Below are positions 1-64,000 of a DNA stretch of 64,000 nt, piece by piece (the stretch's first letter is position 1; each line of letters begins with the position of its first letter). The stretch is from contig NZ_VDCS01000004.1 in assembly GCF_006265225.1 (NCBI RefSeq), positions 186,001-250,000 on the forward strand, written 5' to 3'. Source of the DNA: Allotamlana fucoidanivorans. Its GTDB lineage: Bacteria; Bacteroidota; Bacteroidia; Flavobacteriales; Flavobacteriaceae. Both the position numbers and the translations under genes were made by a program. The notes beneath the pieces were generated by a model. It had not been told where the DNA came from, searched no databases, and was given only the letters and a program-made list of their open reading frames with translations.

Positions 1-1118
1 TTAATAGATACTCCTACCGTATAAATACCTTGCCCTAATATCATATTTTCTATTTTACTTTTTATAGAGACTTGCCCTTTATCTTCAAAAATACTCTTGG
101 AAAACAAAGAAAAGAAATTAGCAACCTGTTTAGCATCTTTATCAATAAAGGAATAGTTAACCCAATACTTGCTCACTTTATCATCTATATCTAAGTTAAT
201 TTCAAAACTATACGCTTCATTATGTATTAATTCAACAAAACCAGTAGTGTTTACAATCTCTTTGCTTTCATTATTCAATATTTTGATGCTTTTTAACTTA
301 ACCAAACCATTACCTCCAACAATTTTATCGGTATTTTGAAAAGATTGATAATACCGCTGGATTCCGTCCGAGACGTCATCACCGCATACAAGCTCTTTTC
401 CATGGTCCATTAACAATATTTTATTAGCTATCCTCGCTACCTGCGGCATGGTATGAGATACAAAAATAACTGCTGTATTTTGCAACAACTCACCTATCCT
501 AGTTAAGCATTTCATTCTAAATCCTACATCCCCAACCGCCAATACCTCATCAATAAGCAACACATCAGGTTCCATTTGAGCAGCTACGGCAAAGCCTAAG
601 CGTACCTTCATACCAGAACTATAATTTTGTACAGGCATATCGATAAACTCGCGTATTTCAGCAAAATCGATAATGGCTTCTACTTTAGCGTCTATTTCTT
701 TTTTAGTAAAACCTAATATAGCACCATTGTTGTAGATATTTTCTCGTCCGGTAAGTATGGGGTTAAAACCCGCGCCAAGTTCAATAAGCGCTCCTACGCG
801 CCCCTTAATAGTGACTTTACCGGCGTCAGGGTTTATTAAGCCATTTAATATTTTAAGCAAAGTACTTTTACCCGCCCCATTATGCCCTATAAGTCCCAGA
901 CACTCGCCGCGGCGTAGCTCAAAACTTATATCTTTTACCGCCCAGAATTCTTTAGGGCGTAACAGACGTGTATGGGACTGCCCCTGAACATTTGAAATCA
1001 AATCTTTAACACCATACCACAAGCTCGTTTTAAGATCCTTACAAAACTTCTTACTTAGGCCTTCTACCTTAACGAGAACTTCGTTAGTTGTATCTATATG
1101 TTGGTCTTTTTTATTCAA
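1..1118 (-). CDS. Polysaccharide ABC exporter, ATP-binding protein (Wzt-like), 3' end cut by window
   Basis: This is the ATPase of an ABC exporter that moves undecaprenyl-linked polysaccharide (O-antigen, capsule or teichoic-type) across the inner membrane. About 372 residues are visible. The Walker A motif GHNGAGKST lies near residue 80 (Lys84), the signature YSSGMK near 166-171, and Walker B LLIDEVLAVGD follows. After about residue 250 comes a beta-rich extension like the Wzt C-terminal carbohydrate-binding domain, still open at base 1. No ATG lies in frame at the 5' end, so I chose TTG at 1118; the family's usual start (ILKVENLSKKF-like, here VLVKVEGLSKKF) begins about 13 residues later. 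The permease gene lies upstream on the same strand, separated by an inserted small unit. Confidence 0.93.
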   Translation of the reverse strand, partial: MNKKDQHIDTTNEVLVKVEGLSKKFCKDLKTSLWYGVKDLISNVQGQSHTRLLRPKEFWAVKDISFELRRGECLGLIGHNGAGKSTLLKILNGLINPDAGKVTIKGRVGALIELGAGFNPILTGRENIYNNGAILGFTKKEIDAKVEAIIDFAEIREFIDMPVQNYSSGMKVRLGFAVAAQMEPDVLLIDEVLAVGDVGFRMKCLTRIGELLQNTAVIFVSHTMPQVARIANKILLMDHGKELVCGDDVSDGIQRYYQSFQNTDKIVGGNGLVKLKSIKILNNESKEIVNTTGFVELIHNEAYSFEINLDIDDKVSKYWVNYSFIDKDAKQVANFFSLFSKSIFEDKGQVSIKSKIENMILGQGIYTVGVSI

Positions 1119-1134
1119 TTTATTGTTTTTGTTC

Positions 1135-1178
1135 GTGAAACGTCTTTTGTGAAATGTGAAACGTTTATGGTGAAACGT
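1135..1178. repeat. Degenerate GTGAAACGT tandem copies, left flank of the four-helix-bundle unit
   Basis: Three exact copies of GTGAAACGT occur at 1135-1143, 1156-1164 and 1170-1178, followed by CTCACCCCTCAC-type sequence. Related sequence in the opposite orientation lies on the other side of the small gene at 1582-1645. The tract stops just short of the wzt TTG start at 1118 and abuts the stop codon of the small pseudogene. I infer a boundary of an inserted unit. Confidence 0.7.
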
Positions 1179-1179
1179 C

Positions 1180-1558
1180 TCACCCCTCACACTTTACCCC
1201 TTCCGTTTCAAATAATTTCTTAATCCTAAATAACAACTGTTTTACTTTTAAACACATATCAACAGTATCTTGATTATCATTAACAAACTGTAAGCGAACT
1301 GCAATTAAATACTGAGTCTCCACTTCAGCTAAAGCCCCTAAAGCAATAGACAAAAACTGTATCAGTTCCTTATCACTTTTTCTACCGCATCCCTCCGATA
1401 TATTAGTCCGATATTTTAGAAGGAATAGAAACCTCGGCACGCTGCATCTTACTGGTCAACACATAACGCTCAGCATCAGGAAAAACCGAAGTAATTTTAT
1501 AAATCAGTTCAATCAAATCCATACTCGATTTCCAAACCTCTAAATCCTTATGATCCAT
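1180..1558 (-). pseudogene. Four-helix-bundle protein (23S rRNA intervening-sequence protein family), frameshifted
   Basis: The family is a small (about 120 residues) all-helical protein of unknown role, first seen in 23S rRNA intervening sequences and common as stand-alone genes in Bacteroidota. Translation starts at ATG 1556-1558 (MDHKDLEVWKSSMDL) and runs through AERYVLTSKMQRAEVSIPS. A 13-bp near-perfect tandem duplication then shifts the frame (TCCGATATATTAG at 1394-1406 beside TCCGATATTTTAG at 1407-1419). Removing 13 bp restores SNISEGCGRKSDKELIQF and an intact 121-residue protein ending at 1180. Without that repair there is an early stop just after the duplication. The gene lies between the polysaccharide exporter permease and ATPase genes, where it is out of place, and is flanked by inverted GTGAAACGT-type repeats. 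Confidence 0.85.
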
Positions 1559-1581
1559 ATTTTTTGTTATTCGAAAAACAT

Positions 1582-1645
1582 CTCACGTCTCACCCTTCAC
1601 GTTTCTCATCCCACTGCTCTCCTCTCACACGTTTCAAACCCGTTC
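1582..1645. repeat. Degenerate CACGTTTCAC/CTCACGTCTC copies, right flank of the four-helix-bundle unit
   Basis: CTCACGTCTCACCCTTCACG at 1582-1601 and CACACGTTTCAA near 1626-1637 are reverse-complement relatives of the GTGAAACGT copies at 1135-1178. The stop codon of the upstream permease gene (TGA at 1636-1634) lies inside this repeat sequence, so the repeat now defines the permease C-terminus. Confidence 0.65.
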
Positions 1646-2473
1646 AACAATAATAGGAATAGACAACCGATACCATACCAAAGCCACGCACATTAAAGGA
1701 ATACTTCCTAGTAACAACATCATATAATAATTGACAAATTCTAACGAGCCGCCCGTTAGTACATTCCTGGTAACTTCAATAATTGGAGTAAGCGGATTGT
1801 ACAGCATCAAGGTTTTCATAATACCTGAATCGGGAATAGCATACACTACGGGAGTAATATACATCACAAACGATAATCCTAAGCTTATAAACTTGTTAAC
1901 ATCTCCATACAACATACTTACCGGAGTTATAAATAGTCCTATCATAGTACCAATAAAAATAGCAGCTAATAAGGCCAAAGGAAAAAACAAGATATACCAG
2001 CTCAATGACATGTGATACACCAGCATCAATATAAGCAACAACACCATTTTAATACTACTGCTGAACAATAATTTATATAATCCAGATACCACAAGGGCTT
2101 CCTTAGGAAAATTAATTTTACTCAATATCCCTCGGGCGCTATTCGTACTGGCTGTAGGGGTATTTATCGCTTCTTTTAAAACAGACCAGATTAAGGTTCC
2201 TGAAAACACATACACAGGATAAGGAATTCCTGTATCAGACAGTTTTACTGTACCCGAACTACTTAAAAAAATCCAGACAAAGGCGGTGGTTAAAGGCATC
2301 ACAAAAGCCCACAAAATACCAAAATACGATTGCCGATACTGCGCCTTAATATCTCTAAGTGCTAATTGCTTGGCTAAAAAATGGGAGCCTAAAACATCTT
2401 GGACCGATGCCTTTAATAATCTGCCAAATTTTAAATGATTATCCTTTTGGTAAATTCGAGTTTCTAATGCCAT
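1634..2473 (-). CDS. Polysaccharide ABC exporter permease (ABC-2 type, Wzm-like)
   Basis: This is the membrane subunit of the polysaccharide ABC exporter, partner of the ATPase whose gene follows on the same strand. The 279-residue protein has a cytoplasmic N-terminus, the ABC-2 permease opening (LALRDIKAQYRQSYFGILWAF) and about six hydrophobic helices (roughly residues 50-73, 87-105, 133-152, 158-182, 196-214 and 249-268). That matches the family's usual 260-280 residues. Its last codons lie in repeat sequence left by the inserted four-helix-bundle unit, so the final few residues (IVERV) may not be the ancestral ones. The 143 bp between this gene and cysC hold nothing I can name. Assignment to this family is firm; the exported glycan is unknown. 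Confidence 0.93.
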   Translation of the reverse strand: MALETRIYQKDNHLKFGRLLKASVQDVLGSHFLAKQLALRDIKAQYRQSYFGILWAFVMPLTTAFVWIFLSSSGTVKLSDTGIPYPVYVFSGTLIWSVLKEAINTPTASTNSARGILSKINFPKEALVVSGLYKLLFSSSIKMVLLLILMLVYHMSLSWYILFFPLALLAAIFIGTMIGLFITPVSMLYGDVNKFISLGLSFVMYITPVVYAIPDSGIMKTLMLYNPLTPIIEVTRNVLTGGSLEFVNYYMMLLLGSIPLMCVALVWYRLSIPIIVERV

Positions 2474-2616
2474 ATGCTATACTAAAATCAAGCCTATTTA
2501 TAAAAACAAACCCAACTATGCAGTAAATATAAGTTGCTCAAGGCATTCAAAAAAATGAATCCCTTTTAAAATTGACTTATATAACATAAATCACATACCA
2601 TATACAGCATAACCAG

Positions 2617-3201
2617 TTACAACCTAGATTCCAAATAAGTTAAAATCTTAGCCACAGCTGCTTCTGGCGTTTCTTCCGTCGTTCTAATTTCAATAGTAGG
2701 ATCTACTGGTGTTTCAAAGGGCGCACTTATACCTGTAAAATTTTTAATAGCGCCAGAACGTGCTTTCTTATACAACCCTTTTACATCACGTTGTTCACAA
2801 ACCTCCAAGGGCGTGTTGACAAACACTTCAATATAGTTTTCTTCACCTACAATGGTCTTAATATCGGCCCGTATTTTAGTATACGGGGTTATAAACGCTG
2901 CGATAACCACTAAACCAGCATCAATAAATAACTTACCCACTTCAGCCGTACGCCTTAAGTTTTCAAACCGATCTGCTTTAGTGAATTTTAAATCTTGATT
3001 TAATCCTCGTCTTAAATTATCACCATCTAAACTATAGGTATGTATTCCTTGCTTATGCAAGGTTCGCTCTAAAAGATCAGCAATAGTAGATTTCCCCGAT
3101 CCTGATAGTCCTGTAAACCATATTAAGCAAGGCATATGTCCTTTTAAAGCGCCTCTATCTTGCTTGGTTATGGTATACTTTTGTTTTTTTACCTGCTCCA
3201 T
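2617..3201 (-). CDS. cysC: Adenylylsulfate kinase (APS kinase)
   Basis: CysC phosphorylates adenosine 5'-phosphosulfate with ATP to give PAPS, the sulfuryl donor. The 194-residue protein has the P-loop GLSGSGKST at residues 31-39 and DGDNLRRGL at 59-67, followed by RFENLRRTAEVGK and a KNFTGISAPFE-type C-terminal segment, all standard for the family. The stop of the PAP phosphatase gene lies downstream; cysC is 7 bp after cysQ's stop side in the same minus-strand run, so the two are probably cotranscribed. No cysD/cysN sulfurylase or sulfite-forming reductase gene is in view. Between exporter and Wzc/Wza genes, PAPS is more likely used to sulfate the exported polysaccharide than for cysteine synthesis; that is inference. 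Confidence 0.95.
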   Translation of the reverse strand: MEQVKKQKYTITKQDRGALKGHMPCLIWFTGLSGSGKSTIADLLERTLHKQGIHTYSLDGDNLRRGLNQDLKFTKADRFENLRRTAEVGKLFIDAGLVVIAAFITPYTKIRADIKTIVGEENYIEVFVNTPLEVCEQRDVKGLYKKARSGAIKNFTGISAPFETPVDPTIEIRTTEETPEAAVAKILTYLESRL

Positions 3202-3208
3202 ATAGATT

Positions 3209-4003
3209 CTATTGTACTAAAAAATACGGGTTTAATAAATCTTCCTTATTGTACTGCAAGGGTTCTCCTGTATCTATGCGTTGCACTGTAAGACCAACAG
3301 CCGAGCAAATGCCATGTCCGGCAGCCGTATCCCATTCCATGGTAGGCACAAATCTAGGATACATATCGGCGTCACCTTCCGCCATTAAACAAAACTTTAA
3401 TGAACTGCCTTTTGAAACTATTTGTACCGACTTCCCTTCTTGTTCTAACCCTGCAATAAAAGCATCGGTTTCTCTACTTTTATGCGAACGGCTCCCTATC
3501 ACACGAAGAGGTTTACCGTCCTCATGCTTCGGGTATATGCTTATCTTATCTTTAAATATAGCGGTTGAATATACCGCCTTATCTAATGAAATCTTATAAG
3601 CTACTCCATCTGATACCACACCATAATACAAGGTCTTTAAAACAGGTACATAAATAACCCCCATAACAGGTTGTCCGTTTTCTATCAAAGCAATATTAAC
3701 AGTAAACTCCCCATTTCTCTTTATAAATTCTTTAGTGCCATCTAAAGGATCAACCATCCAACAAGTACGCCAATGCTTACGTTCTTCATATGGAGCTTGT
3801 TTATGCTCTTCACTGATAACAGGAATATGAGTTGATTTTAAATAAGAATGAATAATCTGATGAGCACGTTCATCTGCCACGGTTAACGGCGAATGGTCTG
3901 ATTTGAATTGCACCTCAAAAGAGGTTTCATAAACCATCATAATTTCAGCCCCTGCTTTTATGGCAGCCTCAACCGCTATAGCTAAAAGTGTATCCTTTTC
4001 CAT
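3209..4003 (-). CDS. cysQ: 3'(2'),5'-bisphosphate nucleotidase (PAP phosphatase)
   Basis: CysQ removes the 3'-phosphate of PAP, the by-product of every PAPS-dependent sulfotransfer, giving AMP. The 264-residue protein carries the inositol-monophosphatase-fold metal site: acidic EE at residues 65-66, DPLDGT at 85-90, and WDTAAGHG at about 224-231. Length and motifs fit the family. It is 7 bp upstream of cysC on the same strand and 19 bp downstream of the Wzc gene, so it belongs to the export operon. Pairing of PAPS synthesis and PAP removal inside a polysaccharide locus suggests sulfated exopolysaccharide. Inositol monophosphatase activity cannot be excluded by sequence alone. Confidence 0.93.
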   Translation of the reverse strand: MEKDTLLAIAVEAAIKAGAEIMMVYETSFEVQFKSDHSPLTVADERAHQIIHSYLKSTHIPVISEEHKQAPYEERKHWRTCWMVDPLDGTKEFIKRNGEFTVNIALIENGQPVMGVIYVPVLKTLYYGVVSDGVAYKISLDKAVYSTAIFKDKISIYPKHEDGKPLRVIGSRSHKSRETDAFIAGLEQEGKSVQIVSKGSSLKFCLMAEGDADMYPRFVPTMEWDTAAGHGICSAVGLTVQRIDTGEPLQYNKEDLLNPYFLVQ

Positions 4004-4022
4004 GTTAAACGAATATAAGGAA

Positions 4023-6482
4023 CTACCTTCTTTTTAACAAAGTCTTCAATTTACGCACTACACCTCCTTTTTTCCCACCACTTTCATGATACCCATTAGC
4101 ATAATTCCCATAACCATAGCCATAACCATAACCGTAACCATAGCCATAACCATATTTCGCCTTTTGATCATAGCCATTATAAACTATGCTGATGTTTTTC
4201 ACCTGTTTGGTTCGATACTTTTCATTAATAAAATTAAGCATTTCACGTTTGGTATAGTCTTGTCTGACAACATAAATAGAAGCGTCTACATGTTCATTAA
4301 GTTCTAAAGCATCCGCAACCAACCCTACTGGTGGTGTATCTAATACGATGTAATCATAGGTTCTCTTAAGCTCCTCAATCATTTCCTCAAGCTTATCATG
4401 CATCAACAACTCAGAAGGATTAGGAGGAATAGGTCCCGAGGTTATAAGATCTAACCCTGCAATATCTGTAGATTGAATAACAGTGTTTAGCGATGCGTCT
4501 CCTATTAAATAATTGACAATACCTAAATCATTTTTAATATTAAAATCATCAAAAATCTTAGGCTTTCTTAAATCCAACCCTAATAAAATCGTTTTTTTAC
4601 CACTTAACGCAAAAACGGTAGCGATATTGATAGAACAAAAGGTTTTCCCTTCACCACTCACTGACGAGGTTATCATCACGGTACGTGCCCCGTCTAGATT
4701 CAACCCTTTATAAAAATACTGTAATCCCGAACGAATGGCTCTGAAAGATTCTGCCACAGCCGATTTTGGTTTTCTATGTACAATCAAATTATTGTCTAAA
4801 AGGTTTTTACCAACCACCCCAAGAATAGGAATAGACGTTAGTTTTTCAACATCTAGCGGACTGTGAATATTATGATCTAAAAATGTTAACACTAGCGCTA
4901 TAAGCAATGGGATTAAAAGCGCTATAAAGCCTGCAAACACATAACGTTGATTTAAATTTCTTCCCAACACTGTCGCTCCAGTATTTTTTGCAGGGTCAAT
5001 TACCAATATATCTGAAACATTGGACGCCTTAATAATTTCAGCCTCACCACGCTTGGCCAAAAACACATTATAAGTTTGCTGACTCAAAGTGTATTGCCGT
5101 TCCATACCAATAAGCTCTTGCTGATCTTCTGGCAATTTACTAAACTGTAATTCTACAAGCTTTAAATCTTGGTTTACAACATCCAACTCGCGCTTTAAAC
5201 CATTGGTTACCGAACTAATATTTTCTAATAAAACATTCTTCAATCCTTCAATCTGTCTATTTAAATCATCAAAAATAGTAGCGTCTTTCCGTACAGAATA
5301 TTGAAGTTTAGACTTTTGAACTGAAAGTTCATTTATTTTTGCAACGTTAGATAATATATTAGGATCTCCAATTCCTGCTATACTTGGGGCTGGTATATCC
5401 GTAAAACTGCTACTTGATAACAAATAATGTTTTAACTGCGAATAATAATCTAACTGTCTGTTTATACTTTCTTTACTAGCATCCAACTTAGAGAACTTAT
5501 CATTGAGCAGCTCACTTTCACTATCTAAACTGAATATTTTATTTTTCTTTCGGTAACTATTTAAGGCACTGGCATTTTCTGAAAGTTCATCTTTAACGCG
5601 TGCTATTTGTTCTTCAATAAAAGTAATGGCATTGGTAGCATACTGATTTTTACGTTCCAATTGATCTTCACTCAACACCGCCACAACGGTATTTAAATAA
5701 TCAACAATTTTATGCGTATTTTTATCTATCAATGAAATATCTAAAATAGGGGAAGATTTCATATTATTAACGTTCAACCGCCCTTTATAACTCGCTACAA
5801 CCCCATCAAAATGACTAAACTGAATAAACAAAGGAGTGTTAATATTAGGGGTTCTACCTTCTGCAAGTTTCAATTCACCCTTTAAAAAAGGTAAATCTAT
5901 AGCCTCTCCTATGGTATAGCGTCTCTTAAAAAGTCCAACTGGTACATCAACCCGAGATATCTGCTTAGTGATGTAATTTTGAGCACTAACTACAGCACTT
6001 TCAAAGTTAATCTCCAGCTCATACGTAGCTGCATCAAGAAAAGTAACCTGTATAGGTATATTGATGAGCTGCGCGGTATTGTAATCATGATAAAACCGAA
6101 ATGGTGCAGCCTTATAAATATCTTGTTTTCTAAAGCGTCCTTGTTTTAAATAACTCTTATAAAACTCCAACCTATCCACCACTTTCTCATGGTGTGTTCT
6201 AGACGATAAAGTAACTATTATGGTTTGCAACTTTGCGGTAACACCACCCCATTTAAAAGTTAAACTGGCATTAGATGTAAATAAAGGATTCGTATCATCC
6301 TCAATTGAGATTTTAGTACCCAACCGATAAGAAAACTCTTCTCTAATATTTTTTTGGTAGACTATAAAAACACCAATAGCAAGTAATACCACAAAAAGCT
6401 TCCAATAGCTTAAGGCTCTAAATAGAAACTTCTTTATATCGAATGTAGTACTTGACTCTAAAACTTCAAATTCCTCTTCCAT
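4023..6482 (-). CDS. wzc: Wzc-like polysaccharide co-polymerase with C-terminal bacterial tyrosine kinase
   Basis: The inner-membrane protein controls chain length and export of polysaccharide and autophosphorylates its tyrosine tail. The 819 residues hold an N-terminal membrane helix (about 28-45), a long periplasmic chain-length (Wzz/GNVR) region with coiled coil (about 280-480), a second helix near 530-550, and a cytoplasmic BY-kinase domain. Walker A SGEGKT is near 609-614 (Lys613), with Walker A' LLGLDLRKPK and Walker B YIVLDTPPVG following. The tail near residue 780 has eight Tyr-Gly dipeptides in a row plus two more tyrosines. The wza-like gene ends 12 bp upstream, the standard wza-wzc order. 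I see no kinase residue missing. Confidence 0.95.
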   Translation of the reverse strand: MEEEFEVLESSTTFDIKKFLFRALSYWKLFVVLLAIGVFIVYQKNIREEFSYRLGTKISIEDDTNPLFTSNASLTFKWGGVTAKLQTIIVTLSSRTHHEKVVDRLEFYKSYLKQGRFRKQDIYKAAPFRFYHDYNTAQLINIPIQVTFLDAATYELEINFESAVVSAQNYITKQISRVDVPVGLFKRRYTIGEAIDLPFLKGELKLAEGRTPNINTPLFIQFSHFDGVVASYKGRLNVNNMKSSPILDISLIDKNTHKIVDYLNTVVAVLSEDQLERKNQYATNAITFIEEQIARVKDELSENASALNSYRKKNKIFSLDSESELLNDKFSKLDASKESINRQLDYYSQLKHYLLSSSSFTDIPAPSIAGIGDPNILSNVAKINELSVQKSKLQYSVRKDATIFDDLNRQIEGLKNVLLENISSVTNGLKRELDVVNQDLKLVELQFSKLPEDQQELIGMERQYTLSQQTYNVFLAKRGEAEIIKASNVSDILVIDPAKNTGATVLGRNLNQRYVFAGFIALLIPLLIALVLTFLDHNIHSPLDVEKLTSIPILGVVGKNLLDNNLIVHRKPKSAVAESFRAIRSGLQYFYKGLNLDGARTVMITSSVSGEGKTFCSINIATVFALSGKKTILLGLDLRKPKIFDDFNIKNDLGIVNYLIGDASLNTVIQSTDIAGLDLITSGPIPPNPSELLMHDKLEEMIEELKRTYDYIVLDTPPVGLVADALELNEHVDASIYVVRQDYTKREMLNFINEKYRTKQVKNISIVYNGYDQKAKYGYGYGYGYGYGYGYGNYANGYHESGGKKGGVVRKLKTLLKRR
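4107..4154 (-). repeat. Two 24-bp tandem units encoding (Tyr-Gly)8 in the Wzc tail
   Basis: Read on the minus strand, 4154-4131 and 4130-4107 are two 24-bp units differing at two positions (TAC for TAT, GGG for GGT). Each encodes four Tyr-Gly pairs. The near identity at synonymous sites points to a recent slippage or recombination event that doubled the phosphorylatable tyrosine cluster. Confidence 0.9.
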
Positions 6483-6493
6483 GCCTTAACTAT

Positions 6494-7294
6494 TTAAAGA
6501 GATTTTGCTAAAAAATACGTTGAAACCGCTAACGAAAATATAGACGCTACCGTGAGTAAAGTCTGCGTAGCTGTAGTACCTAATCCTAAGGCCTTACGTT
6601 TTAAAGGTTTTACCAAAATAATATCATTGGGTTGAATGAAATAATAAGGTGATTCCATGGCCTTTATATCCAATAAATCTATGTGGTGTATTTTTTGCCC
6701 ATCAGGATATTGCCTTATTACTAGTATATCAGATCTATTCGCTGTCAGTGCTACATCGCCTGCATTGGCAAGCGCTTCAATAATATTCACTCGATCTTGA
6801 TATAAGGTATACACCCCCGATTTGGCATCTCCAGTTACCGTATACCGCAACCCCGCTAGTTTTACACGTACAAAAATCTCGGCACTTTCTTTAAAATACT
6901 GACTTAACAATTCATCCTTAACCTTATTTTCTATTTCTTCAATGGTAAATCCTAACACATTAATCTCTCCTAAAACAGGAAACTTTATATTGCCATGCAG
7001 ATCAACCGTAAAGCCATTAAAGTACAAACCTGCCCCTCCTTGTGAAATATTGCCGCTTGAAGTAGCACTTTGAACGGGATTAAAAATACCTACCAATTCC
7101 TCATCTAAAGCCTTTACATTAATACTTAGTATATCATTGACCTGAACTCTATAAGGTTTGGGTATTTCATTAATTACCAAAGTACTATCGGTGGTTGTTC
7201 CTTTATTCTGAAGGTAAACCGTATCTTTATTCGTGATACAGGATACAAAAACAACATGTAGTATTATGACTAGCAGAAGAATACTTCTCTTCAT
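6494..7294 (-). CDS. wza: Wza-like polysaccharide export outer-membrane lipoprotein
   Basis: This is the outer-membrane export channel component that works with Wzc. From ATG 7292-7294 the protein is 266 residues with a lipoprotein signal ending at Cys19 (VVFVSC). A poly-export domain follows (YRVQVNDILSINV, about residues 47-140) and then an SLBB domain (TGDAKSGVYTLYQDRV onward), with a hydrophobic C-terminal helix. A start 16 codons upstream is possible by reading frame but lies before the -7 promoter element at 7317-7324 and would bury the signal peptide. The SLBB count (one clear) is lower than in E. coli Wza, normal for Bacteroidota. It heads the operon wza-wzc-cysQ-cysC. Confidence 0.93.
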   Translation of the reverse strand: MKRSILLLVIILHVVFVSCITNKDTVYLQNKGTTTDSTLVINEIPKPYRVQVNDILSINVKALDEELVGIFNPVQSATSSGNISQGGAGLYFNGFTVDLHGNIKFPVLGEINVLGFTIEEIENKVKDELLSQYFKESAEIFVRVKLAGLRYTVTGDAKSGVYTLYQDRVNIIEALANAGDVALTANRSDILVIRQYPDGQKIHHIDLLDIKAMESPYYFIQPNDIILVKPLKRKALGLGTTATQTLLTVASIFSLAVSTYFLAKSL

Positions 7295-7316
7295 TATGAG
7301 GCTGTTTGATTTCTCA

Positions 7317-7324
7317 CAAATATA
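7317..7324 (-). promoter_or_regulatory. Promoter -7 element for the export operon
   Basis: TATATTTG on the minus strand matches the Bacteroidota -7 consensus TAnnTTTG. A TTG lies 15 bp upstream, shorter than the usual spacing of about 19-20. Transcription would start near 7310, just upstream of the lipoprotein ATG at 7294, which supports that start. Confidence 0.6.
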
Positions 7325-7400
7325 AGTTTTAGGGGGGAACAATAAAACTTATGCGGTATTTTTTGGTTTTTTGTCCGTTATTTGCAAAAAACTTTAGCTT

Positions 7401-9263
7401 TTGAATTATTTAAACGTAGAAAATATATCCAAATCTTACGGTGAACTGGTGTTATTTGAAGACCTTTCGTTCAGCGTACATAAGGATCAAAAAATTGCTT
7501 TTGTAGCCAAAAATGGCACAGGAAAAACGTCTATCTTAAATATTCTTTCTGGAGATGACCAACCCGATTCTGGACATATTATTTACAGAAAAGACATCAA
7601 AGTATCTTTCTTATCACAAGACCCTAAGTTTGATAAAACGCGTACGGTTGAAGAAACCATTTTAGCAAGTGATAACCCCATTTTAAAAGTTATTTCTAAC
7701 TACGAAAAATCCCTATTAAACCCAGAAGACACAGATACTTATCAAGCCGCGTTTGACGCTATGGAACGGCATCAGGCCTGGGATTTTGAAACCCTTTACA
7801 AACAGATTCTCTTTAAATTAAAACTAGAGAATCTCAACGAAAAAGTCAGCACGCTTTCAGGCGGACAAATTAAGCGCTTAGCCTTGGCTAATGCCTTGAT
7901 AAATAAACCTGATTTACTTATCCTGGATGAGCCTACCAATCATTTAGATCTTGAAATGATTGAATGGCTGGAAGCCTTTTTTGCCAAAGAAAACATAACG
8001 CTTTTTATGGTCACTCATGACCGTTATTTTTTAGAACGCGTTTGTAACGAAATTATTGAATTAGACGAAGGTGAACTGTACAATTACAAAGGAAATTACT
8101 CCTATTACCTAGAAAAAAGAGCCGAACGTAAAGAGCGTGAAGCTGCCGAAACTGGAAAAACCAAACAATTATTTAAGAAAGAATTGGAATGGATGCGTAG
8201 GCAACCCAAGGCACGAACTACAAAGTCGAAGTCAAGAATAGATGATTTTTTTGAAATAAAACACAAGGCACACCAGCGTAGAAAAGATCACGAAATTCAG
8301 TTAGAACTCAATATGGAACGGCTAGGAAGCAAAATCTTAGAATTCCATAAAGTATCTAAAGCCTTCAAAGACAAAACGATTCTTAATAGTTTTGATTACA
8401 CCTTTAAAAAGGGCGAACGAGTTGGTATTATAGGTAAGAATGGTACAGGTAAAACAACCTTTTTGAATATTTTAACCCAATCAGCTCAACCTGACTCAGG
8501 TAAAGTGGTAAAAGGCGACACTGTTAAGTTTGGCTACTACACCCAAAATGGTATTACCATAAAACCCGAACAAAAGGTCATTGATGTTATTCGTGAATTT
8601 GGTGATTATATTCCGCTTAAAAAAGGCAGACAAATAAGTGCACAACAGTTATTAGAACGCTTTTTATTCAGCAGAAAAAAGCAATATGACTTTGTTGAAA
8701 AATTAAGTGGCGGCGAACGTAAACACTTATACTTATGCACTGTTTTAATTCAGAACCCTAACTTTTTAATTCTGGATGAGCCAACAAACGATTTAGATAT
8801 AGTCACTTTAAACGTTTTAGAAAGTTTTCTTTTAGACTTCCCTGGATGTATTATTGTAGTATCTCATGACCGCTATTTCATGGATAAGATTATTGATCAC
8901 CTTTTTGTATTTAAAGGCGAAGGCGTCATTGAAGACTTTCCTGGCAACTATACAGACTATAGAGTTTATGAAGACAGCCAACCCGACACACCCACTATAG
9001 CCGAAGACAAAAAAGAAAAACAATCCTGGAAACAAAATGAAGCCTCTAAACTATCTTTTAACGAAGAAAAGGAATTAAGAAATATTGAGAGTAAACTCAA
9101 TGCGCTGGCTTTCGATAAAAAGGAACTGGAGAACAAGTTTAATAATCCAGACCTGTCACAAGATGAGATTAACACACTCTCTCAAGAGCTTCAAGCACTT
9201 CTTAATCTCATTGAAGCTAAAGAAGAACGTTGGTTTGAACTCTCATCAAAACTAGAAGATTAA
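7401..9263 (+). CDS. ABC-F family ATPase (Uup-like)
   Basis: ABC-F proteins are soluble twin-ATPases that act on the ribosome rather than in transport. The 620-residue protein has two ABC domains. The first has Walker A AKNGTGKT at 36-43 and signature LSGGQ at 152-156 with DEPTNHLD following; the second has GKNGTGKT at 345-352, signature LSGGE at 435-439 and DEPTNDLD. A charged linker lies between, and a coiled-coil C-terminal domain (about 545-615) resembles Uup, which binds branched DNA and assists translation. It has no membrane helices. The start is TTG 7401; no ATG fits upstream. It diverges from the export operon and is followed 9 bp later by a methyltransferase gene, probably one transcript. 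Confidence 0.93.
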   Translation: MNYLNVENISKSYGELVLFEDLSFSVHKDQKIAFVAKNGTGKTSILNILSGDDQPDSGHIIYRKDIKVSFLSQDPKFDKTRTVEETILASDNPILKVISNYEKSLLNPEDTDTYQAAFDAMERHQAWDFETLYKQILFKLKLENLNEKVSTLSGGQIKRLALANALINKPDLLILDEPTNHLDLEMIEWLEAFFAKENITLFMVTHDRYFLERVCNEIIELDEGELYNYKGNYSYYLEKRAERKEREAAETGKTKQLFKKELEWMRRQPKARTTKSKSRIDDFFEIKHKAHQRRKDHEIQLELNMERLGSKILEFHKVSKAFKDKTILNSFDYTFKKGERVGIIGKNGTGKTTFLNILTQSAQPDSGKVVKGDTVKFGYYTQNGITIKPEQKVIDVIREFGDYIPLKKGRQISAQQLLERFLFSRKKQYDFVEKLSGGERKHLYLCTVLIQNPNFLILDEPTNDLDIVTLNVLESFLLDFPGCIIVVSHDRYFMDKIIDHLFVFKGEGVIEDFPGNYTDYRVYEDSQPDTPTIAEDKKEKQSWKQNEASKLSFNEEKELRNIESKLNALAFDKKELENKFNNPDLSQDEINTLSQELQALLNLIEAKEERWFELSSKLED

Positions 9264-9272
9264 TCACATATC

Positions 9273-10046
9273 ATGCTTTACCAGGTTAAGCAGTACCTAA
9301 AATTCCTAATAGCCTCTACCAATCAACACGGGGTACACTCGCCTTTTGTATTTAATTTGGTTACCCAGTGTTTTTATGACAAGAAAAGCTATACCAATTA
9401 CCACCTTATTGAGCAGTACAAAAACACATTGCGCAACAACAAATCAACAATAAAAATTACTGATTTGGGTGCAGGCTCACAACGCATGAACCAACATGAA
9501 CGCCTAATATGTGATATGGCCAAGCATGCTGGAACTCCGCTAAAAAGAGCAAAACTTTTATATCGCTTGGTACAATACCTTCAGCCGAAAGAAATTTTAG
9601 AATTAGGCAGTTCTTTAGGTATTGCAACACATGCTATGGCGTTAGGTAATCCAAAAGCTAAAATCACCTCTATTGAAGGTTGCCCCAATACTGCTACATT
9701 TGCCAGACTCCAATTAGGTAATCTCAACAATAGTTCTGTTGAGATTATTAATCAAGATTTTTATAAAGCGATTACTAAGCGTAGCCAAAATCAATACAAT
9801 CTTATTTTCTTTGACGGCAATCACCAAAAGGAAGCTACCTTAAACTATTTTAAAACCCTTTTACCAACCGTAAATAATGACACGGTTTTTATTTTTGATG
9901 ATATCCATTGGTCAAAAGAAATGACACAAGCTTGGGATATCATAAAAAAACACCCCAAAGTAACGGTAACTATTGACACCTTTTTCTGGGGGTTTGTTTT
10001 TTTTAGGAAAGAGCAAGCTAAAGAGCATTTTACAATAAGAACCTAA
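9273..10046 (+). CDS. Class I SAM-dependent methyltransferase
   Basis: The 257-residue protein has the Rossmann SAM site ILELGSSLGIATHAM at about 108-122, an acidic residue after strand two (ITSIEG), and LIFFDGNHQK near 188-197, like the O-methyltransferase/caffeoyl-CoA group. The N-terminal NQHGVHSPFVFNLV segment is a feature of Bacteroidota homologues. The substrate cannot be read from sequence. It follows the ABC-F gene after 9 bp and converges on the OmpA pseudogene. I am sure of the fold, not of the role. Confidence 0.85.
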   Translation: MLYQVKQYLKFLIASTNQHGVHSPFVFNLVTQCFYDKKSYTNYHLIEQYKNTLRNNKSTIKITDLGAGSQRMNQHERLICDMAKHAGTPLKRAKLLYRLVQYLQPKEILELGSSLGIATHAMALGNPKAKITSIEGCPNTATFARLQLGNLNNSSVEIINQDFYKAITKRSQNQYNLIFFDGNHQKEATLNYFKTLLPTVNNDTVFIFDDIHWSKEMTQAWDIIKKHPKVTVTIDTFFWGFVFFRKEQAKEHFTIRT

Positions 10047-10067
10047 AACAAAGAGTTCCTCTAGTAT

Positions 10068-12034
10068 TTACTTAACCAAGTTAATTTCAACCCTTCTATT
10101 TTGGGCTCTACCAGGTTTATACATATTGGTTGCTATTGGTCTTCTTTCACCATACCCAACAGCCTTCAACCTGCTCGCATCTACACCATTTTCAACTAAA
10201 AAGTCCAAAACTGATTGTGCACGTTCTTCAGACAGCTTCTGATTAAACGCATAGCTACCAATACTATCGGTATGTCCTTCAATGGAAAACTTTGCACTTG
10301 GATAAGCATTTAATATTTTCACAATTTCATTAAGAACCTCATGCGACTCTTCTTTTATTTCAGACTTACCATGATTGAATAAAATAACTTTTGCAAAATC
10401 ATTTAACGCTTTTTGAACCTCTTCGGTAATCTCTACCTCAGGACATCCCATATTAGCCACAGTGCCAGCGTCATACTTACACTTATCGTCTTTATCAAGA
10501 ACACCATCGCCATCAGTATCTTTCCAAGGGCAACCATTATTTTCTACTGGTCCTACTTCACTCGGACATTCATCTTCATTATCTAAAACCCCATCACCAT
10601 CTTGATCTCCCCAAGGGCATCCTTTATTTTCAACAGGGCCGAGTGTTTTTGGGCATTCATCGTCTTTATCAATAACACCATCACCATCCTTATCTTTTGC
10701 TTCATTTTTGAACAAACTAATTTTTAAACCAGCATATACATCAGCCTCTTTATTATTATCACTCAAAACTGCAGAAATCACAGAGCCAGAACCTATGTAC
10801 AACGGGCCTGCCCTTAAACCTGCCCCTATTCTAAACCCACTTTTTTCAATCACACTGAATGGCAAGTAAAACCCAAACCATTTACTTTCATAACGTGGTG
10901 TTAAGGATACTGTATTCCATATATAATTGGCAGTTTTTCTTGATTTAGATATTAAAGAAACGTCTGTATTGAGATTTATATAAAATGCATTATTTATGTT
11001 CCAATCGGCATTTACATGAACGGCCGTTGGTAAATCCAGTTTAACCCCCCTACCAGAATCTTGCAAGGTGTAAAAATTCCTTAAAAAAGAACCAAAGTCC
11101 TCTGCATTATCAAAATCTTCTTCACTAATATTTGAATTAGTCACAATGTAGCCCTCTCAAATACCTTCTTTATAATTAACAAATCCAATGTCTGTGACTG
11201 ATAAGCCTATTTTCAACTCATAACCTCCAGCCTGATTTTGTTCATTTTGATTGGGACGCCACTCATAAGTAAATCCAAAATCAGCACCAAAACCTTTGGC
11301 TTTTTTAGGAAGTTCATATTCATAATCATCACTATCAAAATCATCAAATCGTGCAAAATTTAAAAACCCAGTAGATGATATACTCCCTGTGGTTTCACCG
11401 CCTCCTAAATCGGTTCCATCAGCATCATAAGTTACACCTCAGTTTTCCCCAACCGCATAAGAACCTCCTAATCCTTGTAAATATTTCAAACTAACTCCGG
11501 TCTTCAAAACGTGCTGCTTTTTATGAAGTAAAATCTGGGCATAAGATATACCTAATTCGGCCCAAGCATGTGCAAGTACATTGACGTGGTCTTCTTGAAT
11601 CATAAAATCATCGGTTGTATCATCTTCAATCGCTTGAATTGAAGCGCCATCTAAATCATTTATATTTCCAAATGATCTTCCTCGAGTAAAGAGCGCAATC
11701 GATGTGGTTTCCCCTAAATTAAACAACACAGATGGTCCTAGAACATCAACATTTGCAGCTGCATGATTCCCAGATTTTGGATATTTATTAGCCCTCATCA
11801 AACTATAATCATCTTTCAGCGCATCTAATAAATCAACACCATAATAATCATCGTTCCAAAGGCATTAAAACCCATTAAATTAATATCTAATTTAAATGGT
11901 GTGCTTACAATGTTTGCGGGGTTGTTAATAACGTTATGTACTCCGTTATAATTATCACCCATAAATCCTATATAAGATTGAGATCTGACTGTTGAAACTA
12001 TTAGTAAAATAAGGAGTAAAGGTATTCTTTTCAT
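10068..12034 (-). pseudogene. OmpA-family outer-membrane protein with DUF5723-like N-terminus and TSP3 repeats, three lesions
   Basis: The ancestral gene starts at ATG 12032-12034 with a signal peptide (MKRIPLLLILLIV). It encodes a DUF5723-type beta-rich domain, three DxDGDGVxDxxDxC calcium-binding TSP3 repeats (about 10470-10700) and an OmpA peptidoglycan-binding domain ending at 10068. Three lesions break it. A single-base loss near 11850 shifts the frame (GTMII for the expected T-N-D-Y-Y-G-V-D). In-frame TGA codons interrupt at 11439-11441 (after SYAVGEN) and 11157-11159 (after VNYKEGI). Reading through these restores one continuous protein of about 655 residues with otherwise clean coding sequence. 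The last part (10068-11144) could still be made from GTG 11144, but without a signal peptide. Recent decay is likelier than readthrough; sequencing error at all three sites is less likely. Confidence 0.88.
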
Positions 12035-12058
12035 AAGCTGGTTTGAATCATGAGTTAA

Positions 12059-12066
12059 CAAAAATA
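12059..12066 (-). promoter_or_regulatory. Promoter -7 element of the OmpA pseudogene
   Basis: TATTTTTG on the minus strand fits TAnnTTTG exactly and lies 25 bp before the signal-peptide ATG at 12034. No -33 TTG stands at the usual distance. The element suggests the broken gene may still be transcribed. Confidence 0.5.
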
Positions 12067-12198
12067 ATTTTTTCTAACAGAAAAACCACTCATGATTTTA
12101 TCAATATATAATAATTAGTAAAATAACTTCCTTCTCGCTATTTTTGATAGAAATTCTTTCAATATTTTATACTTTTACAACTTACCTTACAAATTAAA

Positions 12199-14097
12199 AT
12201 GAATAAATTATTAATCTTATTCCTCCTTGTTAGCTTAAATAGTTTTTCTCAGTTCAAATTAACAGATGAAAGTCTTGAGGAAAAATCCTTCAGAATGTTG
12301 CACCGACCTTCTCCTAACAATAAACTTTCACAGTATTTAAAATCTCACATAACAGCTGAAGAGCTCCAAATAATTAATAATTCACTCAAGACCAAAAATA
12401 TTAATAGTTTAAGAATAGTATTTGATATAAATAAAAATGGAAGACCATGGAATTTTAGAGGTTATACTGGTAATAAACAGCTAAATCAAAAATTATACCA
12501 ACTTGTGACTTTCTTTTTAACTAACGAAATACCAAATTTGGCAGACCTTTATCAAGCAAGACATAAAATACAATTATTCACTAGAGAGAATGACACCACC
12601 TTTATTAATGCAAGCACGGTTATAGTTAGTGATTATCCACCAAAATTTGACATCTACAAAAGGAACAAAAAAACGGCAATAAAATTAAATAAAACGAAGC
12701 CTAACGCTAACTCTTCTATTTCAGATGTTTTTAATTATCACGCTATTGAAGACTGTCAAAGTGCTCCTCGCTATACTGATGCTTATGGCTGTTTCTCAAG
12801 AAATTTCGAAAAATTTATTATTGCCAATTTTAACAAAAGGATTTTTAAAGAAGAAAACATCATAGGTTTCTATAAACTTCCTGTTAAGTTTGAAATTGAC
12901 AAAAAGGGTAAACTTCATTTTATTCCCTCCACAAATTCAAATTCCATTTTTACTTCAACACTAACAAAATCCCAAAGTGCATGGAATGCTAACGCGAGAG
13001 CTTTTGGTGCAGTTATTTTAAATGCCAAATCACCAGAAAATATAGTTCAAAAAAAAGATAGCACCAAAACTTTCAAAACTAATATTAAGGCTAACCCAAA
13101 AACAACCACATCCAATGAAACCTATTTACGCCCTATAAATGACACGTATGATTCTAACTCTTTAATGCTAGATAGCTTTGAAAAAATCTCAGACACTGTT
13201 GGTGTTGCGTATGAGCAACTAAATCCAATAAACAAAGAAGTTGTTAGACTTATGAAATTATTTGAACCCAATGTTGTAGCACCTTCTAAAAGGAATAATG
13301 TAGCAGTGGCCTCTATGTTTTCAGGTCTATTCGACCTTTTTATCCCAGAGATTCTAGATGAAAATGAAATTGAGACTTTAGAACAATGTGCCTTCACCAA
13401 ATTCTTTAATGATAAATTGGACCAAAACTTAGTTACAGCCTGTGATAAACCCAAGCAGTATCCTCGCTTTATGCCAAATTTCTTAAAGCAAAGTGCTCAA
13501 GTTAAGGTCTTTTTTTATTTTAACCATAAGGGAAAATTAGACCAAGTTTGGGCCAATGCACTCAATGTAGATTTGAATAAAGACATTGTGAGTGCTTTTA
13601 AAAAATATCCTCTGGATAGTTTACAACTCGATAAATCAATCAATAAACTATACTCATTAGTTGTTATTAGGGATATAGCGAATAAGAAATATGTTTTATG
13701 CGATGAAAAAGTTCAATGCTCTATTATTGGGGAATATACTCCTTGTGAAGATTGCAAAAATTTAAACGACATTAAAAAACACAATAACGAAGAAATTAGC
13801 AACCACATAAAGAGCAAGGTAAAATCCTCTAACTATTCATTTAAACTAAAGCAAAAAGCAAAAAGTGATAATACCAATGAAATTTTAATTTATATTTCAA
13901 TCGCCAAAAATGGTTCTATAAGTCCTATCGCCATTCATATTAAAGACACATCTAATAGTATTTCAGGAAACGGTAATTGGGCTGTTGAAAAACTTAAATC
14001 TATTATTTCCGAGATGCCTAATTTTACCAAGCCACATAAAGACTTACCTACTGGGTTTCATAATAAAAAGTTTGTATTTCATATTGATAATAACTAG
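12199..14097 (+). CDS. Secreted protein with several TonB-C-like repeats, function unknown
   Basis: I do not know a named function. The 632-residue protein starts with a signal peptide (MNKLLILFLLVSLNSFS). It contains four related strand-turn-strand motifs: VFDINKNGRPWNF (about 75-87), KFEIDKKGKLHFI (about 230-242), FFYFNHKGKLDQV (about 439-451) and IYISIAKNGSISPI (about 573-586). At least three are preceded by Cys-containing stretches ending in helix-like NFEKFIIANF, FFNDKLDQNL or ISNHIKSKVK. This order (Cys pair, helix, then VxFxIDKxGxI and a later helix with a LPxFxP-type end) is that of TonB C-terminal domains in Flavobacteriia. There is no TonB membrane anchor beyond the signal sequence, and a KIPKL-type end (IISEMPNFTKPHKD) occurs once. 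A role at the periplasmic face with TonB receptors is possible but speculative. It diverges from the OmpA pseudogene. Confidence 0.7.
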   Translation: MNKLLILFLLVSLNSFSQFKLTDESLEEKSFRMLHRPSPNNKLSQYLKSHITAEELQIINNSLKTKNINSLRIVFDINKNGRPWNFRGYTGNKQLNQKLYQLVTFFLTNEIPNLADLYQARHKIQLFTRENDTTFINASTVIVSDYPPKFDIYKRNKKTAIKLNKTKPNANSSISDVFNYHAIEDCQSAPRYTDAYGCFSRNFEKFIIANFNKRIFKEENIIGFYKLPVKFEIDKKGKLHFIPSTNSNSIFTSTLTKSQSAWNANARAFGAVILNAKSPENIVQKKDSTKTFKTNIKANPKTTTSNETYLRPINDTYDSNSLMLDSFEKISDTVGVAYEQLNPINKEVVRLMKLFEPNVVAPSKRNNVAVASMFSGLFDLFIPEILDENEIETLEQCAFTKFFNDKLDQNLVTACDKPKQYPRFMPNFLKQSAQVKVFFYFNHKGKLDQVWANALNVDLNKDIVSAFKKYPLDSLQLDKSINKLYSLVVIRDIANKKYVLCDEKVQCSIIGEYTPCEDCKNLNDIKKHNNEEISNHIKSKVKSSNYSFKLKQKAKSDNTNEILIYISIAKNGSISPIAIHIKDTSNSISGNGNWAVEKLKSIISEMPNFTKPHKDLPTGFHNKKFVFHIDNN

Positions 14098-14137
14098 AAT
14101 ACTAAAGTCCATTTCTCAATTGAGTTTAAACGTATAG

Positions 14138-14168
14138 TTGTTAAGTCGTCTGGTTTCTATTACTTTTG
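14138..14168 (+). promoter_or_regulatory. Promoter for the cobalamin adenosyltransferase gene
   Basis: TTG at 14138-14140 and TACTTTTG at 14161-14168 are 20 bp apart, matching the Bacteroidota -33/-7 pattern. The leader to ATG 14210 is about 35 nt and contains CGTCATTGCGAG (14189-14200), the core of a widely dispersed bacterial intergenic repeat. No cobalamin riboswitch fits in this short space. Confidence 0.6.
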
Positions 14169-14209
14169 AAAAAACTTGACGCTTTTTACGTCATTGCGAG
14201 ACACATTAT

Positions 14210-14782
14210 ATGAAAATCTACACCAAAACAGGAGACAAAGGTACCACCGCACTATTCGGTGGCACACGTGTACCAAAACACCATATACGCATTGAAAGCT
14301 ACGGAACCATTGACGAACTCAATTCACACATGGGTCTAATTAGAGACCAAGACATCAATCAAAATTATAAAGATGTAATTACACATATTCAAGACCGCCT
14401 GTTTACTATTGGTGCCATCTTAGCTACAGATCCTGAAAAAGCCCTATTAAAAAATGGAAAAGAACGCTTAAACATTCCCAAAATAAGTCCAGAAAACATA
14501 GAACGATTAGAAAAGGAAATGGATACCATGAACGAGGCTTTGCCTCCTATGACGCATTTTGTACTTCCTGGCGGTCATCAAACCGTGTCATTCTGTCATA
14601 TAGCCCGTTGTGTTTGCCGTAGAGCTGAGCGTTTAGCTACTGCACTTGATGAAATTGAACCCATAGAACCGCATACCTTAATGTACCTAAACCGTCTTTC
14701 TGACTACCTTTTTGTGTTGGCACGAAAATTGACTTTTGATTTGCAAGCTGATGAGATTAAATGGATGCCTGAAAAGCGATAA
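14210..14782 (+). CDS. Cob(I)yrinic acid a,c-diamide / cobalamin adenosyltransferase (PduO type)
   Basis: The enzyme transfers the adenosyl group of ATP to cob(I)alamin, making coenzyme B12 for adenosylcobalamin enzymes such as methylmalonyl-CoA mutase. The 190-residue protein opens with the ATP-binding motif YTKTGDKGTTALFGG (4-18), then SYGTIDELNSHMG (about 31-43), and has the RCVCRRAERL helix near 138-147. These are the PduO/EutT-like signature positions, and length is normal. It has its own promoter and stands alone; no other B12 gene is near. CobA-type adenosyltransferases have a different fold, so this is the PduO class. Confidence 0.95.
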   Translation: MKIYTKTGDKGTTALFGGTRVPKHHIRIESYGTIDELNSHMGLIRDQDINQNYKDVITHIQDRLFTIGAILATDPEKALLKNGKERLNIPKISPENIERLEKEMDTMNEALPPMTHFVLPGGHQTVSFCHIARCVCRRAERLATALDEIEPIEPHTLMYLNRLSDYLFVLARKLTFDLQADEIKWMPEKR

Positions 14783-14961
14783 TTTAATTTTTGCTACATG
14801 GCTCTGAATGGTATTGAGAAATCCTTCCCAAATTAATAAATGAAGGCAAAAAAGGACGTTTCAATCCAAGTTAAAAGACACCATATTGAAATAACTTGCA
14901 ACGGTTTAGTCAACAAAAACATACGTTCTTAAAATTAATAAGTAAATATTTCATTTTTTTC

Positions 14962-14991
14962 TTGCTTGTTTGAAGTAAAAAATTATTTTTG
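14962..14991 (+). promoter_or_regulatory. Strong consensus promoter before the DUF2795 gene
   Basis: TTG 14962-14964 and TATTTTTG 14984-14991 are separated by 19 bp, an exact match to the Bacteroidota housekeeping promoter. Transcription would begin near 14998, a leader of about 17 nt. The rest of the gap 14783-14961 shows no gene or structure that I can support. Confidence 0.75.
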
Positions 14992-15014
14992 CACAAAAAT
15001 TAAACACGTAAGAA

Positions 15015-15236
15015 ATGTATTGGACATTAGAATTAGCATCATATTTAAGTGATGCACCTTGGCCGGCAACAAAAGACGAGTTAATAGATTACGCTATTAG
15101 AACTGGTGCGCCATTAGAGGTTGTTGAGAATTTACAATCTATTGAAGATGAAGGGGACTCTTATGATTCTATTGAAGAAATCTGGTCTGATTATCCAACA
15201 GACGAAGATTACCTCTGGAATGAAGATGAATATTAA
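15015..15236 (+). CDS. DUF2795 domain small acidic protein
   Basis: The 73-residue protein matches the DUF2795 pattern: an N-terminal helix (LELASYLSDAPWPATKDELIDYA), then RTGAPLEVVENLQSI, then an acidic tail with Asp/Glu in about a third of the last 30 residues. The family is small and widespread, and its function is unknown. Unit organisation is simple: perfect promoter at 14962-14991, short leader, gene, and intrinsic terminator 20 bp after the stop, so it is a monocistronic and probably well-expressed gene just upstream of secA. Confidence 0.88.
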   Translation: MYWTLELASYLSDAPWPATKDELIDYAIRTGAPLEVVENLQSIEDEGDSYDSIEEIWSDYPTDEDYLWNEDEY

Positions 15237-15256
15237 AAAAGCATAAAGAATAACAA

Positions 15257-15284
15257 AAAAGTCTCGATTTGAGGCTTTTTTTTT
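15257..15284 (+). terminator. Intrinsic terminator after the DUF2795 gene
   Basis: AAAAGTCTC and GAGGCTTTT pair around a GATTT loop (one G-T pair), followed by a run of T to 15284. Confidence 0.85.
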
Positions 15285-15317
15285 GTTTTAAATCACACAT
15301 AAAAGCGCAACAAGATG

Positions 15318-15325
15318 TATCTTTG
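15318..15325 (+). promoter_or_regulatory. Promoter -7 element of secA
   Basis: TATCTTTG matches TAnnTTTG and would give a leader of about 67 nt to ATG 15399. No good -33 TTG is visible at the expected distance. Confidence 0.5.
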
Positions 15326-15398
15326 AATGCTTTTGAAAGCGCAAAATTGACATCAAAAAAAACTAGATTAACCTAGTAAAAACATATAACATTACACC

Positions 15399-18300
15399 AT
15401 GAGTTTTTTAAATTCTGTATTAAAAATATTTGTTGGCGATAAATCTAAACAAGACGTAAAAGCCATAATGCCTATTGTAGATAAAGTTAAAAGTTTTGAA
15501 GCTGCTTTAGAAACCTTGGGTCACGATGAACTAAGAGCTAAAACATCTGAATTTAAAACTAAAATAGCTGAAGCCAATAAAGAGATAGATGCTAAAATAG
15601 CTAGTTTAAATAAAGAAGCTGAAACCACCGAAGACATTGACAAACGTGAAGATATTTATCAAGAAATTGATAAACTAAACGACGAGGCTTATAAAATCAC
15701 CGAAGATGTTTTAAATGAAATACTTCCTGAAGCTTTTGCCGTTGTGAAAGAAACAGCAAAGCGTTTTGTAAATAACACATCCATTTCCGTAACCGCCAAT
15801 GAATTTGACCGATTGATTTCGGGCGATAAAGCCTATGTGACTTTAGAGGGCGATAAAGCCGTTTGGGCCAATTCTTGGGATGCTGCTGGAAAACCGGTTA
15901 CCTGGGACATGATTCATTATGATGTTCAATTAATTGGCGGTATTGCCATGCACCAAGGAAAAATTGCCGAAATGCAAACGGGTGAAGGTAAAACCTTGGT
16001 AGCCACACTTCCTGTTTATCTTAACGCTCTTGCTGGTAAAGGCGTGCATTTAGTAACGGTGAATGATTACCTTGCTAAGCGTGATAGCGCTTGGATGGCA
16101 CCAATTTTTGAATTCCATGGGTTAAGTGTAGACTGTATAGATCATCATCAGCCCAACTCACCAGCACGAAGAAAAGCCTATAATGCTGATATTACTTACG
16201 GAACCAATAACGAGTTTGGTTTTGATTATCTGCGTGATAACATGTCTCACGCACCCGAAGACTTGGTACAACGTCCGCATCACTATGCGATTGTTGATGA
16301 GGTAGATTCTGTTTTAGTTGATGATGCACGTACACCATTAATCATTTCTGGTCCTATTCCAAAAGGGGATCACCATGAATTTAATGAGCTAAAACCAAAA
16401 GTTGACGATATTGTTGGGGTACAACGTAAATATTTAACTGGCGTTCTGGCTGAAGCTAAAAAGTTAATTAAGGAAGGTGACACCAAAGAAGGTGGTTTTC
16501 AATTACTACGCGTCTATCGTGGTATGCCTAAAAACAAAGCTTTAATTAAGTTTTTATCTGAGGAAGGTGTAAAGCAGCTACTTCAAAAAACAGAAAACTT
16601 TTACATGCAGGATAATAACCGTGAAATGCCAAAGGTTGATGCCGAATTGTACTATGTTATTGAAGAAAAGAACAATCAAGTAGAATTAACGGATAAAGGT
16701 GTTGACTATATTTCTGGAAAAGATAACCCTAATTTTTTCGTATTACCCGAAATAGGTGTTGAAATTGCCAAAATTGAAGAACAAGGTCTAGATCCTGAAA
16801 AAGAAGCGACCTTAAAAGAAGACTTATTTAAAGATTTTGGTGTAAAATCAGAACGTATTCATACCTTAAATCAGCTATTAAAAGCCTATGCTTTGTTTGA
16901 AAAAGACACACAATATGTGGTGATGGACAACAAAGTTATGATTGTTGATGAGCAAACAGGCCGTATCATGGATGGTCGTCGTTATTCAGATGGTTTACAT
17001 CAGGCTATTGAGGCTAAAGAAAATGTGAAAATTGAAGATGCCACCCAAACCTTTGCTACCGTAACCCTTCAAAATTACTTTAGAATGTACCGCAAACTTT
17101 CTGGTATGACAGGTACTGCCGTTACTGAAGCCGGTGAGTTTTGGGAAATCTATAAATTAGATGTGGTTGAAATTCCTACCAACCGTCCAATTGCACGTGA
17201 TGATAGAGACGATTTAGTATATAAAACAAAACGTGAAAAATACAATGCAGTAATTGATGAAGTCACCAAATTATCACAGGCAGGTCGCCCAGTGCTGATT
17301 GGTACAACTTCGGTTGAAATTTCAGAGTTACTTGGAAAAATGCTTAGTATCCGCAAGATTCCTCACAATGTATTAAACGCAAAACAACATAAAAAAGAAG
17401 CTGATATTGTAGCACAAGCAGGTCATGCAGGTCAAGTTACCATTGCAACCAATATGGCAGGTCGTGGTACAGATATTAAACTATCTGATGAGGTTAAAAA
17501 AGCTGGTGGTTTAGCTATTATTGGTACAGAGCGCCATGATTCTCGACGTGTAGACCGCCAGTTACGTGGTCGTGCTGGACGTCAAGGAGACCCAGGAAGT
17601 TCGCAATTCTACGTCTCACTTGAAGATAACTTGATGCGCTTATTTGGTAGTGAACGTATTGCCAAAATGATGGATCGCATGGGATTAAAAGAAGGCGAAG
17701 TGATTCAGCATTCTATGATTTCAAAATCTATTGAGCGTGCACAGAAAAAAGTAGAGGAAAATAACTTTGGTGTTCGTAAGCGCTTGTTAGAATATGATGA
17801 TGTCATGAATGCTCAACGTGAAGTTGTTTACAAACGTCGTCATCATGCCTTACATGGAGAACGTCTTCGTGTAGATTTGGCCAATATGATTTTTGATACT
17901 TCTGAAGGTATAGCCGAGACCAACAAAGGAGCTAACGACTTTAAAAACTTTGAGTTTGAATTGATTCGGTATTTCTCAATGAGTTCTCCTATTTCTGAGC
18001 AAGAATTCGGAACATTATCGGCTCAAGAAATCACCTCAAAAATTTATAAAACCGCCTTTGAGCATTACAGAGAGAAAATGACCCGTAATGCTGATATTGC
18101 TTTCCCTGTAATAAAGAATGTTTACGAAAATCAGCGTGATAAATTTAAACGTATTGTAGTACCATTTACCGATGGGGCAAAAAGTTTAAATGTAGTTACG
18201 GATCTTGAAAAAGCCTATGAAACTAACGGTAAACAGTTGATTACCGATTTTGAAAAGAACATTACTTTAGCCATTATTGATGATGCCTGGAAAACGCATT

Positions 18301-18752
18301 TACGCAAAATGGATGAGCTGAAACAATCAGTACAGTTAGCTGTGCATGAACAAAAAGACCCGCTTCTTATATACAAATTTGAAGCCTTTGAATTGTTTAA
18401 AAGTATGATTGATCAGGTAAATAAAGATGTGATTTCTTTCCTTTTTAAAGGTGAATTACCTCAGGAAACACAAGATACTATTCAAGAGGCTAGAGCAAGA
18501 AAGCAAGAAAAATTGAATACCCAAAAAGAAGAAATTCCCAATTTGGATGAGCGTTCGGCACAAAATCGCGCTGCAGGAAACACCCAACGTCAGCCAGAAG
18601 TTGTTGAAACTATTGTACGTGATAAACCTAAAATTGGACGTAACGACCGTGTTACCATTAAAAATGTATTGAACGGTGAAAGCAAAACATTAAAATATAA
18701 GCAAGCTGAGCCTTTAATCACCAAAGGAGAATGGGTTTTGATTGAAGATTAA
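15399..18752 (+). CDS. secA: Preprotein translocase ATPase SecA
   Basis: SecA drives preproteins through SecYEG using ATP. The 1,117-residue protein has Walker A MQTGEGKT near 192-199, the DEAD-type box VDEVDSVLVDDARTPLI near 298-314, a long preprotein cross-linking domain, and NBD2 motifs GRGTDIKL (about 688) and RQLRGRAGRQGDPGSS (about 716-731). It is some 200 residues longer than E. coli SecA because of insertions, notably around 20-100 and 330-480, typical of Bacteroidota. The C-terminus (KGEWVLIED) lacks the CxCx8CH/C zinc site used with SecB, also usual in this phylum. It is flanked by its own promoter element and a strong terminator. Confidence 0.98.
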   Translation: MSFLNSVLKIFVGDKSKQDVKAIMPIVDKVKSFEAALETLGHDELRAKTSEFKTKIAEANKEIDAKIASLNKEAETTEDIDKREDIYQEIDKLNDEAYKITEDVLNEILPEAFAVVKETAKRFVNNTSISVTANEFDRLISGDKAYVTLEGDKAVWANSWDAAGKPVTWDMIHYDVQLIGGIAMHQGKIAEMQTGEGKTLVATLPVYLNALAGKGVHLVTVNDYLAKRDSAWMAPIFEFHGLSVDCIDHHQPNSPARRKAYNADITYGTNNEFGFDYLRDNMSHAPEDLVQRPHHYAIVDEVDSVLVDDARTPLIISGPIPKGDHHEFNELKPKVDDIVGVQRKYLTGVLAEAKKLIKEGDTKEGGFQLLRVYRGMPKNKALIKFLSEEGVKQLLQKTENFYMQDNNREMPKVDAELYYVIEEKNNQVELTDKGVDYISGKDNPNFFVLPEIGVEIAKIEEQGLDPEKEATLKEDLFKDFGVKSERIHTLNQLLKAYALFEKDTQYVVMDNKVMIVDEQTGRIMDGRRYSDGLHQAIEAKENVKIEDATQTFATVTLQNYFRMYRKLSGMTGTAVTEAGEFWEIYKLDVVEIPTNRPIARDDRDDLVYKTKREKYNAVIDEVTKLSQAGRPVLIGTTSVEISELLGKMLSIRKIPHNVLNAKQHKKEADIVAQAGHAGQVTIATNMAGRGTDIKLSDEVKKAGGLAIIGTERHDSRRVDRQLRGRAGRQGDPGSSQFYVSLEDNLMRLFGSERIAKMMDRMGLKEGEVIQHSMISKSIERAQKKVEENNFGVRKRLLEYDDVMNAQREVVYKRRHHALHGERLRVDLANMIFDTSEGIAETNKGANDFKNFEFELIRYFSMSSPISEQEFGTLSAQEITSKIYKTAFEHYREKMTRNADIAFPVIKNVYENQRDKFKRIVVPFTDGAKSLNVVTDLEKAYETNGKQLITDFEKNITLAIIDDAWKTHLRKMDELKQSVQLAVHEQKDPLLIYKFEAFELFKSMIDQVNKDVISFLFKGELPQETQDTIQEARARKQEKLNTQKEEIPNLDERSAQNRAAGNTQRQPEVVETIVRDKPKIGRNDRVTIKNVLNGESKTLKYKQAEPLITKGEWVLIED

Positions 18753-18769
18753 TTCTGCCTCATTTTATA

Positions 18770-18817
18770 AAAAGCATAAAAAACCCAATAGAAAATCTAT
18801 TGGGTTTTTTATGCTTT
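18770..18817 (+). terminator. Intrinsic terminator after secA
   Basis: A very long hairpin: AAGCATAAAAAACCCAATAG pairs with CTATTGGGTTTTTTATGCTT across an AAAAT loop, about 20 bp of stem with a T run inside its 3' arm. Confidence 0.9.
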
Positions 18818-18888
18818 CACTGAGTCCCATTTTAATCTTTAAATTTCAAATGTTTATTGTATTTTTAAACTGACCATTATTTCACGTT

Positions 18889-20007
18889 ATGCAACCAAAC
18901 AGATTATTAACAGCTTTTATTCTTGTATTACATGTTACCTTAATGCAAGCTCAAGAGCCCCAAAAAGATACTATTTTTAATGCTGCATCAAAAACTTTTG
19001 TAGCAGTGCCATTAATTACTAATAATCCTGCAATGAAAACTGGCTTTGGCGGCTTAGGTATGTACCTTTTTAGTCTTAATAAAAAAGACACAATTTCCCC
19101 GCCTTCTCTAGCTGCTTTATACGCTATTTATTCAACCAATAAAAGCTATGTTGCTGTTCCTGCAGGTCGTTTTTTTTGGAACGAAGATAGAAACAGAGCC
19201 TCTGTAGCCCTAGGAACTTATCGTGTTAATAATGATTTCATATACAATGAACTTGGTAATGATTTACGTTTAGTATACTCGGAAATTCGTAACTTTATAA
19301 CTCTTGAATACAGTAGAAAAATAATTAGTGACTTCTATTTAGGCTTTCTTTATTGGGGCACCAAAACACTTTATAAATTTGACCAAGGCACCAAAGAAGA
19401 AAACGAATTAACGGAGGAGTTTTTTAAAGAAAATGGTATTGAAGATAATTTTATTTCAAGTATTGGGCTAAATTTTTCTTATGATAGTAGGGATTATGTG
19501 TACTATCCAACCAAAGGATTTGTTTTTAGTATCAGGCCAAAACTCTTTAATGGTTGGCTGGGAAGTGATAATAATTATGTAGACACCGATTATAATTTCA
19601 CCTATTATTACGCATTAGCAAAAGATAAGGTTTTAGCAACGAGACTTTCGGGAGGTTCTGCTTTTGGAGATGTTCCTTTTGACGGCTATCAAACCTATGG
19701 TTCAAGAAGTAGTCTTAGAGGGTATGAAGCAGGAAAATATAGAGGAAAACATTTAATCACTCTCCAGTCTGAATTAAGATGGCGCTTTTATAGAAAATGG
19801 GGTGCCGTATTTTTTGCTGGAACCGGGAGTGTTTGGGGCAATGAGAATAATGGCGAAGAAGAATTTGAACGCCAATGGCTTCCAAGCGCCGGGGCAGGAT
19901 TAAGATTTATGGTTTCTCCTGCGAAAAAAATTAATTTAAGATTAGACTATGCCTATGGTGTAGATGGAAATCAAGGACTTTACTTTGGAGTAATGGAAGC
20001 TTTTTAA
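18889..20007 (+). CDS. BamA/TamA-family outer-membrane beta-barrel protein
   Basis: The 372-residue protein has a signal peptide (residues 1-21, ending MQAQ) and goes almost directly into an Omp85-type C-terminal barrel. SSLRGYEAGKYRGKHLITLQSELRWRF near 270-296 is the conserved barrel motif with the RGY/F tip, followed by GTGSVW and ending in an aromatic residue (F372). No POTRA domain fits before the barrel, so it is a POTRA-less surface-antigen-like protein rather than BamA itself. Its cargo or role is unknown. Its stop codon is one base from the stop of the convergent peptidase gene. Confidence 0.82.
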   Translation: MQPNRLLTAFILVLHVTLMQAQEPQKDTIFNAASKTFVAVPLITNNPAMKTGFGGLGMYLFSLNKKDTISPPSLAALYAIYSTNKSYVAVPAGRFFWNEDRNRASVALGTYRVNNDFIYNELGNDLRLVYSEIRNFITLEYSRKIISDFYLGFLYWGTKTLYKFDQGTKEENELTEEFFKENGIEDNFISSIGLNFSYDSRDYVYYPTKGFVFSIRPKLFNGWLGSDNNYVDTDYNFTYYYALAKDKVLATRLSGGSAFGDVPFDGYQTYGSRSSLRGYEAGKYRGKHLITLQSELRWRFYRKWGAVFFAGTGSVWGNENNGEEEFERQWLPSAGAGLRFMVSPAKKINLRLDYAYGVDGNQGLYFGVMEAF

Positions 20008-20008
20008 A

Positions 20009-20734
20009 TCATTGATTTAACCCCAGTAAAATATTAGGATCTGGACAATTGGTTTTATAAAAAGCTAGATTTTCTTGACTACAAACTCCAGGATAATCTC
20101 CCCAAAAACTCTCAATATCTTTAATGACTTGAAAATGTAAATGTGGCGGATAGTCTCCATTAACATTCGAAGTTCCTAAAGAACCTATGCGTTGTCCTTG
20201 TTCAATTGTTAGTCCTACCTCTAAATCATGCAGCGATTCTAAACTTAAATGACCATAAAGCGTATAGAACACATCCTCATCAATTTGATGCTTTAATATA
20301 ATAGTAGGGCCATAATCTCCATAATTGGTATTGTTATTAAAACTATGTACTGTACCAGCAAACACTGCCAACACTTTAGTTCCAGCATCACACCATAAAT
20401 CTAACCCTAAATGGATATTACGTTCTGTTTCTGTGTTTTCATTAAAATGGGAGCTACGCTTATAAATGTTTCGAATTTCTAAATAACCACCATAGGCTAC
20501 CTGAGCCTTATAATTTTTGAGATAATTATTTATATAAACACTGAAGTTTTCAGAAGAAGTCAGGTCTATATCATTTAAGTCCGTATTCGATTCAGATAAA
20601 TCAATCGCAATATAGTTATCTCCAGTATTGGGAATATCCAAAACCTGTAACGTTTCAAAACACGCCGATTTAATAACTTCTGAAAATAGACTAGATCCCA
20701 TACATACTATGCTAAATATCCAAAAGTAACGCAA
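20009..20734 (-). CDS. M23-family metallopeptidase, probably secreted
   Basis: M23 (LytM-type) enzymes cleave peptidoglycan cross-bridges. The 241-residue protein keeps the zinc ligands: His108 and Asp112 in HLGLD, and the HLH pair at 198-200 in PPHLHFQV, with His162 in LYGHL. A short hydrophobic N-terminus (residues 4-20) may act as a signal peptide. No LysM or coiled-coil domain is present. It is 27 bp downstream of rimO on the same strand and convergent with the Omp85-like gene. Catalytic residues look intact. Confidence 0.87.
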   Translation of the reverse strand: MRYFWIFSIVCMGSSLFSEVIKSACFETLQVLDIPNTGDNYIAIDLSESNTDLNDIDLTSSENFSVYINNYLKNYKAQVAYGGYLEIRNIYKRSSHFNENTETERNIHLGLDLWCDAGTKVLAVFAGTVHSFNNNTNYGDYGPTIILKHQIDEDVFYTLYGHLSLESLHDLEVGLTIEQGQRIGSLGTSNVNGDYPPHLHFQVIKDIESFWGDYPGVCSQENLAFYKTNCPDPNILLGLNQ

Positions 20735-20761
20735 TATTATTTAAAATAATAAACCTGAAAA

Positions 20762-22066
20762 TTAGATAACCACCTCAGCGTATAAATCAAAATCTTCAGC
20801 CTCAACAACCTTAACCTTAGCAAATTCGCCTGTTTTTAAATACGTAGTTGTAGCATCAATAAGCACCTCATTATCTACATCAGGAGAATCAAACTCTGTT
20901 CTTCCAACAAAATAGTTTCCTTCTTTCCTGTCTATTACCACATTAAACTCTTGACCAATTTTTTCCTGATTAAGTTCCCAAGAAATTTGAGATTGCACTT
21001 CCATGATTTGATTGGCACGATCAGTTTTAACTTCCTCAGGTACATCATCCTCAAGATTATAGGCATGTGTATTCTCTTCATGGCTATACGTAAAACACCC
21101 CAAACGTTCAAAACGCATGGTCTTCACCCATGCTTTTAACTCTTCAAAATGCGCTTCAGTTTCTCCGGGATATCCTACTATAAGCGTTGTTCTGATAGTC
21201 ATTTCTGGAACTTTCTCTCTAAAAGTTTCAATCAGTTTTGTTGTTTTCTCCTTAGTAGTACCACGGCGCATACTTTTTAATAGATCATCAGAAATATGCT
21301 GTAACGGAATATCTAAATAATTACAAATCTTCGGTTCTTTTTTCATTAAATCGAGTACATCCATCGGAAATCCCGTTGGAAAAGCATAATGCAAACGAAT
21401 CCACATTATACCCTCAACCTTAACTAAGGCTTCAAGTAATTCTGCCAGATTTCTTTTTTTGTATAAATCTAACCCGTAATAGGTTAAGTCCTGAGCTATT
21501 AAAATCAATTCTTTAACCCCATTTGCTGCCAATTTCTCTGCCTCAATAACTAAATCTTCTATAGGAGTACTTTTGTGCCTACCTCTCATAATTGGAATAG
21601 CGCAAAACGAGCAAGGTCTGTCACACCCTTCAGCAATCTTTAAATAAGCATAATTTTTAGGCGTGGTGGTTAAACGCTCTCCTATCAGCTCATGCCTATA
21701 GTCTGCCCCCAAGGCTTTTAATAAACCTGGTAATTCTGTTGTACCAAAATACTGATCTACATTAGGAATTTCCTTCTCCAAATCGGGTTTATAGCGCTCG
21801 CTTAAACAGCCCGTAACAAATACCTTATCTACCTCCCCTTCTTCTTTTTTTTGCATATACTCCAAAATGGTGTTTACACTCTCTTCTTTGGCATTGTTTA
21901 TAAACCCGCAAGTGTTTATTACAACTATATTACCCTCTTCTTCATGAACTACATCTTTACCACTGGCCTTTAATTGCCCCATTAAGACCTCACTGTCATA
22001 AACATTCTTGCTACAACCTAGTGTAACTACATTGATCTTATTTTTCTTTAGAGATTTTGTACGCAT
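20762..22066 (-). CDS. rimO: Ribosomal protein S12 methylthiotransferase RimO
   Basis: RimO is a radical-SAM enzyme that adds a methylthio group to Asp of ribosomal protein S12. The 434-residue protein has the three N-terminal cluster cysteines (Cys18, Cys53, Cys87), the radical-SAM motif CDRPCSFC (Cys148, Cys152, Cys155), and a C-terminal TRAM-like segment. LGCSKNVYDSE favours RimO over MiaB (LGCSKN vs GCQMN). It lies after ftsY, separated by a hairpin terminator. All cluster ligands are intact. Confidence 0.95.
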   Translation of the reverse strand: MRTKSLKKNKINVVTLGCSKNVYDSEVLMGQLKASGKDVVHEEEGNIVVINTCGFINNAKEESVNTILEYMQKKEEGEVDKVFVTGCLSERYKPDLEKEIPNVDQYFGTTELPGLLKALGADYRHELIGERLTTTPKNYAYLKIAEGCDRPCSFCAIPIMRGRHKSTPIEDLVIEAEKLAANGVKELILIAQDLTYYGLDLYKKRNLAELLEALVKVEGIMWIRLHYAFPTGFPMDVLDLMKKEPKICNYLDIPLQHISDDLLKSMRRGTTKEKTTKLIETFREKVPEMTIRTTLIVGYPGETEAHFEELKAWVKTMRFERLGCFTYSHEENTHAYNLEDDVPEEVKTDRANQIMEVQSQISWELNQEKIGQEFNVVIDRKEGNYFVGRTEFDSPDVDNEVLIDATTTYLKTGEFAKVKVVEAEDFDLYAEVVI

Positions 22067-22132
22067 AATTTCTATAAATCAGGCTGCAAAGATACGTAAT
22101 GATGATGGATATAGAATTCATTCTAAAAACAA

Positions 22133-22162
22133 AAAAGAGACATAACGCATCATGTCTCTTTT
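22133..22162 (-). terminator. Intrinsic terminator after ftsY
   Basis: On the minus strand AAAAGAGACAT pairs with ATGTCTCTTTT around an 8-nt loop and runs into T-rich sequence toward rimO. Confidence 0.8.
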
Positions 22163-22184
22163 AAATATCTTGAATTCTTAATTT

Positions 22185-23159
22185 TTATTTAAAAAACGAA
22201 TCCACAAATTCATATTTATTAAATACTTGTAAATCTTCAATACCTTCACCTACGCCAATATACTTTACAGGAATTTGAAACTGATCTGAAATACCGATAA
22301 CAACACCGCCTTTGGCTGTTCCATCAAGTTTGGTAACCGCTAATGACGTAACTTCAGTGGCTGCCGTAAATTGTTTAGCTTGTTCAAAAGCATTTTGCCC
22401 TGTAGAACCATCTAACACCAAAAGAACATCATGCGGGGCATCACTCACAACCTTTTGCATAACGCGTTTTACTTTTGTCAACTCATTCATAAGGTTTACC
22501 TTATTATGGAGTCTCCCTGCGGTGTCAATAATTATTACATCTGCATCTTGGTGTACACCAGATTTTACAGCATCAAAAGCCACAGAAGCAGGATCACTTC
22601 CCATATTTTGACGTACCATTGGTACTTCTACACGATCTGCCCATACTTGCAGTTGATCTATAGCAGCAGCTCTAAACGTATCAGCAGCTCCTAAGACGAC
22701 TTTTAATCCTTTCTTTTTAAATTGATAGGCCAATTTACCAATAGTAGTGGTTTTACCAACACCATTAACCCCCACTACCATTAAAACATAAGGTGTTTTA
22801 TGGCCACCATCTTGTTTAGGTAATTCAGGAATGGTATAATCTGTTGCTTCACCAGAATTTGTTTCACTTAACAGCGCTGCAATTTCTTCTCTAAGAATCT
22901 GATTGAGTTCATCGGTTCCCAAGTATTTATCTTTAGACACACGTTCTTCAATGCGCTCAATCACTTTAAGTGTAGTATTTACGCCAACATCACTTGACAC
23001 TAAAACTTCTTCAAGATTATCTAATACTTCATCATCAACTTTTGATTTTCCTGCAACGGCTTTACTTAGCTTTCCAAAAAAACTAGTTTTTGATTTCTCT
23101 AAGCCTTTATCTAAAGTTTCCTTTTTCTCGGAAGAAAATATTTTTTTAAAAAAACTCAT
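22185..23159 (-). CDS. ftsY: Signal recognition particle receptor FtsY
   Basis: FtsY is the SRP-receptor GTPase that docks ribosome-SRP complexes at the membrane. From ATG 23157-23159 (MSFFKKIFSSEKK) the protein is 324 residues. Helical N domain, then G domain with P-loop GVNGVGKTT (Lys136), DTAGR near 226, TKLDGTAKGG near 275-284, and ending FVDSFFK. A longer reading frame begins 37 codons upstream but its residues look random, and the amphipathic MSFFKKIF start is family-typical. The usual acidic A domain is short, as in Bacteroidota. The upstream terminator at 23353-23379 separates it from the ribosomal protein genes. Confidence 0.96.
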   Translation of the reverse strand: MSFFKKIFSSEKKETLDKGLEKSKTSFFGKLSKAVAGKSKVDDEVLDNLEEVLVSSDVGVNTTLKVIERIEERVSKDKYLGTDELNQILREEIAALLSETNSGEATDYTIPELPKQDGGHKTPYVLMVVGVNGVGKTTTIGKLAYQFKKKGLKVVLGAADTFRAAAIDQLQVWADRVEVPMVRQNMGSDPASVAFDAVKSGVHQDADVIIIDTAGRLHNKVNLMNELTKVKRVMQKVVSDAPHDVLLVLDGSTGQNAFEQAKQFTAATEVTSLAVTKLDGTAKGGVVIGISDQFQIPVKYIGVGEGIEDLQVFNKYEFVDSFFK

Positions 23160-23352
23160 GGTCTCTTTTGGTTGGTTAAACGCTATAGTATTAACGATTG
23201 AAATATCTGTTAAAAACGCTTCCTTATAAAGTTGCCAGAAACGCATTCTACATATACAATCAGATAACACCTTAAAACATGGTAGTCAATTTTCTTACCA
23301 TATTTACTTTTCTGCTATTTTGACAGAAAAGCATTCAAATATAAAAATAAAA

Positions 23353-23379
23353 AAGCTGCTTTCTATATGAAAGCAGCTT
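23353..23379 (-). terminator. Terminator after rpmB-rpmG-DUF4295
   Basis: AAGCTGCTTTC and GAAAGCAGCTT form a perfect 11-bp stem around a 5-nt loop; the minus-strand 3' side continues in a T run (TTTTTTATTTTTAT). Confidence 0.9.
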
Positions 23380-23402
23380 ATAATATCTTGAAACGAAACC
23401 TT

Positions 23403-23552
23403 TTATTTCTTTAAAAAGTCGTTAACTTCTTCTGGACTCATTATAGACTCAACAAACATGTAAGCTCCTGTTTTTGGAGACTTAACCATTTTTATTGCTT
23501 TTGTTAATCTTTTAGATCCTGTTTGTAATGATGCTACTGATTTCTTTGCCAT
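23403..23552 (-). CDS. DUF4295 family small basic protein
   Basis: This 49-residue gene starts at ATG 23550-23552 (MAKKSVASLQTG) and ends KEEVNDFLKK-like (PEEVNDFLKK) at TAA 23403. DUF4295 is a Bacteroidota-specific small basic family nearly always found next to rpmG and rpmB, with no established function; a ribosome-associated role is a reasonable guess. It starts 10 bp after the rpmG stop, so it is the third gene of that operon, and a strong terminator follows. Confidence 0.9.
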   Translation of the reverse strand: MAKKSVASLQTGSKRLTKAIKMVKSPKTGAYMFVESIMSPEEVNDFLKK

Positions 23553-23562
23553 GATCTATGTC

Positions 23563-23745
23563 TTATTTAATTTCTTTATGAACTGTCATACGCTTTAGGA
23601 TAGGATTAAATTTTTTAATCTCCATTCTTCCTGGCGTATTTTTTTTATTTTTTGTAGTAATATATCTTGAAGTTCCTGGTTGACCAGATTCTTTGTGCTC
23701 AGTACACTCTAAGATTACTTGTATTCTGTTACCTTTCTTTGCCAT
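23563..23745 (-). CDS. rpmG: 50S ribosomal protein L33
   Basis: The 60-residue protein [18 protein letters not shown] has the L33 pattern with [24 protein letters not shown]. Only one of the classic zinc cysteines remains (Cys14), so it is a C-minus (non-zinc) L33. It lies between rpmB and the DUF4295 gene in one operon with 25 bp and 10 bp spacings. Confidence 0.95.
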
Positions 23746-23770
23746 GTCTTTTACTTATTAAATACAGCTA

Positions 23771-24007
23771 TTATTTTAAAAATCCTTTAGATTTTGCTTC
23801 TTTAATTGCTGCAGATATACCTATTTTATTAATAGTTTTTAAAGCAGATGTAGAAACTTTTAAAGTTACCCATTTATCTTCCTCTGGAATGTAGAAACGT
23901 TTCTTCACTAAGTTCGCGTTAAATTTGCGCTTAGTTCTATTTAATGCATGAGACACGTTGTTTCCAACCATTGCCTTCTTCCCTGTAAGTTCACAAACTC
24001 TTGACAT
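23771..24007 (-). CDS. rpmB: 50S ribosomal protein L28
   Basis: The 78-residue protein begins [21 protein letters not shown], the L28 signature, and contains [26 protein letters not shown]. It is the first gene of the rpmB-rpmG-DUF4295 operon, driven by the promoter at 24049-24078. A single Cys (Cys5) shows it is not the four-cysteine zinc form. Confidence 0.97.
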
Positions 24008-24048
24008 TCTATATAACTTTAAATTCTTTGTTGCTTAAATTCGAGGTG

Positions 24049-24078
24049 CAAATATACAAATTCTTTATATTATGACAA
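24049..24078 (-). promoter_or_regulatory. Consensus promoter of the rpmB operon
   Basis: On the minus strand TTG (24078-24076) and TATATTTG (24056-24049) are 19 bp apart, an exact Bacteroidota promoter. A TGACAA/TTGTCA inverted repeat (24073-24092) overlaps the -33 region and the last bases of cinA. Confidence 0.8.
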
Positions 24079-24089
24079 TTAAAATGTTG

Positions 24090-25340
24090 TCAATTTTTAA
24101 AAATTTCTTTCAAGAGCATTTCTAAAGCTTTATTAACCGCTTTATTAATGACTTTTATTCTTGAATTTCCGAAGTTAAAGGCTTGGGAATACACCTCTGT
24201 ATTGGTTGCAATAGCAATATGTACTGTACCAACTTCGGCATCAGAATCTCCTTTTGTGGGCCCTGCATTTCCTGTGGTTGCAATTGCGTAATCTGACTGA
24301 AATAAGGCCTTTGCATTCCGAGCCATAGATTCTGCCACTTGAGCACTTACTACCGAATATGTATTAATATCTGATTCAGGAACTTGCAACACCTTTATCT
24401 TTGATTGTGTCGAATAGGTAACTAAACCTCCCTTGAAAAAGGCTGAAGCTCCTGAATGCACAGTAAACCGTTCTGCTACCGCACCTCCTGTACAACTCTC
24501 TGCTATAGCTAAAGTATCGCCCAATTTTGTTAACTGCTTGGCAATTACTACTTCTACTGAACCATCTTCATCTTCTAAACCTGCATACTCTTCTCTTATT
24601 AACGGAATGACCTTGTTGATTTGATCTTGAATGTCTTTTTTTAATTGTGCTTCATCAGAACCTTTAGTAGATAACCGCAATCGCATTTTTCCTAAGTTTG
24701 GCAAATACGCAAGTTTAATATGACTAGGTAAAGCATCTTCCCAAGAGGCTATTCTGTCGGCTAAAGCACTTTCACCTAAACCATATACAATCATAGTTTT
24801 GTGAAGTATAAACGGACAATTAAATTTTTCTTTCAACTTAGGAATAACCTCATTATCAACCAATTCGGTCATTTCATAAGGTACCCCAGGCAATGAAATA
24901 AATACCTTGTCCTGCTTTTCAATCCACATACCTGGTGCCGTTCCTAATCGGTTCATTAAAGGTTTTGATTTTGAAGGAATAAGCGCCTGGTCTCTATTAA
25001 CTTGTAGCATGGTAGTCCGCACATGCTGCTTCCAAATAGTTTCAATATTTTCAAGAACCGCATCGTTTCTTTCCAAGGTGTCTTCAAAATATTCTGCTAT
25101 TGTCTTTTTTGTAATATCATCTTTTGTGGGTCCCAACCCACCTGTACAAATAATTATATCTACACGGCTTTCTGCATTTTTTAATGCTTGTAAAATATGT
25201 AGTTTATCATCTTGTATTGAGGTTATTTGATATACAGAAACCCCAATTTTATTAAGTTGTTTAGCTATAAAGGCAGAATTTGTATCAACAACTTGCCCTA
25301 TAAGAAGTTCATCGCCGATGGTTATAATTTCGGCTAACAT
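24090..25340 (-). CDS. cinA: CinA-family protein (nicotinamide-nucleotide amidase / ADP-ribose pyrophosphatase)
   Basis: The 416-residue protein joins an N-terminal MocoBD/COG1058 domain (MLAEIITIGDELLIGQVVDTNS, TGGLGPTKDD near 64-73) to a C-terminal PncC/CinA-C domain (AIAESCTGGAVAERF near 272-286). The C-terminal domain hydrolyses NMN to nicotinate mononucleotide; the N-terminal domain has ADP-ribose pyrophosphatase activity in studied members. The catalytic serine/Cys region SCTGG and the TGNAGPTKG loop are intact. It is 2 bp downstream of the Hpt-domain gene and may be cotranscribed. The old name comes from competence induction, for which there is no sign here. Confidence 0.94.
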   Translation of the reverse strand: MLAEIITIGDELLIGQVVDTNSAFIAKQLNKIGVSVYQITSIQDDKLHILQALKNAESRVDIIICTGGLGPTKDDITKKTIAEYFEDTLERNDAVLENIETIWKQHVRTTMLQVNRDQALIPSKSKPLMNRLGTAPGMWIEKQDKVFISLPGVPYEMTELVDNEVIPKLKEKFNCPFILHKTMIVYGLGESALADRIASWEDALPSHIKLAYLPNLGKMRLRLSTKGSDEAQLKKDIQDQINKVIPLIREEYAGLEDEDGSVEVVIAKQLTKLGDTLAIAESCTGGAVAERFTVHSGASAFFKGGLVTYSTQSKIKVLQVPESDINTYSVVSAQVAESMARNAKALFQSDYAIATTGNAGPTKGDSDAEVGTVHIAIATNTEVYSQAFNFGNSRIKVINKAVNKALEMLLKEIFKN

Positions 25341-25342
25341 AA

Positions 25343-25684
25343 TTACAAATTAAAATCAGATTTTATTTCGGCAGTAGCATTATCAACCGCTGAAATTACA
25401 ATAGCCAATTGAGAGGATATATCTTCACCTCTTTTCTCAAACTTTCCCCAATCCTGTACCTCTATTAAAGTATCGAGCACGCCTAATTCAAACAAATCAA
25501 CCGTTGGCTTCATTTTATGAGCGGCTTGATAAGCGTTAAAATAATCTTCTTCTGCTACGGCTTTCTTTAAACGTTCTGCATCTACGGGCACTTCTTCTAA
25601 AAAAGCTGCAGCCAACGCCGCTATAAAGTCGGTATCATTATCTGCTAATTCCTTTACTCTAAATAATTTATAATGCTGTTCCAT
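25343..25684 (-). CDS. Hpt (histidine phosphotransfer) domain protein
   Basis: The 113-residue, all-helical protein carries AAHKMKPTVDLFEL, the Hpt motif HxxKPxxxxF/L, with His56 as the likely phosphate acceptor and Lys57/Lys59 near it. It is a single-domain shuttle of the ArcB/YPD1 type that would take phosphate from a hybrid kinase receiver to a response regulator. No kinase or regulator gene is nearby, so its partners are elsewhere. It sits 1 bp after the FAH gene and 2 bp before cinA, probably one transcript. Confidence 0.82.
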   Translation of the reverse strand: MEQHYKLFRVKELADNDTDFIAALAAAFLEEVPVDAERLKKAVAEEDYFNAYQAAHKMKPTVDLFELGVLDTLIEVQDWGKFEKRGEDISSQLAIVISAVDNATAEIKSDFNL

Positions 25685-25685
25685 T

Positions 25686-26297
25686 TTATTTTACATGTAT
25701 TGAAAACATCTCATTGTTCTCTATAAACCCCTTTAATTTATCATGAGCATTTACTTTACCAACTCCTGCTGGAGTACCTGTAAATATAATATCTCCTATC
25801 TTTAAAGTGAAATATTTTGAGACATATTCTATTAATTCATCAATTTTCCAAAGCATATGGCTTGTATTTCCATTTTGCACAATATTATCGTTCTTTTTTA
25901 AAGAAAACTCAATGTTGTTTATATCTAAAAAAGCATTTTTATCCATCCACTTACCTACTACAGCGGCTCCATCAAATGCTTTAGCTTTTTCCCAAGGCAG
26001 CCCTTTTGCTTTTAATTGACTCTGCATATCGCGGGCTGTAAAATCTATCCCTAACCCTATCTCCTTGTAATATTTATGCGCAAACTTTTTATCTATATAC
26101 TTTCCTACGCGATTAATTTTAACAAGAACCTCAACTTCATAATGTACATCATCAGAAAAATCAGGAATAAAAAAAGGCTGCTTTTTCAGTAAAATAGCGG
26201 TATCTGGTTTTAAAAACACCACTGGATGTTCTGGCCTTTCATTTTGCAATTCTTCAATATGCTCTGCATAATTTCTTCCTATACAAATCAGCTTCAT
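25686..26297 (-). CDS. Fumarylacetoacetate hydrolase (FAH) family protein
   Basis: FAH-fold enzymes are metal-dependent C-C bond hydrolases, decarboxylases or acylpyruvases. The 203-residue protein shows the core EVEVLVKINRVGKYI (acidic ligands near 70-72), GLGIDFTARDMQ, KAFDGAAVVGKW and GDIIFTGTPAGVGKV. Its length fits the short acylpyruvase-type (FAHD1-like) group. The exact substrate cannot be told. It starts the Hpt-cinA string on this strand, about 70 bp after the exonuclease gene's stop. Confidence 0.88.
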   Translation of the reverse strand: MKLICIGRNYAEHIEELQNERPEHPVVFLKPDTAILLKKQPFFIPDFSDDVHYEVEVLVKINRVGKYIDKKFAHKYYKEIGLGIDFTARDMQSQLKAKGLPWEKAKAFDGAAVVGKWMDKNAFLDINNIEFSLKKNDNIVQNGNTSHMLWKIDELIEYVSKYFTLKIGDIIFTGTPAGVGKVNAHDKLKGFIENNEMFSIHVK

Positions 26298-26370
26298 AAT
26301 CTATTTTTATCATTGGTTTTGAAGTAAGGATTCTTGTGTAACACCACCTAAAAAAAGTAAACCTCTTATT

Positions 26371-27147
26371 TTAGCCTAGTTTATTATTAAAACTTCTTAA
26401 TTTAATGGCTGTAAGTACTTTTTTGGTATATAATGGAAAATCAGCATTAAGCAACCAACCAAAATACCCTGGTTCTTTTTCAAGAACTTCTGTTACTAAT
26501 TTTCCTTTGTGTTTCCCAAAAGAAAAACATTCCTCTCCTTTTTTATTATAAGTAATAAATCCTGCAAAGTCTGCAAACTTCTTTCTGGCGCTAAACTCGG
26601 CTAAAAATTTTGTGCTATTTTCCAACTCTTCATACTTGTCTATTTGCGCTTTTAACACCTCATAAGTCGCTTTGGTATCTGCTTCAGCACTATGCGCATC
26701 TTCTAAACTTTCATTACAATAAAACTTATAGGCGGCACTCAAGGTACGTTGCTCCATTTTATGAAAAATAGTTTGCACATCAACAGCTAACCTATTCTTC
26801 ATATCAAAGTCAACATCGGCACGTAACATTTCTTCTGCTAGTAATGGGATATCAAATCGATTAGAATTAAACCCTCCTAAATCTGAATCCTTTATCATGT
26901 TGTAAATGTCTCTAGCCAACTCTTTAAACGTTGGTTCATTGGCCACTTTCTCATCAGTAATACCATGAATTTTTGTCACTTCCTTTGGTATAGGCATTTC
27001 AGGATTAACTAACCAGGTTTTACTTTCTTCCGTACCATTAGGATATATCTTTAAAACTGATATTTCTACAATTCTATCTGTTGTAATGTTGACACCTGTT
27101 GTTTCTAAATCAAAGAAACAAATGGGTTTTGTTAAGTGTAACTGCAT
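26371..27147 (-). CDS. DEDDh 3'-5' exonuclease (DnaQ-like)
   Basis: The 258-residue protein has all five catalytic residues: Asp13 and Glu15 (FFDLETTG), Asp99 (NSNRFDIPLL), His152 and Asp157 (EDAHSAEADTKAT). DEDDh enzymes proofread or trim DNA or RNA. A C-terminal segment (about 205-250, FGKHKGKLVTEVLEKEPGYFGWLL) matches the DUF3820-like module often attached to Bacteroidota exonucleases. It is not the PolC/DnaE epsilon subunit with certainty. Its promoter -7 element lies in the T tract of the terminator that ends the upstream dehydrogenase gene. Confidence 0.9.
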   Translation of the reverse strand: MQLHLTKPICFFDLETTGVNITTDRIVEISVLKIYPNGTEESKTWLVNPEMPIPKEVTKIHGITDEKVANEPTFKELARDIYNMIKDSDLGGFNSNRFDIPLLAEEMLRADVDFDMKNRLAVDVQTIFHKMEQRTLSAAYKFYCNESLEDAHSAEADTKATYEVLKAQIDKYEELENSTKFLAEFSARKKFADFAGFITYNKKGEECFSFGKHKGKLVTEVLEKEPGYFGWLLNADFPLYTKKVLTAIKLRSFNNKLG

Positions 27148-27178
27148 TAGTTCTTAATTAATTATACTGCGCTTTGTG

Positions 27179-27186
27179 CAAAAATA
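27179..27186 (-). promoter_or_regulatory. Promoter -7 element of the exonuclease gene, inside a terminator T tract
   Basis: TATTTTTG on the minus strand directly continues the T run of the hairpin at 27190-27217. It lies 31 bp before the ATG at 27147. No -33 TTG is visible at the right distance. Confidence 0.45.
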
Positions 27187-27189
27187 AAA

Positions 27190-27217
27190 AAACCTAACCG
27201 TATAAATGATTAGGTTT
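27190..27217 (-). terminator. Terminator after the E2 acyltransferase gene
   Basis: AAACCTAA pairs with TTAGGTTT around a 12-nt loop, followed on the minus strand by TTTTTTTATTTTT. Confidence 0.75.
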
Positions 27218-27239
27218 ATAAGTGCTTTAATTCTATACT

Positions 27240-28565
27240 TTATAATTCCCTGTTTACATCCCAAGCCTCTAAATAATCTTTTACAGACTTTACAAACATA
27301 CCACCTAAAGCCCCATTGACTACACGGTGATCATAGGAATGAGACAGGAACATTTTATAACGAATCCCTATAAAATCACCCTCTGGTGTTTCAATAACTG
27401 CGGGCACTTTTCTAATAGCGCCTAAGGCCAAAATACCTACTTGAGGTTGATTAATTATAGGCGTTCCCATGATGCTTCCAAAAGACCCAACATTAGTAAC
27501 GGTATAAGTGCCACCCTGAATTTCATCTGGTTTTAACTTATTCATTCTGGCACGATTGGCCAAATCATTAACTTGTTTGGTCATGCCTACTAAATTTAGT
27601 TGATCCGCATTTTTTATAACAGGAACTATTAAATTACCATCGGGTAACGCCGCTGCCATTCCTATATTGATATTTTTCTTTTTTATGATTTTATCATTCT
27701 GTACCGAAATATTCATCATAGGGTAATCACGAAGCGCCTTAGCAATCACTTCCATAAAGATTGGAGTAAAGGTTAAATTTTCTCCTTCACGCTTCATAAA
27801 ACCTTCTTTCACCTTTTTTCTCCAATTCCAAACATTCGTCACATCAGCTTCAATAAAACTTTGCACGTGTGCTGAAGTTTGAATAGATTCTACCATATGG
27901 TTAGCAATAAGCTTACCCATTCTAGTCATTTCTATAATCTCGTCTTCTCCGCTTGATAGAACTCTAGGCTTTTCTGGTTTGACAGCCTCTCTGGGAGTAA
28001 CCTCTTTTTTAACCTCTTGTGGTTTTGATACTTGAAGTTCACCACCACCCTTATTTTCAATGAATTTTAAAATATCATTTTTGGTAACTCTGCCATCTTT
28101 TCCTGTACCTTGAATAGCGTCTAACTCTTCTTGCGAAATCCCTTCTTCTTTTGCTATATTTTTTACCAGAGGCGAATAAAAACGTTCTTCACTAGATATT
28201 ACAGACGTTACCGCATGCTCCGCAACCGAAATAGTTTGAATCACCTGCTCTACAGCCTCTTGAATTTCAGGCTCTGCGGATTCTTCGGTTTTACTTAAAT
28301 TTGACCCCTCAGTATCTTCGTCTCCATCAGTCTCTATAATAGCCAAAACTTGACCTACTTGAACCACATCATCTATATTAAAACGTCGTTCTACCAAAAC
28401 ACCATCTACCTCACTAGGCACCTCACTATCTACTTTATCTGTAGCAATTTCTAAAACGGGCTCATCCATTTCAATAGAATCACCAACATCTTTTAGCCAT
28501 GTAGTTACGGTTGCTTCAGCAACGCTTTCTCCCATTTTTGGTAACTTAAGTTCAACCCTTGCCAT
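27240..28565 (-). CDS. 2-oxo acid dehydrogenase complex E2 (dihydrolipoamide acyltransferase)
   Basis: E2 carries the acyl group from decarboxylase E1 to CoA on a lipoyl arm. The 441-residue protein has one lipoyl domain (1-78, modified Lys44 in EIATDKVDSEVP), a flexible Glu/Pro-rich linker, a peripheral subunit-binding domain (about 133-168, SPLVKNIAKEEGISQ), and the catalytic core ending in SHSYDHRVVNGALGG with the active-site DHR. One lipoyl domain suggests the 2-oxoglutarate or branched-chain complex; the Bacteroidota branched-chain/2-oxoacid form is most similar in layout. No E1 or E3 gene is adjacent. It stands alone between its -7 element and terminator. Confidence 0.93.
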   Translation of the reverse strand: MARVELKLPKMGESVAEATVTTWLKDVGDSIEMDEPVLEIATDKVDSEVPSEVDGVLVERRFNIDDVVQVGQVLAIIETDGDEDTEGSNLSKTEESAEPEIQEAVEQVIQTISVAEHAVTSVISSEERFYSPLVKNIAKEEGISQEELDAIQGTGKDGRVTKNDILKFIENKGGGELQVSKPQEVKKEVTPREAVKPEKPRVLSSGEDEIIEMTRMGKLIANHMVESIQTSAHVQSFIEADVTNVWNWRKKVKEGFMKREGENLTFTPIFMEVIAKALRDYPMMNISVQNDKIIKKKNINIGMAAALPDGNLIVPVIKNADQLNLVGMTKQVNDLANRARMNKLKPDEIQGGTYTVTNVGSFGSIMGTPIINQPQVGILALGAIRKVPAVIETPEGDFIGIRYKMFLSHSYDHRVVNGALGGMFVKSVKDYLEAWDVNREL

Positions 28566-28602
28566 ATTAGTAACGTATTCCTTGTTTTTTAATTTAATTT
28601 TG

Positions 28603-28610
28603 CAAAAATA
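28603..28610 (-). promoter_or_regulatory. Promoter -7 element of the E2 gene
   Basis: TATTTTTG on the minus strand matches TAnnTTTG, about 38 bp before ATG 28565. No -33 TTG at the usual distance. Confidence 0.45.
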
Positions 28611-28646
28611 ATAAAAATAAAAGCTGAATAGTAGATAATACTCAAA

Positions 28647-29750
28647 TTACTCATCAAAAACAAAAACTTCTCCTCTATCTATAGTACTATCACTACCTAA
28701 TATAAATTTTGAATTATTTGGCAATATTTTATAAGTCGTATTAGCTATGTTATTTTGTTTTTCAATATTACAAATGATTTCTTTATATGACATAAAATTA
28801 GCATCAAAAATAACTTCTGTAGGTACAGAAAAATATTTTAACTTCTGCATTAAAAAAATATTTTTTCCCAAGATTTTATTTAATAACTCATTCTGCTTAT
28901 TTGAAATAAAAGCATACTGTTGTACTCTTTTTTTCTTCAACTCTGGTTTTGTTCTAAAAGTATAGACTATTTGAACACCTAACCAAACTATAAGATCATA
29001 CAAAATGTTTTTCCTGAAATGTTTTTTATAAAAAATTTGCATAGCGCCATAAAAACGTTTCGCATAGTTTTTATCTCGTAATGTACTTTCTCCCTTAAAG
29101 TGAATGACTGTTATACCGCCATAATAATAATTATGATATCCTTGTTGCAAGGACTTATAAGAGATATCAATATCTTCACCGTACATAAAATAATCTTCAT
29201 CAAAACCTCCTAATTCATTGTATACGTTCTTTCTCAGTAACATAAAAGCTCCTACCAGAATATCTACTTTTGATATTGATTCCTTTGGTACATTATGTGC
29301 ATAATACGCTTTTGAATCTCCTAGCAATTTCTTAAAAGCCGCTTGAACATATGGTATATTACGCTTACTTTCTGGTAAAAAACCTCCCTTGCCATTAATC
29401 AGCCTGCACCCTACTATTCCTAAATCCTCTTTTGACTCTGCAAATTTTAATAAAACTTCAAAGGTATCCTCGCCTACTACGGTATCAGGATTTAAAATGC
29501 ACACGTACTCTCCTTGAGCTTTTTTAACACCAATATTATTCCCTTTTGAAAAGCCGTAGTTTTCTCTGTTCTCGATTAAGATAACTTCTGAAAACAGTTC
29601 TCTTACCATGTTGCAGCTATCATCTTCAGAGTTATTATCAACAACAATAATTTCAGAATCAATATCCTTTAATGCCGCCTGTACACTCTTAATGCAGAGT
29701 TCTAAAAAATACCGAACATTGTAATTTAAAATAACTACAGATAACTTCAA
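28647..29750 (-). CDS. Family 2 glycosyltransferase
   Basis: The 367-residue GT-A protein has the GT2 opening LSVVILNYNVRYFLELCIKSV, an acidic pair in VVDNNSEDDS, NPDT near 99-102 as the metal/sugar-nucleotide site, and FDEDYFMYGEDIDISYK near 195-210 with the ED base. That pattern is the rhamnosyltransferase-like subgroup. After about residue 270 the protein continues with a C-terminal region I cannot match. Donor and acceptor are unknown. It follows recR after 14 bp and is probably cotranscribed with it. It may serve cell-surface polysaccharide, but it is far from the export genes. Confidence 0.88.
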   Translation of the reverse strand: MKLSVVILNYNVRYFLELCIKSVQAALKDIDSEIIVVDNNSEDDSCNMVRELFSEVILIENRENYGFSKGNNIGVKKAQGEYVCILNPDTVVGEDTFEVLLKFAESKEDLGIVGCRLINGKGGFLPESKRNIPYVQAAFKKLLGDSKAYYAHNVPKESISKVDILVGAFMLLRKNVYNELGGFDEDYFMYGEDIDISYKSLQQGYHNYYYGGITVIHFKGESTLRDKNYAKRFYGAMQIFYKKHFRKNILYDLIVWLGVQIVYTFRTKPELKKKRVQQYAFISNKQNELLNKILGKNIFLMQKLKYFSVPTEVIFDANFMSYKEIICNIEKQNNIANTTYKILPNNSKFILGSDSTIDRGEVFVFDE

Positions 29751-29764
29751 ACTTAAACTTCTTT

Positions 29765-30382
29765 TTAATGTTTTAACGAAGATTCAAACGGGATTCTGTT
29801 TACTATACTTCTTCCCAACGTAATTTCGTCAGCATACTCCAATTCATCACCAACTGATATCCCTCGGGCAATGGTTGACGTTGTTATATTAAACTGCTGA
29901 ATTTGTTTGTAAATATAAAAATTAGTAGTGTCACCTTCCATGGTAGAACTTAATGCAAAAATAAGTTCTTTCACTTGGCCTTTGGCCACTTTTGTTACTA
30001 AAGACTCAATATTTAGGTCGTGAGGCCCAACGCCATCCATTGGAGAAATTTTACCTCCTAGAACATGATACAAGCCTTTAAAAGAGCTTGTATTCTCAAT
30101 AGCCATAACATCTCGTATATCTTCTACTACACAAATAACGTCAGTCAACCTATTAGGATTTGAACAAATTTCACAAAGTGCCACATCACTGATGTTGTGA
30201 CACGAAGTGCAAAATTTCACATCATTGCGCATATTTTGTAAAGCATTTGCTAACCCTAAAGTTTGATCTTTAGGTTGCTTAAGCATATGCAAAACCAAAC
30301 GTAATGCTGTCCGCTTTCCTATTCCTGGTAACTGAGACATTTCATTTACCGCCCGTTCTAATAATTTTGACGAAAACTCCAT
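29765..30382 (-). CDS. recR: Recombination mediator RecR
   Basis: RecR acts with RecO (and RecF) to load RecA on gapped DNA. The 205-residue protein has a helix-hairpin-helix ([12 protein letters not shown], 18-29), a zinc site Cys58/Cys61/Cys70/Cys73 ([16 protein letters not shown]), and a Toprim domain with [14 protein letters not shown]. Length and order are standard. The GT2 gene follows 14 bp later. It diverges from the sodium symporter gene. Confidence 0.97.
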
Positions 30383-30472
30383 GGCGGCGAATTTAACATT
30401 TCACAATGACATTAACTAATTTTAATGATTCTTCATTAAAATAGGTGATATTCCATTTGGTTTTTGGAAGTT

Positions 30473-30480
30473 TATATTTG
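30473..30480 (+). promoter_or_regulatory. Promoter -7 element of the symporter gene
   Basis: TATATTTG, an exact -7 consensus, ends 27 bp before ATG 30508. The nearest TTG (30457-30459) is only 13 bp upstream, so the -33 contact is unclear. Confidence 0.5.
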
Positions 30481-30507
30481 TACTTTTCAAAACATTAATT
30501 TTTATAC

Positions 30508-31956
30508 ATGTCCTCAATACAAATCATTTTTCTTATCGCTTCTTATTTCATCGTTTTGATGTTAATATCCTATTTCACTGGAAAAGAAGACAGTAACGAT
30601 GCTTTTTTCAAAGCAAATAAATCGGCGCCTTGGTATTTGGTTGCGTTTGGAATGATAGGTGCTTCCTTATCTGGCGTTACCTTTATATCGGTCCCAGGTG
30701 CGGTTGAAACAAAACAGTTTGGCTACCTCCAAGTAGTGTTTGGCTATTTTTTTGGATATCTTGTTATAGCTTATGTGTTACTTCCTATTTATTATAAACT
30801 CAACCTCACTTCAATCTACACTTATTTGAGAGATCGCTTCGGCAGAGTAAGCTATAAAACAGGATCCATTGCCTTTTTAATATCTAGAGTCGTTGGGGCT
30901 TCATTTAGACTTTTTTTAGTGGCTAAAGTGTTACAATTATTAATTTTTGATCAATATCATATTCCTTTTACTGTAACCGTAATTATTACCATAGGACTGA
31001 TTTGGCTTTACACCTTTAAAGGCGGCATTAAAACTATTATTTTTACTGACACCTTACAAACCTTGTTTATGCTGGTTTCAGTAGTTATTACTATTGCTTT
31101 TTTGGCTTCGACCCTTAACCTTAACGACATATCTTCCATTTACACAAATGTTAAAGAAAGTGCCTTGAGCAAGGTATTCTTTCTTGATAATGTAAATGAC
31201 GCTCAGTATTTCATAAAAAGCTTTTTAGCAGGTATATTCATCACTATTACCATGACTGGATTAGATCAAGATATGATGCAAAAAAATCTAACCTGCAAAA
31301 ATTTAAAAGAAGCGCAAAAAAATATGATTTCTTTCAGTATCATATTAATTTTTGTAAACATTTTGTTTTTAGTGTTGGGGCTTTTATTAACCCAATATGC
31401 CAATGAGCATGGTATTATGGCAAAAAAAGACGATTTATTCCCTACTATAGCGATGCTCCCCGAAATAGGAATTTTAACCTCAGCATTTTTTTTACTTGGC
31501 TTAATTGCCGCAGCCTATTCAAGCGCAGATTCTGCTTTAACCAGTTTAACTACATCTTTTTGCATTGATATTATTGAATTAGATAAAAAACCTATTGAAG
31601 CGCAAAAACGTATTAGAAAACGCACTCATGTTTTCATTAGCGCCCTTTTGGTTGTAGTTATTGTTCTTTTTGATGCCATCTTTAAGGATGTTTCTGTTAT
31701 TTGGGAATTATTTAAAGCGGCAGGATACACCTACGGCCCATTGCTTGGTTTATTTGCCCTTGGTATATTCACTAAAATAAAACTGAAAGACACCTATGTT
31801 TGGATAGTTGCACTCATTGCGCCTTTAATTTCATATTTACTCAACAGCTATTCAGCAGAGCTTTTAAACGGTTACCAAATAGGCTTTGAAATATTAATCA
31901 TTAATGGCCTGCTTACATTTCTTGGATTAATACTGATTCGTAGAAAGCAAAACTAA
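30508..31956 (+). CDS. Sodium:solute symporter (SSS family)
   Basis: The 482-residue inner-membrane protein has about 13 hydrophobic helices in the LeuT-like SSS arrangement. GASLSGVTFISVPG near 51-64 is the sodium-binding helix 1 region, and SSADSALTSLTTSFCID (about 333-349) is the conserved TM8 motif. Substrates of the family include sugars, proline, pantothenate and sialic acid; nothing here decides which one. Its last 30 bp overlap the 3' end of the convergent CoA-binding protein gene. Confidence 0.92.
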   Translation: MSSIQIIFLIASYFIVLMLISYFTGKEDSNDAFFKANKSAPWYLVAFGMIGASLSGVTFISVPGAVETKQFGYLQVVFGYFFGYLVIAYVLLPIYYKLNLTSIYTYLRDRFGRVSYKTGSIAFLISRVVGASFRLFLVAKVLQLLIFDQYHIPFTVTVIITIGLIWLYTFKGGIKTIIFTDTLQTLFMLVSVVITIAFLASTLNLNDISSIYTNVKESALSKVFFLDNVNDAQYFIKSFLAGIFITITMTGLDQDMMQKNLTCKNLKEAQKNMISFSIILIFVNILFLVLGLLLTQYANEHGIMAKKDDLFPTIAMLPEIGILTSAFFLLGLIAAAYSSADSALTSLTTSFCIDIIELDKKPIEAQKRIRKRTHVFISALLVVVIVLFDAIFKDVSVIWELFKAAGYTYGPLLGLFALGIFTKIKLKDTYVWIVALIAPLISYLLNSYSAELLNGYQIGFEILIINGLLTFLGLILIRRKQN

Positions 31957-32289
31957 AGTACAGGCTTCTTCATAAAAAATATTGTTTTGCTGTAACAGTT
32001 TATAAAGTTCTGGGTTTTCGGTACCAGGATTAAAAATAACGCGCTCTGGTTTCAATAATAAAATATAGTCATAATATGCCTTTTGACGTGTTGCGTTTAA
32101 ATACATGGTCACCGTATGTATTTTATTATGTGATTTAAGTGTAGTTTCAATTTGTATACCAGAAACCTCTCCTTGTTTCAAACCAATGGCAACCACCTCA
32201 ATATTGTTAGCCACCAATCTTTGAATGGCATAATTTGAGTATCTATTAGGTTTTAAGGACGCGCCTAGCACTAAAGTTTTTTTATTCAT
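31927..32289 (-). CDS. CoA-binding domain protein
   Basis: The 120-residue protein is a stand-alone Rossmann-type CoA_binding_2 domain, beginning TLVLGASLKPNRYSNYAI and containing VVAIGLKQGEVSGIQI and ERVIFNPGTENPEL. Such YccU-like proteins bind CoA in crystal structures, and their role is unresolved. It overlaps the symporter 3' end by 30 bp, tail to tail. No close partner is evident. Confidence 0.85.
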   Translation of the reverse strand: MNKKTLVLGASLKPNRYSNYAIQRLVANNIEVVAIGLKQGEVSGIQIETTLKSHNKIHTVTMYLNATRQKAYYDYILLLKPERVIFNPGTENPELYKLLQQNNIFYEEACTLVLLSTNQY

Positions 32290-32389
32290 AATGTTAAATT
32301 ATTGTTAAGTAAAACAAAACCCGTAACAGACTCTACCTACAAACGTCTATCTATTAAACTATTCATCATCAATCAACAAACTTATCTCA

Positions 32390-34870
32390 ATGAAAAACTT
32401 ATTTTTCATGTGCGTTTTACACATTACAACTTTGACTCACGCACTCAACCCTCCAATTATAAATGGCGATAAAAACGGATCGATATCAGGCATTGTTTTA
32501 GACGCAAATTTAAAGGAACCCTTACCCTACGTAAACGTAATAATAAAAAACAACAATGGCGCTACCTTAACGGGTGGCATTACCTCTGACGATGGTTCTT
32601 TCAATATAGATAATATCATTGAAGGCGATGTTTTAGTAAGCATTCAATACATTGGTTACAAAACTTACAGCAAACCAGTAACCATAAAGAAAGGTAATTA
32701 CAAAGTAAATCTGGGCAAAATTTATTTAGAAGAAGAAGCCGAAAACCTTGATGAGGTAACCGTGGTAGCTGAACTATCTACCATACAACAAAAAGTAGAC
32801 AGAAAGGTAATCACTATAGGCAAAGATTTAACAACGGCTGGAGCCAGTGCCAGTGATATTATGAATAATCTACCATCTGTTAATGTTGATCAACAAACCG
32901 GAAACATTAGTCTTAGAGGAAACGAAAATGTAAGAGTTATGGTTGACGGCAAATTAAGCAACGTACCTATTGCCCAGTTATTAAAACAAATTCCTTCTAC
33001 ATCAATTAAACAAATAGAACTCATTACCAATCCTTCAGCAAAATACAATCCTGAAGGTATGAGTGGTATTATTAATATTAAGCTACATAAAAATACGCAA
33101 GTCGGTTTCAACGGCAATCTTAATATAGGCCTGACCAAAGAGATTTTTGCTAAGTTCAATAGTTCTATTGATATGAATTATAGACATGGAAAGTTTAATT
33201 TTTATGGAAACTATGGCAATAATATTGGTAAATATGACAATTTTGGAAATATTAATCGTTTAGACGATCAATCTAATAGACAAGATTTCACATTCGGAAA
33301 TAATAACAAATCCCATCTGTATAAAGTTGGGGTAGATTTTTATATGAATGATAAAAACACCATATCTTTTTTCACCAACCAAAATATATTTTCAGGAAAA
33401 GCGTTTGGTAATACCGTTATCACCTTTCCAGGAGAACCTGTTCAAGAACAAATATTTAACAACATTTCAGAAAACAACTCGGGTCAGTATAATTTGGCAT
33501 ATAAACACAATTTTGATAAAGAGGATGAAACGTTAGACATTGAGATTAACTTCAACGACTACGAGCAAGAAGAAGTGGCAAATTTTGATTTTGTCAACTT
33601 TATTTTTCCTCAAAATTACGTAGACCATGTTAACACTGATAGAAACAGAACCACAATAAATGCAGATTACGTTAACCCAATTAGTGAAAAGGCTAAAATT
33701 GAAGCTGGTTTAGAGGCGAGGTTATTTGAATCAAACGTTGACTATTTTTCAACAGGTAAAACTTTTGATGGCGAAGGTAACATTATAAACACGCCTAGCA
33801 CAGATTTTGATTATAAACGCGATATTTATTCGATCTATTTCACCTATGGAAGAAAAACCGAAAAATGGAGTTATCAAGCAGGCATACGCGCTGAACAAGT
33901 AAATGTTAATGCCAAAGCGTTAAGACTTTTTGATGACAATGCAACTGAACTCATTCCGTTTGAAAACAATTATTTTCAAATTTACCCATCGGTGTTTTTA
34001 ACCTACTCACCTTCAGAAAAAAACGCCTATCAACTAAGTTACAGTCGACGTGTAGATCGCCCTGGATTACAACAAGTTAACCCAATTAGAGAATGGAGCA
34101 CACCACTTATTTCTTCGTTTGGAAACACCAATTTACAACCCCAGTTCACTAATTCCATTGAAACCAATTATACCAGACAATTTGAAAAGGGAAGCATAAC
34201 AGCTGGTGTATTTTATAGAATTATTGAAGACAACATTAGCAGATATGTTTATATTGATCGAACAGACATTAGTTCGGGAAAAGTCATTCTATCTTTTGAT
34301 AATTTCTCAAACACTTCGGCTTACGGTTTTGAACTGTCATCTAATTACAGAGTGGCTAAATGGTGGAGCCTAAATGGTAGTTTTGATCTGTACTCACAAA
34401 CTCAAAAAGGCATCACTGAGTACCTTGATACAGACGATTTACCCAACGCAACCCCAGAGGACATTGTAAGAGAAGAAATTGAAGTGGATAATGTGATTTG
34501 GAACTTAAGATTGTTTAATAATTTTAAAGCTTCAAAAAAATTAAGCTTTTCTTTATTTGGGTTATACAGAGGCCAACAAAAAGGTATTCAATTTACCAGA
34601 AAACCCATGTATTTTGTAAATACAGGACTAAGATATAGTTTCATGGAAGATGACAGAGCTACTTTCAGTTTTAACTATAACGATATTTTTAACACCATGC
34701 AATTTGCCTTTGAAGGCAGAACGCCTTACCCTTCACGAGGTGATTTTAATTGGGAAAGTAACACATGGAATATTGCCCTTTCATACCGATTTGGAGGTAA
34801 CAAATATAAGGCTTTAAGAAGAAAATCTCGTGATAATAATGAAAAGTCAGGTAGCGGTGGCTTTCTATAA
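32390..34870 (+). CDS. TonB-dependent receptor-like outer-membrane protein (OMP_b-brl_3 type)
   Basis: The 826-residue outer-membrane protein has a signal peptide, a carboxypeptidase-regulatory-like domain (about 31-112, GSISGIVLDANLKEPLPYVNV), a plug domain with ISLRGNENVRVMVDGK near 171-186, and a C-terminal 22-strand-type barrel with the NYNDIFN and GG-rich end. Lack of a clear TonB box at the N-terminus and the OMP_b-brl_3 barrel set it apart from SusC. The ligand is unknown; no SusD partner follows. It ends with Lys/Arg/Gly-rich residues rather than a terminal Phe strand, which is usual for this subgroup. A good terminator follows at 34935. Confidence 0.9.
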   Translation: MKNLFFMCVLHITTLTHALNPPIINGDKNGSISGIVLDANLKEPLPYVNVIIKNNNGATLTGGITSDDGSFNIDNIIEGDVLVSIQYIGYKTYSKPVTIKKGNYKVNLGKIYLEEEAENLDEVTVVAELSTIQQKVDRKVITIGKDLTTAGASASDIMNNLPSVNVDQQTGNISLRGNENVRVMVDGKLSNVPIAQLLKQIPSTSIKQIELITNPSAKYNPEGMSGIINIKLHKNTQVGFNGNLNIGLTKEIFAKFNSSIDMNYRHGKFNFYGNYGNNIGKYDNFGNINRLDDQSNRQDFTFGNNNKSHLYKVGVDFYMNDKNTISFFTNQNIFSGKAFGNTVITFPGEPVQEQIFNNISENNSGQYNLAYKHNFDKEDETLDIEINFNDYEQEEVANFDFVNFIFPQNYVDHVNTDRNRTTINADYVNPISEKAKIEAGLEARLFESNVDYFSTGKTFDGEGNIINTPSTDFDYKRDIYSIYFTYGRKTEKWSYQAGIRAEQVNVNAKALRLFDDNATELIPFENNYFQIYPSVFLTYSPSEKNAYQLSYSRRVDRPGLQQVNPIREWSTPLISSFGNTNLQPQFTNSIETNYTRQFEKGSITAGVFYRIIEDNISRYVYIDRTDISSGKVILSFDNFSNTSAYGFELSSNYRVAKWWSLNGSFDLYSQTQKGITEYLDTDDLPNATPEDIVREEIEVDNVIWNLRLFNNFKASKKLSFSLFGLYRGQQKGIQFTRKPMYFVNTGLRYSFMEDDRATFSFNYNDIFNTMQFAFEGRTPYPSRGDFNWESNTWNIALSYRFGGNKYKALRRKSRDNNEKSGSGGFL

Positions 34871-34934
34871 TATAAACGCAATAGCCTGTGCATAATAGTT
34901 GATGGTTAGTGTTATTTAAAAGGCTATTGAAAAA

Positions 34935-34974
34935 GAACTCCCATAGTATTTTACCGTGGGAGTTCGATTTTTTT
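34935..34974 (+). terminator. Terminator after the TonB-type receptor
   Basis: GAACTCCCA and TGGGAGTTC pair as a 9-bp stem around a 13-nt loop, followed by a run of T. Confidence 0.85.
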
Positions 34975-35135
34975 ATCTCACACGTTCATTTATATGTTAA
35001 ATTTTTGATTATCAACAATAAAACGTCACAATTAACGTTAGGAGGTTATATACTATCTAACCAAAGCGGATAAATAATTATTTAGAGTTAGTCGTCTACA
35101 CATTTCAAAAAATTCGTAGTTTATGATTAGTATAT

Positions 35136-35166
35136 AAAAAACTCGAAATTTATTTTCGAGTTTTTC
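35136..35166. terminator. Bidirectional terminator-like hairpin
   Basis: AAAAACTCGAAA and TTTCGAGTTTTT form a 12-bp stem, with T runs on both strands, in the middle of the gene-free stretch. Confidence 0.75.
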
Positions 35167-35282
35167 TTTGTATGTTAAAAAAAGTTAAAACTTTAATAAT
35201 CAATGCAATAAAAAAGACAATATTACGTCTTATATAACAAGATTCTTCACATTAGTGTTAGTTGAAGTTGATTAATAGCTAG

Positions 35283-35316
35283 AAAAGCCCAAAACTAATT
35301 AGTTTTGGGCTTTTTG
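35283..35316. terminator. Terminator-like hairpin near the FabH-like gene 3' end
   Basis: AAAAGCCCAAAACT pairs with AGTTTTGGGCTTTT around AATT. The T run is better on the plus strand, but the hairpin also lies 25 bp after the minus-strand gene's stop and could end that transcript. Confidence 0.8.
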
Positions 35317-35340
35317 TTTTCTCTTGTTTATTTTAAATAT

Positions 35341-36348
35341 TTAAACCCACCTTATAATGGCGCTAGCCCATGTAAAGCCACTGCCAAAAGCTGCCAAAAC
35401 CACATTATCTCCAGCGTTTATTTTACCTTCTTCCCAAGCCTCTGTTAACGCTATAATTACAGATGCCGCCGTAGTATTACCATACTTCATTATATTATTA
35501 AAAACTTGGTTGTCATTTAATCCGAACTTTTTCTGAATGAATTGAGCTATTCTTAAATTGGCTTGATGCGGAATTAACATATCTATGTCTTCTTTTTGCA
35601 TGCCATTTTGCATTAACCCTTCCATAATGACCTCACTAAAACGTACTACAGCATGTTTAAAAACAAATTGGCCATCCATATAAGGAAAATAAGAAATATC
35701 CTCTTCTTTTGATTGTAATATTTCAGGCACCCAATGTGCAATACTAGGTGATTCTACTATCAGTTTATCGGCATACTTCCCCTCACTATGTAAGTGTGTA
35801 GACAAAATACCTTTAGACTGGTCTTCCTCTCTAGATAACACACAAGCCCCTGCACCATCTCCAAAAATAACTGTTACTCCTCTTCCTCGGGTTGTTTTAT
35901 CAAGGCCATTACTATGATATTCAGCACCAATAACCAAAACATTTTTATACATACCTGTTTTGATAAACTGATCGGCCACAGAAATGGCATAAACAAAACC
36001 AGAACATTGATTACGCACATCAAGCGCTCCTACGGTTGGCATATCAAGCATATCTTGAATCTGTACCCCACACCCTGGAAAATAATAATCGGGACTAAGC
36101 GTAGCAAATACAATAAAATCTATATCATCTTTTGTTAATCCAGAGCGCTCAATAGCTATTCTTGCAGCCTTGGCTCCCATCACAGCTGAAGTATCCTCTG
36201 AACCTTCAGGAATCCACCGTCGTTCTTTTATCCCTGTTCGTTCTTGAATCCATTCATCATTGGTATCCATGATTTTAGATAAATCATCATTGGTCACCAC
36301 ATGATCTGGAACATACTTTCCTAAACCTATTATTTTTGAATTATACAT
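35341..36348 (-). CDS. 3-oxoacyl-ACP synthase III family protein (FabH-like)
   Basis: FabH-type thiolases condense acyl-CoA with malonyl-ACP. The 335-residue protein keeps Cys115 (RNQCSGF), His261 (IPHQANLRI) and Asn291 (YGNTTAAS), the Cys-His-Asn triad. It is somewhat longer than FabH (about 317) and has NTDEWIQ-like TNDEWIQERTGIKERR at 29-44. It is not adjacent to plsX or rpmF, as housekeeping fabH usually is in this phylum, so it may be a second copy for special lipids or secondary products. Which of these is open. Confidence 0.88.
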   Translation of the reverse strand: MYNSKIIGLGKYVPDHVVTNDDLSKIMDTNDEWIQERTGIKERRWIPEGSEDTSAVMGAKAARIAIERSGLTKDDIDFIVFATLSPDYYFPGCGVQIQDMLDMPTVGALDVRNQCSGFVYAISVADQFIKTGMYKNVLVIGAEYHSNGLDKTTRGRGVTVIFGDGAGACVLSREEDQSKGILSTHLHSEGKYADKLIVESPSIAHWVPEILQSKEEDISYFPYMDGQFVFKHAVVRFSEVIMEGLMQNGMQKEDIDMLIPHQANLRIAQFIQKKFGLNDNQVFNNIMKYGNTTAASVIIALTEAWEEGKINAGDNVVLAAFGSGFTWASAIIRWV

Positions 36349-36420
36349 GGCTATTATCTTTTTAAGATAACCAATTTACAAAATAATCTATTCAGTTTCA
36401 TAGATGTAAATTCTAAAACA

Positions 36421-36462
36421 GGTGTCAGTTTGTCATATTTCTTTAAATGGCATTTTTGTTGA
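36421..36462 (+). promoter_or_regulatory. htpG control region: TGTCA direct repeats and sigma-54-like -24/-12 site
   Basis: TGTCA occurs at 36423-36427 and 36431-36435, an 8-bp spacing. Downstream, TGGCAT (36448-36453), five bases and TTGA (36459-36462) fit the sigma-54 form TGGCAY-N5-TTGC at correct spacing except for the last C. No TAnnTTTG element is present in the 150 bp before htpG. Start would be near 36474, 34 nt before the ATG. Assignment to sigma-54 is inference. Confidence 0.45.
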
Positions 36463-36507
36463 CTGGTTAAACAAGTAATTAAAACAATAAATAAATCATT
36501 ATAAATC

Positions 36508-38418
36508 ATGACAAAAGGAAATATTAATGTATCGGTTGAAAACATCTTCCCACTCATTAAAAAATTCTTGTATAGCGATCACGAAATATTTTTACGTGAG
36601 CTTATTAGTAACGCCACAGATGCTACTTTAAAACTAAAGCACCTTACTAATATTGGTGATGCAAAGGTTGAATACGGAACCCCTCAAATTGAAGTTAAAA
36701 TTGATAAAGAAGGAAAAAAGCTTCATATTATTGACCAAGGCTTAGGTATGACCGCTGATGAAGTTGAAAAATACATTAATCAGGTTGCTTTTTCTGGAGC
36801 TGAAGAATTTTTAGATAAGTATAAAGATTCTGCAAAAGATTCAGGAATTATTGGTCATTTTGGTCTTGGTTTTTATTCAGCATTTATGGTTGCTGAAAAA
36901 GTAGAAATCATTTCTAAATCATACAAAGATGAACCCGCCGCGCATTGGACTTGTGATGGTTCTCCTGAATTCACACTAGAAACTGCCGACAAAACAGAAC
37001 GAGGTACTGAAATCATTCTTCATATTGCAGAAGACTCTACTGAGTTCTTAGAAGATGGCAGAATTCGTGAACTGCTATTAAAATACAATAAATTCATGCC
37101 AATTCCAATCAAATTTGGAACTAAGGAAATCAATGACCCTGAGCATGAGCCTGCTACTGTAACAGATAAAGACGGTAAAGAAACCAAAGAACCTCATAGA
37201 AAAATTACGGTTGACGATATTATTAACAACCCTAATCCGGCTTGGACAAAACAACCTACCGATTTAAAAGATGAGGATTACAGCAACTTTTACCGTGAGT
37301 TGTACCCCATGCAGTTTGAAGAGCCTTTATTCCACATTCACTTAAATGTTGATTATCCGTTCAACTTGACAGGAATTTTATATTTCCCTAAGTTGAGTAA
37401 TGATATGCAAATACAAAAGGACAAAATTCAACTGTACCAAAACCAAGTTTTTGTAACCGATAATGTTGAAGGTATTGTTCCTGAGTTTTTAACCATGTTG
37501 CGTGGTGTGATTGACTCACCAGACATTCCGTTAAATGTATCACGTTCATACTTGCAAGCTGATGGCGCTGTAAAAAAGATTTCATCATACATAACCAGAA
37601 AAGTTGCTGATAAATTAAAATCGTTGTTCAACAACAATCGTGAAGATTTTGAAGCTAAATGGAACGATATCAAAATCGTTATTGAGTATGGTATGCTTTC
37701 TGAAGAAAAATTCTTTGAAAAAGCAGAAGCTTTTGCACTTTACCCAACGGTTGATGGTAAGTATTATACCTATGACGAGTTATATAACAAAATCAAGGCA
37801 AAACAAACCGATAAAGATGATAAATTAGTGATTCTTTATGCGTCTGATAAAGATGCACAACATAGTTATATTGAAGCTGCTAAAGCCAAAGATTATGAAG
37901 TGTTACTATTAGATTCTCCTATTGTATCACATTTAATTCAAAAGCTTGAAACTACCAAAGAGAAGATTTCATTTGCTCGTGTTGATGGTGATCATATTGA
38001 CAACCTTATCAAGAAAGACGAAAACACAATTTCTAAATTAGATGAAGATCAAAAGAAAGCGCTTGATGAGTTGTTAAAAGAAGTGATTCCTTCTGATAAA
38101 TTTATGGTACAACTTGAAGCTATGGATAGCAACGCAAGTCCGTTCATCATTACACAACCTGAATTTATGCGCAGAATGAAAGAAATGCAACAAACTGGCG
38201 GTGGCGGCATGTTTGGTATGGGTAATATGCCAGAAATGTACAACCTTGTTGTAAATACAAACTCTGAATTAGTTGGTGAAATTATTAACACAAAAACCAA
38301 AAAGAAACAAGAGCGTTTAATTAATCAAAGTTTAGATTTAGCTAAACTGTCTCAAGGTTTATTAAAGGGTGAAGAATTAACCAACTTTATTAAGCGCAGT
38401 TATGACATGATTAAATAG
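36508..38418 (+). CDS. htpG: Chaperone HtpG (Hsp90)
   Basis: HtpG is the bacterial Hsp90, an ATP-driven dimeric chaperone in the cytosol. The 636-residue protein has the GHKL ATPase motifs: LRELISNATDA near 26-36, GLGMTADE near 84-91, and GHFGLGFYSAF near 117-127. The middle and C-terminal dimerisation domains follow, with ISRSYLQ-like LNVSRSYLQ near 337. No MEEVD tail, as expected in bacteria. It stands alone with a terminator at 38459-38487. The control region lacks the house-keeping promoter and has a sigma-54-like site. Confidence 0.97.
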   Translation: MTKGNINVSVENIFPLIKKFLYSDHEIFLRELISNATDATLKLKHLTNIGDAKVEYGTPQIEVKIDKEGKKLHIIDQGLGMTADEVEKYINQVAFSGAEEFLDKYKDSAKDSGIIGHFGLGFYSAFMVAEKVEIISKSYKDEPAAHWTCDGSPEFTLETADKTERGTEIILHIAEDSTEFLEDGRIRELLLKYNKFMPIPIKFGTKEINDPEHEPATVTDKDGKETKEPHRKITVDDIINNPNPAWTKQPTDLKDEDYSNFYRELYPMQFEEPLFHIHLNVDYPFNLTGILYFPKLSNDMQIQKDKIQLYQNQVFVTDNVEGIVPEFLTMLRGVIDSPDIPLNVSRSYLQADGAVKKISSYITRKVADKLKSLFNNNREDFEAKWNDIKIVIEYGMLSEEKFFEKAEAFALYPTVDGKYYTYDELYNKIKAKQTDKDDKLVILYASDKDAQHSYIEAAKAKDYEVLLLDSPIVSHLIQKLETTKEKISFARVDGDHIDNLIKKDENTISKLDEDQKKALDELLKEVIPSDKFMVQLEAMDSNASPFIITQPEFMRRMKEMQQTGGGGMFGMGNMPEMYNLVVNTNSELVGEIINTKTKKKQERLINQSLDLAKLSQGLLKGEELTNFIKRSYDMIK

Positions 38419-38458
38419 TTGACGCCCTAATGTGTTCAGCATTCTATATAAATAAAGG

Positions 38459-38487
38459 CCACTTCTTAACAGAAGTGGTTTTTTTTT
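38459..38487 (+). terminator. Terminator after htpG
   Basis: CCACTTC and GAAGTGG pair around TTAACA, followed by nine T. Confidence 0.9.
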
Positions 38488-38556
38488 GAACATCATTTAA
38501 CATATTTATAGGAAATAATACTTAACATCTGTGCTATATTAGCGCCTAAATTTTAA

Positions 38557-39024
38557 ATGATGAAACAATTTTTATTCCTATTTACCTGCGCTATTTTAGC
38601 ATCGTGCTCAAAAGATAAAAATGACAATGAGTATATAGACTACAGAGTAAAAAACGACGAAGAAATTCAGGCCTATATTGAAGCTAATAATTTAGAGGCC
38701 ACAAAAAGTGACACGGGTTTATACTATATCATAGAAGAACAAGGAACCGGTGACACGCCTTCATACAGTAGTAATGTTACTGTAGCTTATAAAGGTTATT
38801 TTACTAGTGGAAAAGTGTTTGATGAAAGTGATGAAGCTGGCATTTCTTTTAATTTGAATCAAGTGATTCCTGGCTGGACCGAAGGCATCACATATTTTAG
38901 TGAAGGCGGAAGTGGAAAATTATTAATTCCATCACACCTCGCTTACGGAAGTTATGATTATTCAGGAATACCTGGAGGTTCTGTTTTAATTTTTGATATT
39001 AATCTCATTTCAGTAAACAATTAA
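38557..39024 (+). CDS. FKBP-type peptidyl-prolyl isomerase, lipoprotein
   Basis: The 155-residue protein has a lipoprotein signal with Cys17 (AILASC) and an FKBP domain after about residue 45 (GLYYIIEEQGTGDTP, VTVAYKGYF, GKVFDES, VIPGWTEGI, LIPSHLAYG and VLIFDINLI). These contain the active-site aromatic residues. It would act at the inner face of the outer membrane, folding envelope proteins. Two adjacent ATG codons begin the gene; the second (38560) could be used with no change to the signal. Confidence 0.93.
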   Translation: MMKQFLFLFTCAILASCSKDKNDNEYIDYRVKNDEEIQAYIEANNLEATKSDTGLYYIIEEQGTGDTPSYSSNVTVAYKGYFTSGKVFDESDEAGISFNLNQVIPGWTEGITYFSEGGSGKLLIPSHLAYGSYDYSGIPGGSVLIFDINLISVNN

Positions 39025-39046
39025 AATGAGTATCCCCTTTTAATAG

Positions 39047-39076
39047 AAGCCACTTTTGTATGAAGTGGCTTTTTGT
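39047..39076 (+). terminator. Terminator after the FKBP gene
   Basis: AAGCCACTT and AAGTGGCTT form a perfect 9-bp stem around TTGTATG, then T-rich sequence. The 39077-39309 stretch that follows holds no convincing gene. Confidence 0.85.
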
Positions 39077-39309
39077 TTTTTCTAGATTATGACCAACATA
39101 TCCAATAACAAGGTTAAAGTTTATCTTCAACACGAAAGCATAAGTGTTTCAACAAATATTTGTTACTTTTACCATGATAACACCACCAAAAACAACTTCA
39201 TTAAAAATATAATTTACAACCACTTACATAGTTTTATCACATATAATATCAAAATAGCTGTAACATTCTAAACATTTAAACTACTTACAGAGTAACTAAA
39301 CCATCACAT

Positions 39310-39804
39310 TTGAATAAAGAACTAGAACATAGTTTTGTTGAATTACTTGAAAAGCATCAAAATATAGCGCATAAGGTATGTCGTCTGTACACAAACAATT
39401 ATGATGCACACAATGATTTATTTCAAGAAATCACCATTCAACTATGGCGGGCATATCCAAAATTTAGAGGAGATGCCAAGTTTAGCACTTGGATGTATCG
39501 AGTGGCATTAAACACCGCTATTACTCTATACAGAAAATCAAAGCGTACCATAAACACGCAAGATTTTAGCGGTGTAGAGTTTAAAATAAAATCAGAAGAT
39601 TATGATAATACTGAAGAAGAACAACTTAAAGTATTATACAAAGCCATACGCCAATTAAATGATATTGATAAGGCACTGATATTTTTATATTTAGAAGACA
39701 AAGACTATAGAGAGATAAGTGAAACGTTGGGAATTAGTGAGGTGAACGCACGCGTGAAAATGAATCGGATTAAAACCAAGCTAAAAACCATTTTAAATCC
39801 GTAA
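39310..39804 (+). CDS. ECF-type RNA polymerase sigma-70 factor
   Basis: The 164-residue protein has sigma region 2 (VCRLYTNNYDAHNDLFQEITIQLWRAYPKF near 22-51, then FSTWMYRVALNTAI) and region 4 (YREISETLGISEVNARVKMNRIKTKL near 134-159). It lacks regions 1.1 and 3, so it is the extracytoplasmic-function class. The start is TTG 39310. The next gene, 4 bp after the stop, encodes a four-helix membrane protein that could be its regulator. The signal is unknown. Autoregulation is common in this class but no operator is evident. Confidence 0.92.
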   Translation: MNKELEHSFVELLEKHQNIAHKVCRLYTNNYDAHNDLFQEITIQLWRAYPKFRGDAKFSTWMYRVALNTAITLYRKSKRTINTQDFSGVEFKIKSEDYDNTEEEQLKVLYKAIRQLNDIDKALIFLYLEDKDYREISETLGISEVNARVKMNRIKTKLKTILNP

Positions 39805-39808
39805 GATT

Positions 39809-40441
39809 ATGGATGAATTAGATTTATTAAAAAAAGACTGGAATAAGCCGTCTCAGGATAAAAACCTATCTGCAAAAGATATTTATCCAATGCTACATAA
39901 AAAATCATCCAGTATTGTAAAAACACTGTTCTACATTAGTATTGCAGAACTTGTTTTTTGGACACTAATTAATGTTTCACCCTATTTTATGTCGGCTAGC
40001 TACCGTGCCAAGTTAGATATGGTTTACACCAATCAAACTGTTTTTACCCTAGTAAACATGATAAGCTATGGTATTATATTTCTATTTGTTTATTTACTCT
40101 TTAAAGCGCATAAAGCCATTTCTGTGACCGATAGTGCTAAAAAACTTATGGAAAGTATTTTAAAAACCAGAAAAATCATAAAATACTATGTTATTTACAA
40201 CCTTGTTGTTAGCTTTTTTGCTATGGTTATTGGTATTTATTTTGGCTTAAAAAACAACCCAGAGGCCTCTCGTAAATTTGCCAACGCCACAGATGAGCAA
40301 CTCTTACTCATGTATGCTGTAATGATTGGTTTTACGGCTGTTTTTGTGGTTATTATCTGGTTGTTTTACAAACTCATTTACGGTTTGTTATTAAAGCGCC
40401 TTAACCGAAATTATAATGAATTACAAAAACTAGAATTATAA
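39809..40441 (+). CDS. Four-helix membrane protein coupled to the ECF sigma gene
   Basis: I do not recognise a named family. The 210-residue protein has a cytoplasmic N-terminus (MDELDLLKKDWNKPSQDKN) and four hydrophobic helices at about 33-56, 74-97, 125-149 and 167-196. It starts 4 bp after the sigma gene. Position suggests an anti-sigma factor or membrane sensor, though the N-terminus has no zinc-binding HxxxCxxC motif of the classic anti-sigma domain. The N-terminal acidic-amphipathic DLLKKDW motif is common to Bacteroidota proteins next to ECF sigma genes, in my recollection. Confidence 0.65.
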   Translation: MDELDLLKKDWNKPSQDKNLSAKDIYPMLHKKSSSIVKTLFYISIAELVFWTLINVSPYFMSASYRAKLDMVYTNQTVFTLVNMISYGIIFLFVYLLFKAHKAISVTDSAKKLMESILKTRKIIKYYVIYNLVVSFFAMVIGIYFGLKNNPEASRKFANATDEQLLLMYAVMIGFTAVFVVIIWLFYKLIYGLLLKRLNRNYNELQKLEL

Positions 40442-40464
40442 TGTTTATAGCGTTCCTTTTTCCT

Positions 40465-40555
40465 GAGTTGTGCTCATGATAAAGGTCGGGCTTTACGCTA
40501 AAGTTTTGACTCAAAGCACAGCTCGCCAAAAGCTACCGCTTCAATCCCTAACGCG
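40465..40555. repeat. Structured intergenic repeat-like element overlapping a gene end
   Basis: GAGTTGTGCT (40465-40474) pairs with AGCACAGCTC (40515-40524) as a 10-bp stem with one G-T. Inside are TAAAG, CTTTA and TAAAG copies that form alternative small hairpins. CCGCTTCAATCCCTAACGCG at 40536-40555 then supplies the stop codon and last residues of the minus-strand pseudouridine synthase. The composition is richer in G and C than its surroundings, and similar sequence is familiar to me as a dispersed element in this family. Confidence 0.6.
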
Positions 40556-41131
40556 CCAATCTGGCAATTCAATAACGTCACCTGGCAACATGTTATTTAT
40601 ATAAAAATCACCTATCCGTACCCGAACCAATCTCAAGGTAGGAAAACCAACAGCCGATGTCATTTTTCTAACTTGTCTAAACTTGCCTTCTTTTAAAGTA
40701 ACAGACACCCATGATGTTGGTCCGTGTCTGTCATCTCGTATTTTTTTTTGGCGACTAGGCAATTGAGGTGCTTGATCTAGCTTATAAACCTGGCAAGGTT
40801 TAGTTTGGTACTTTTTTCCATGTAGGCCTATAGCAACACCTGTTTGTAGCAACGCAATAGCTTCATCAGTTATGTCACCATCCAACTGAGCAAAATATTC
40901 CTTTTCTACATAACTACTATTTACATAATCACTCATTTTTCCGTCGGTTGTGAGTAACAATAAGCCTTCCGACTTTTCATCTAAACGCCCAATAGCCATT
41001 ATCTCTTCAGGAAAATCATATAATCGACCTAAGAATCGTTTAGATTGCTGTTTAGAATCATTACTCTTAAACTGACTCAAAAAACCATACGGTTTAAAAA
41101 TTAAAAAATGCCTATGAATGCTTTCAGACAT
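40541..41131 (-). CDS. Pseudouridine synthase (RsuA/RluE-like)
   Basis: The enzyme isomerises uridine to pseudouridine in rRNA. The 196-residue protein has catalytic Asp51 in GRLDEKSEGLLLL, and KPYGFLSQF near 12-20, plus the KEGKFRQVRKM motif near 155-165. No S4 RNA-binding domain is present, as in RluE. The last residues (VRD) and stop lie in a repeat-like element, so the tail is not ancestral for certain. It overlaps the topoisomerase gene by 8 bp at its start. Confidence 0.92.
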   Translation of the reverse strand: MSESIHRHFLIFKPYGFLSQFKSNDSKQQSKRFLGRLYDFPEEIMAIGRLDEKSEGLLLLTTDGKMSDYVNSSYVEKEYFAQLDGDITDEAIALLQTGVAIGLHGKKYQTKPCQVYKLDQAPQLPSRQKKIRDDRHGPTSWVSVTLKEGKFRQVRKMTSAVGFPTLRLVRVRIGDFYINNMLPGDVIELPDWRVRD

Positions 41132-43418
41132 TTGACTTCAAAATTTTATACACAAGTGCTTTGGTTGGTGTTTGGCCTTCTAATTTTAACTTCACAGCCT
41201 CAAAAGTCATTTTAAAATCACATCCCGTTTTGTAAGCACTGCACCCATAAGCTGTTTTACCTTTTAAAATGGTGCCTGTGTTACACTTAGGGCAAAGCAT
41301 CTCTTCGGGTTTTGTACTCTTTGATACTGGTGTTTTTGAGATTAGTTTTAATTTAAAATTTTCATCAAAAGTTAACACTCCTTCCTCCGTTCCGGCTTTG
41401 GTTTTAAAGCCTTTTAAATTAACGGTTTCCCCTTTTTGCAAGAGCCTTAAAAATTGGTTGTCAGAAATCTTTTTTTCCTGAAATTTAAACGGAAGAACGA
41501 AATTACAACCCTCTTTATATTTTGAACAACCAAAGGCCGACTTACCTTTTATAAGCTGTCCGTTTTTACATTTAGGGCAAGTTTCAGCCGTGATACCTGC
41601 ATTTTTTTTTGCCTCCTCCTTGGCTTGACGTTTTTTAATTGTAGTGGCATGTGAAATATTAGCGCGCTTCGTTTCGCTCCGCACTTCATAAACCAAAGCA
41701 TCAACCATGCGCTTCATGTTTCTAATAAAAGCACTGGCACTATAAGTTCCTTTTTCTATATCCTTCAGTTGCTTTTCCCAGAAGCCCGTAAGTTCGGCCG
41801 ATTTTAGCAACTCATTTTGTATGGTATCAATAAGTTGAATTCCTGTAACCGTGGGCAACACTTGTTTCTTGTTGCGCTTTATATACTTACGCTTAAATAA
41901 CGTTTCAATAATATTGGCTCGCGTAGACGGCCTGCCAATACCATTTTCCTTCATTAAATCTCTTAGCTCTTCATCATCAACCTGTTTCCCTGCTGTTTCC
42001 ATTGCCCGAAGCAATGAGGCCTCTGTATACTGGTTCGGTGGCTTAGTTTCTTTCTCTAAAAACGAGGGTTCATGAGGGCCTTTTTCTCCTTTTTTAAACG
42101 CAGGCAAAATACCTGATTCTTTTTTCTTACTATCGGACGTTTCAAATACAATACGCCACCCTTTTTCCAAAATCTCCTTTCCTGTGGCTTTAAAATTCAC
42201 ATCCGCAGCATGACCAATTACTGTAGTATTAGCTACGGTACAATCATCATAAAAAACAGCAATAAACCGCTTTACAATTATATCATAAACTTGTTGCTGA
42301 TTGTACTGTAAATTGGTTTGAATCCCCGTTGGTATTATAGCATGGTGATCGGTTACTTTTTTATCATTAAACACCCTGCTAGATTTTTTAATTTTTTTAC
42401 CCAAAAGAGGCTGCGTCAACGCGCTGTAATTGGTCAATTTTTGTAAAATATCAGAAACTTTTGGGTAAATATCGGTAGGTAAAAATGTGGTATCTACTCT
42501 AGGATAAGTGACCACTTTGCGCTCATATAATGCCTGGACAATCTTCAAAGTATCTTCAGCCGAAAAACCAAACTTGGTATTACAATATACCTGCAAGCCT
42601 GTTAAATCAAAAAGCTTTGGTGCGTACTCCTTCCCTTTTTTCTTAGTAATTGAAGCAATTTCAAAATCACTTTCTTTCACCTTGGTGGCTAAAGCCTCAC
42701 CATCTTCTTTTTTAAAGAAACGCCCTTCTTCATAGCTAAATAAAACATCTCTATAAAGGGTTTGAAGCTCCCAATAGGGCTGTGGTTTAAAATTTTCTAT
42801 TTCTTTAAACCGATTTACCACCATAGCTAACGTAGGTGTTTGCACCCTACCAACCGACAAAACTTGTTTATAACCACCATGTTTAAGCGTATAAAGTCGC
42901 GTAGCATTCATGCCTAATAACCAATCGCCTATAGCACGAGAAAATCCGGCGTAATATAAATTATCATAATTTGTAGCTGGTTTTAAATTCTCAAAACCTT
43001 CTTTAATAGCTTCGGTAGTGAGTGAAGAAATCCATAATCTTAAAACCTCTCCTTTATACTGCGCCTCATTCATCACCCAACGCTGAATAAGCTCACCTTC
43101 TTGTCCAGCATCACCGCAATTGATAATAACGTCTGCTTTATCAAATAAGCTTTTTACAATTTTAAATTGTTTTTGAATACCCGAATTAGCTACCACCTTG
43201 GTTTCAAATTTCTCAGGGAGCATGGGTAAATTATTTAAATCCCAACTTTTCCAATAGGGTTTATAATCATTAGGTTCTTTTAAGGTACACAAATGCCCAA
43301 AAGTGTAGGTAACCGCATAACCGTTACCTTCAAAATAGCCATCGCATTTGGTATTGGCTCCTAAAACGGCTGCTATTTCGCGCGCTACACTTGGTTTCTC
43401 TGCAATACAGACTTTCAT
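41124..43418 (-). CDS. topB: DNA topoisomerase III
   Basis: TopB is a type IA enzyme that decatenates single-strand-linked DNA. The 764-residue protein has the Toprim opening (MKVCIAEKPSVAREIA), an acidic site NCGDAGQEGELI near 98-109, and the active-site tyrosine Tyr305 in VVTYPRVDT. Two C-terminal zinc ribbons have CPKCKNGQ...C...C and CPKCNTGT...C...C. It carries the usual GRPSTRA motif. The gene overlaps the pseudouridine synthase start, so the two are probably coexpressed. Confidence 0.95.
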   Translation of the reverse strand: MKVCIAEKPSVAREIAAVLGANTKCDGYFEGNGYAVTYTFGHLCTLKEPNDYKPYWKSWDLNNLPMLPEKFETKVVANSGIQKQFKIVKSLFDKADVIINCGDAGQEGELIQRWVMNEAQYKGEVLRLWISSLTTEAIKEGFENLKPATNYDNLYYAGFSRAIGDWLLGMNATRLYTLKHGGYKQVLSVGRVQTPTLAMVVNRFKEIENFKPQPYWELQTLYRDVLFSYEEGRFFKKEDGEALATKVKESDFEIASITKKKGKEYAPKLFDLTGLQVYCNTKFGFSAEDTLKIVQALYERKVVTYPRVDTTFLPTDIYPKVSDILQKLTNYSALTQPLLGKKIKKSSRVFNDKKVTDHHAIIPTGIQTNLQYNQQQVYDIIVKRFIAVFYDDCTVANTTVIGHAADVNFKATGKEILEKGWRIVFETSDSKKKESGILPAFKKGEKGPHEPSFLEKETKPPNQYTEASLLRAMETAGKQVDDEELRDLMKENGIGRPSTRANIIETLFKRKYIKRNKKQVLPTVTGIQLIDTIQNELLKSAELTGFWEKQLKDIEKGTYSASAFIRNMKRMVDALVYEVRSETKRANISHATTIKKRQAKEEAKKNAGITAETCPKCKNGQLIKGKSAFGCSKYKEGCNFVLPFKFQEKKISDNQFLRLLQKGETVNLKGFKTKAGTEEGVLTFDENFKLKLISKTPVSKSTKPEEMLCPKCNTGTILKGKTAYGCSAYKTGCDFKMTFEAVKLKLEGQTPTKALVYKILKSNV

Positions 43419-43500
43419 TTGGGTGTCTTAAAATGGAAAGCGCAAAATAGAAAATTCAGAATATATTAAAAAAAGGAATTCTTAGTAGTTATTAACGTAA

Positions 43501-44298
43501 CTACCATTCACGCATTTTATTAAGAGCTTCCTGAGCTTCAAGCTCTTTCTGCGGAATAACTTTTAAGAAGGAAGGGTGCTGTTCAATGGCAAATTCTATC
43601 TTTTTTACAATATCTTCTGTAGATTCATTGTCATAATCAATTTCCAATGGGGCTTTAATTTCCATGGATTGTAGAATATTTTTTTTCTTAATGCGCAGTC
43701 CTTTTTTATCAAATGATCTCCTAAAACCGTCTATAACAATAGGCACTACTACAGGCTTATAACGTTTAATAATATGAGCTGTTCCCTTTCTAATAGGTTT
43801 AAATGGCGTTGTTGTTCCTTGGGGAAAAGTAATAACCCAACCATCATCTAGTGCTTTTCCTATATTAGAAATATCACTCATTCTTACCTGACGATTAACA
43901 TCTTTACCCTCAGATCGCCATGTACGCTCAATGCTTACAGACCCCACATAAGCTAGAATTTTTGGCAACAAACCTGCTTTCATAGTTTCTTTAGCGGCTA
44001 CGTAATAAATATTGAGTTTTGGATGCCATAAGTAACCCACATTTTTAATGGAATCTACCCGACCACTTAAACTGGCATTAAACACATGAAACATGGCTAC
44101 TACATCAGCAAAATACGTTTGATGATTCGATATGAATAACACATTAGTATCCGGCAGATCTTTGATAATTTCAGAACCTTCTATTTGAAGCTCATTGAAG
44201 CCTCTAAAGCGCCTGTGCGTCATGGCTCCAAGAACTCTAATCAACCATTTTTTAATAAAAAGTATATGTCCGAATGGATTTCGTTTAAACAATCCCAT
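43501..44298 (-). CDS. PlsC-like 1-acyl-glycerol-3-phosphate acyltransferase with altered motifs
   Basis: The protein (265 residues) belongs to the lysophosphatidate acyltransferase family. Motif I is NHQTYFAD at 58-65, so the catalytic His59 and Asp65 are five residues apart rather than the canonical four. Motif III is FPQGT with Gln160 where the family has Glu (FPEGT). Other features fit: an RKGTAHI segment and a short hydrophobic N-terminus. Both deviations occur in one subgroup that I recall from Bacteroidota, so it may be an active variant with a different acyl substrate. Neighbours are topB and a Nudix gene, giving no clue. Confidence 0.82.
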   Translation of the reverse strand: MGLFKRNPFGHILFIKKWLIRVLGAMTHRRFRGFNELQIEGSEIIKDLPDTNVLFISNHQTYFADVVAMFHVFNASLSGRVDSIKNVGYLWHPKLNIYYVAAKETMKAGLLPKILAYVGSVSIERTWRSEGKDVNRQVRMSDISNIGKALDDGWVITFPQGTTTPFKPIRKGTAHIIKRYKPVVVPIVIDGFRRSFDKKGLRIKKKNILQSMEIKAPLEIDYDNESTEDIVKKIEFAIEQHPSFLKVIPQKELEAQEALNKMREW

Positions 44299-44348
44299 AA
44301 ATCACACGTCAAATTTAGTTGGTATTGCAAATGTAGTAAATCTACAGA

Positions 44349-44990
44349 CTAAACCACCGCTTTTATTAAGTCTTTAATCTCACTAAGCATCATGGCTGTT
44401 GCTCCCCAAACCACATGGCCGTTAAGAAGAAAAGCAGGTACATTAGTGGCAGCGCTATATGAGGTTTTAATTTTTTTTTCTATGAGAGCTTTTTCATCTA
44501 AAAAAACATCTAAGTCTACCTCTATAATATCTTCTACTTCATCTTCCTGCTTAACAAAACGCGGTTTATGCATACTTGTTCCAATAAAAGGGTATACATA
44601 AAAATTACTTGGCGGAATATAAACCTTTGAAAGCGCCTTGAATATTTGAACACTATCTGTGGGCACGCCAACTTCTTCATAGGTTTCACGTAGTGCCGTT
44701 TCCATTAGGGACTTATCCTGCTTTTCTAGCTTGCCTCCTGGAAAGCCTACTTGAGCAGAATGCACTCCTTTATAAGTTTTTCTTAAAATTAAAACAAACT
44801 GGGTTTCTTGTAATTCATTTGGGTAAAATAGTGCTAACACGCCAGCATGCTTTGCTTTTTTAATGGCCTCCTCTTGCTGACTTAAGAAGGCTTTTCGAAA
44901 TGTAGGTACCATTTTAAAATGCGCGCTTTCGGCTGGAAGCGGGATATTTTTTATTTTTGAAATCGATTGCAAAAAAAAATCAAAATTCAT
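44349..44990 (-). CDS. Nudix hydrolase, CoA pyrophosphatase type (NudL-like)
   Basis: The enzyme would cleave CoA or its esters to 3',5'-ADP and phosphopantetheine. The 213-residue protein has the Nudix box GGKLEKQDKSLMETALRE followed by TYEEVG (residues 85-108) and the upstream CoA-type motif LRKTYKGVHSAQVGFPGG (69-86). The N-terminus SISKIKNIPLPAESAHFKM fits homologues, so ATG 44990 is well founded. It diverges from the cyclophilin gene with only two bases between the two start codons. Confidence 0.9.
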   Translation of the reverse strand: MNFDFFLQSISKIKNIPLPAESAHFKMVPTFRKAFLSQQEEAIKKAKHAGVLALFYPNELQETQFVLILRKTYKGVHSAQVGFPGGKLEKQDKSLMETALRETYEEVGVPTDSVQIFKALSKVYIPPSNFYVYPFIGTSMHKPRFVKQEDEVEDIIEVDLDVFLDEKALIEKKIKTSYSAATNVPAFLLNGHVVWGATAMMLSEIKDLIKAVV

Positions 44991-44992
44991 TT

Positions 44993-45700
44993 ATGAGATA
45001 TCTATTCCTTTTAAGTATGTTTCTTCTTCTTTTAAATTGTGAAGATAAGCAAACTAAAAAGAAAACAACAGACAAAGAAGTTATTGAAAAACCTCTAAAA
45101 AACGAAGAGGAGCCTGAGCTTTCTAATACCACACCAAAACGCGAGTTTCCTAAACTAGACTCTCGTAGTGCTATGGATTTCTTTTTAGAGTATAATAAAC
45201 ACCATAAAGAGAATAAAGTACGAATTACAACCGATTTTGGAGAAATAGACATCCTGCTTTATAATGAAACACGTTTTCACCGATGTAATTTCATTTGGTT
45301 AGCCAAACAAAAATATTTTGATGGCACGCAGTTTTATAGGGTTATTGATAATTTTATGATTCAAGGGGGTAATAGTGACGACAAAAAAACAGCTAGAAAA
45401 CGGGCGCATATTGGCAAGTATCTTTTACCACCAGACACCAAGCGCGGTTTCACACATGACAGAGGTGTGATTTCAATGCCAAGTAGTGAAATTGATAATC
45501 CTCATAAACTAGCTTCTCCTTATGAGTTTTTCATTGTACAGCAAAAAGGAGGCGCTCATTTTCTTGATGGCGATTATACCATTTTCGGGCATGTAACACG
45601 AGGAATGGATGTGGTTGATAAAATTGCAGCAGTTGAAACAGACAGTGCCGATTGGCCTCTAAGAAACATTTACATTAGAAAAGTAGAAGTGATAGAATAA
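44993..45700 (+). CDS. Cyclophilin-type peptidyl-prolyl isomerase, lipoprotein
   Basis: From ATG 44993 the protein is 235 residues with a lipoprotein signal ending at Cys16 (LLLLNC). A start 12 codons earlier would overlap the divergent Nudix gene and hide the signal. The cyclophilin domain has TDFGEIDILLY, HRCNFIWLAKQKYFDGTQFYRVI, FMIQGGN and a GVISMPSSE region. It would catalyse proline isomerisation in the periplasm or at the outer membrane. Two lipid-anchored isomerases (this and FKBP) occur within 7 kb. Confidence 0.92.
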   Translation: MRYLFLLSMFLLLLNCEDKQTKKKTTDKEVIEKPLKNEEEPELSNTTPKREFPKLDSRSAMDFFLEYNKHHKENKVRITTDFGEIDILLYNETRFHRCNFIWLAKQKYFDGTQFYRVIDNFMIQGGNSDDKKTARKRAHIGKYLLPPDTKRGFTHDRGVISMPSSEIDNPHKLASPYEFFIVQQKGGAHFLDGDYTIFGHVTRGMDVVDKIAAVETDSADWPLRNIYIRKVEVIE

Positions 45701-46303
45701 TTATTTAGGGTAAATAGACGGTAAGGATATCTTGAATTTAACCGCCAAAAGCCTGGTAACGATTACAACAACACCTGCTACTACAAAAACCAGATTTTCC
45801 TTTATAGGAAATTCTCTCAATAAAAAATAAGTAACACCCCCTAATATACATGGTGTTGCATATATCTCTTTTCTAAAAATAACGGGGATTTCGTTACACA
45901 AAATATCTCTAATAACACCTCCAAAACTAGCAGTAATAGTCCCCAAGGCAATACATATTATAGGGTGTAAATTGGCATGAATCCCTTTTTCAATACCTAC
46001 TAGTGTATATAATCCTATACCAATAGTATCAAACAAAAACAAGGATGTTCTCAAATAATTGATGTTACTTCTAAAAAGAATGGCAAATACAGCCGATATA
46101 AAGATAACATAGGTATAAGTCATATCGCGCATCCAACTCACGGGGGTGTCACCAATAAGCAAATCGCGCAACGTCCCGCCTCCTACCGAGGTTACAAACG
46201 CAATAATTAGGATTCCAAATAAATCCATACGCTTTTCAATAGCCACTAAAACACCCGAAATGGCAAAAGCTATAACCCCTAAAATATCAATTATATAAAA
46301 CAT
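45701..46303 (-). CDS. TRIC-type (UPF0126) cation channel family membrane protein
   Basis: The 200-residue protein has about six or seven hydrophobic helices in two homologous halves. Each half has the same loop, GGGTLRD at 41-47 and FGGVIRD at 127-133, the mark of UPF0126. Bacterial relatives of the eukaryotic TRIC trimeric cation channel have been structurally described. Gene stop is 0 bp from the cyclophilin stop side (convergent, abutting ends at 45700/45701). The substrate here is unknown. Confidence 0.88.
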   Translation of the reverse strand: MFYIIDILGVIAFAISGVLVAIEKRMDLFGILIIAFVTSVGGGTLRDLLIGDTPVSWMRDMTYTYVIFISAVFAILFRSNINYLRTSLFLFDTIGIGLYTLVGIEKGIHANLHPIICIALGTITASFGGVIRDILCNEIPVIFRKEIYATPCILGGVTYFLLREFPIKENLVFVVAGVVVIVTRLLAVKFKISLPSIYPK

Positions 46304-46330
46304 AAAGCGTTAAATATTAAGTAAAACCAA

Positions 46331-47050
46331 TTACATATTTTGGGTATAAAAATTATAATCTTTTAAAATAACAGCAATAAACTCGGTATCTGTGTTATGC
46401 TTTACATTCTTTATATCGGCTACTTCAATAATCTTTGTTCTCAATTTTATAAGTGTTTTATAATCTTTTGCAGATCTCGCTATATTAAAAGTTTCTTTTA
46501 TGATACGTGCATCGTTATCTGACAACTTTATCACATTAGGATATGTTGGTTTATAGTCTTCTGATAAATGCTCCAAAATAGTATGATTAATAGTCACCTT
46601 ATCTTTTAAAGCTATTACAGCGGTACCAGCAGCCATATCACCAATACGTTGTGTTTTTTTATTAATTAACATCACAAAAAAACCGAGCCCAAAAATATAA
46701 ACATCGGCAATCCTAAAAAACCATCGTACTAAATAATCAGAAAAAGCGGCTTGGTACCCATCTATTTTAACAACACGAATTTTCATCACGCGTTTACCAA
46801 TGGTTTGCCCCTGAAAAAAAGATTCTAATGCCAATGTGTAAAACATCACGGGAAAACTTAATATCGTATTAATAGCTATTTGAGACCATCTGTCCATACT
46901 CTCAAAAGCGCCAAAAAACCAGTTTAAAACCAACAAATAACCTACTTTTATAACCATATCAATGATAAATGCCAATAGCCGCTCTCCTGGCCCTGCGGCA
47001 TTAAAAGTTATTTTCACATTTTGAGTCGTGTTAATTTGTATCTCTGACAT
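46331..47050 (-). CDS. RDD-family membrane protein
   Basis: The 239-residue protein has the RDD core (GPGERLLAFIIDMVIKVGYLLVLNW near 20-44, with R and D residues) and a second helix pair near 60-80 and 110-130 with GQTIGKRVMKIRVVK. A cytoplasmic tail of about 80 residues follows. RDD proteins have no agreed function; some are linked to ion or antiporter activity. It diverges 24 bp from the SpoIIM-like gene and belongs by phylogenetic habit to that module. Confidence 0.85.
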   Translation of the reverse strand: MSEIQINTTQNVKITFNAAGPGERLLAFIIDMVIKVGYLLVLNWFFGAFESMDRWSQIAINTILSFPVMFYTLALESFFQGQTIGKRVMKIRVVKIDGYQAAFSDYLVRWFFRIADVYIFGLGFFVMLINKKTQRIGDMAAGTAVIALKDKVTINHTILEHLSEDYKPTYPNVIKLSDNDARIIKETFNIARSAKDYKTLIKLRTKIIEVADIKNVKHNTDTEFIAVILKDYNFYTQNM

Positions 47051-47074
47051 TTTATATTTTAATTTATTGTCTAT

Positions 47075-48064
47075 ATGAGAGAAGTTTCATTCATCAAGCA
47101 AAATAAAGAAAAATGGCTTAGTTTTGAAAAAGCCGTGTTTAATAATGATTTTGAAAATCCTGATGAATTGGCTTCACAATACATTCACCTTATTAACGAT
47201 TTGGCCTACGCACAAACCTACTACCCCAAAAGTAAAGTTATTGTATATCTTAACCAACTTGCAGCTAAGGCCTTTCAAAAAATATATAAAACAAAACGCG
47301 AAGACACCAACCGTATTTTTGGGTTTTGGAAAACAGAAGTTCCGCTTATATGCTATCAATACAGAACTTTTATTTATGTTGCTATAATTATATTTCTTGC
47401 GTTTACGTTTATTGGTACTATTTCTGCAGCTAATGATGGTGGTTTTGTGCGTTCAGTTTTAGGTGATGACTACGTTAATATGTCTCTAGAAAATATTGAA
47501 GCGGGTGATCCAGTTGCGGTTTATAAGAGTGGTAGTAATTGGGGCAGTTTTATTGGAATAACCATAAACAACCTTAAAGTAGGCATTATAGCCTTTGTAC
47601 TTGGTATTTTTTTGGGTATTGGCACCCTGTACATTATGTTTAAAAACGCTATTATGCTAGGCTCCTTTCAGTACTTTTTTTATGAAAAACAGGTGTTTTG
47701 GGAAAGTGTTCGAGGCATATGGATTCATGGCGCTATGGAAATTTTTGCCATTATGATTGAAGCCGCCGCTGGCTTAATTCTTGGAGCCAGTATTTTATTT
47801 CCTGGTACTTACTCACGGTATGCATCTTTGAATCATGGGGCTAAAACAGGAATAAAAATTCTAATAAGTACGTTTCCTTTTACTTTTGTTGCAGGTTTCC
47901 TTGAAGGTTTTATAACGCGTTACTCCAACATTATGCCACATTGGTTATCGGTGAGCATTATTGCTATTACTCTAAGCTTTATTTCATTTTATTATTTAAT
48001 TTACCCTATAAAAGTTCAGAAAAAAATCACCCAAACATTACCAACAAATTTTAACTTTAATTGA
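47075..48064 (+). CDS. Stage II sporulation protein M-like membrane protein
   Basis: The 329-residue protein has about 100 cytoplasmic residues (MREVSFIKQNKEKWLSFEKA onward) and five to six hydrophobic helices from about 107 to 318. This matches COG1300 SpoIIM-like proteins of non-sporulators. SpoIIM in Bacillus is part of an engulfment complex; here there is no such role. It leads the string SpoIIM-DUF4129-DUF4350-MoxR-DUF58. Its stop overlaps the next TTG start (TTGA), indicating translational coupling. Confidence 0.88.
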   Translation: MREVSFIKQNKEKWLSFEKAVFNNDFENPDELASQYIHLINDLAYAQTYYPKSKVIVYLNQLAAKAFQKIYKTKREDTNRIFGFWKTEVPLICYQYRTFIYVAIIIFLAFTFIGTISAANDGGFVRSVLGDDYVNMSLENIEAGDPVAVYKSGSNWGSFIGITINNLKVGIIAFVLGIFLGIGTLYIMFKNAIMLGSFQYFFYEKQVFWESVRGIWIHGAMEIFAIMIEAAAGLILGASILFPGTYSRYASLNHGAKTGIKILISTFPFTFVAGFLEGFITRYSNIMPHWLSVSIIAITLSFISFYYLIYPIKVQKKITQTLPTNFNFN

Positions 48065-48789
48065 AATTAAACCCTACATACGTCTTATTATTTTCACTTA
48101 TTGCAATGTTTCAGGTGAATCAAGTGTATGCCATAACGTTAATACAAGAACCTATTCATGCCAGACGTTTTGATGATAACTTCAAATCAAGATACTCTAG
48201 TGACAAATTCAATTATGAAGGAAAAGTGGTTATTAAAACTACCCCTAGCGGTTCAGGACATTATGAAGATTACAAACAAGAGAAACTAAAGCAAAAGGAT
48301 GACGATAATTCAAAACAGCTTATTTTTAATCTAGGCCCACTGGCCTATCTGTTTTATATAGCTATTGCTCTAGCGGTTGGTTATCTTGTGTTTATACTTA
48401 TAAATGAAGGAGGATCGGGGTTATTTTCTTCAAAAGCTAAAAGATCAATAGCTTCTTATGAGGACATAAACGCTGAGAATATTAACAGCACCAATATTGA
48501 ATCCCTTATTTTAGAGGCTGAAAAGAATAACAATTACAGATTAGCTATCCGATTTTATTACCTTCTTATATTACAAAATCTAAGTACTAATAATCACATA
48601 CAATTTGAAGATGACAAAACCAATAACGACTATTTAAACGAGGTTTCGGGCACACCCTTTGGTGAAACATTCACCTATATTTCATACCTGTACAATTATA
48701 TTTGGTATGGCCTATTTCCCGTAAATATGACCAAATATGAAAAGGCTAAACAGCACTTCACCCTATTTTTAAAACAGGTAAATTCATGA
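48061..48789 (+). CDS. DUF4129-type membrane protein
   Basis: The 242-residue protein has an N-terminal hydrophobic segment or signal (about 3-24), a charged periplasmic stretch with many Lys/Asp, a membrane helix near 98-118, and a C-terminal DUF4129 domain (about 155-240, LAIRFYYLLILQNL and FTYISYLYNYIWYG). The start is TTG 48061 within the preceding stop. The stop overlaps the DUF4350 start (ATGA). The family's function is unknown. Confidence 0.82.
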   Translation: MKLNPTYVLLFSLIAMFQVNQVYAITLIQEPIHARRFDDNFKSRYSSDKFNYEGKVVIKTTPSGSGHYEDYKQEKLKQKDDDNSKQLIFNLGPLAYLFYIAIALAVGYLVFILINEGGSGLFSSKAKRSIASYEDINAENINSTNIESLILEAEKNNNYRLAIRFYYLLILQNLSTNNHIQFEDDKTNNDYLNEVSGTPFGETFTYISYLYNYIWYGLFPVNMTKYEKAKQHFTLFLKQVNS

Positions 48790-49991
48790 AAAAGATTTTA
48801 CCCGTTTTAATCATCCTAATTGTTTTGGTGGTCTCTGCGGCGATTATGCTCGGGGTAAAATTTCAAAAAACTATAGACTGGGAGGAGTCTTTCAACGAAA
48901 CGAGTAACAAGCCTTACGGGGTAAGTGTGTTGTACAAAGAACTCCCTAACCTCTTCACACCAAACAAGGTAAGAACAGTGTACCATCAACCTGCCAGTTA
49001 CTTGAAAGCTCACAAGGCAGATGGGTTTGGAGATCATGAAGCCAAAGGCAGTTTTATTATTATTGGAAACTCAAATTATTTGGAAGCGAGCTCCATTGAT
49101 GCGCTTTTAAACTTTGTGCATACGGGAAACACGCTCTTTGTTTCAGATTATGTATTTCCTCAAAAAATTCACGATACGTTAAATTTTGATATTGAGTATA
49201 TAAAAAATGAAATCGATAGTACGTCCTATTTAAGCCTCAAACATTTCGATATTCCAGATATTAAAATTGATAAAAATGTAGGTGATAACTATTTTTCAAG
49301 ATTTGACAAAACGACATGTGACGCTTTAGGCTATTCTAAAATAAATTACAAACATGTAAATTTTATTAAAATTCCTTTTGGTGAAGGCACTGTTTTTCTT
49401 CATACAGAACCGAAAGCCTTTACCAATTACAACATCTTAAAAGAGAATCGCTTTAGGTATATAGAAGGTGTATTATCCCACTTACCGAATAGCGATTTAT
49501 ATTTTGATTCTTACTCTAAAATTCAAACGGGCTATGATGGTAATGTTGAAAAACAATCTAACTTAAGTTGGTTTCTTGACCAAACATCATTTAAATGGGC
49601 TTGGTATACCGCCATTCTGTTTGGAATATTATTTATGATTTTTAATGCTAAACGGCGGCAACGTATTGTAAAAACCATCCGTCCCTTGCAAAATACAACC
49701 GTTGGTTTTGTAGAAACGGTATCAAACTTATATTTTGAAACTCAAAATCATAAAAACTTAGTACAAAAAAAAGTAACTTACTTTCTTGAAAAAATAAGAA
49801 CAGATTACAATATGGATACGTCTACTTTAGATGAGTCCTTTATTAAAAAACTGGCTTCAAAATCAGATAAGAACATTGAAGATGTAAAAAAAATAGTAGA
49901 TTACATCAATTGGCTTAACAGTAAAAATGAGTTTTTTGAAGAAAACCTCATCAAGCTTAATAGACATATTGAATCATTTTATGCGAAATAA
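48786..49991 (+). CDS. DUF4350 domain membrane protein
   Basis: The 401-residue protein has an N-terminal helix (about 4-24), a periplasmic DUF4350 domain (IIIGNSNYLEASSIDALLNFVHTGN near 90-114, a glutamine-amidotransferase-like fold), a second helix near 274-293, and a cytosolic helical C-terminus. It overlaps the DUF4129 stop by 4 bp and ends 2 bp before the MoxR start. Function unknown; presumably part of a membrane complex with the four neighbours. Confidence 0.83.
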   Translation: MKKILPVLIILIVLVVSAAIMLGVKFQKTIDWEESFNETSNKPYGVSVLYKELPNLFTPNKVRTVYHQPASYLKAHKADGFGDHEAKGSFIIIGNSNYLEASSIDALLNFVHTGNTLFVSDYVFPQKIHDTLNFDIEYIKNEIDSTSYLSLKHFDIPDIKIDKNVGDNYFSRFDKTTCDALGYSKINYKHVNFIKIPFGEGTVFLHTEPKAFTNYNILKENRFRYIEGVLSHLPNSDLYFDSYSKIQTGYDGNVEKQSNLSWFLDQTSFKWAWYTAILFGILFMIFNAKRRQRIVKTIRPLQNTTVGFVETVSNLYFETQNHKNLVQKKVTYFLEKIRTDYNMDTSTLDESFIKKLASKSDKNIEDVKKIVDYINWLNSKNEFFEENLIKLNRHIESFYAK

Positions 49992-49993
49992 TT

Positions 49994-51064
49994 ATGGACG
50001 ACAACAACATGCCCCAAGATCATTCAGATTTCATGCCAAAGCAAGACCCACATACTAGTTCAGAAAACCAACCAACCGTGGAATCTGAAAGTGAATTGAC
50101 ATTTCAAAACAGACTCGACTTATCCGAATTACAACAAAATGTTCAAATCATAAGGAACGAAATTGGCAAAGTTATTGTTGGCCAAAAAGACATGGTTGAT
50201 ATGCTTATTGCCTCACTTTTAGCGAAAGGCCACGCCCTAATTGAAGGTGTTCCTGGTGTAGCAAAAACAGTTACGGCCAAATTACTGGCAAAAGCATTGA
50301 ACGTTGGGTTTAGCAGAATACAATTTACGCCAGACCTAATGCCTAGCGACATTCTAGGTACTTCTGTATTCAACCTTAAAGATTCTGAGTTTGAATTTAA
50401 AAAGGGGCCTATTTTTTCAAATATGATTCTAATTGATGAGATTAACCGCGCTCCAGCAAAAACACAGGCGGCTCTTTTTGAAGTGATGGAAGAACAACAA
50501 ATTACCATTGATGGTAATAGGTTTACACTTAACGCTCCTTTTATGGTTTTAGCTACACAAAACCCCATTGAACAAGAAGGCACCTATAGATTACCTGAAG
50601 CGCAATTGGACCGGTTTTTATTTAAAATTGATGTGAACTACCCTAATTTAGACGAAGAAGTTGAAATATTAAACAGAGAACATCAATGGCAAGACAAAAT
50701 AAAAACCAATGAGGTCTCTTCTTTTTTACAAGCCAATCAAATAACACATTATCAAAGTTTAGTTACTCAAGTTTTAGTTGAAGAACACCTTTTAAAATAT
50801 ATTGCACAACTCATTGTGTCCACAAGAAATAATCCGTTTTTATATTTGGGGGCATCACCCAGAGCTTCTATAGCCATTTTAAAAGCAAGCAAAGCTTTTG
50901 CTGCTATGGCTGGCAGAGATTTTGTTACGCCTGAAGACATAAAACGTGCTGCTATTCCTGTGCTTCATCATAGAGTCATTGTAACACCAGAACGCGAAAT
51001 GGAAGGCGTGAATAGTAAGCAGATTATAAAACAAATTATTGAATCGACTGAAATTCCTAGATAG
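49994..51064 (+). CDS. MoxR-family AAA+ ATPase
   Basis: The 356-residue protein has Walker A EGVPGVAKT at 84-92, Walker B LIDEINRAPAKTQAAL near 146-161, sensor LATQNPIEQEGTYRLPEAQLDRF near 182-204 and the AAA lid. The first 35 residues are acidic and disordered-looking. MoxR ATPases act as chaperones for metal or protein-complex assembly and are usually paired with DUF58/VWA proteins, as here. The next gene starts 29 bp later. Confidence 0.95.
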   Translation: MDDNNMPQDHSDFMPKQDPHTSSENQPTVESESELTFQNRLDLSELQQNVQIIRNEIGKVIVGQKDMVDMLIASLLAKGHALIEGVPGVAKTVTAKLLAKALNVGFSRIQFTPDLMPSDILGTSVFNLKDSEFEFKKGPIFSNMILIDEINRAPAKTQAALFEVMEEQQITIDGNRFTLNAPFMVLATQNPIEQEGTYRLPEAQLDRFLFKIDVNYPNLDEEVEILNREHQWQDKIKTNEVSSFLQANQITHYQSLVTQVLVEEHLLKYIAQLIVSTRNNPFLYLGASPRASIAILKASKAFAAMAGRDFVTPEDIKRAAIPVLHHRVIVTPEREMEGVNSKQIIKQIIESTEIPR

Positions 51065-51093
51065 TAAATAATATACCAGAAAAAGATATAACC

Positions 51094-52425
51094 TTGACAC
51101 TTTTAAAGTCATTTTACATACAACCCCGTTTTTTTTATGTAGGTATAAGCATTGTTGTTCTATTTGCTTTAAGCTATTTTGTTTCGGTGCTGTTTAATGT
51201 AGCTCAACTTCTTCTTTTTATTCTGGCACTTCTGTTTTTATTTGATTTTTTAATCATTTTTATAGGAAAAAATAAAATTGTAGCAACACGTATTTTACCA
51301 GATAAATTCTCAAACGGCGACAAAAATACGGTAGTACTAAAACTAACCAACCAGTATTCATTTTCAACACATTTAGAAATTATTGACGAAATCCCTGTTC
51401 AATTTCAGATTAGAGATTTCAAAATAAATACGTGTGTGTCATCAGGAAAAGCAAAAGAGATTTCATACCAATTAAAACCAACAGAACGTGGAGAATATCA
51501 CTTTGGAAAATTAAATATATACACCTGTTCCGTGCTAAAATTAGTAGCCAAACGTTACATGTTTTGCCATCATACTATGGTACCTACCTATCCTAGTTTC
51601 TTGCAGCTAAAAGCATTTGAACTTTTAAATATCAATAAAAATGCATTAGAATACGGATTAAAAAAAACGAGACGCCTAGGGCATTCCATGGAATTTGAGC
51701 AAATTAAAGACTATGTAACTGGAGACGATTTAAGAACCATAAACTGGAAAGCTACAGCCAAAAAAAATCAGCTTATGGTGAATCAGTTTCAGGACGAAAA
51801 ATCACAACCCGTCTATACCTTAATAGACAAAGGGCGTGTTATGAAAATGCCTTTTGAAGGCTTAAGTCTTCTTGATTATGCCATTAATTCGGCGCTTGTT
51901 ATTAGTAATGTTGTATTAAAAAAACATGATAAAGCAGGTATGCTCTCTTTTTCAAAACGTATTGAAAATATTGTAGCTGCTGAGCGCAGAAATGCTCAAA
52001 TGCAACTCATATTAGAATCCCTTTACAATGTTAAAACAGATTTTTTTGAAACCGATTTTAGCAGACTCTACGGAAACATAAAAAGACATATAACCCAACG
52101 TAGTTTGCTGTTAATGTACACCAACTTTGAAACTCTTGATGGTTTAGAAAGGCAACTTCCGTATTTAAAAGCCATTAACAAGAGTCATTTACTTGTGGTC
52201 ATTTTTTTCAAAAACACTGAGCTCAATAAAATAATACAAACCAAGGCTAATACAGTTAAAGACGTGTATAACAAAGTAATAGCCGAAAAGTTTGCTTTTG
52301 AAAAACGTCTTATTGTAAATGAGCTCAAAAAATATGGCATACATGCTATCCTTACATCACCCGAACATTTAACCATTAATACCATCAATAAATACCTTGA
52401 ACTAAAAGCAAGAGGCTTGTTATAA
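51094..52425 (+). CDS. DUF58 domain protein
   Basis: The 443-residue protein has two N-terminal helices (about 13-30, 35-55) then a periplasmic or cytosolic beta segment and the DUF58 motif GDDLRTINWKATAKKNQLMV near 207-226, with a VWA-like core (PVYTLIDKGRVM). DUF58 proteins partner with MoxR ATPases and bind via a MIDAS-like fold. The start is TTG 51094. This is the last gene of the string. It is not followed by BatABD genes, so the cluster is not the Bacteroides aerotolerance operon. Confidence 0.9.
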   Translation: MTLLKSFYIQPRFFYVGISIVVLFALSYFVSVLFNVAQLLLFILALLFLFDFLIIFIGKNKIVATRILPDKFSNGDKNTVVLKLTNQYSFSTHLEIIDEIPVQFQIRDFKINTCVSSGKAKEISYQLKPTERGEYHFGKLNIYTCSVLKLVAKRYMFCHHTMVPTYPSFLQLKAFELLNINKNALEYGLKKTRRLGHSMEFEQIKDYVTGDDLRTINWKATAKKNQLMVNQFQDEKSQPVYTLIDKGRVMKMPFEGLSLLDYAINSALVISNVVLKKHDKAGMLSFSKRIENIVAAERRNAQMQLILESLYNVKTDFFETDFSRLYGNIKRHITQRSLLLMYTNFETLDGLERQLPYLKAINKSHLLVVIFFKNTELNKIIQTKANTVKDVYNKVIAEKFAFEKRLIVNELKKYGIHAILTSPEHLTINTINKYLELKARGLL

Positions 52426-52595
52426 ATGGTCAAGGTGATTTTTACATGAAAATTGGTCTTTCAAATGAATTTATTTTACTAACCATTACGCGGTTTCATT
52501 TAACCAAGACCTCATCATCAAAATTAGTTTTTTCTTTTTAACACCATTCAATATCATATATACTACTTATTATTCAACATATTTAATTTATAATT

Positions 52596-52627
52596 AACTA
52601 TCAAAACTATAAATTTTATTGATAGTT
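52596..52627 (+). promoter_or_regulatory. Inverted repeat upstream of oxyR, candidate operator
   Basis: AACTATCAA and TTGATAGTT form a perfect 9-bp inverted repeat with a 14-nt centre. It overlaps the likely -33 region; TATTTTTA at 52632-52639 is a near -7 element. The CTAT/ATAG edges recall the OxyR half-site ATAG-N7-CTAT. Confidence 0.5.
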
Positions 52628-52658
52628 TTTATATTTTTATAACCTGAATTTGTACGAT

Positions 52659-53597
52659 ATGACAATAACACAATTATACTATGTTTTGGCTGTGGCCGAA
52701 AACCAAAATTTCACCAAAGCGGCTGAAAAATGTTTTGTAACGCAACCTACCTTAAGTATGCAAATACAAAAATTGGAGGATCAACTGGATGTTCAAATTT
52801 TTGATAGAAGCAAAAAACCCATTGAACTTACTGAAGTAGGTAAAAAGATTGTAACACAAGCCAGAAATATTGTTAACGAATCTTACCGAATTCAGGATAT
52901 TGTAGATCAACAAAAAGGATTTATAGGAGGCGAATTTAAGTTAGGAATTATTCCTACTATTATGCCTACATTGCTTCCTATGTTTCTTAAAACCTTTATA
53001 AAAAAGCATCCTAAGGTCAAACTAAAAATAGAAGAATTAACGACTGAAGAAATTATAACTCGAATTAAAGAAGGGCACCTAGACGCTGCTATTGCGGCCA
53101 CTCCTCTTGAAGATGAAAATATAAAAGAGCGTGTACTTTATTTTGAACCCTTTGTAAGTTACATTCCAAAAGGGCACAAGCTTCACAAAAACAAAACCAT
53201 AGATATTACCGAATTAGACATCAATGACATGCTATTACTTGAAGACGGGCACTGTTTTAAAGACAGCGTACTTCACTTATGCAAAGGCTTAAAAAATCAT
53301 ACAGACGATAAATTTCAACTTGAGAGTGGTAGTATTGAAACGTTAATAAAATTATCAAATGAAGGTTTGGGTATGACCCTCTTACCCTTTTTACACACTT
53401 TAGATATTAATGATAGTGAAAAAGAGAATCTACACTACTTTAAAGAGCCTTCACCTGCCCGTGAGGTTAGCATTATTTACCACAAAAGCGAATTAAAAAT
53501 GCAAATTATTGAAGCACTTCAAGATGTAATATCTGGTATTATACGCGGTGCGATTGCATTTCAAAATGTAAAAATAATAAGTCCATTACCTAAATAG
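52659..53597 (+). CDS. oxyR: Hydrogen-peroxide-sensing LysR-type regulator OxyR
   Basis: OxyR activates peroxide defence genes when two cysteines form a disulfide. The 312-residue protein has an N-terminal winged helix (ITQLYYVLAVAENQNFTKAAEKCFVTQPTLSMQIQKLE) and a substrate-like regulatory domain. Counted from ATG 52659, the pair falls at Cys199 and Cys208, exactly the E. coli positions, in GHCFKDSVLHLCKG. This supports ATG 52659 over TTG 52650. The inverted repeat just upstream may allow self-regulation. No catalase or ahpC gene is in view. Confidence 0.95.
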   Translation: MTITQLYYVLAVAENQNFTKAAEKCFVTQPTLSMQIQKLEDQLDVQIFDRSKKPIELTEVGKKIVTQARNIVNESYRIQDIVDQQKGFIGGEFKLGIIPTIMPTLLPMFLKTFIKKHPKVKLKIEELTTEEIITRIKEGHLDAAIAATPLEDENIKERVLYFEPFVSYIPKGHKLHKNKTIDITELDINDMLLLEDGHCFKDSVLHLCKGLKNHTDDKFQLESGSIETLIKLSNEGLGMTLLPFLHTLDINDSEKENLHYFKEPSPAREVSIIYHKSELKMQIIEALQDVISGIIRGAIAFQNVKIISPLPK

Positions 53598-53604
53598 GAA
53601 ACAA

Positions 53605-53635
53605 AACAGCGACCACAATGGGTCGCTGTTTTTAT
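53605..53635 (+). terminator. Terminator after oxyR
   Basis: AACAGCGACC and GGTCGCTGTT form a 10-bp stem around an ACAATG loop, then TTTATT. It lies at the end of the convergent small gene too. Confidence 0.88.
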
Positions 53636-53829
53636 TCTTTTAAATAAATTAAACATTGATTTAAATCTGGGTTTTGCCGTACTAAAGAATAAATAAATAT
53701 TTTAAGTTCTTCAATTTCATAAGGCAACAATCTTTCAAGTGCCTTTTGTACTTCTTTGCAAAACAGTGTTGTATCAAAACTAACTTTATTTAGTATAGTT
53801 TTAGTGTACTCAAGCATTGCTCTCGCCAT
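53632..53829 (-). CDS. Conserved 65-residue protein of unknown function
   Basis: The protein begins MARAMLEYTKTILNKVSFD and continues FCKEVQKALERLLPYEIEEL, mostly helical, with two cysteines (Cys24 and Cys59). I recall close relatives across Flavobacteriaceae but no described role. The gene is convergent with oxyR and overlaps its terminator. Coding character is fair: clear helical periodicity and no neighbouring alternative frame. The start ATG 53829 is the only candidate. The 125 bp after it hold nothing I can name. Confidence 0.72.
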   Translation of the reverse strand: MARAMLEYTKTILNKVSFDTTLFCKEVQKALERLLPYEIEELKIFIYSLVRQNPDLNQCLIYLKE

Positions 53830-53954
53830 TTTTTTGTTAAGGTTTTTTGATGTTGTTTGTATAGTAGATTTGGTAATAGGCTTGTTATTTTTATTAACGC
53901 TTAAATTTACTAAAAAAAACGTTAACGCATTTATTTTAGTAGAAAATTAACACA

Positions 53955-54755
53955 TTAAAATTTGTTATCACCATCCAGTAAATCGCCAAGACCTCCTAAT
54001 ATACTCCCTTCTCCCTTATCTTTACCGCCTCCTTTTGGCGCAGCGGCCCATACACGTCCGGCTAACCTACTAAAAGGTAAAGACTGAATATAAACGGTTC
54101 CTGGCCCCTGTAACTTGGCAAAAAACAAACCTTCACCACCAAAAATGGAGTTTTTTATACCTCCAATAAATTCAACATCGTAGTCAATCGTTTGATCAAA
54201 ACCAATAATACACCCTGTATCAACCCTTAATATTTCACCAACTCCTAATTCTTTAACGGCGGTGGTACCTCCAGCATGAACAAACGCCATACCATCACCT
54301 TCAAGTTTTTGCATAATAAAGCCTTCACCACCAAATAGCCCACGCCCCAGTCTTTTTGAAAATTCAATACCAATACTCACTCCTTTTGCCGCGCATAAAA
54401 AGGCATCTTTTTGACAAATAAACTTACCGCCAAAACGTGTTAAATCAATAGGAATTATTTTTCCAGGGTAAGGTGATGCAAAAGACACATGCCGTTTTCC
54501 CGATAAGGTGTTATAAAACGCTGTCATGAATAAACTCTCTCCTGTTAATATACGCTTTCCTGCACCAAGTATTTTCCCTAAAAACCCAGAATCTTTCTGT
54601 GAGCCATCACCAAAAATAGTTTCCATTTTTATACCATCATCCATCATCATAAAACTTCCTGCTTCGGCTACCACACCTTCTTGCGGATCTAACTCAATCT
54701 CCACATATTGCATTTCTTCACCATAAATTTTATAATCTATTTCATGTGCTGTCAT
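53955..54755 (-). CDS. AIM24 / TIGR00266 family protein
   Basis: The 266-residue protein has the AIM24-like core, with repeated glycine-rich beta strands: [19 protein letters not shown] near 28-46, [13 protein letters not shown] near 149-161, [13 protein letters not shown], and a second half beginning [18 protein letters not shown]. The N-terminus [20 protein letters not shown] and a Gly-rich tail are family traits. Mitochondrial Aim24 affects cristae; in bacteria the function is unknown. It lies 67 bp from the DUF4442 gene on the same strand. Confidence 0.88.
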
Positions 54756-54822
54756 AAAACTTTATTTTAATTGTTATTAGACTATTTGTTAATGTTCCTT
54801 GAATTTTGTTACAAAAAAGCGA

Positions 54823-55281
54823 TTATTCCTTTTTAAGCTTAACACTCCATTCAAAAGAAAAGCTAGAAACGATATCTCCTGAACCATCTACACCTGTTGA
54901 TGTTAATGTGACAACCTGCCCCTCACCTGTTTCAATAGCGTGTTTTAAAACAGCATCAATGTTATGCCCGTCGTTACAAGTAAAGTTGATTCTCCCTATT
55001 GCCTTTTTTGTAAATGAAGCCTGATTTGAAGTGACCAACATAGACATGCGCCTTCCTGTATTTTGAATTTTAAGCATCATTAACGCGCCTGTTGAAAACT
55101 CTGCAGCCATACCTTGCACCGCCCAAAACATAGATTTAAATGGGTTTTGATTAATCCAACGGTACTTTACAGTGACTTCACATTTTGAATCATTTAATTC
55201 TTTTGCTCTTACCCCACAAATAAACGCTGCAGGCAGCTTAAATAACATGAAACTATTTAGTTTTCTGGCTGTTAAACGCAT
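54823..55281 (-). CDS. DUF4442 hotdog-fold protein
   Basis: The 152-residue protein resembles DUF4442/YiiD-type hotdog proteins: SFMLFKLPAAFICGVRAKELND, KYRWINQNPFKSMFWAVQGMAAEFSTGALMM near 40-70, where a thioesterase active-site loop would be. Many hotdog proteins hydrolyse acyl-CoA, but the catalytic residues of this group are not agreed. It is upstream of the AIM24-family gene; possible shared transcript. Substrate unknown. Confidence 0.82.
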   Translation of the reverse strand: MRLTARKLNSFMLFKLPAAFICGVRAKELNDSKCEVTVKYRWINQNPFKSMFWAVQGMAAEFSTGALMMLKIQNTGRRMSMLVTSNQASFTKKAIGRINFTCNDGHNIDAVLKHAIETGEGQVVTLTSTGVDGSGDIVSSFSFEWSVKLKKE

Positions 55282-55391
55282 AATAACACAACTTTAATTT
55301 GCAGTAAGTTATGAAATTAATGCCTATTAGTAAATGTTAATATTTTGTTAATTTTAAGTACTATGCGTAACATAATACTTGTTTTTAGACA

Positions 55392-55399
55392 TATATTTG
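55392..55399 (+). promoter_or_regulatory. Promoter -7 element of the DUF4870 gene
   Basis: TATATTTG is an exact -7 match, giving a start near 55406 and a leader of about 36 nt to ATG 55442. A TTG in frame at 55379 lies upstream of this element and so cannot be the start if the promoter is real. Confidence 0.55.
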
Positions 55400-55441
55400 C
55401 ATAAGAAACTATTATATGTTTTAATCATTCATCAAAAAATC

Positions 55442-55888
55442 ATGTTAAACAATCATCACAAAAACATCGCCACCTTCATTCACCTTTCTACTTTTAGTCG
55501 GTTTTTTATTCCTTTCGGAAACTTTATTGGCCCCATTATATTATGGATTACTAACAAAGAGAAATCTGATTTTATAGACAACCATGGCAAACAGACAATT
55601 AATTTCCAAATGAGTATTCTACTATATGCTATTATTTTGGGGACACTAACCATTCCGTTTTTTGTATTCAAAATATTTAACGGTATAGACTTTATTGAAT
55701 TTCATGGCTTTGAAAACTTTAGCTTTAATATAGGCAAACCATCACCACTATTATACTTAGGAGGATTTTTGGGAGCCATTGCTATATTAGGATTTATTAT
55801 AGAACTGGTATTCATTGTTATTGCCAGCCTTAAAGCTAGAGATGGAAAACGCTTTAACTACCCATTGACCATTCAGTTTTTAAAATAA
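55442..55888 (+). CDS. DUF4870 domain membrane protein
   Basis: The 148-residue protein has the DUF4870 pattern: TFIHLSTFSRFFIPFGNFIGPIILWI, then DNHGKQTINFQMSILLY with conserved His/Gly, and a C-terminal helix pair with KARDGKRFNYPL. About four hydrophobic segments. Function unknown. It precedes the PadR-PspC-DUF2807 module, 120 bp apart. ATG 55442 is preferred because the promoter -7 is at 55392-55399. Confidence 0.85.
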   Translation: MLNNHHKNIATFIHLSTFSRFFIPFGNFIGPIILWITNKEKSDFIDNHGKQTINFQMSILLYAIILGTLTIPFFVFKIFNGIDFIEFHGFENFSFNIGKPSPLLYLGGFLGAIAILGFIIELVFIVIASLKARDGKRFNYPLTIQFLK

Positions 55889-56008
55889 GTTTAATCAAAT
55901 GATTACTAGTAGAAACACAGACTAAAAAGAATAAAACATTTCATCAAAATAATCATCATCAAATCCATCAAAAAATGAACAGTTTCACCACATTAAACGC
56001 ATGACAAC

Positions 56009-56353
56009 ATGAAGATAGAAAACACAAAAGCACAAATGCGTAAAGGCGTTTTAGAATTCTGCATACTCTCTGTTTTGAAAGATCAAGACGCCTATGTAGC
56101 AGAAATTTTAGAAACGCTGAAAGACGCCAAGTTGCTCGTAGTAGAGGGTACTATTTACCCTTTGCTTACCCGATTAAAAAACGCCGGACTTCTAAACTAT
56201 CGTTGGGAAGAGTCCACCTCTGGTCCTCCAAGAAAATATTATGGCCTAACCGAAACAGGTAAGCTGTTTTTAAAAGAATTGGATACCACTTGGAATGAAT
56301 TACAAAATGCCGTTAACATAGTAACCGCCAAAAAAAATACTACAAATGAATAA
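56009..56353 (+). CDS. PadR-family transcriptional regulator
   Basis: The 114-residue winged-helix protein has the PadR signature: AQMRKGVLEFCILSVLKDQDAYVAEI, VVEGTIYPLLTRLKNAGLLNYRW near 46-68 and GPPRKYYGLTETGKLFL near 75-91. PadR proteins bind DNA and respond to small effectors. The gene overlaps the PspC-domain gene by 8 bp and probably regulates the module it heads. No clear palindromic operator is seen in the 120 bp upstream. Confidence 0.93.
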   Translation: MKIENTKAQMRKGVLEFCILSVLKDQDAYVAEILETLKDAKLLVVEGTIYPLLTRLKNAGLLNYRWEESTSGPPRKYYGLTETGKLFLKELDTTWNELQNAVNIVTAKKNTTNE

Positions 56354-58133
56354 AACTGTCAACATAAATTTAGCAGGTATATTTTTTCATATTGATGAAG
56401 ATGCGTACTTAAAACTACAACGCTACCTGGAGGCTATAAAACGTTCATTTACCGACTCTCAAGGTCGTTCTGAAATTATAGCAGATATTGAAGCACGTAT
56501 TTCTGAATTGTTTAGTGAACGTGTACAAAATGACAAACAAGTTATTGGATTGAAAGAAGTTGACGAGATTATTGCCATAATGGGGCAACCTGAAGACTAT
56601 CTGGTAGATGATGAAATATTTGAAGATGAGCCAAAGGTAAACTATAAGCAAAAATCTTCACCGTCTAGACGTCTGTTTAGAGACACTGAAAACTCCTATA
56701 TTGGTGGTGTATCATCTGGTTTAGGTCACTATTTTGGCATTGATGCTATTTGGATTAGACTCGCTTGGATTCTACTCATATTTGGTGCTGGCACAGGTAT
56801 TCTTTTATACATTCTACTTTGGATATTAGTCCCTGAAGCTAAAACAACGGCTGAAAAACTGATTATGACAGGTGAACCTGTAAACATTAGCAATATTGAA
56901 AAAAAAATAAAAGATGGCTTTGATACCGTGACCGATACTGTTGGCGACGTTGCTAAAAATGTCAGTGACTCGGTATCAAATGCAGCCAAAAATGTAGATG
57001 TAAAAAAACATGCTAATTCTATAAAATCATCATCAAGAACTTTTTTTGACACCTTAGCAGATGTTATTATGTTTTTCTTCAAGGTGATTGCAAAATTCAT
57101 TGGTGTGATACTCATTATTGTTGGGGCAACAACCATTATAGCATTAATCATTGGTTTATTTTCATTAGGTATAGCAGATATTGTACACATCCCTGGACTA
57201 GATATGGTTGAAATTGCCAATGCTGGCAACACCCCGTTATGGCTTGTTTCTTTACTTGTATTTTTCACCGCTGGTATTCCTTTCTTTTTCCTATTCTATT
57301 TGGGTTTAAAGATTCTTATCAACAATTTAAAATCTATTGGTAACATCGCCAAATTCACCCTTCTAGGCTTGTGGCTTATGTCTATCATAGCTCTCATTGT
57401 TGTAGGTATAAGACAGGCTAGTGAACATGCTTTTGAAGAATCACATATTACAAAAACTGAGCTGGCCATTACCGCAACAGATACATTAATTGTAAAAATG
57501 GTAAATGATGATAAATTCAATCGAAATTTCTACCGTCATAACAATTTAAAAGTGGCGCATGATGCCGAAGGAAACAAGCTAATATACTCTGCAGACATAG
57601 ATATTATAGTAAAATCAACCACTGATTCTGTGGCATCTATAGCCATAGAAAAAAGTGCCGATGGCAGAAATTATGAACGCGCCATTGAACGTGCCAAAAA
57701 TATTGACTATAATTTCAGTTTCAATAATAACACCTTATTTCTAGACTCTTTTTTCAGTACCGATCCAGTAAACAAGTTTAGTGATCAAGATATTAATATC
57801 ACCTTATATCTTCCTGAAGATATGGTAGTTTTTTTTAATAATAACACTAAATCCTTTTTAAATTACAGAAAATATGATGGCAACATTGTATCTAGTAAAA
57901 CCACCAGTCATTATTTAAAAATACTTGAAAATAATTCAGAATGCTTAGACTGCCCCATTGAAGAAAAAACCATTAAAGTAGATACACCTGGTTTAAAAAT
58001 AAATGATGATGGTATTGAAATTCATGCAGACGAAACACATGTAAAAATAGACCGCTCTGGGGTTAAAGCAGAAGCTGAAGACGTAAAAGTTAAAATAGAT
58101 TCAAACGGTATAGAAATAAAAGCCGAAGAGTAA
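56346..58133 (+). CDS. PspC-domain membrane protein with beta-repeat tail
   Basis: The 595-residue protein has an N-terminal cytoplasmic region (VNINLAGIFFHIDEDAYLKLQRYL, about 1-95), a PspC domain (about 104-166, LFRDTENSYIGGVSSGLGHYFGID), several hydrophobic segments between 235 and 360, and a C-terminal periplasmic part. The last 60 residues are repetitive: short LKINDDGIEIHADE- and VKIDSNGIEIKAEE-like units. PspC elsewhere senses membrane stress with PspB/PspF; PspA is not nearby. Cotranscribed with the PadR gene, and followed by two DUF2807 genes. Confidence 0.87.
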   Translation: MNKTVNINLAGIFFHIDEDAYLKLQRYLEAIKRSFTDSQGRSEIIADIEARISELFSERVQNDKQVIGLKEVDEIIAIMGQPEDYLVDDEIFEDEPKVNYKQKSSPSRRLFRDTENSYIGGVSSGLGHYFGIDAIWIRLAWILLIFGAGTGILLYILLWILVPEAKTTAEKLIMTGEPVNISNIEKKIKDGFDTVTDTVGDVAKNVSDSVSNAAKNVDVKKHANSIKSSSRTFFDTLADVIMFFFKVIAKFIGVILIIVGATTIIALIIGLFSLGIADIVHIPGLDMVEIANAGNTPLWLVSLLVFFTAGIPFFFLFYLGLKILINNLKSIGNIAKFTLLGLWLMSIIALIVVGIRQASEHAFEESHITKTELAITATDTLIVKMVNDDKFNRNFYRHNNLKVAHDAEGNKLIYSADIDIIVKSTTDSVASIAIEKSADGRNYERAIERAKNIDYNFSFNNNTLFLDSFFSTDPVNKFSDQDINITLYLPEDMVVFFNNNTKSFLNYRKYDGNIVSSKTTSHYLKILENNSECLDCPIEEKTIKVDTPGLKINDDGIEIHADETHVKIDRSGVKAEAEDVKVKIDSNGIEIKAEE

Positions 58134-58233
58134 CAATTCATCAATAAAAATCAACAATTCAGATATTCAGATTAAAAAACAATTACCAAAGTCTTGATAT
58201 TTGAACAACTCATCAATCAAAAAACGAACAATT

Positions 58234-58962
58234 ATGACAACGCTAATCAAAATCATTGTAGCCACTATTTTAAGTTTAACGGTCTTTTCCTGCAACTTTG
58301 ATATCAATTTAGGAACTGGTGTTACCGGTAATGGTAAAATTAAAACTAAAGCGCGGCCCGTTACCCAATCCTTTACAACCATCAAAGCTTCTGAAGGTTT
58401 AGATGTATATTTAACACAATCAAATATTGAAGAAATTGTTGTAGAGGCTGATGAAAACCTTCATGAACTCATACTAACAGACATAAATGATGGTGTTTTA
58501 AAAATTCATACCAAAGAAAATATTGGCAAAGCACATTCAAAAAAAGTTATAGTGAGCTTCAAAGACATAGAAAGCATTGTTTCTACTAGCGGAAGTGACG
58601 TGTACACTACAAATACCATTACTACAGATTACCTGACTTTGAAATCCACCAGCGGTAGTGATATGAAGCTTAATGTAAAAACACAATCCTTAAGTTGTAA
58701 ATCTACTAGCGGAAGCGACATGAAAATTTCTGGGTCCACAATACGTTTAACTGCCGAAGCAACAAGCGGTAGCGACATAAAGGCTGCTGATCTATTTGCC
58801 GAATCAAGTCAGGTAAAAGCCACAAGCGGTGCCGATATAACCGTTAACACCTCGAAAGAATTAATTGCTAAGGCCAGTAGCGGGGGCGATGTTAAATACT
58901 ATGGAAATCCAGAAAAAGTTGAAAAAAGTGATGGTCCCTCTGGGAGCGTTACTCAAAAATAA
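58234..58962 (+). CDS. DUF2807 (head GIN) lipoprotein with TSGSD repeats
   Basis: From ATG 58234 the protein is 242 residues with a lipoprotein signal and Cys20 (LTVFSC). It has a DUF2807 beta-helix: (T/S)SG(S/A/G)D occurs six times at 18-21 residue spacing (from about residue 130 to 225), giving a right-handed-helix-like ladder. DUF2807 proteins are surface or periplasmic and of unknown function. An upstream TTG at 58201 is possible but would place the signal internally. A related gene follows 104 bp later. Confidence 0.88.
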   Translation: MTTLIKIIVATILSLTVFSCNFDINLGTGVTGNGKIKTKARPVTQSFTTIKASEGLDVYLTQSNIEEIVVEADENLHELILTDINDGVLKIHTKENIGKAHSKKVIVSFKDIESIVSTSGSDVYTTNTITTDYLTLKSTSGSDMKLNVKTQSLSCKSTSGSDMKISGSTIRLTAEATSGSDIKAADLFAESSQVKATSGADITVNTSKELIAKASSGGDVKYYGNPEKVEKSDGPSGSVTQK

Positions 58963-58992
58963 CAAAAAGTTCTAGCTGTCAACTAATCATAT

Positions 58993-59033
58993 AAGTCATT
59001 TCAATCAATTAGAAGGTTTGAAATGGCTTTTTT
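58993..59033 (+). terminator. Terminator after the first DUF2807 gene
   Basis: AAGTCATTTCAA pairs with TTGAAATGGCTT (one G-T pair) around a 13-nt loop, followed by six T. Confidence 0.75.
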
Positions 59034-59066
59034 GTATATTGACCTTATAATTAATCCAATTATAGT

Positions 59067-59903
59067 ATGAGAAAAATTTCTTTACTTCTGGCCTTCTTTT
59101 CTATTTGCCATTTAAATATGCAGGCACAAAAAACAGAAAAAGTAAAAGGTAATAGAATGGTTAGCACTCAAAATACCGAGTTAAGTCCGTTTCACACCCT
59201 CATACTAGATGACGATTTCAATGTAGAAATAATTTATAGTAGAACACCCGAGGTTGAAATAGAAACCGATGAAAACCTTCATGATATTATTGTTTTTGAG
59301 GTTATTGATAGCGTGCTTAGTTTTAGAAAAGCAGCAAAAATCACTTCAAAAAAAAGGCTGAATATAAAGGTAAAATACAATGAAGCCTTAAAAAGTATTG
59401 AAACCAATGATAAAGCTGAAGTGTTATCATTAGTCACATTGGATGCGAAGCATTTTAATCTGAAAGTTAAAGGAACTTCAAAAGTAGGACTAACCGTTAA
59501 ATCTGATCAATTTAATTTAGAGAGTGACGATAAAAGCACTGTAAAACTCAACGTAACCAGTAAAAATTTCACAGCCCTTTTAAACGGCTATTCAAAATTA
59601 GAAGCCTTAGTTAATAGTGCACAATGCGCTGTTACGCAATTTCAGCGTGCTACTAGCACCATTGAAGGTGCATGCGATATGGCTATTATAGACTTAGACA
59701 ATACCACTGAATTTGATGGTAAAAACTTTACTATAAACACGTGTAATATTATTTGTGATATGAATAGTGATGCCTATCTTGAAGTACTAGAAAACATTAC
59801 CATTGAAGCATCTGGTACCAGCGGTATTTACCTGTACGAAAACCCAAAAATTACTATTAATAAACTCACTGGTACTTCTAAGCTTCAAAAGAAAGAGAAA
59901 TAG
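59067..59903 (+). CDS. DUF2807 (head GIN) secreted protein
   Basis: The 278-residue protein has a signal peptide (about 1-20, ending MQAQK) and the same DUF2807 opening as its neighbour (TELSPFHTLILDDDFNVEIIYSRTPEVEIETDENLHDII), with the motif DENLHxxI in both. It lacks the TSGSD repeats and has more varied beta strands. It is probably a diverged tandem duplicate. Function unknown. A 12-bp palindrome at 59901-59926 overlaps its stop codon. Confidence 0.85.
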   Translation: MRKISLLLAFFSICHLNMQAQKTEKVKGNRMVSTQNTELSPFHTLILDDDFNVEIIYSRTPEVEIETDENLHDIIVFEVIDSVLSFRKAAKITSKKRLNIKVKYNEALKSIETNDKAEVLSLVTLDAKHFNLKVKGTSKVGLTVKSDQFNLESDDKSTVKLNVTSKNFTALLNGYSKLEALVNSAQCAVTQFQRATSTIEGACDMAIIDLDNTTEFDGKNFTINTCNIICDMNSDAYLEVLENITIEASGTSGIYLYENPKITINKLTGTSKLQKKEK

Positions 59904-59926
59904 CATATCTAAAATTAGATATGCTA
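59901..59926. repeat. Perfect palindrome between convergent genes
   Basis: TAGCATATCTAA, AA, TTAGATATGCTA is a 12-bp inverted repeat beginning in the stop codon of the DUF2807 gene. There is no T run, so it is a weak terminator at best, perhaps an mRNA 3' hairpin or binding site between convergent genes. Confidence 0.7.
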
Positions 59927-60011
59927 TGTAACAACTAAAACCAAACTACTCGAAAATCAACCAATATTCTATTGAACCTTGGTTAAACAACTATAAAAAC
60001 AAACTCAAAAT

Positions 60012-62423
60012 TTATTCAATGTTTAAATAAGTCCCTTTAAAACTTTGGTTTAGCACCATCATTTTTAAAGGTTTACTTTTTGACACTCTTTTAACTTCAA
60101 TAGATGCTCTCCCATTGGCCATTTCAATAACTTCGCTACCAGTTGGTGTTCCTAAACTTTTCATGACTTCTCCTCCATTTAAGCATTGAAAATAAACCCG
60201 CTTCTCATAGTCTAAACAGCGTAATCCGTCAGCATCAACAGCCGTAGCTGTTACTAAATAATTTCCATTTTCAAGTTGCTCATAACCTAAAGTCAAGGCA
60301 CGAGCTTTCCCACTTTTAACATATCTGTAGTTTACAGTTAACTCATCCTCAGGATTACTTGTTTCAGTAACACCAATAGCCCTTAACGTATTATCGCCTT
60401 CCTTAAAATTTATATCCCAGCTCAGTCCAGCAGCAGGAAATTGTTTTATATCACGTTGTTTTACCCCCAAACTTTCGCCATTAAGAAATAGTTCAACCTC
60501 GGGACAATTACTATAAACACTAACCGACCGCTTTTTTCCTTTAGGCCCTTGACGCTCTGTCCAGGTATGCGATTCTATATACACGAATGGTGACGTACTC
60601 CAATAACTTTTAAATACATAAAAGGCATCTTTGGGGTTTCCCGCGCGATCTACCAATCCTTTTTGATTCATATAAGGTATGGCATTTTCAGGCCTTAGGG
60701 GTGTACCAAAATCTTTAAATGCCCATTGCACATTCCCTACAAATGTTGAATCATTCTCAGAAATTCTTAAATGCCAATCAAATAAATCAACAATATAATT
60801 TTCACTCCAATCGCCAATTTGAGCTATATTGGCCACATCGGTTTGCACAATGGCTTCTTCCCAGCCATCAGATTCAATTTTTCCTTCGCCCGTAATGGGA
60901 TTCTCTGTATGACGTCCAACATGACTTGACCCACCATATTCAGCATGTAAAAAGTGTGGGTATTGCGCTTTATAGGTATCAATAGCTTTCTGATAGCTTT
61001 TATAACTTCCAGAATACCAACCTGACCATATTGAAGGCGAAAATACATCAACAATATGAGCTCCTTCATAATACTTTCTTATCGCTGTCTTTCTTGAAGG
61101 ATCGAGCTCATGAGCGTAATCATTTAATTCCTGTAAATAGGCATTCATAGCCCCTATATCTCCTCCTCCTTCAAAATCGGGTAACCAATAAATTTCATTC
61201 CCTAAAGACCAAAGAATAATGGACGGATGGTTATAATTTTGATTTATAATTTCTTGAAGCATTTTCTTGGTGTTCTTTTTCCAGGCTTCATTACCAACTC
61301 CACCACGACACCAGGGCAATTCATCCCAAACTAACAACCCTAATTCATCACAGGCTTTATACACCTCTGGGTCTTGCGGATAATGTGCTAATCTTACAAA
61401 ATTAGCCCCCATTTCCTTAATGAGCTCCATGTCTGCTTTATGTTGAGCATTACTCATAGCTGCTCCCACACCGGCGTGCTCTTCATGCCTGTGTGTTCCT
61501 CTTAACAACACACGTTTACCATTTAAATAAAACGCACCATAGTCTTTAAATTCAAACCATCTAAACCCTACTTTTTGTACAACTTCATCGGTGAGCTTAT
61601 TATTCTCTTCCAACTGTAATTTAAGCGTATATAAATAAGGGGTTTCTACATCCCATAACTTAGGGTTGCGAATAGCTTTAAACTGAACCTCTACCTTATT
61701 TTTTTTCAGTTTTCCTTTGGTGACAGACACCGTATTTCCTTCAGCATCTATTAACAGTGCCTTTATTACTTGTTTTTTGGATTTGTTATAACCCTTTAAG
61801 AAAGCATTAGCTCTTAACAAAGCCATAGTATCTGACACCTTTGGTGTCTCAATTTTTAAATCAGATAAATACTGCTTTGGTAATACTTCCAACCAAACAT
61901 CACGCGTGATACCTCCAAAAATGAAAAAGTCACTTTTTTGAGAAGGAATAACTTCAGGATTATAGCCATTATCAACGCGTACCATCACTTCATTATACCC
62001 GTTATGTACAACCATTGATATATCCACGCTAAAACCAATATATCCACCTACATGACCACCAACATAATCACCGTTTACATAAACAGCGCTTGTAATGTTA
62101 ACACCCTCAAAATATAGTTGGTATATCTGTTTATTATTCACCTTATCAATAAATATGTCTTTTTTATACCAACTTGCACTGCGTCTGTAGCCGGGAGTTA
62201 CATCGGTTGCATCTAGAGCATTCCACGTGTGCGGTAAATCAATCTCTTCCCAATCGAAATGGCTGAGCGCTTCTTTTGGAGATTTAACATCACGCTCCAA
62301 ATACTCCCAATCGGAATTTATATTAGTCCTTTTTCGAATTAAAGGGTTACTGTTCGCAGCGAAAGAACCCAAAGACAATAGCATGCTAAATCCCAATGTA
62401 ATGACATATAAAATTGATTTCAT
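60012..62423 (-). CDS. Glycoside hydrolase family 2 (beta-galactosidase-like), secreted
   Basis: From ATG 62423 the protein is 803 residues with a signal peptide (about 1-24, SMLLSLGSFAA). GH2 layout: jelly-roll sugar-binding domain (about 30-200), Ig-like domain, TIM barrel with acid/base Glu410 in LWSLGNEIYW and nucleophile Glu495 in LHAEYGGSS, then C-terminal beta domains including DUF4982-like WSTSPFVYIESHTW. The enzyme cleaves a terminal beta-galactosyl, glucuronosyl or mannosyl unit; the exact one is open. It is downstream of a GH88 gene and SusD, so it acts on oligosaccharide in the periplasm or at the surface. Confidence 0.92.
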   Translation of the reverse strand: MKSILYVITLGFSMLLSLGSFAANSNPLIRKRTNINSDWEYLERDVKSPKEALSHFDWEEIDLPHTWNALDATDVTPGYRRSASWYKKDIFIDKVNNKQIYQLYFEGVNITSAVYVNGDYVGGHVGGYIGFSVDISMVVHNGYNEVMVRVDNGYNPEVIPSQKSDFFIFGGITRDVWLEVLPKQYLSDLKIETPKVSDTMALLRANAFLKGYNKSKKQVIKALLIDAEGNTVSVTKGKLKKNKVEVQFKAIRNPKLWDVETPYLYTLKLQLEENNKLTDEVVQKVGFRWFEFKDYGAFYLNGKRVLLRGTHRHEEHAGVGAAMSNAQHKADMELIKEMGANFVRLAHYPQDPEVYKACDELGLLVWDELPWCRGGVGNEAWKKNTKKMLQEIINQNYNHPSIILWSLGNEIYWLPDFEGGGDIGAMNAYLQELNDYAHELDPSRKTAIRKYYEGAHIVDVFSPSIWSGWYSGSYKSYQKAIDTYKAQYPHFLHAEYGGSSHVGRHTENPITGEGKIESDGWEEAIVQTDVANIAQIGDWSENYIVDLFDWHLRISENDSTFVGNVQWAFKDFGTPLRPENAIPYMNQKGLVDRAGNPKDAFYVFKSYWSTSPFVYIESHTWTERQGPKGKKRSVSVYSNCPEVELFLNGESLGVKQRDIKQFPAAGLSWDINFKEGDNTLRAIGVTETSNPEDELTVNYRYVKSGKARALTLGYEQLENGNYLVTATAVDADGLRCLDYEKRVYFQCLNGGEVMKSLGTPTGSEVIEMANGRASIEVKRVSKSKPLKMMVLNQSFKGTYLNIE

Positions 62424-62528
62424 TATTTTAATAACGGATGTAAAATTAAGTGCTTTTATTAACAAGATGCAAAAACCTTGTTGTGCATCAAAAATATTCT
62501 AATTAAGTTTTTCAACCATCCTGATCCA

Positions 62529-63725
62529 TCATGGATTCTGAGTTTCTAAATTCTTTAAACGAAGTATGGTTTGTAAAAAATAATAATCACCATAAACAAT
62601 AGGCTCATCCATTTCCATTTTATGTGACCAATCACCAAAACTATGATCAAGAATAAAGGGGATATCTAAATCGGCCGGCAGTATATATTGTTCTGATTTT
62701 AAACTATTAACCACCTGTCTACTATAGTTTATATAGGCATCATCATGGGTGTATTGATACAACTCTACCAAACCAGAAGCCACAATGACCGCTGCCGAAA
62801 CATCACGAGATTCATTGGGTATGTTAGGGGCATCAAAATCCCAATACGGAATACCATCTTCTGGTAAATGTTTATGATTAATAAAATAATTGGCTGTTGC
62901 TTTTGCTCTGTTTAAAAAACGTTCGTCTTTCGTGTATCGATACACCATTACAAACCCATTTATAGCCCAGGCTTGTCCACGAGCCCACGCAGAGTCGTCA
63001 TGAATACCTTGATGTGTTACCCGCGCTCTTACTTGACCAGAAATGGTATCATAATCTAAAACATGCCAGGTACTGTTGTCTGGTCTAAAGTGATTTTTCA
63101 TGGTAGTTTCAGCGTGTTTAAAAGCAATGTCATGATACAAACTATCACCTGATAATTTAGTGGCCTCAAAAAGCAATTCTAAATTCATCATATTGTCAAT
63201 AATTACTGGAAACTGCCATGTATCTGAATTAAAATCCCAAGACCGTATACTCCCTATTTTTTCATCATATCGAGTGCTTAGGGTTTTAGCACTTTCAATT
63301 ATTACTTGTTTATAGTGTACTGAATCTGTGTGCTTCAAACCATTACCAAAGCTGCAATAAATTTTAAAACCCATATCGTGGGTTCCGCCATTGCGCTTTT
63401 CTTTTTCTACCAAAGCCGTCCAAACTTTTGCTTTTTCCATGAAGGTTTCGTCACCTGTGATCTCATAAATCTGCCACAGATTTCCTGGAAAAAATCCACT
63501 AGTCCAATCTTTAGAAGGCACTTTATGAATTGTTTTGGTTTTATGATTGTAGCTTCTTGGAAATGCATTCGCAATAGCTTTATAAGCAGCAAGCATTGCA
63601 TATCGGTTTTTTAGTAAAGCCTCAACATCCGTAGTTGGTTCTGAAGCCTTATTTTCTTCCTTGGATTTACACGCTACTATGCATGTAAATCCAAGAATGA
63701 AAATAATCAAATTAGTTCTGTTCAT
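62529..63725 (-). CDS. GH88 unsaturated glucuronyl hydrolase, lipoprotein
   Basis: GH88 enzymes hydrate and release the 4,5-unsaturated uronic acid left by polysaccharide lyases. The 398-residue protein has a lipoprotein signal with Cys19 (FTCIVAC), and an (alpha/alpha)6 barrel with the two catalytic acids: Asp117 in THDMGFK and Asp177 in PVIIDNMMNLE. HDDSAWARGQAW near 255-266 is the conserved substrate-binding segment. Presence means the substrate is first cut by a lyase, as with ulvan, alginate, pectin or glycosaminoglycans. It follows the SusD gene by about 10 bp and precedes the GH2 gene by 105 bp. Confidence 0.94.
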   Translation of the reverse strand: MNRTNLIIFILGFTCIVACKSKEENKASEPTTDVEALLKNRYAMLAAYKAIANAFPRSYNHKTKTIHKVPSKDWTSGFFPGNLWQIYEITGDETFMEKAKVWTALVEKEKRNGGTHDMGFKIYCSFGNGLKHTDSVHYKQVIIESAKTLSTRYDEKIGSIRSWDFNSDTWQFPVIIDNMMNLELLFEATKLSGDSLYHDIAFKHAETTMKNHFRPDNSTWHVLDYDTISGQVRARVTHQGIHDDSAWARGQAWAINGFVMVYRYTKDERFLNRAKATANYFINHKHLPEDGIPYWDFDAPNIPNESRDVSAAVIVASGLVELYQYTHDDAYINYSRQVVNSLKSEQYILPADLDIPFILDHSFGDWSHKMEMDEPIVYGDYYFLQTILRLKNLETQNP

Positions 63726-63734
63726 ATTTCAAAA

Positions 63735-64000
63735 TTAGTATCCAGGATTATTGGGTTCTAAATTAGAGTTACGCAGTAATTCATCACTTGGTAATGGCAA
63801 CAAATAATCTCTTGAGGCAGAAAAGTTAGGGCGCTGCTCTATACCACTGGCACTAAACACCTCATCACCTAATTGACGTCTTTTAATGTCATACCAACGC
63901 TTGCACTCAAAAGCCAACTCCCATTTACGCTCTTCAAGCACCATATCTCTAAAGGCTTCTTGAGACATTCCTGGTGTTACATCGGCTGGAAATACTGTAA
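63735..64000 (-). CDS. SusD/RagB-family glycan-binding lipoprotein, C-terminal part (5' end outside window)
   Basis: About 88 residues are visible, ending at 63735. They include the SusD C-terminal motif ERKWELAFECKRWYDIKRR and the end DYLLPLPSDELLRNSNLEPNNPGY, with P-x-x-E-L-x-x-N-x-x-x-x-Q/P-N-P-G-Y, the usual SusD terminus. SusD binds glycan at the cell surface with its SusC porin partner, whose gene should lie just outside the right edge. It heads the part of the utilisation locus seen here, followed by GH88 and GH2 genes. Confidence 0.95.
   Translation of the reverse strand, partial: TVFPADVTPGMSQEAFRDMVLEERKWELAFECKRWYDIKRRQLGDEVFSASGIEQRPNFSASRDYLLPLPSDELLRNSNLEPNNPGY

Follow-up and report, generated by a model that had tools for sequence, protein, structure and literature searches.

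The tract that separates wzm from wzt near the left edge of the window, the whole 64-kb stretch of DNA analysed, probably belongs to a family of selfish insertion units, small and promoterless, with the anatomy of the intervening sequences (IVSs) of 23S rRNA, and would be a decayed copy. The units are best read as the operon form of these IVSs. The observations behind this reading are their anatomy, their breadth across the phylum and beyond, the alternating states of their insertion sites, the sharing of repeat words, their sense orientation, and the purifying selection on the gene they carry.

The genes wzm, IVP and wzt follow one another in this order on the minus strand, like all other genes at that end. 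The upstream neighbour wzm (1634..2473, minus strand) is an ORF of 279 aa for an ABC-2 type polysaccharide export permease with 54-71% identity to orthologues in other genera. The downstream neighbour wzt (3..1118, minus strand) encodes an ABC transporter ATPase (ABC_tran, PF00005) and runs out of the window. The gene between them (1194..1558, minus strand) is assigned by profile matches to the PF05635/TIGR02436 four-helix bundles, the family of the 23S-rRNA IVS protein (IVP, or S23p). Its fragments score 48.7 and 46.9 bits for PF05635 against a curated cut-off of 33.8, and the gene scores 53.3 for TIGR02436 against a cut-off of 24. The first-pass annotation described a gene of the 121-residue class, but its reading frame is not intact. 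The Pfam match is split into two overlapping partial matches in different frames, an insertion of 13 nt, partly a local duplication, breaks the frame at about 1407..1419 (minus strand) in the alignment with the intact orthologue L215, and further small indels also split the gene. L215 belongs to another genus, lies in the same place between wzm and wzt, and has an intact reading frame. Judged from these lesions, the window copy is dead. A second IVP copy in the same genome, L003, belongs to a distant subfamily, lies among molybdenum-cofactor genes, and is disrupted; its repeats are others than those of the window tract, of the TTGATAATTGA type and on one side.

Arrays of degenerate heptads flank the pseudogene. 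The upstream (5' side) array TGAAACGTGTGAGAGGAGAGCAGTGGGATGAGAAACGTGAAGGGTGAGACGTGAGATG, in direct orientation at 1580..1636 (minus strand), has a lag-7 autocorrelation of 0.48 and resembles an array in L215, and the wzm stop TGA (1636-1634) lies inside it. Right after the pseudogene comes a short direct heptad stretch, GTGTGAGGGGTGAGACGT (1175..1192, minus strand), and then the inverted downstream (3' side) array ACGTTTCACCATAAACGTTTCACATTTCACAAAAGACGTTTCAC (1135..1178, minus strand) with a lag-7 autocorrelation of 0.51; other lags in the two arms reach 0.19-0.39. The wzt start, a TTG at 1118-1116 whose position is shared by orthologues, lies just past this array, and so the stop of wzm and the start of wzt do fall at the tract edges as first described. 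Words such as GTGAAAC and GTGAGAC run in direct orientation on one flank and are for the most part inverted on the opposite flank. Exact copies of the 9-mer GTGAAACGT lie at 1135, 1156, and 1170 in the downstream array. The 64 kb contain it four times where 0.34 copies are expected, a number reached by none of 100 shuffles. The arms pair as reverse complements at 21 of 25 nt, with a score of 25 against a maximum of 24 in 2000 shuffles. The earlier description of flanking GTGAAACGT copies is therefore right about the exact copies and the inversion, but the arms are degenerate period-7 arrays and not copies of a fixed 9-mer; likewise, the downstream side is inverted at 1135-1178 but also holds the short direct stretch at 1192-1175.

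The same anatomy recurs across Flavobacteriaceae, where PF05635 is present in 115 of 151 genomes with up to 16 genes per genome. Among the sampled Bacteroidota, IVP/S23p genes occur in 116 of 148 genomes (about three quarters), often in many copies. A unit consists of an IVP gene of about 115-125 codons between two mutually reverse-complementary degenerate arrays. In 109 full-length Flavobacteriaceae IVP genes with flanks, on which the arm statistics are based, autocorrelation peaks at lags 7, 14, and 21 in both flanks and is at background level at distances above about 120 nt. The lag-7 value is 0.41 and 0.39 in the two flanks, compared to 0.30 in shuffled and 0.25 in distal sequence, and lag 7 is the best lag in 69/109 and 65/109 flanks versus 7 distal ones. 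The upstream flank of every locus was also aligned with reverse-complemented downstream flanks, both that of the same locus and those of all the others; own arms scored 27.2 against 17.3 (sd 3.8) for mismatched pairs. More than half of the own pairs (56%) lay above the 95th percentile of the mismatched ones, compared to 10% in the direct-orientation control; about 40% of loci are without significantly matching arms. The words vary by locus and include AGTATTG, GGCTTTT, GACGGAA, AGTTTCA, GTGAAAC, AGTCTC, and more, and what the loci have in common is not a sequence but a 7-nt (sometimes 8-nt) period and the inversion of one array relative to the other. The suspicion that such tracts accompany four-helix-bundle genes elsewhere was borne out by their enrichment at these 109 loci and by their occurrence beyond Bacteroidota, while the idea of ends made of a single GTGAAACGT-type inverted repeat fails because the word differs per locus. 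At L134, L145, L161, L179, and L215, a whole heptad hairpin lies upstream while the downstream side has an inverted array, a layout suggestive of insertion of a unit into or beside a solo hairpin. Close IVP pairs occur in several genomes, for example at 65191 and 66858 on contig C4 of G007, less than 2 kb apart.

Among the named loci, matched inverted arms are present in 60% of 65 Bacteroidota and in 5/6 Clostridia. The heptad-arm layout is also found at IVP genes of Selenomonadales, Betaproteobacteria, Campylobacteraceae, and Ignavibacteria, and partly in other Proteobacteria. Cyanobacterial plasmids carry IVP genes with heptad arms, and in two of them (L271 and L272) the heptad-armed gene lies between cas6 and cas4. 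IVP genes are known from cas loci (PMC3936711) and may be insertions there, not CRISPR components. On a Gemmatirosa plasmid (L277), an 8-nt repeat, GAGGGCAG, flanks the IVP gene in high-GC DNA, and thus the period is not always 7. On plasmid AZO_p2 of Azospirillum lipoferum (L278), a sense-oriented IVP gene with the arms GACGGATGACAGAGGACGGAGGACAGAA and TCCGTCCTCTGTCTTCTGTCATCCGTCTTCTG lies within a 23S rRNA gene (Rfam RF02541, 2529 bits). Since this heptad-armed IVP sits in 23S rRNA, rRNA IVSs and operon inserts have one anatomy, which together with the homology of the proteins suggests one evolutionary family of elements. Among the described rRNA IVSs (PMC4990558, PMC11270868), that of Coxiella has complementary inverted ends, is cut by RNase III, and has tandem heptamers GACAGAT upstream of S23p (PMC4990558). 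The open-access literature yielded heptamers, cas-locus IVPs, and rRNA IVSs each on their own, and no paper joining them. The unit is nevertheless not wholly undescribed, since its anatomy is shared with the 23S rRNA IVSs from which the protein family takes its name (L278; PMC4990558).

Comparison of insertion sites reveals empty, occupied, and gene-less states. Of the genera that lack the insert, most have -1 to 7 nt from the wzm stop to the wzt start, and in nine genera an IVP unit extends this distance to 510-785 nt where measured; the gene does part two otherwise adjacent genes, and the comparison with relatives that was called for at the outset gives clean empty sites. The fadB-fadA site is found empty, with an IVP gene, and with a gene-less inverted heptad hairpin, the words differing. 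The genome of the window has such a hairpin there (L251), where many genera have an IVP unit. Between sufC and sufD of a single genus, the site is empty, holds a 66-nt solo hairpin, or bears an IVP with GTTTCAG words or one with AAAGTCG words. An IVP gene separates groES and groEL in several species (L290/L332, L308), and L351 (in G274) keeps the right arm only. In the groESL comparison the whole gap looks replaced, not cleanly inserted, and the gap of relatives already has weak AGTATTA heptads, and therefore no junction is definable. A site represented by 22 loci has two word families, with IVPs 63% identical between and 82-86% identical within them, which is compatible with both template switching and fresh insertion of different units and does not decide between them. 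A target-site duplication is visible at none of the compared sites, where the empty gaps, at -1 to 7 nt, are too short to show one. As for orientation, 168/180 units lie in sense between co-directional genes and 4 are antisense; when each site is counted once, the numbers are 68 and 4.

In two groups of Flavobacterium-like genomes, the IVP frames have a median dN/dS of 0.08-0.09 at a dS of about 0.7, and IVP is thus under strong purifying selection. Such selection at the long-held fadB-fadA site fits a host function too. An operon regulator beneficial to the host, with an IVP that would bind heptads in the mRNA and tune the neighbouring genes and with arrays that would be regulatory and not mobile ends, would agree with the low dN/dS, with the long persistence of units at fadB-fadA throughout the family, and with the sense orientation. 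This explanation is unlikely, since the operons involved have no function in common (groESL, suf, sdh, wzm-wzt, cas, and fadBA), close relatives differ in whether a site is occupied, empty, or solo, broken copies persist in the window and at L003, and the same anatomy occurs within rRNA.

Movement of the units between sites is indicated by the words they share. Among pairs at different sites, 0.1% have similar arrays when the IVPs are 30-40% identical, compared to 59% when they are at least 70% identical, and the neighbours of the array-sharing pairs that were checked are clearly unrelated. An IVP together with its repeat word thus recurs at unrelated sites among close IVP relatives. Movement is deduced from site comparisons, since no case of insertion was seen inside a single species. 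In the IVP tree, sites are clustered and not all are single clades, and counts of independent insertions are weak because the IVP alignment has only 120 columns. A search for IVP in phages found none. The absence of a transposase within the unit, proposed initially, was confirmed. RVT_1 has no match in G000, G007, G254, G228, G244, and G141, and Y1 transposase none in G000, G254, G055, G243, and G255; all of these except G000 are IVP-rich, so neither enzyme is required. G126 has 19 RVT_1 matches, many of them equal-scoring and probably from group II introns or similar elements.

A MITE-like non-autonomous transposon, in which the arrays would be terminal inverted repeats for a transposase encoded elsewhere and IVP a passenger, would also have inverted ends, solo copies without the gene, and empty sites. 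We consider this quite unlikely. Words change from locus to locus, also inside a single genome, and no sequence-specific transposase could therefore recognise all arms. Moreover, no target duplication was seen at the compared sites, Y1 transposase is absent from G254, which is rich in IVP genes and solo arrays, and the IVP between the arms is strongly selected.

The background density of arrays was sampled from 20-kb stretches, of which those of G254 were partly picked around IVP genes and are not random. IVP-bearing genomes have 47 arrays in 960 kb, mostly away from IVP genes and 21 of them with an inverted partner, whereas IVP-less genomes have 3 in 640 kb and none with a partner. G210 and G236 are IVP-bearing yet array-poor, with 3 in 160 kb. 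The gene-less arrays of G254 share words with its own IVP flanks to a degree equalled by 2/200 random sets; in G126 the match of solo words to its IVP flanks is a weak trend (24/200 random sets equal). That the arrays are slippage-born simple repeats of operon gaps, with IVP there by chance, could appeal to most G254 arrays lying away from any IVP gene and to heptamers of Xanthomonas, Nostoc, and Beggiatoaceae that come without mention of IVP in the parts consulted of PMC4692102 and PMC4679880, but this already disfavoured explanation is very improbable, since among the loci the arrays are sharply limited to IVP flanks, two-sided, inverted, and matched, are nearly absent from IVP-less genomes, and have words in common where close IVPs occupy different sites. 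A type III toxin-antitoxin system, which has tandem repeats before a small gene, was dropped as a candidate; its protein family is unrelated and the repeats here lie on both sides.

If the tract and its relatives are promoterless selfish units, they would settle in stop-start gaps because only such insertions would be tolerated there. Read-through of the host operon would express IVP, which would account for the bias towards sense orientation. The two arrays may pair in RNA around the IVP frame and may then become a substrate of RNase III, an enzyme for which published work has proven cutting of rRNA IVSs. Predicted RNA duplexes of own arms have -35.0 kcal/mol versus -23.8 kcal/mol for mismatched arms, so that pairing in RNA is possible. 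A wobble test of the arms gave 78 G.U and 126 A.C mismatches, without an excess of G.U (the bias is even in the opposite direction) and without a sign of selection for a sense-strand RNA stem, and because of this negative outcome the RNA-stem step remains inferred. The solved relatives of IVP are 2gsc and 2rld, and 2gsc is reportedly a ring of five four-helix bundles. Such a ring is a putative heptad-recognising structure that would help copies spread, perhaps via pairing or template switching between heptad arrays. It is a puzzle how two inverted arrays separated by 400 nt stay matched although their words change; array-to-array template switching would perhaps keep the arms alike, and either such switching between the arms or fresh insertion at favoured sites could maintain the match despite word change. 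The solo hairpins would be non-autonomous or deletion derivatives.

To our knowledge, the role of IVP/S23p proteins was not known hitherto, and the link to locus-specific heptad arms gives IVP a testable function in heptad binding and spread. One phenomenon could cover rRNA IVSs, the unexplained heptamer repeats, and the IVP genes of cas loci. A bolder proposal, possible though doubtful, is that the units form a new class of mobile element, with ends set by 7-nt periodicity and inverted layout and not by a fixed sequence, and spread by a small four-helix-bundle ring protein without a nuclease, transposase, or reverse transcriptase of their own; the heptamers of Xanthomonas, Nostoc, Calothrix, and Beggiatoaceae and the rRNA IVSs would all be forms of it.

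Several known systems resemble the units in part. MITEs and REP/RAYT elements are likewise small intergenic inverted repeats with gene-less copies. In contrast, the units lack the terminal sequence conserved across copies that defines a transposon or MITE, their words differing per locus, and show no target duplication at the compared sites. The Y1 transposase of REP/RAYT systems is not obligatory, being absent from G000 and the solo-rich G254. Avd of diversity-generating retroelements is a distant IVP homologue (NF033474, E 5e-8, below its cut-off). Such a retroelement is expected to have an RVT_1 reverse transcriptase with template and variable repeats, yet RVT_1 was not found in G000 and several IVP-rich genomes. 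Heptameric simple repeats have been described as GGGAATC in Xanthomonas and GGGGAYT in Nostoc (PMC4692102) and as TAACTGA in Beggiatoaceae and others (PMC4679880). Like the units, they have period 7, are intergenic, and form many convergent inverted pairs (70 in X. campestris), and some Bacteroidetes arrays are missing in close relatives (PMC4692102, PMC4679880). The parts consulted of both papers do not mention IVP, and that of PMC4692102 makes no general link to mobile elements. The closest resemblance is to the 23S rRNA IVSs of Leptospira, Coxiella, and others, which share the S23p/IVP family and complementary ends around the ORF. An IVP ORF with such ends is found in the window unit and family-wide, and a position inside 23S rRNA is found at L278, whereas the window copy lies between wzm and wzt. 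Compared to these IVSs, the operon units sit in protein-coding transcripts, change their end sequence by locus, and occur also as solo hairpins.
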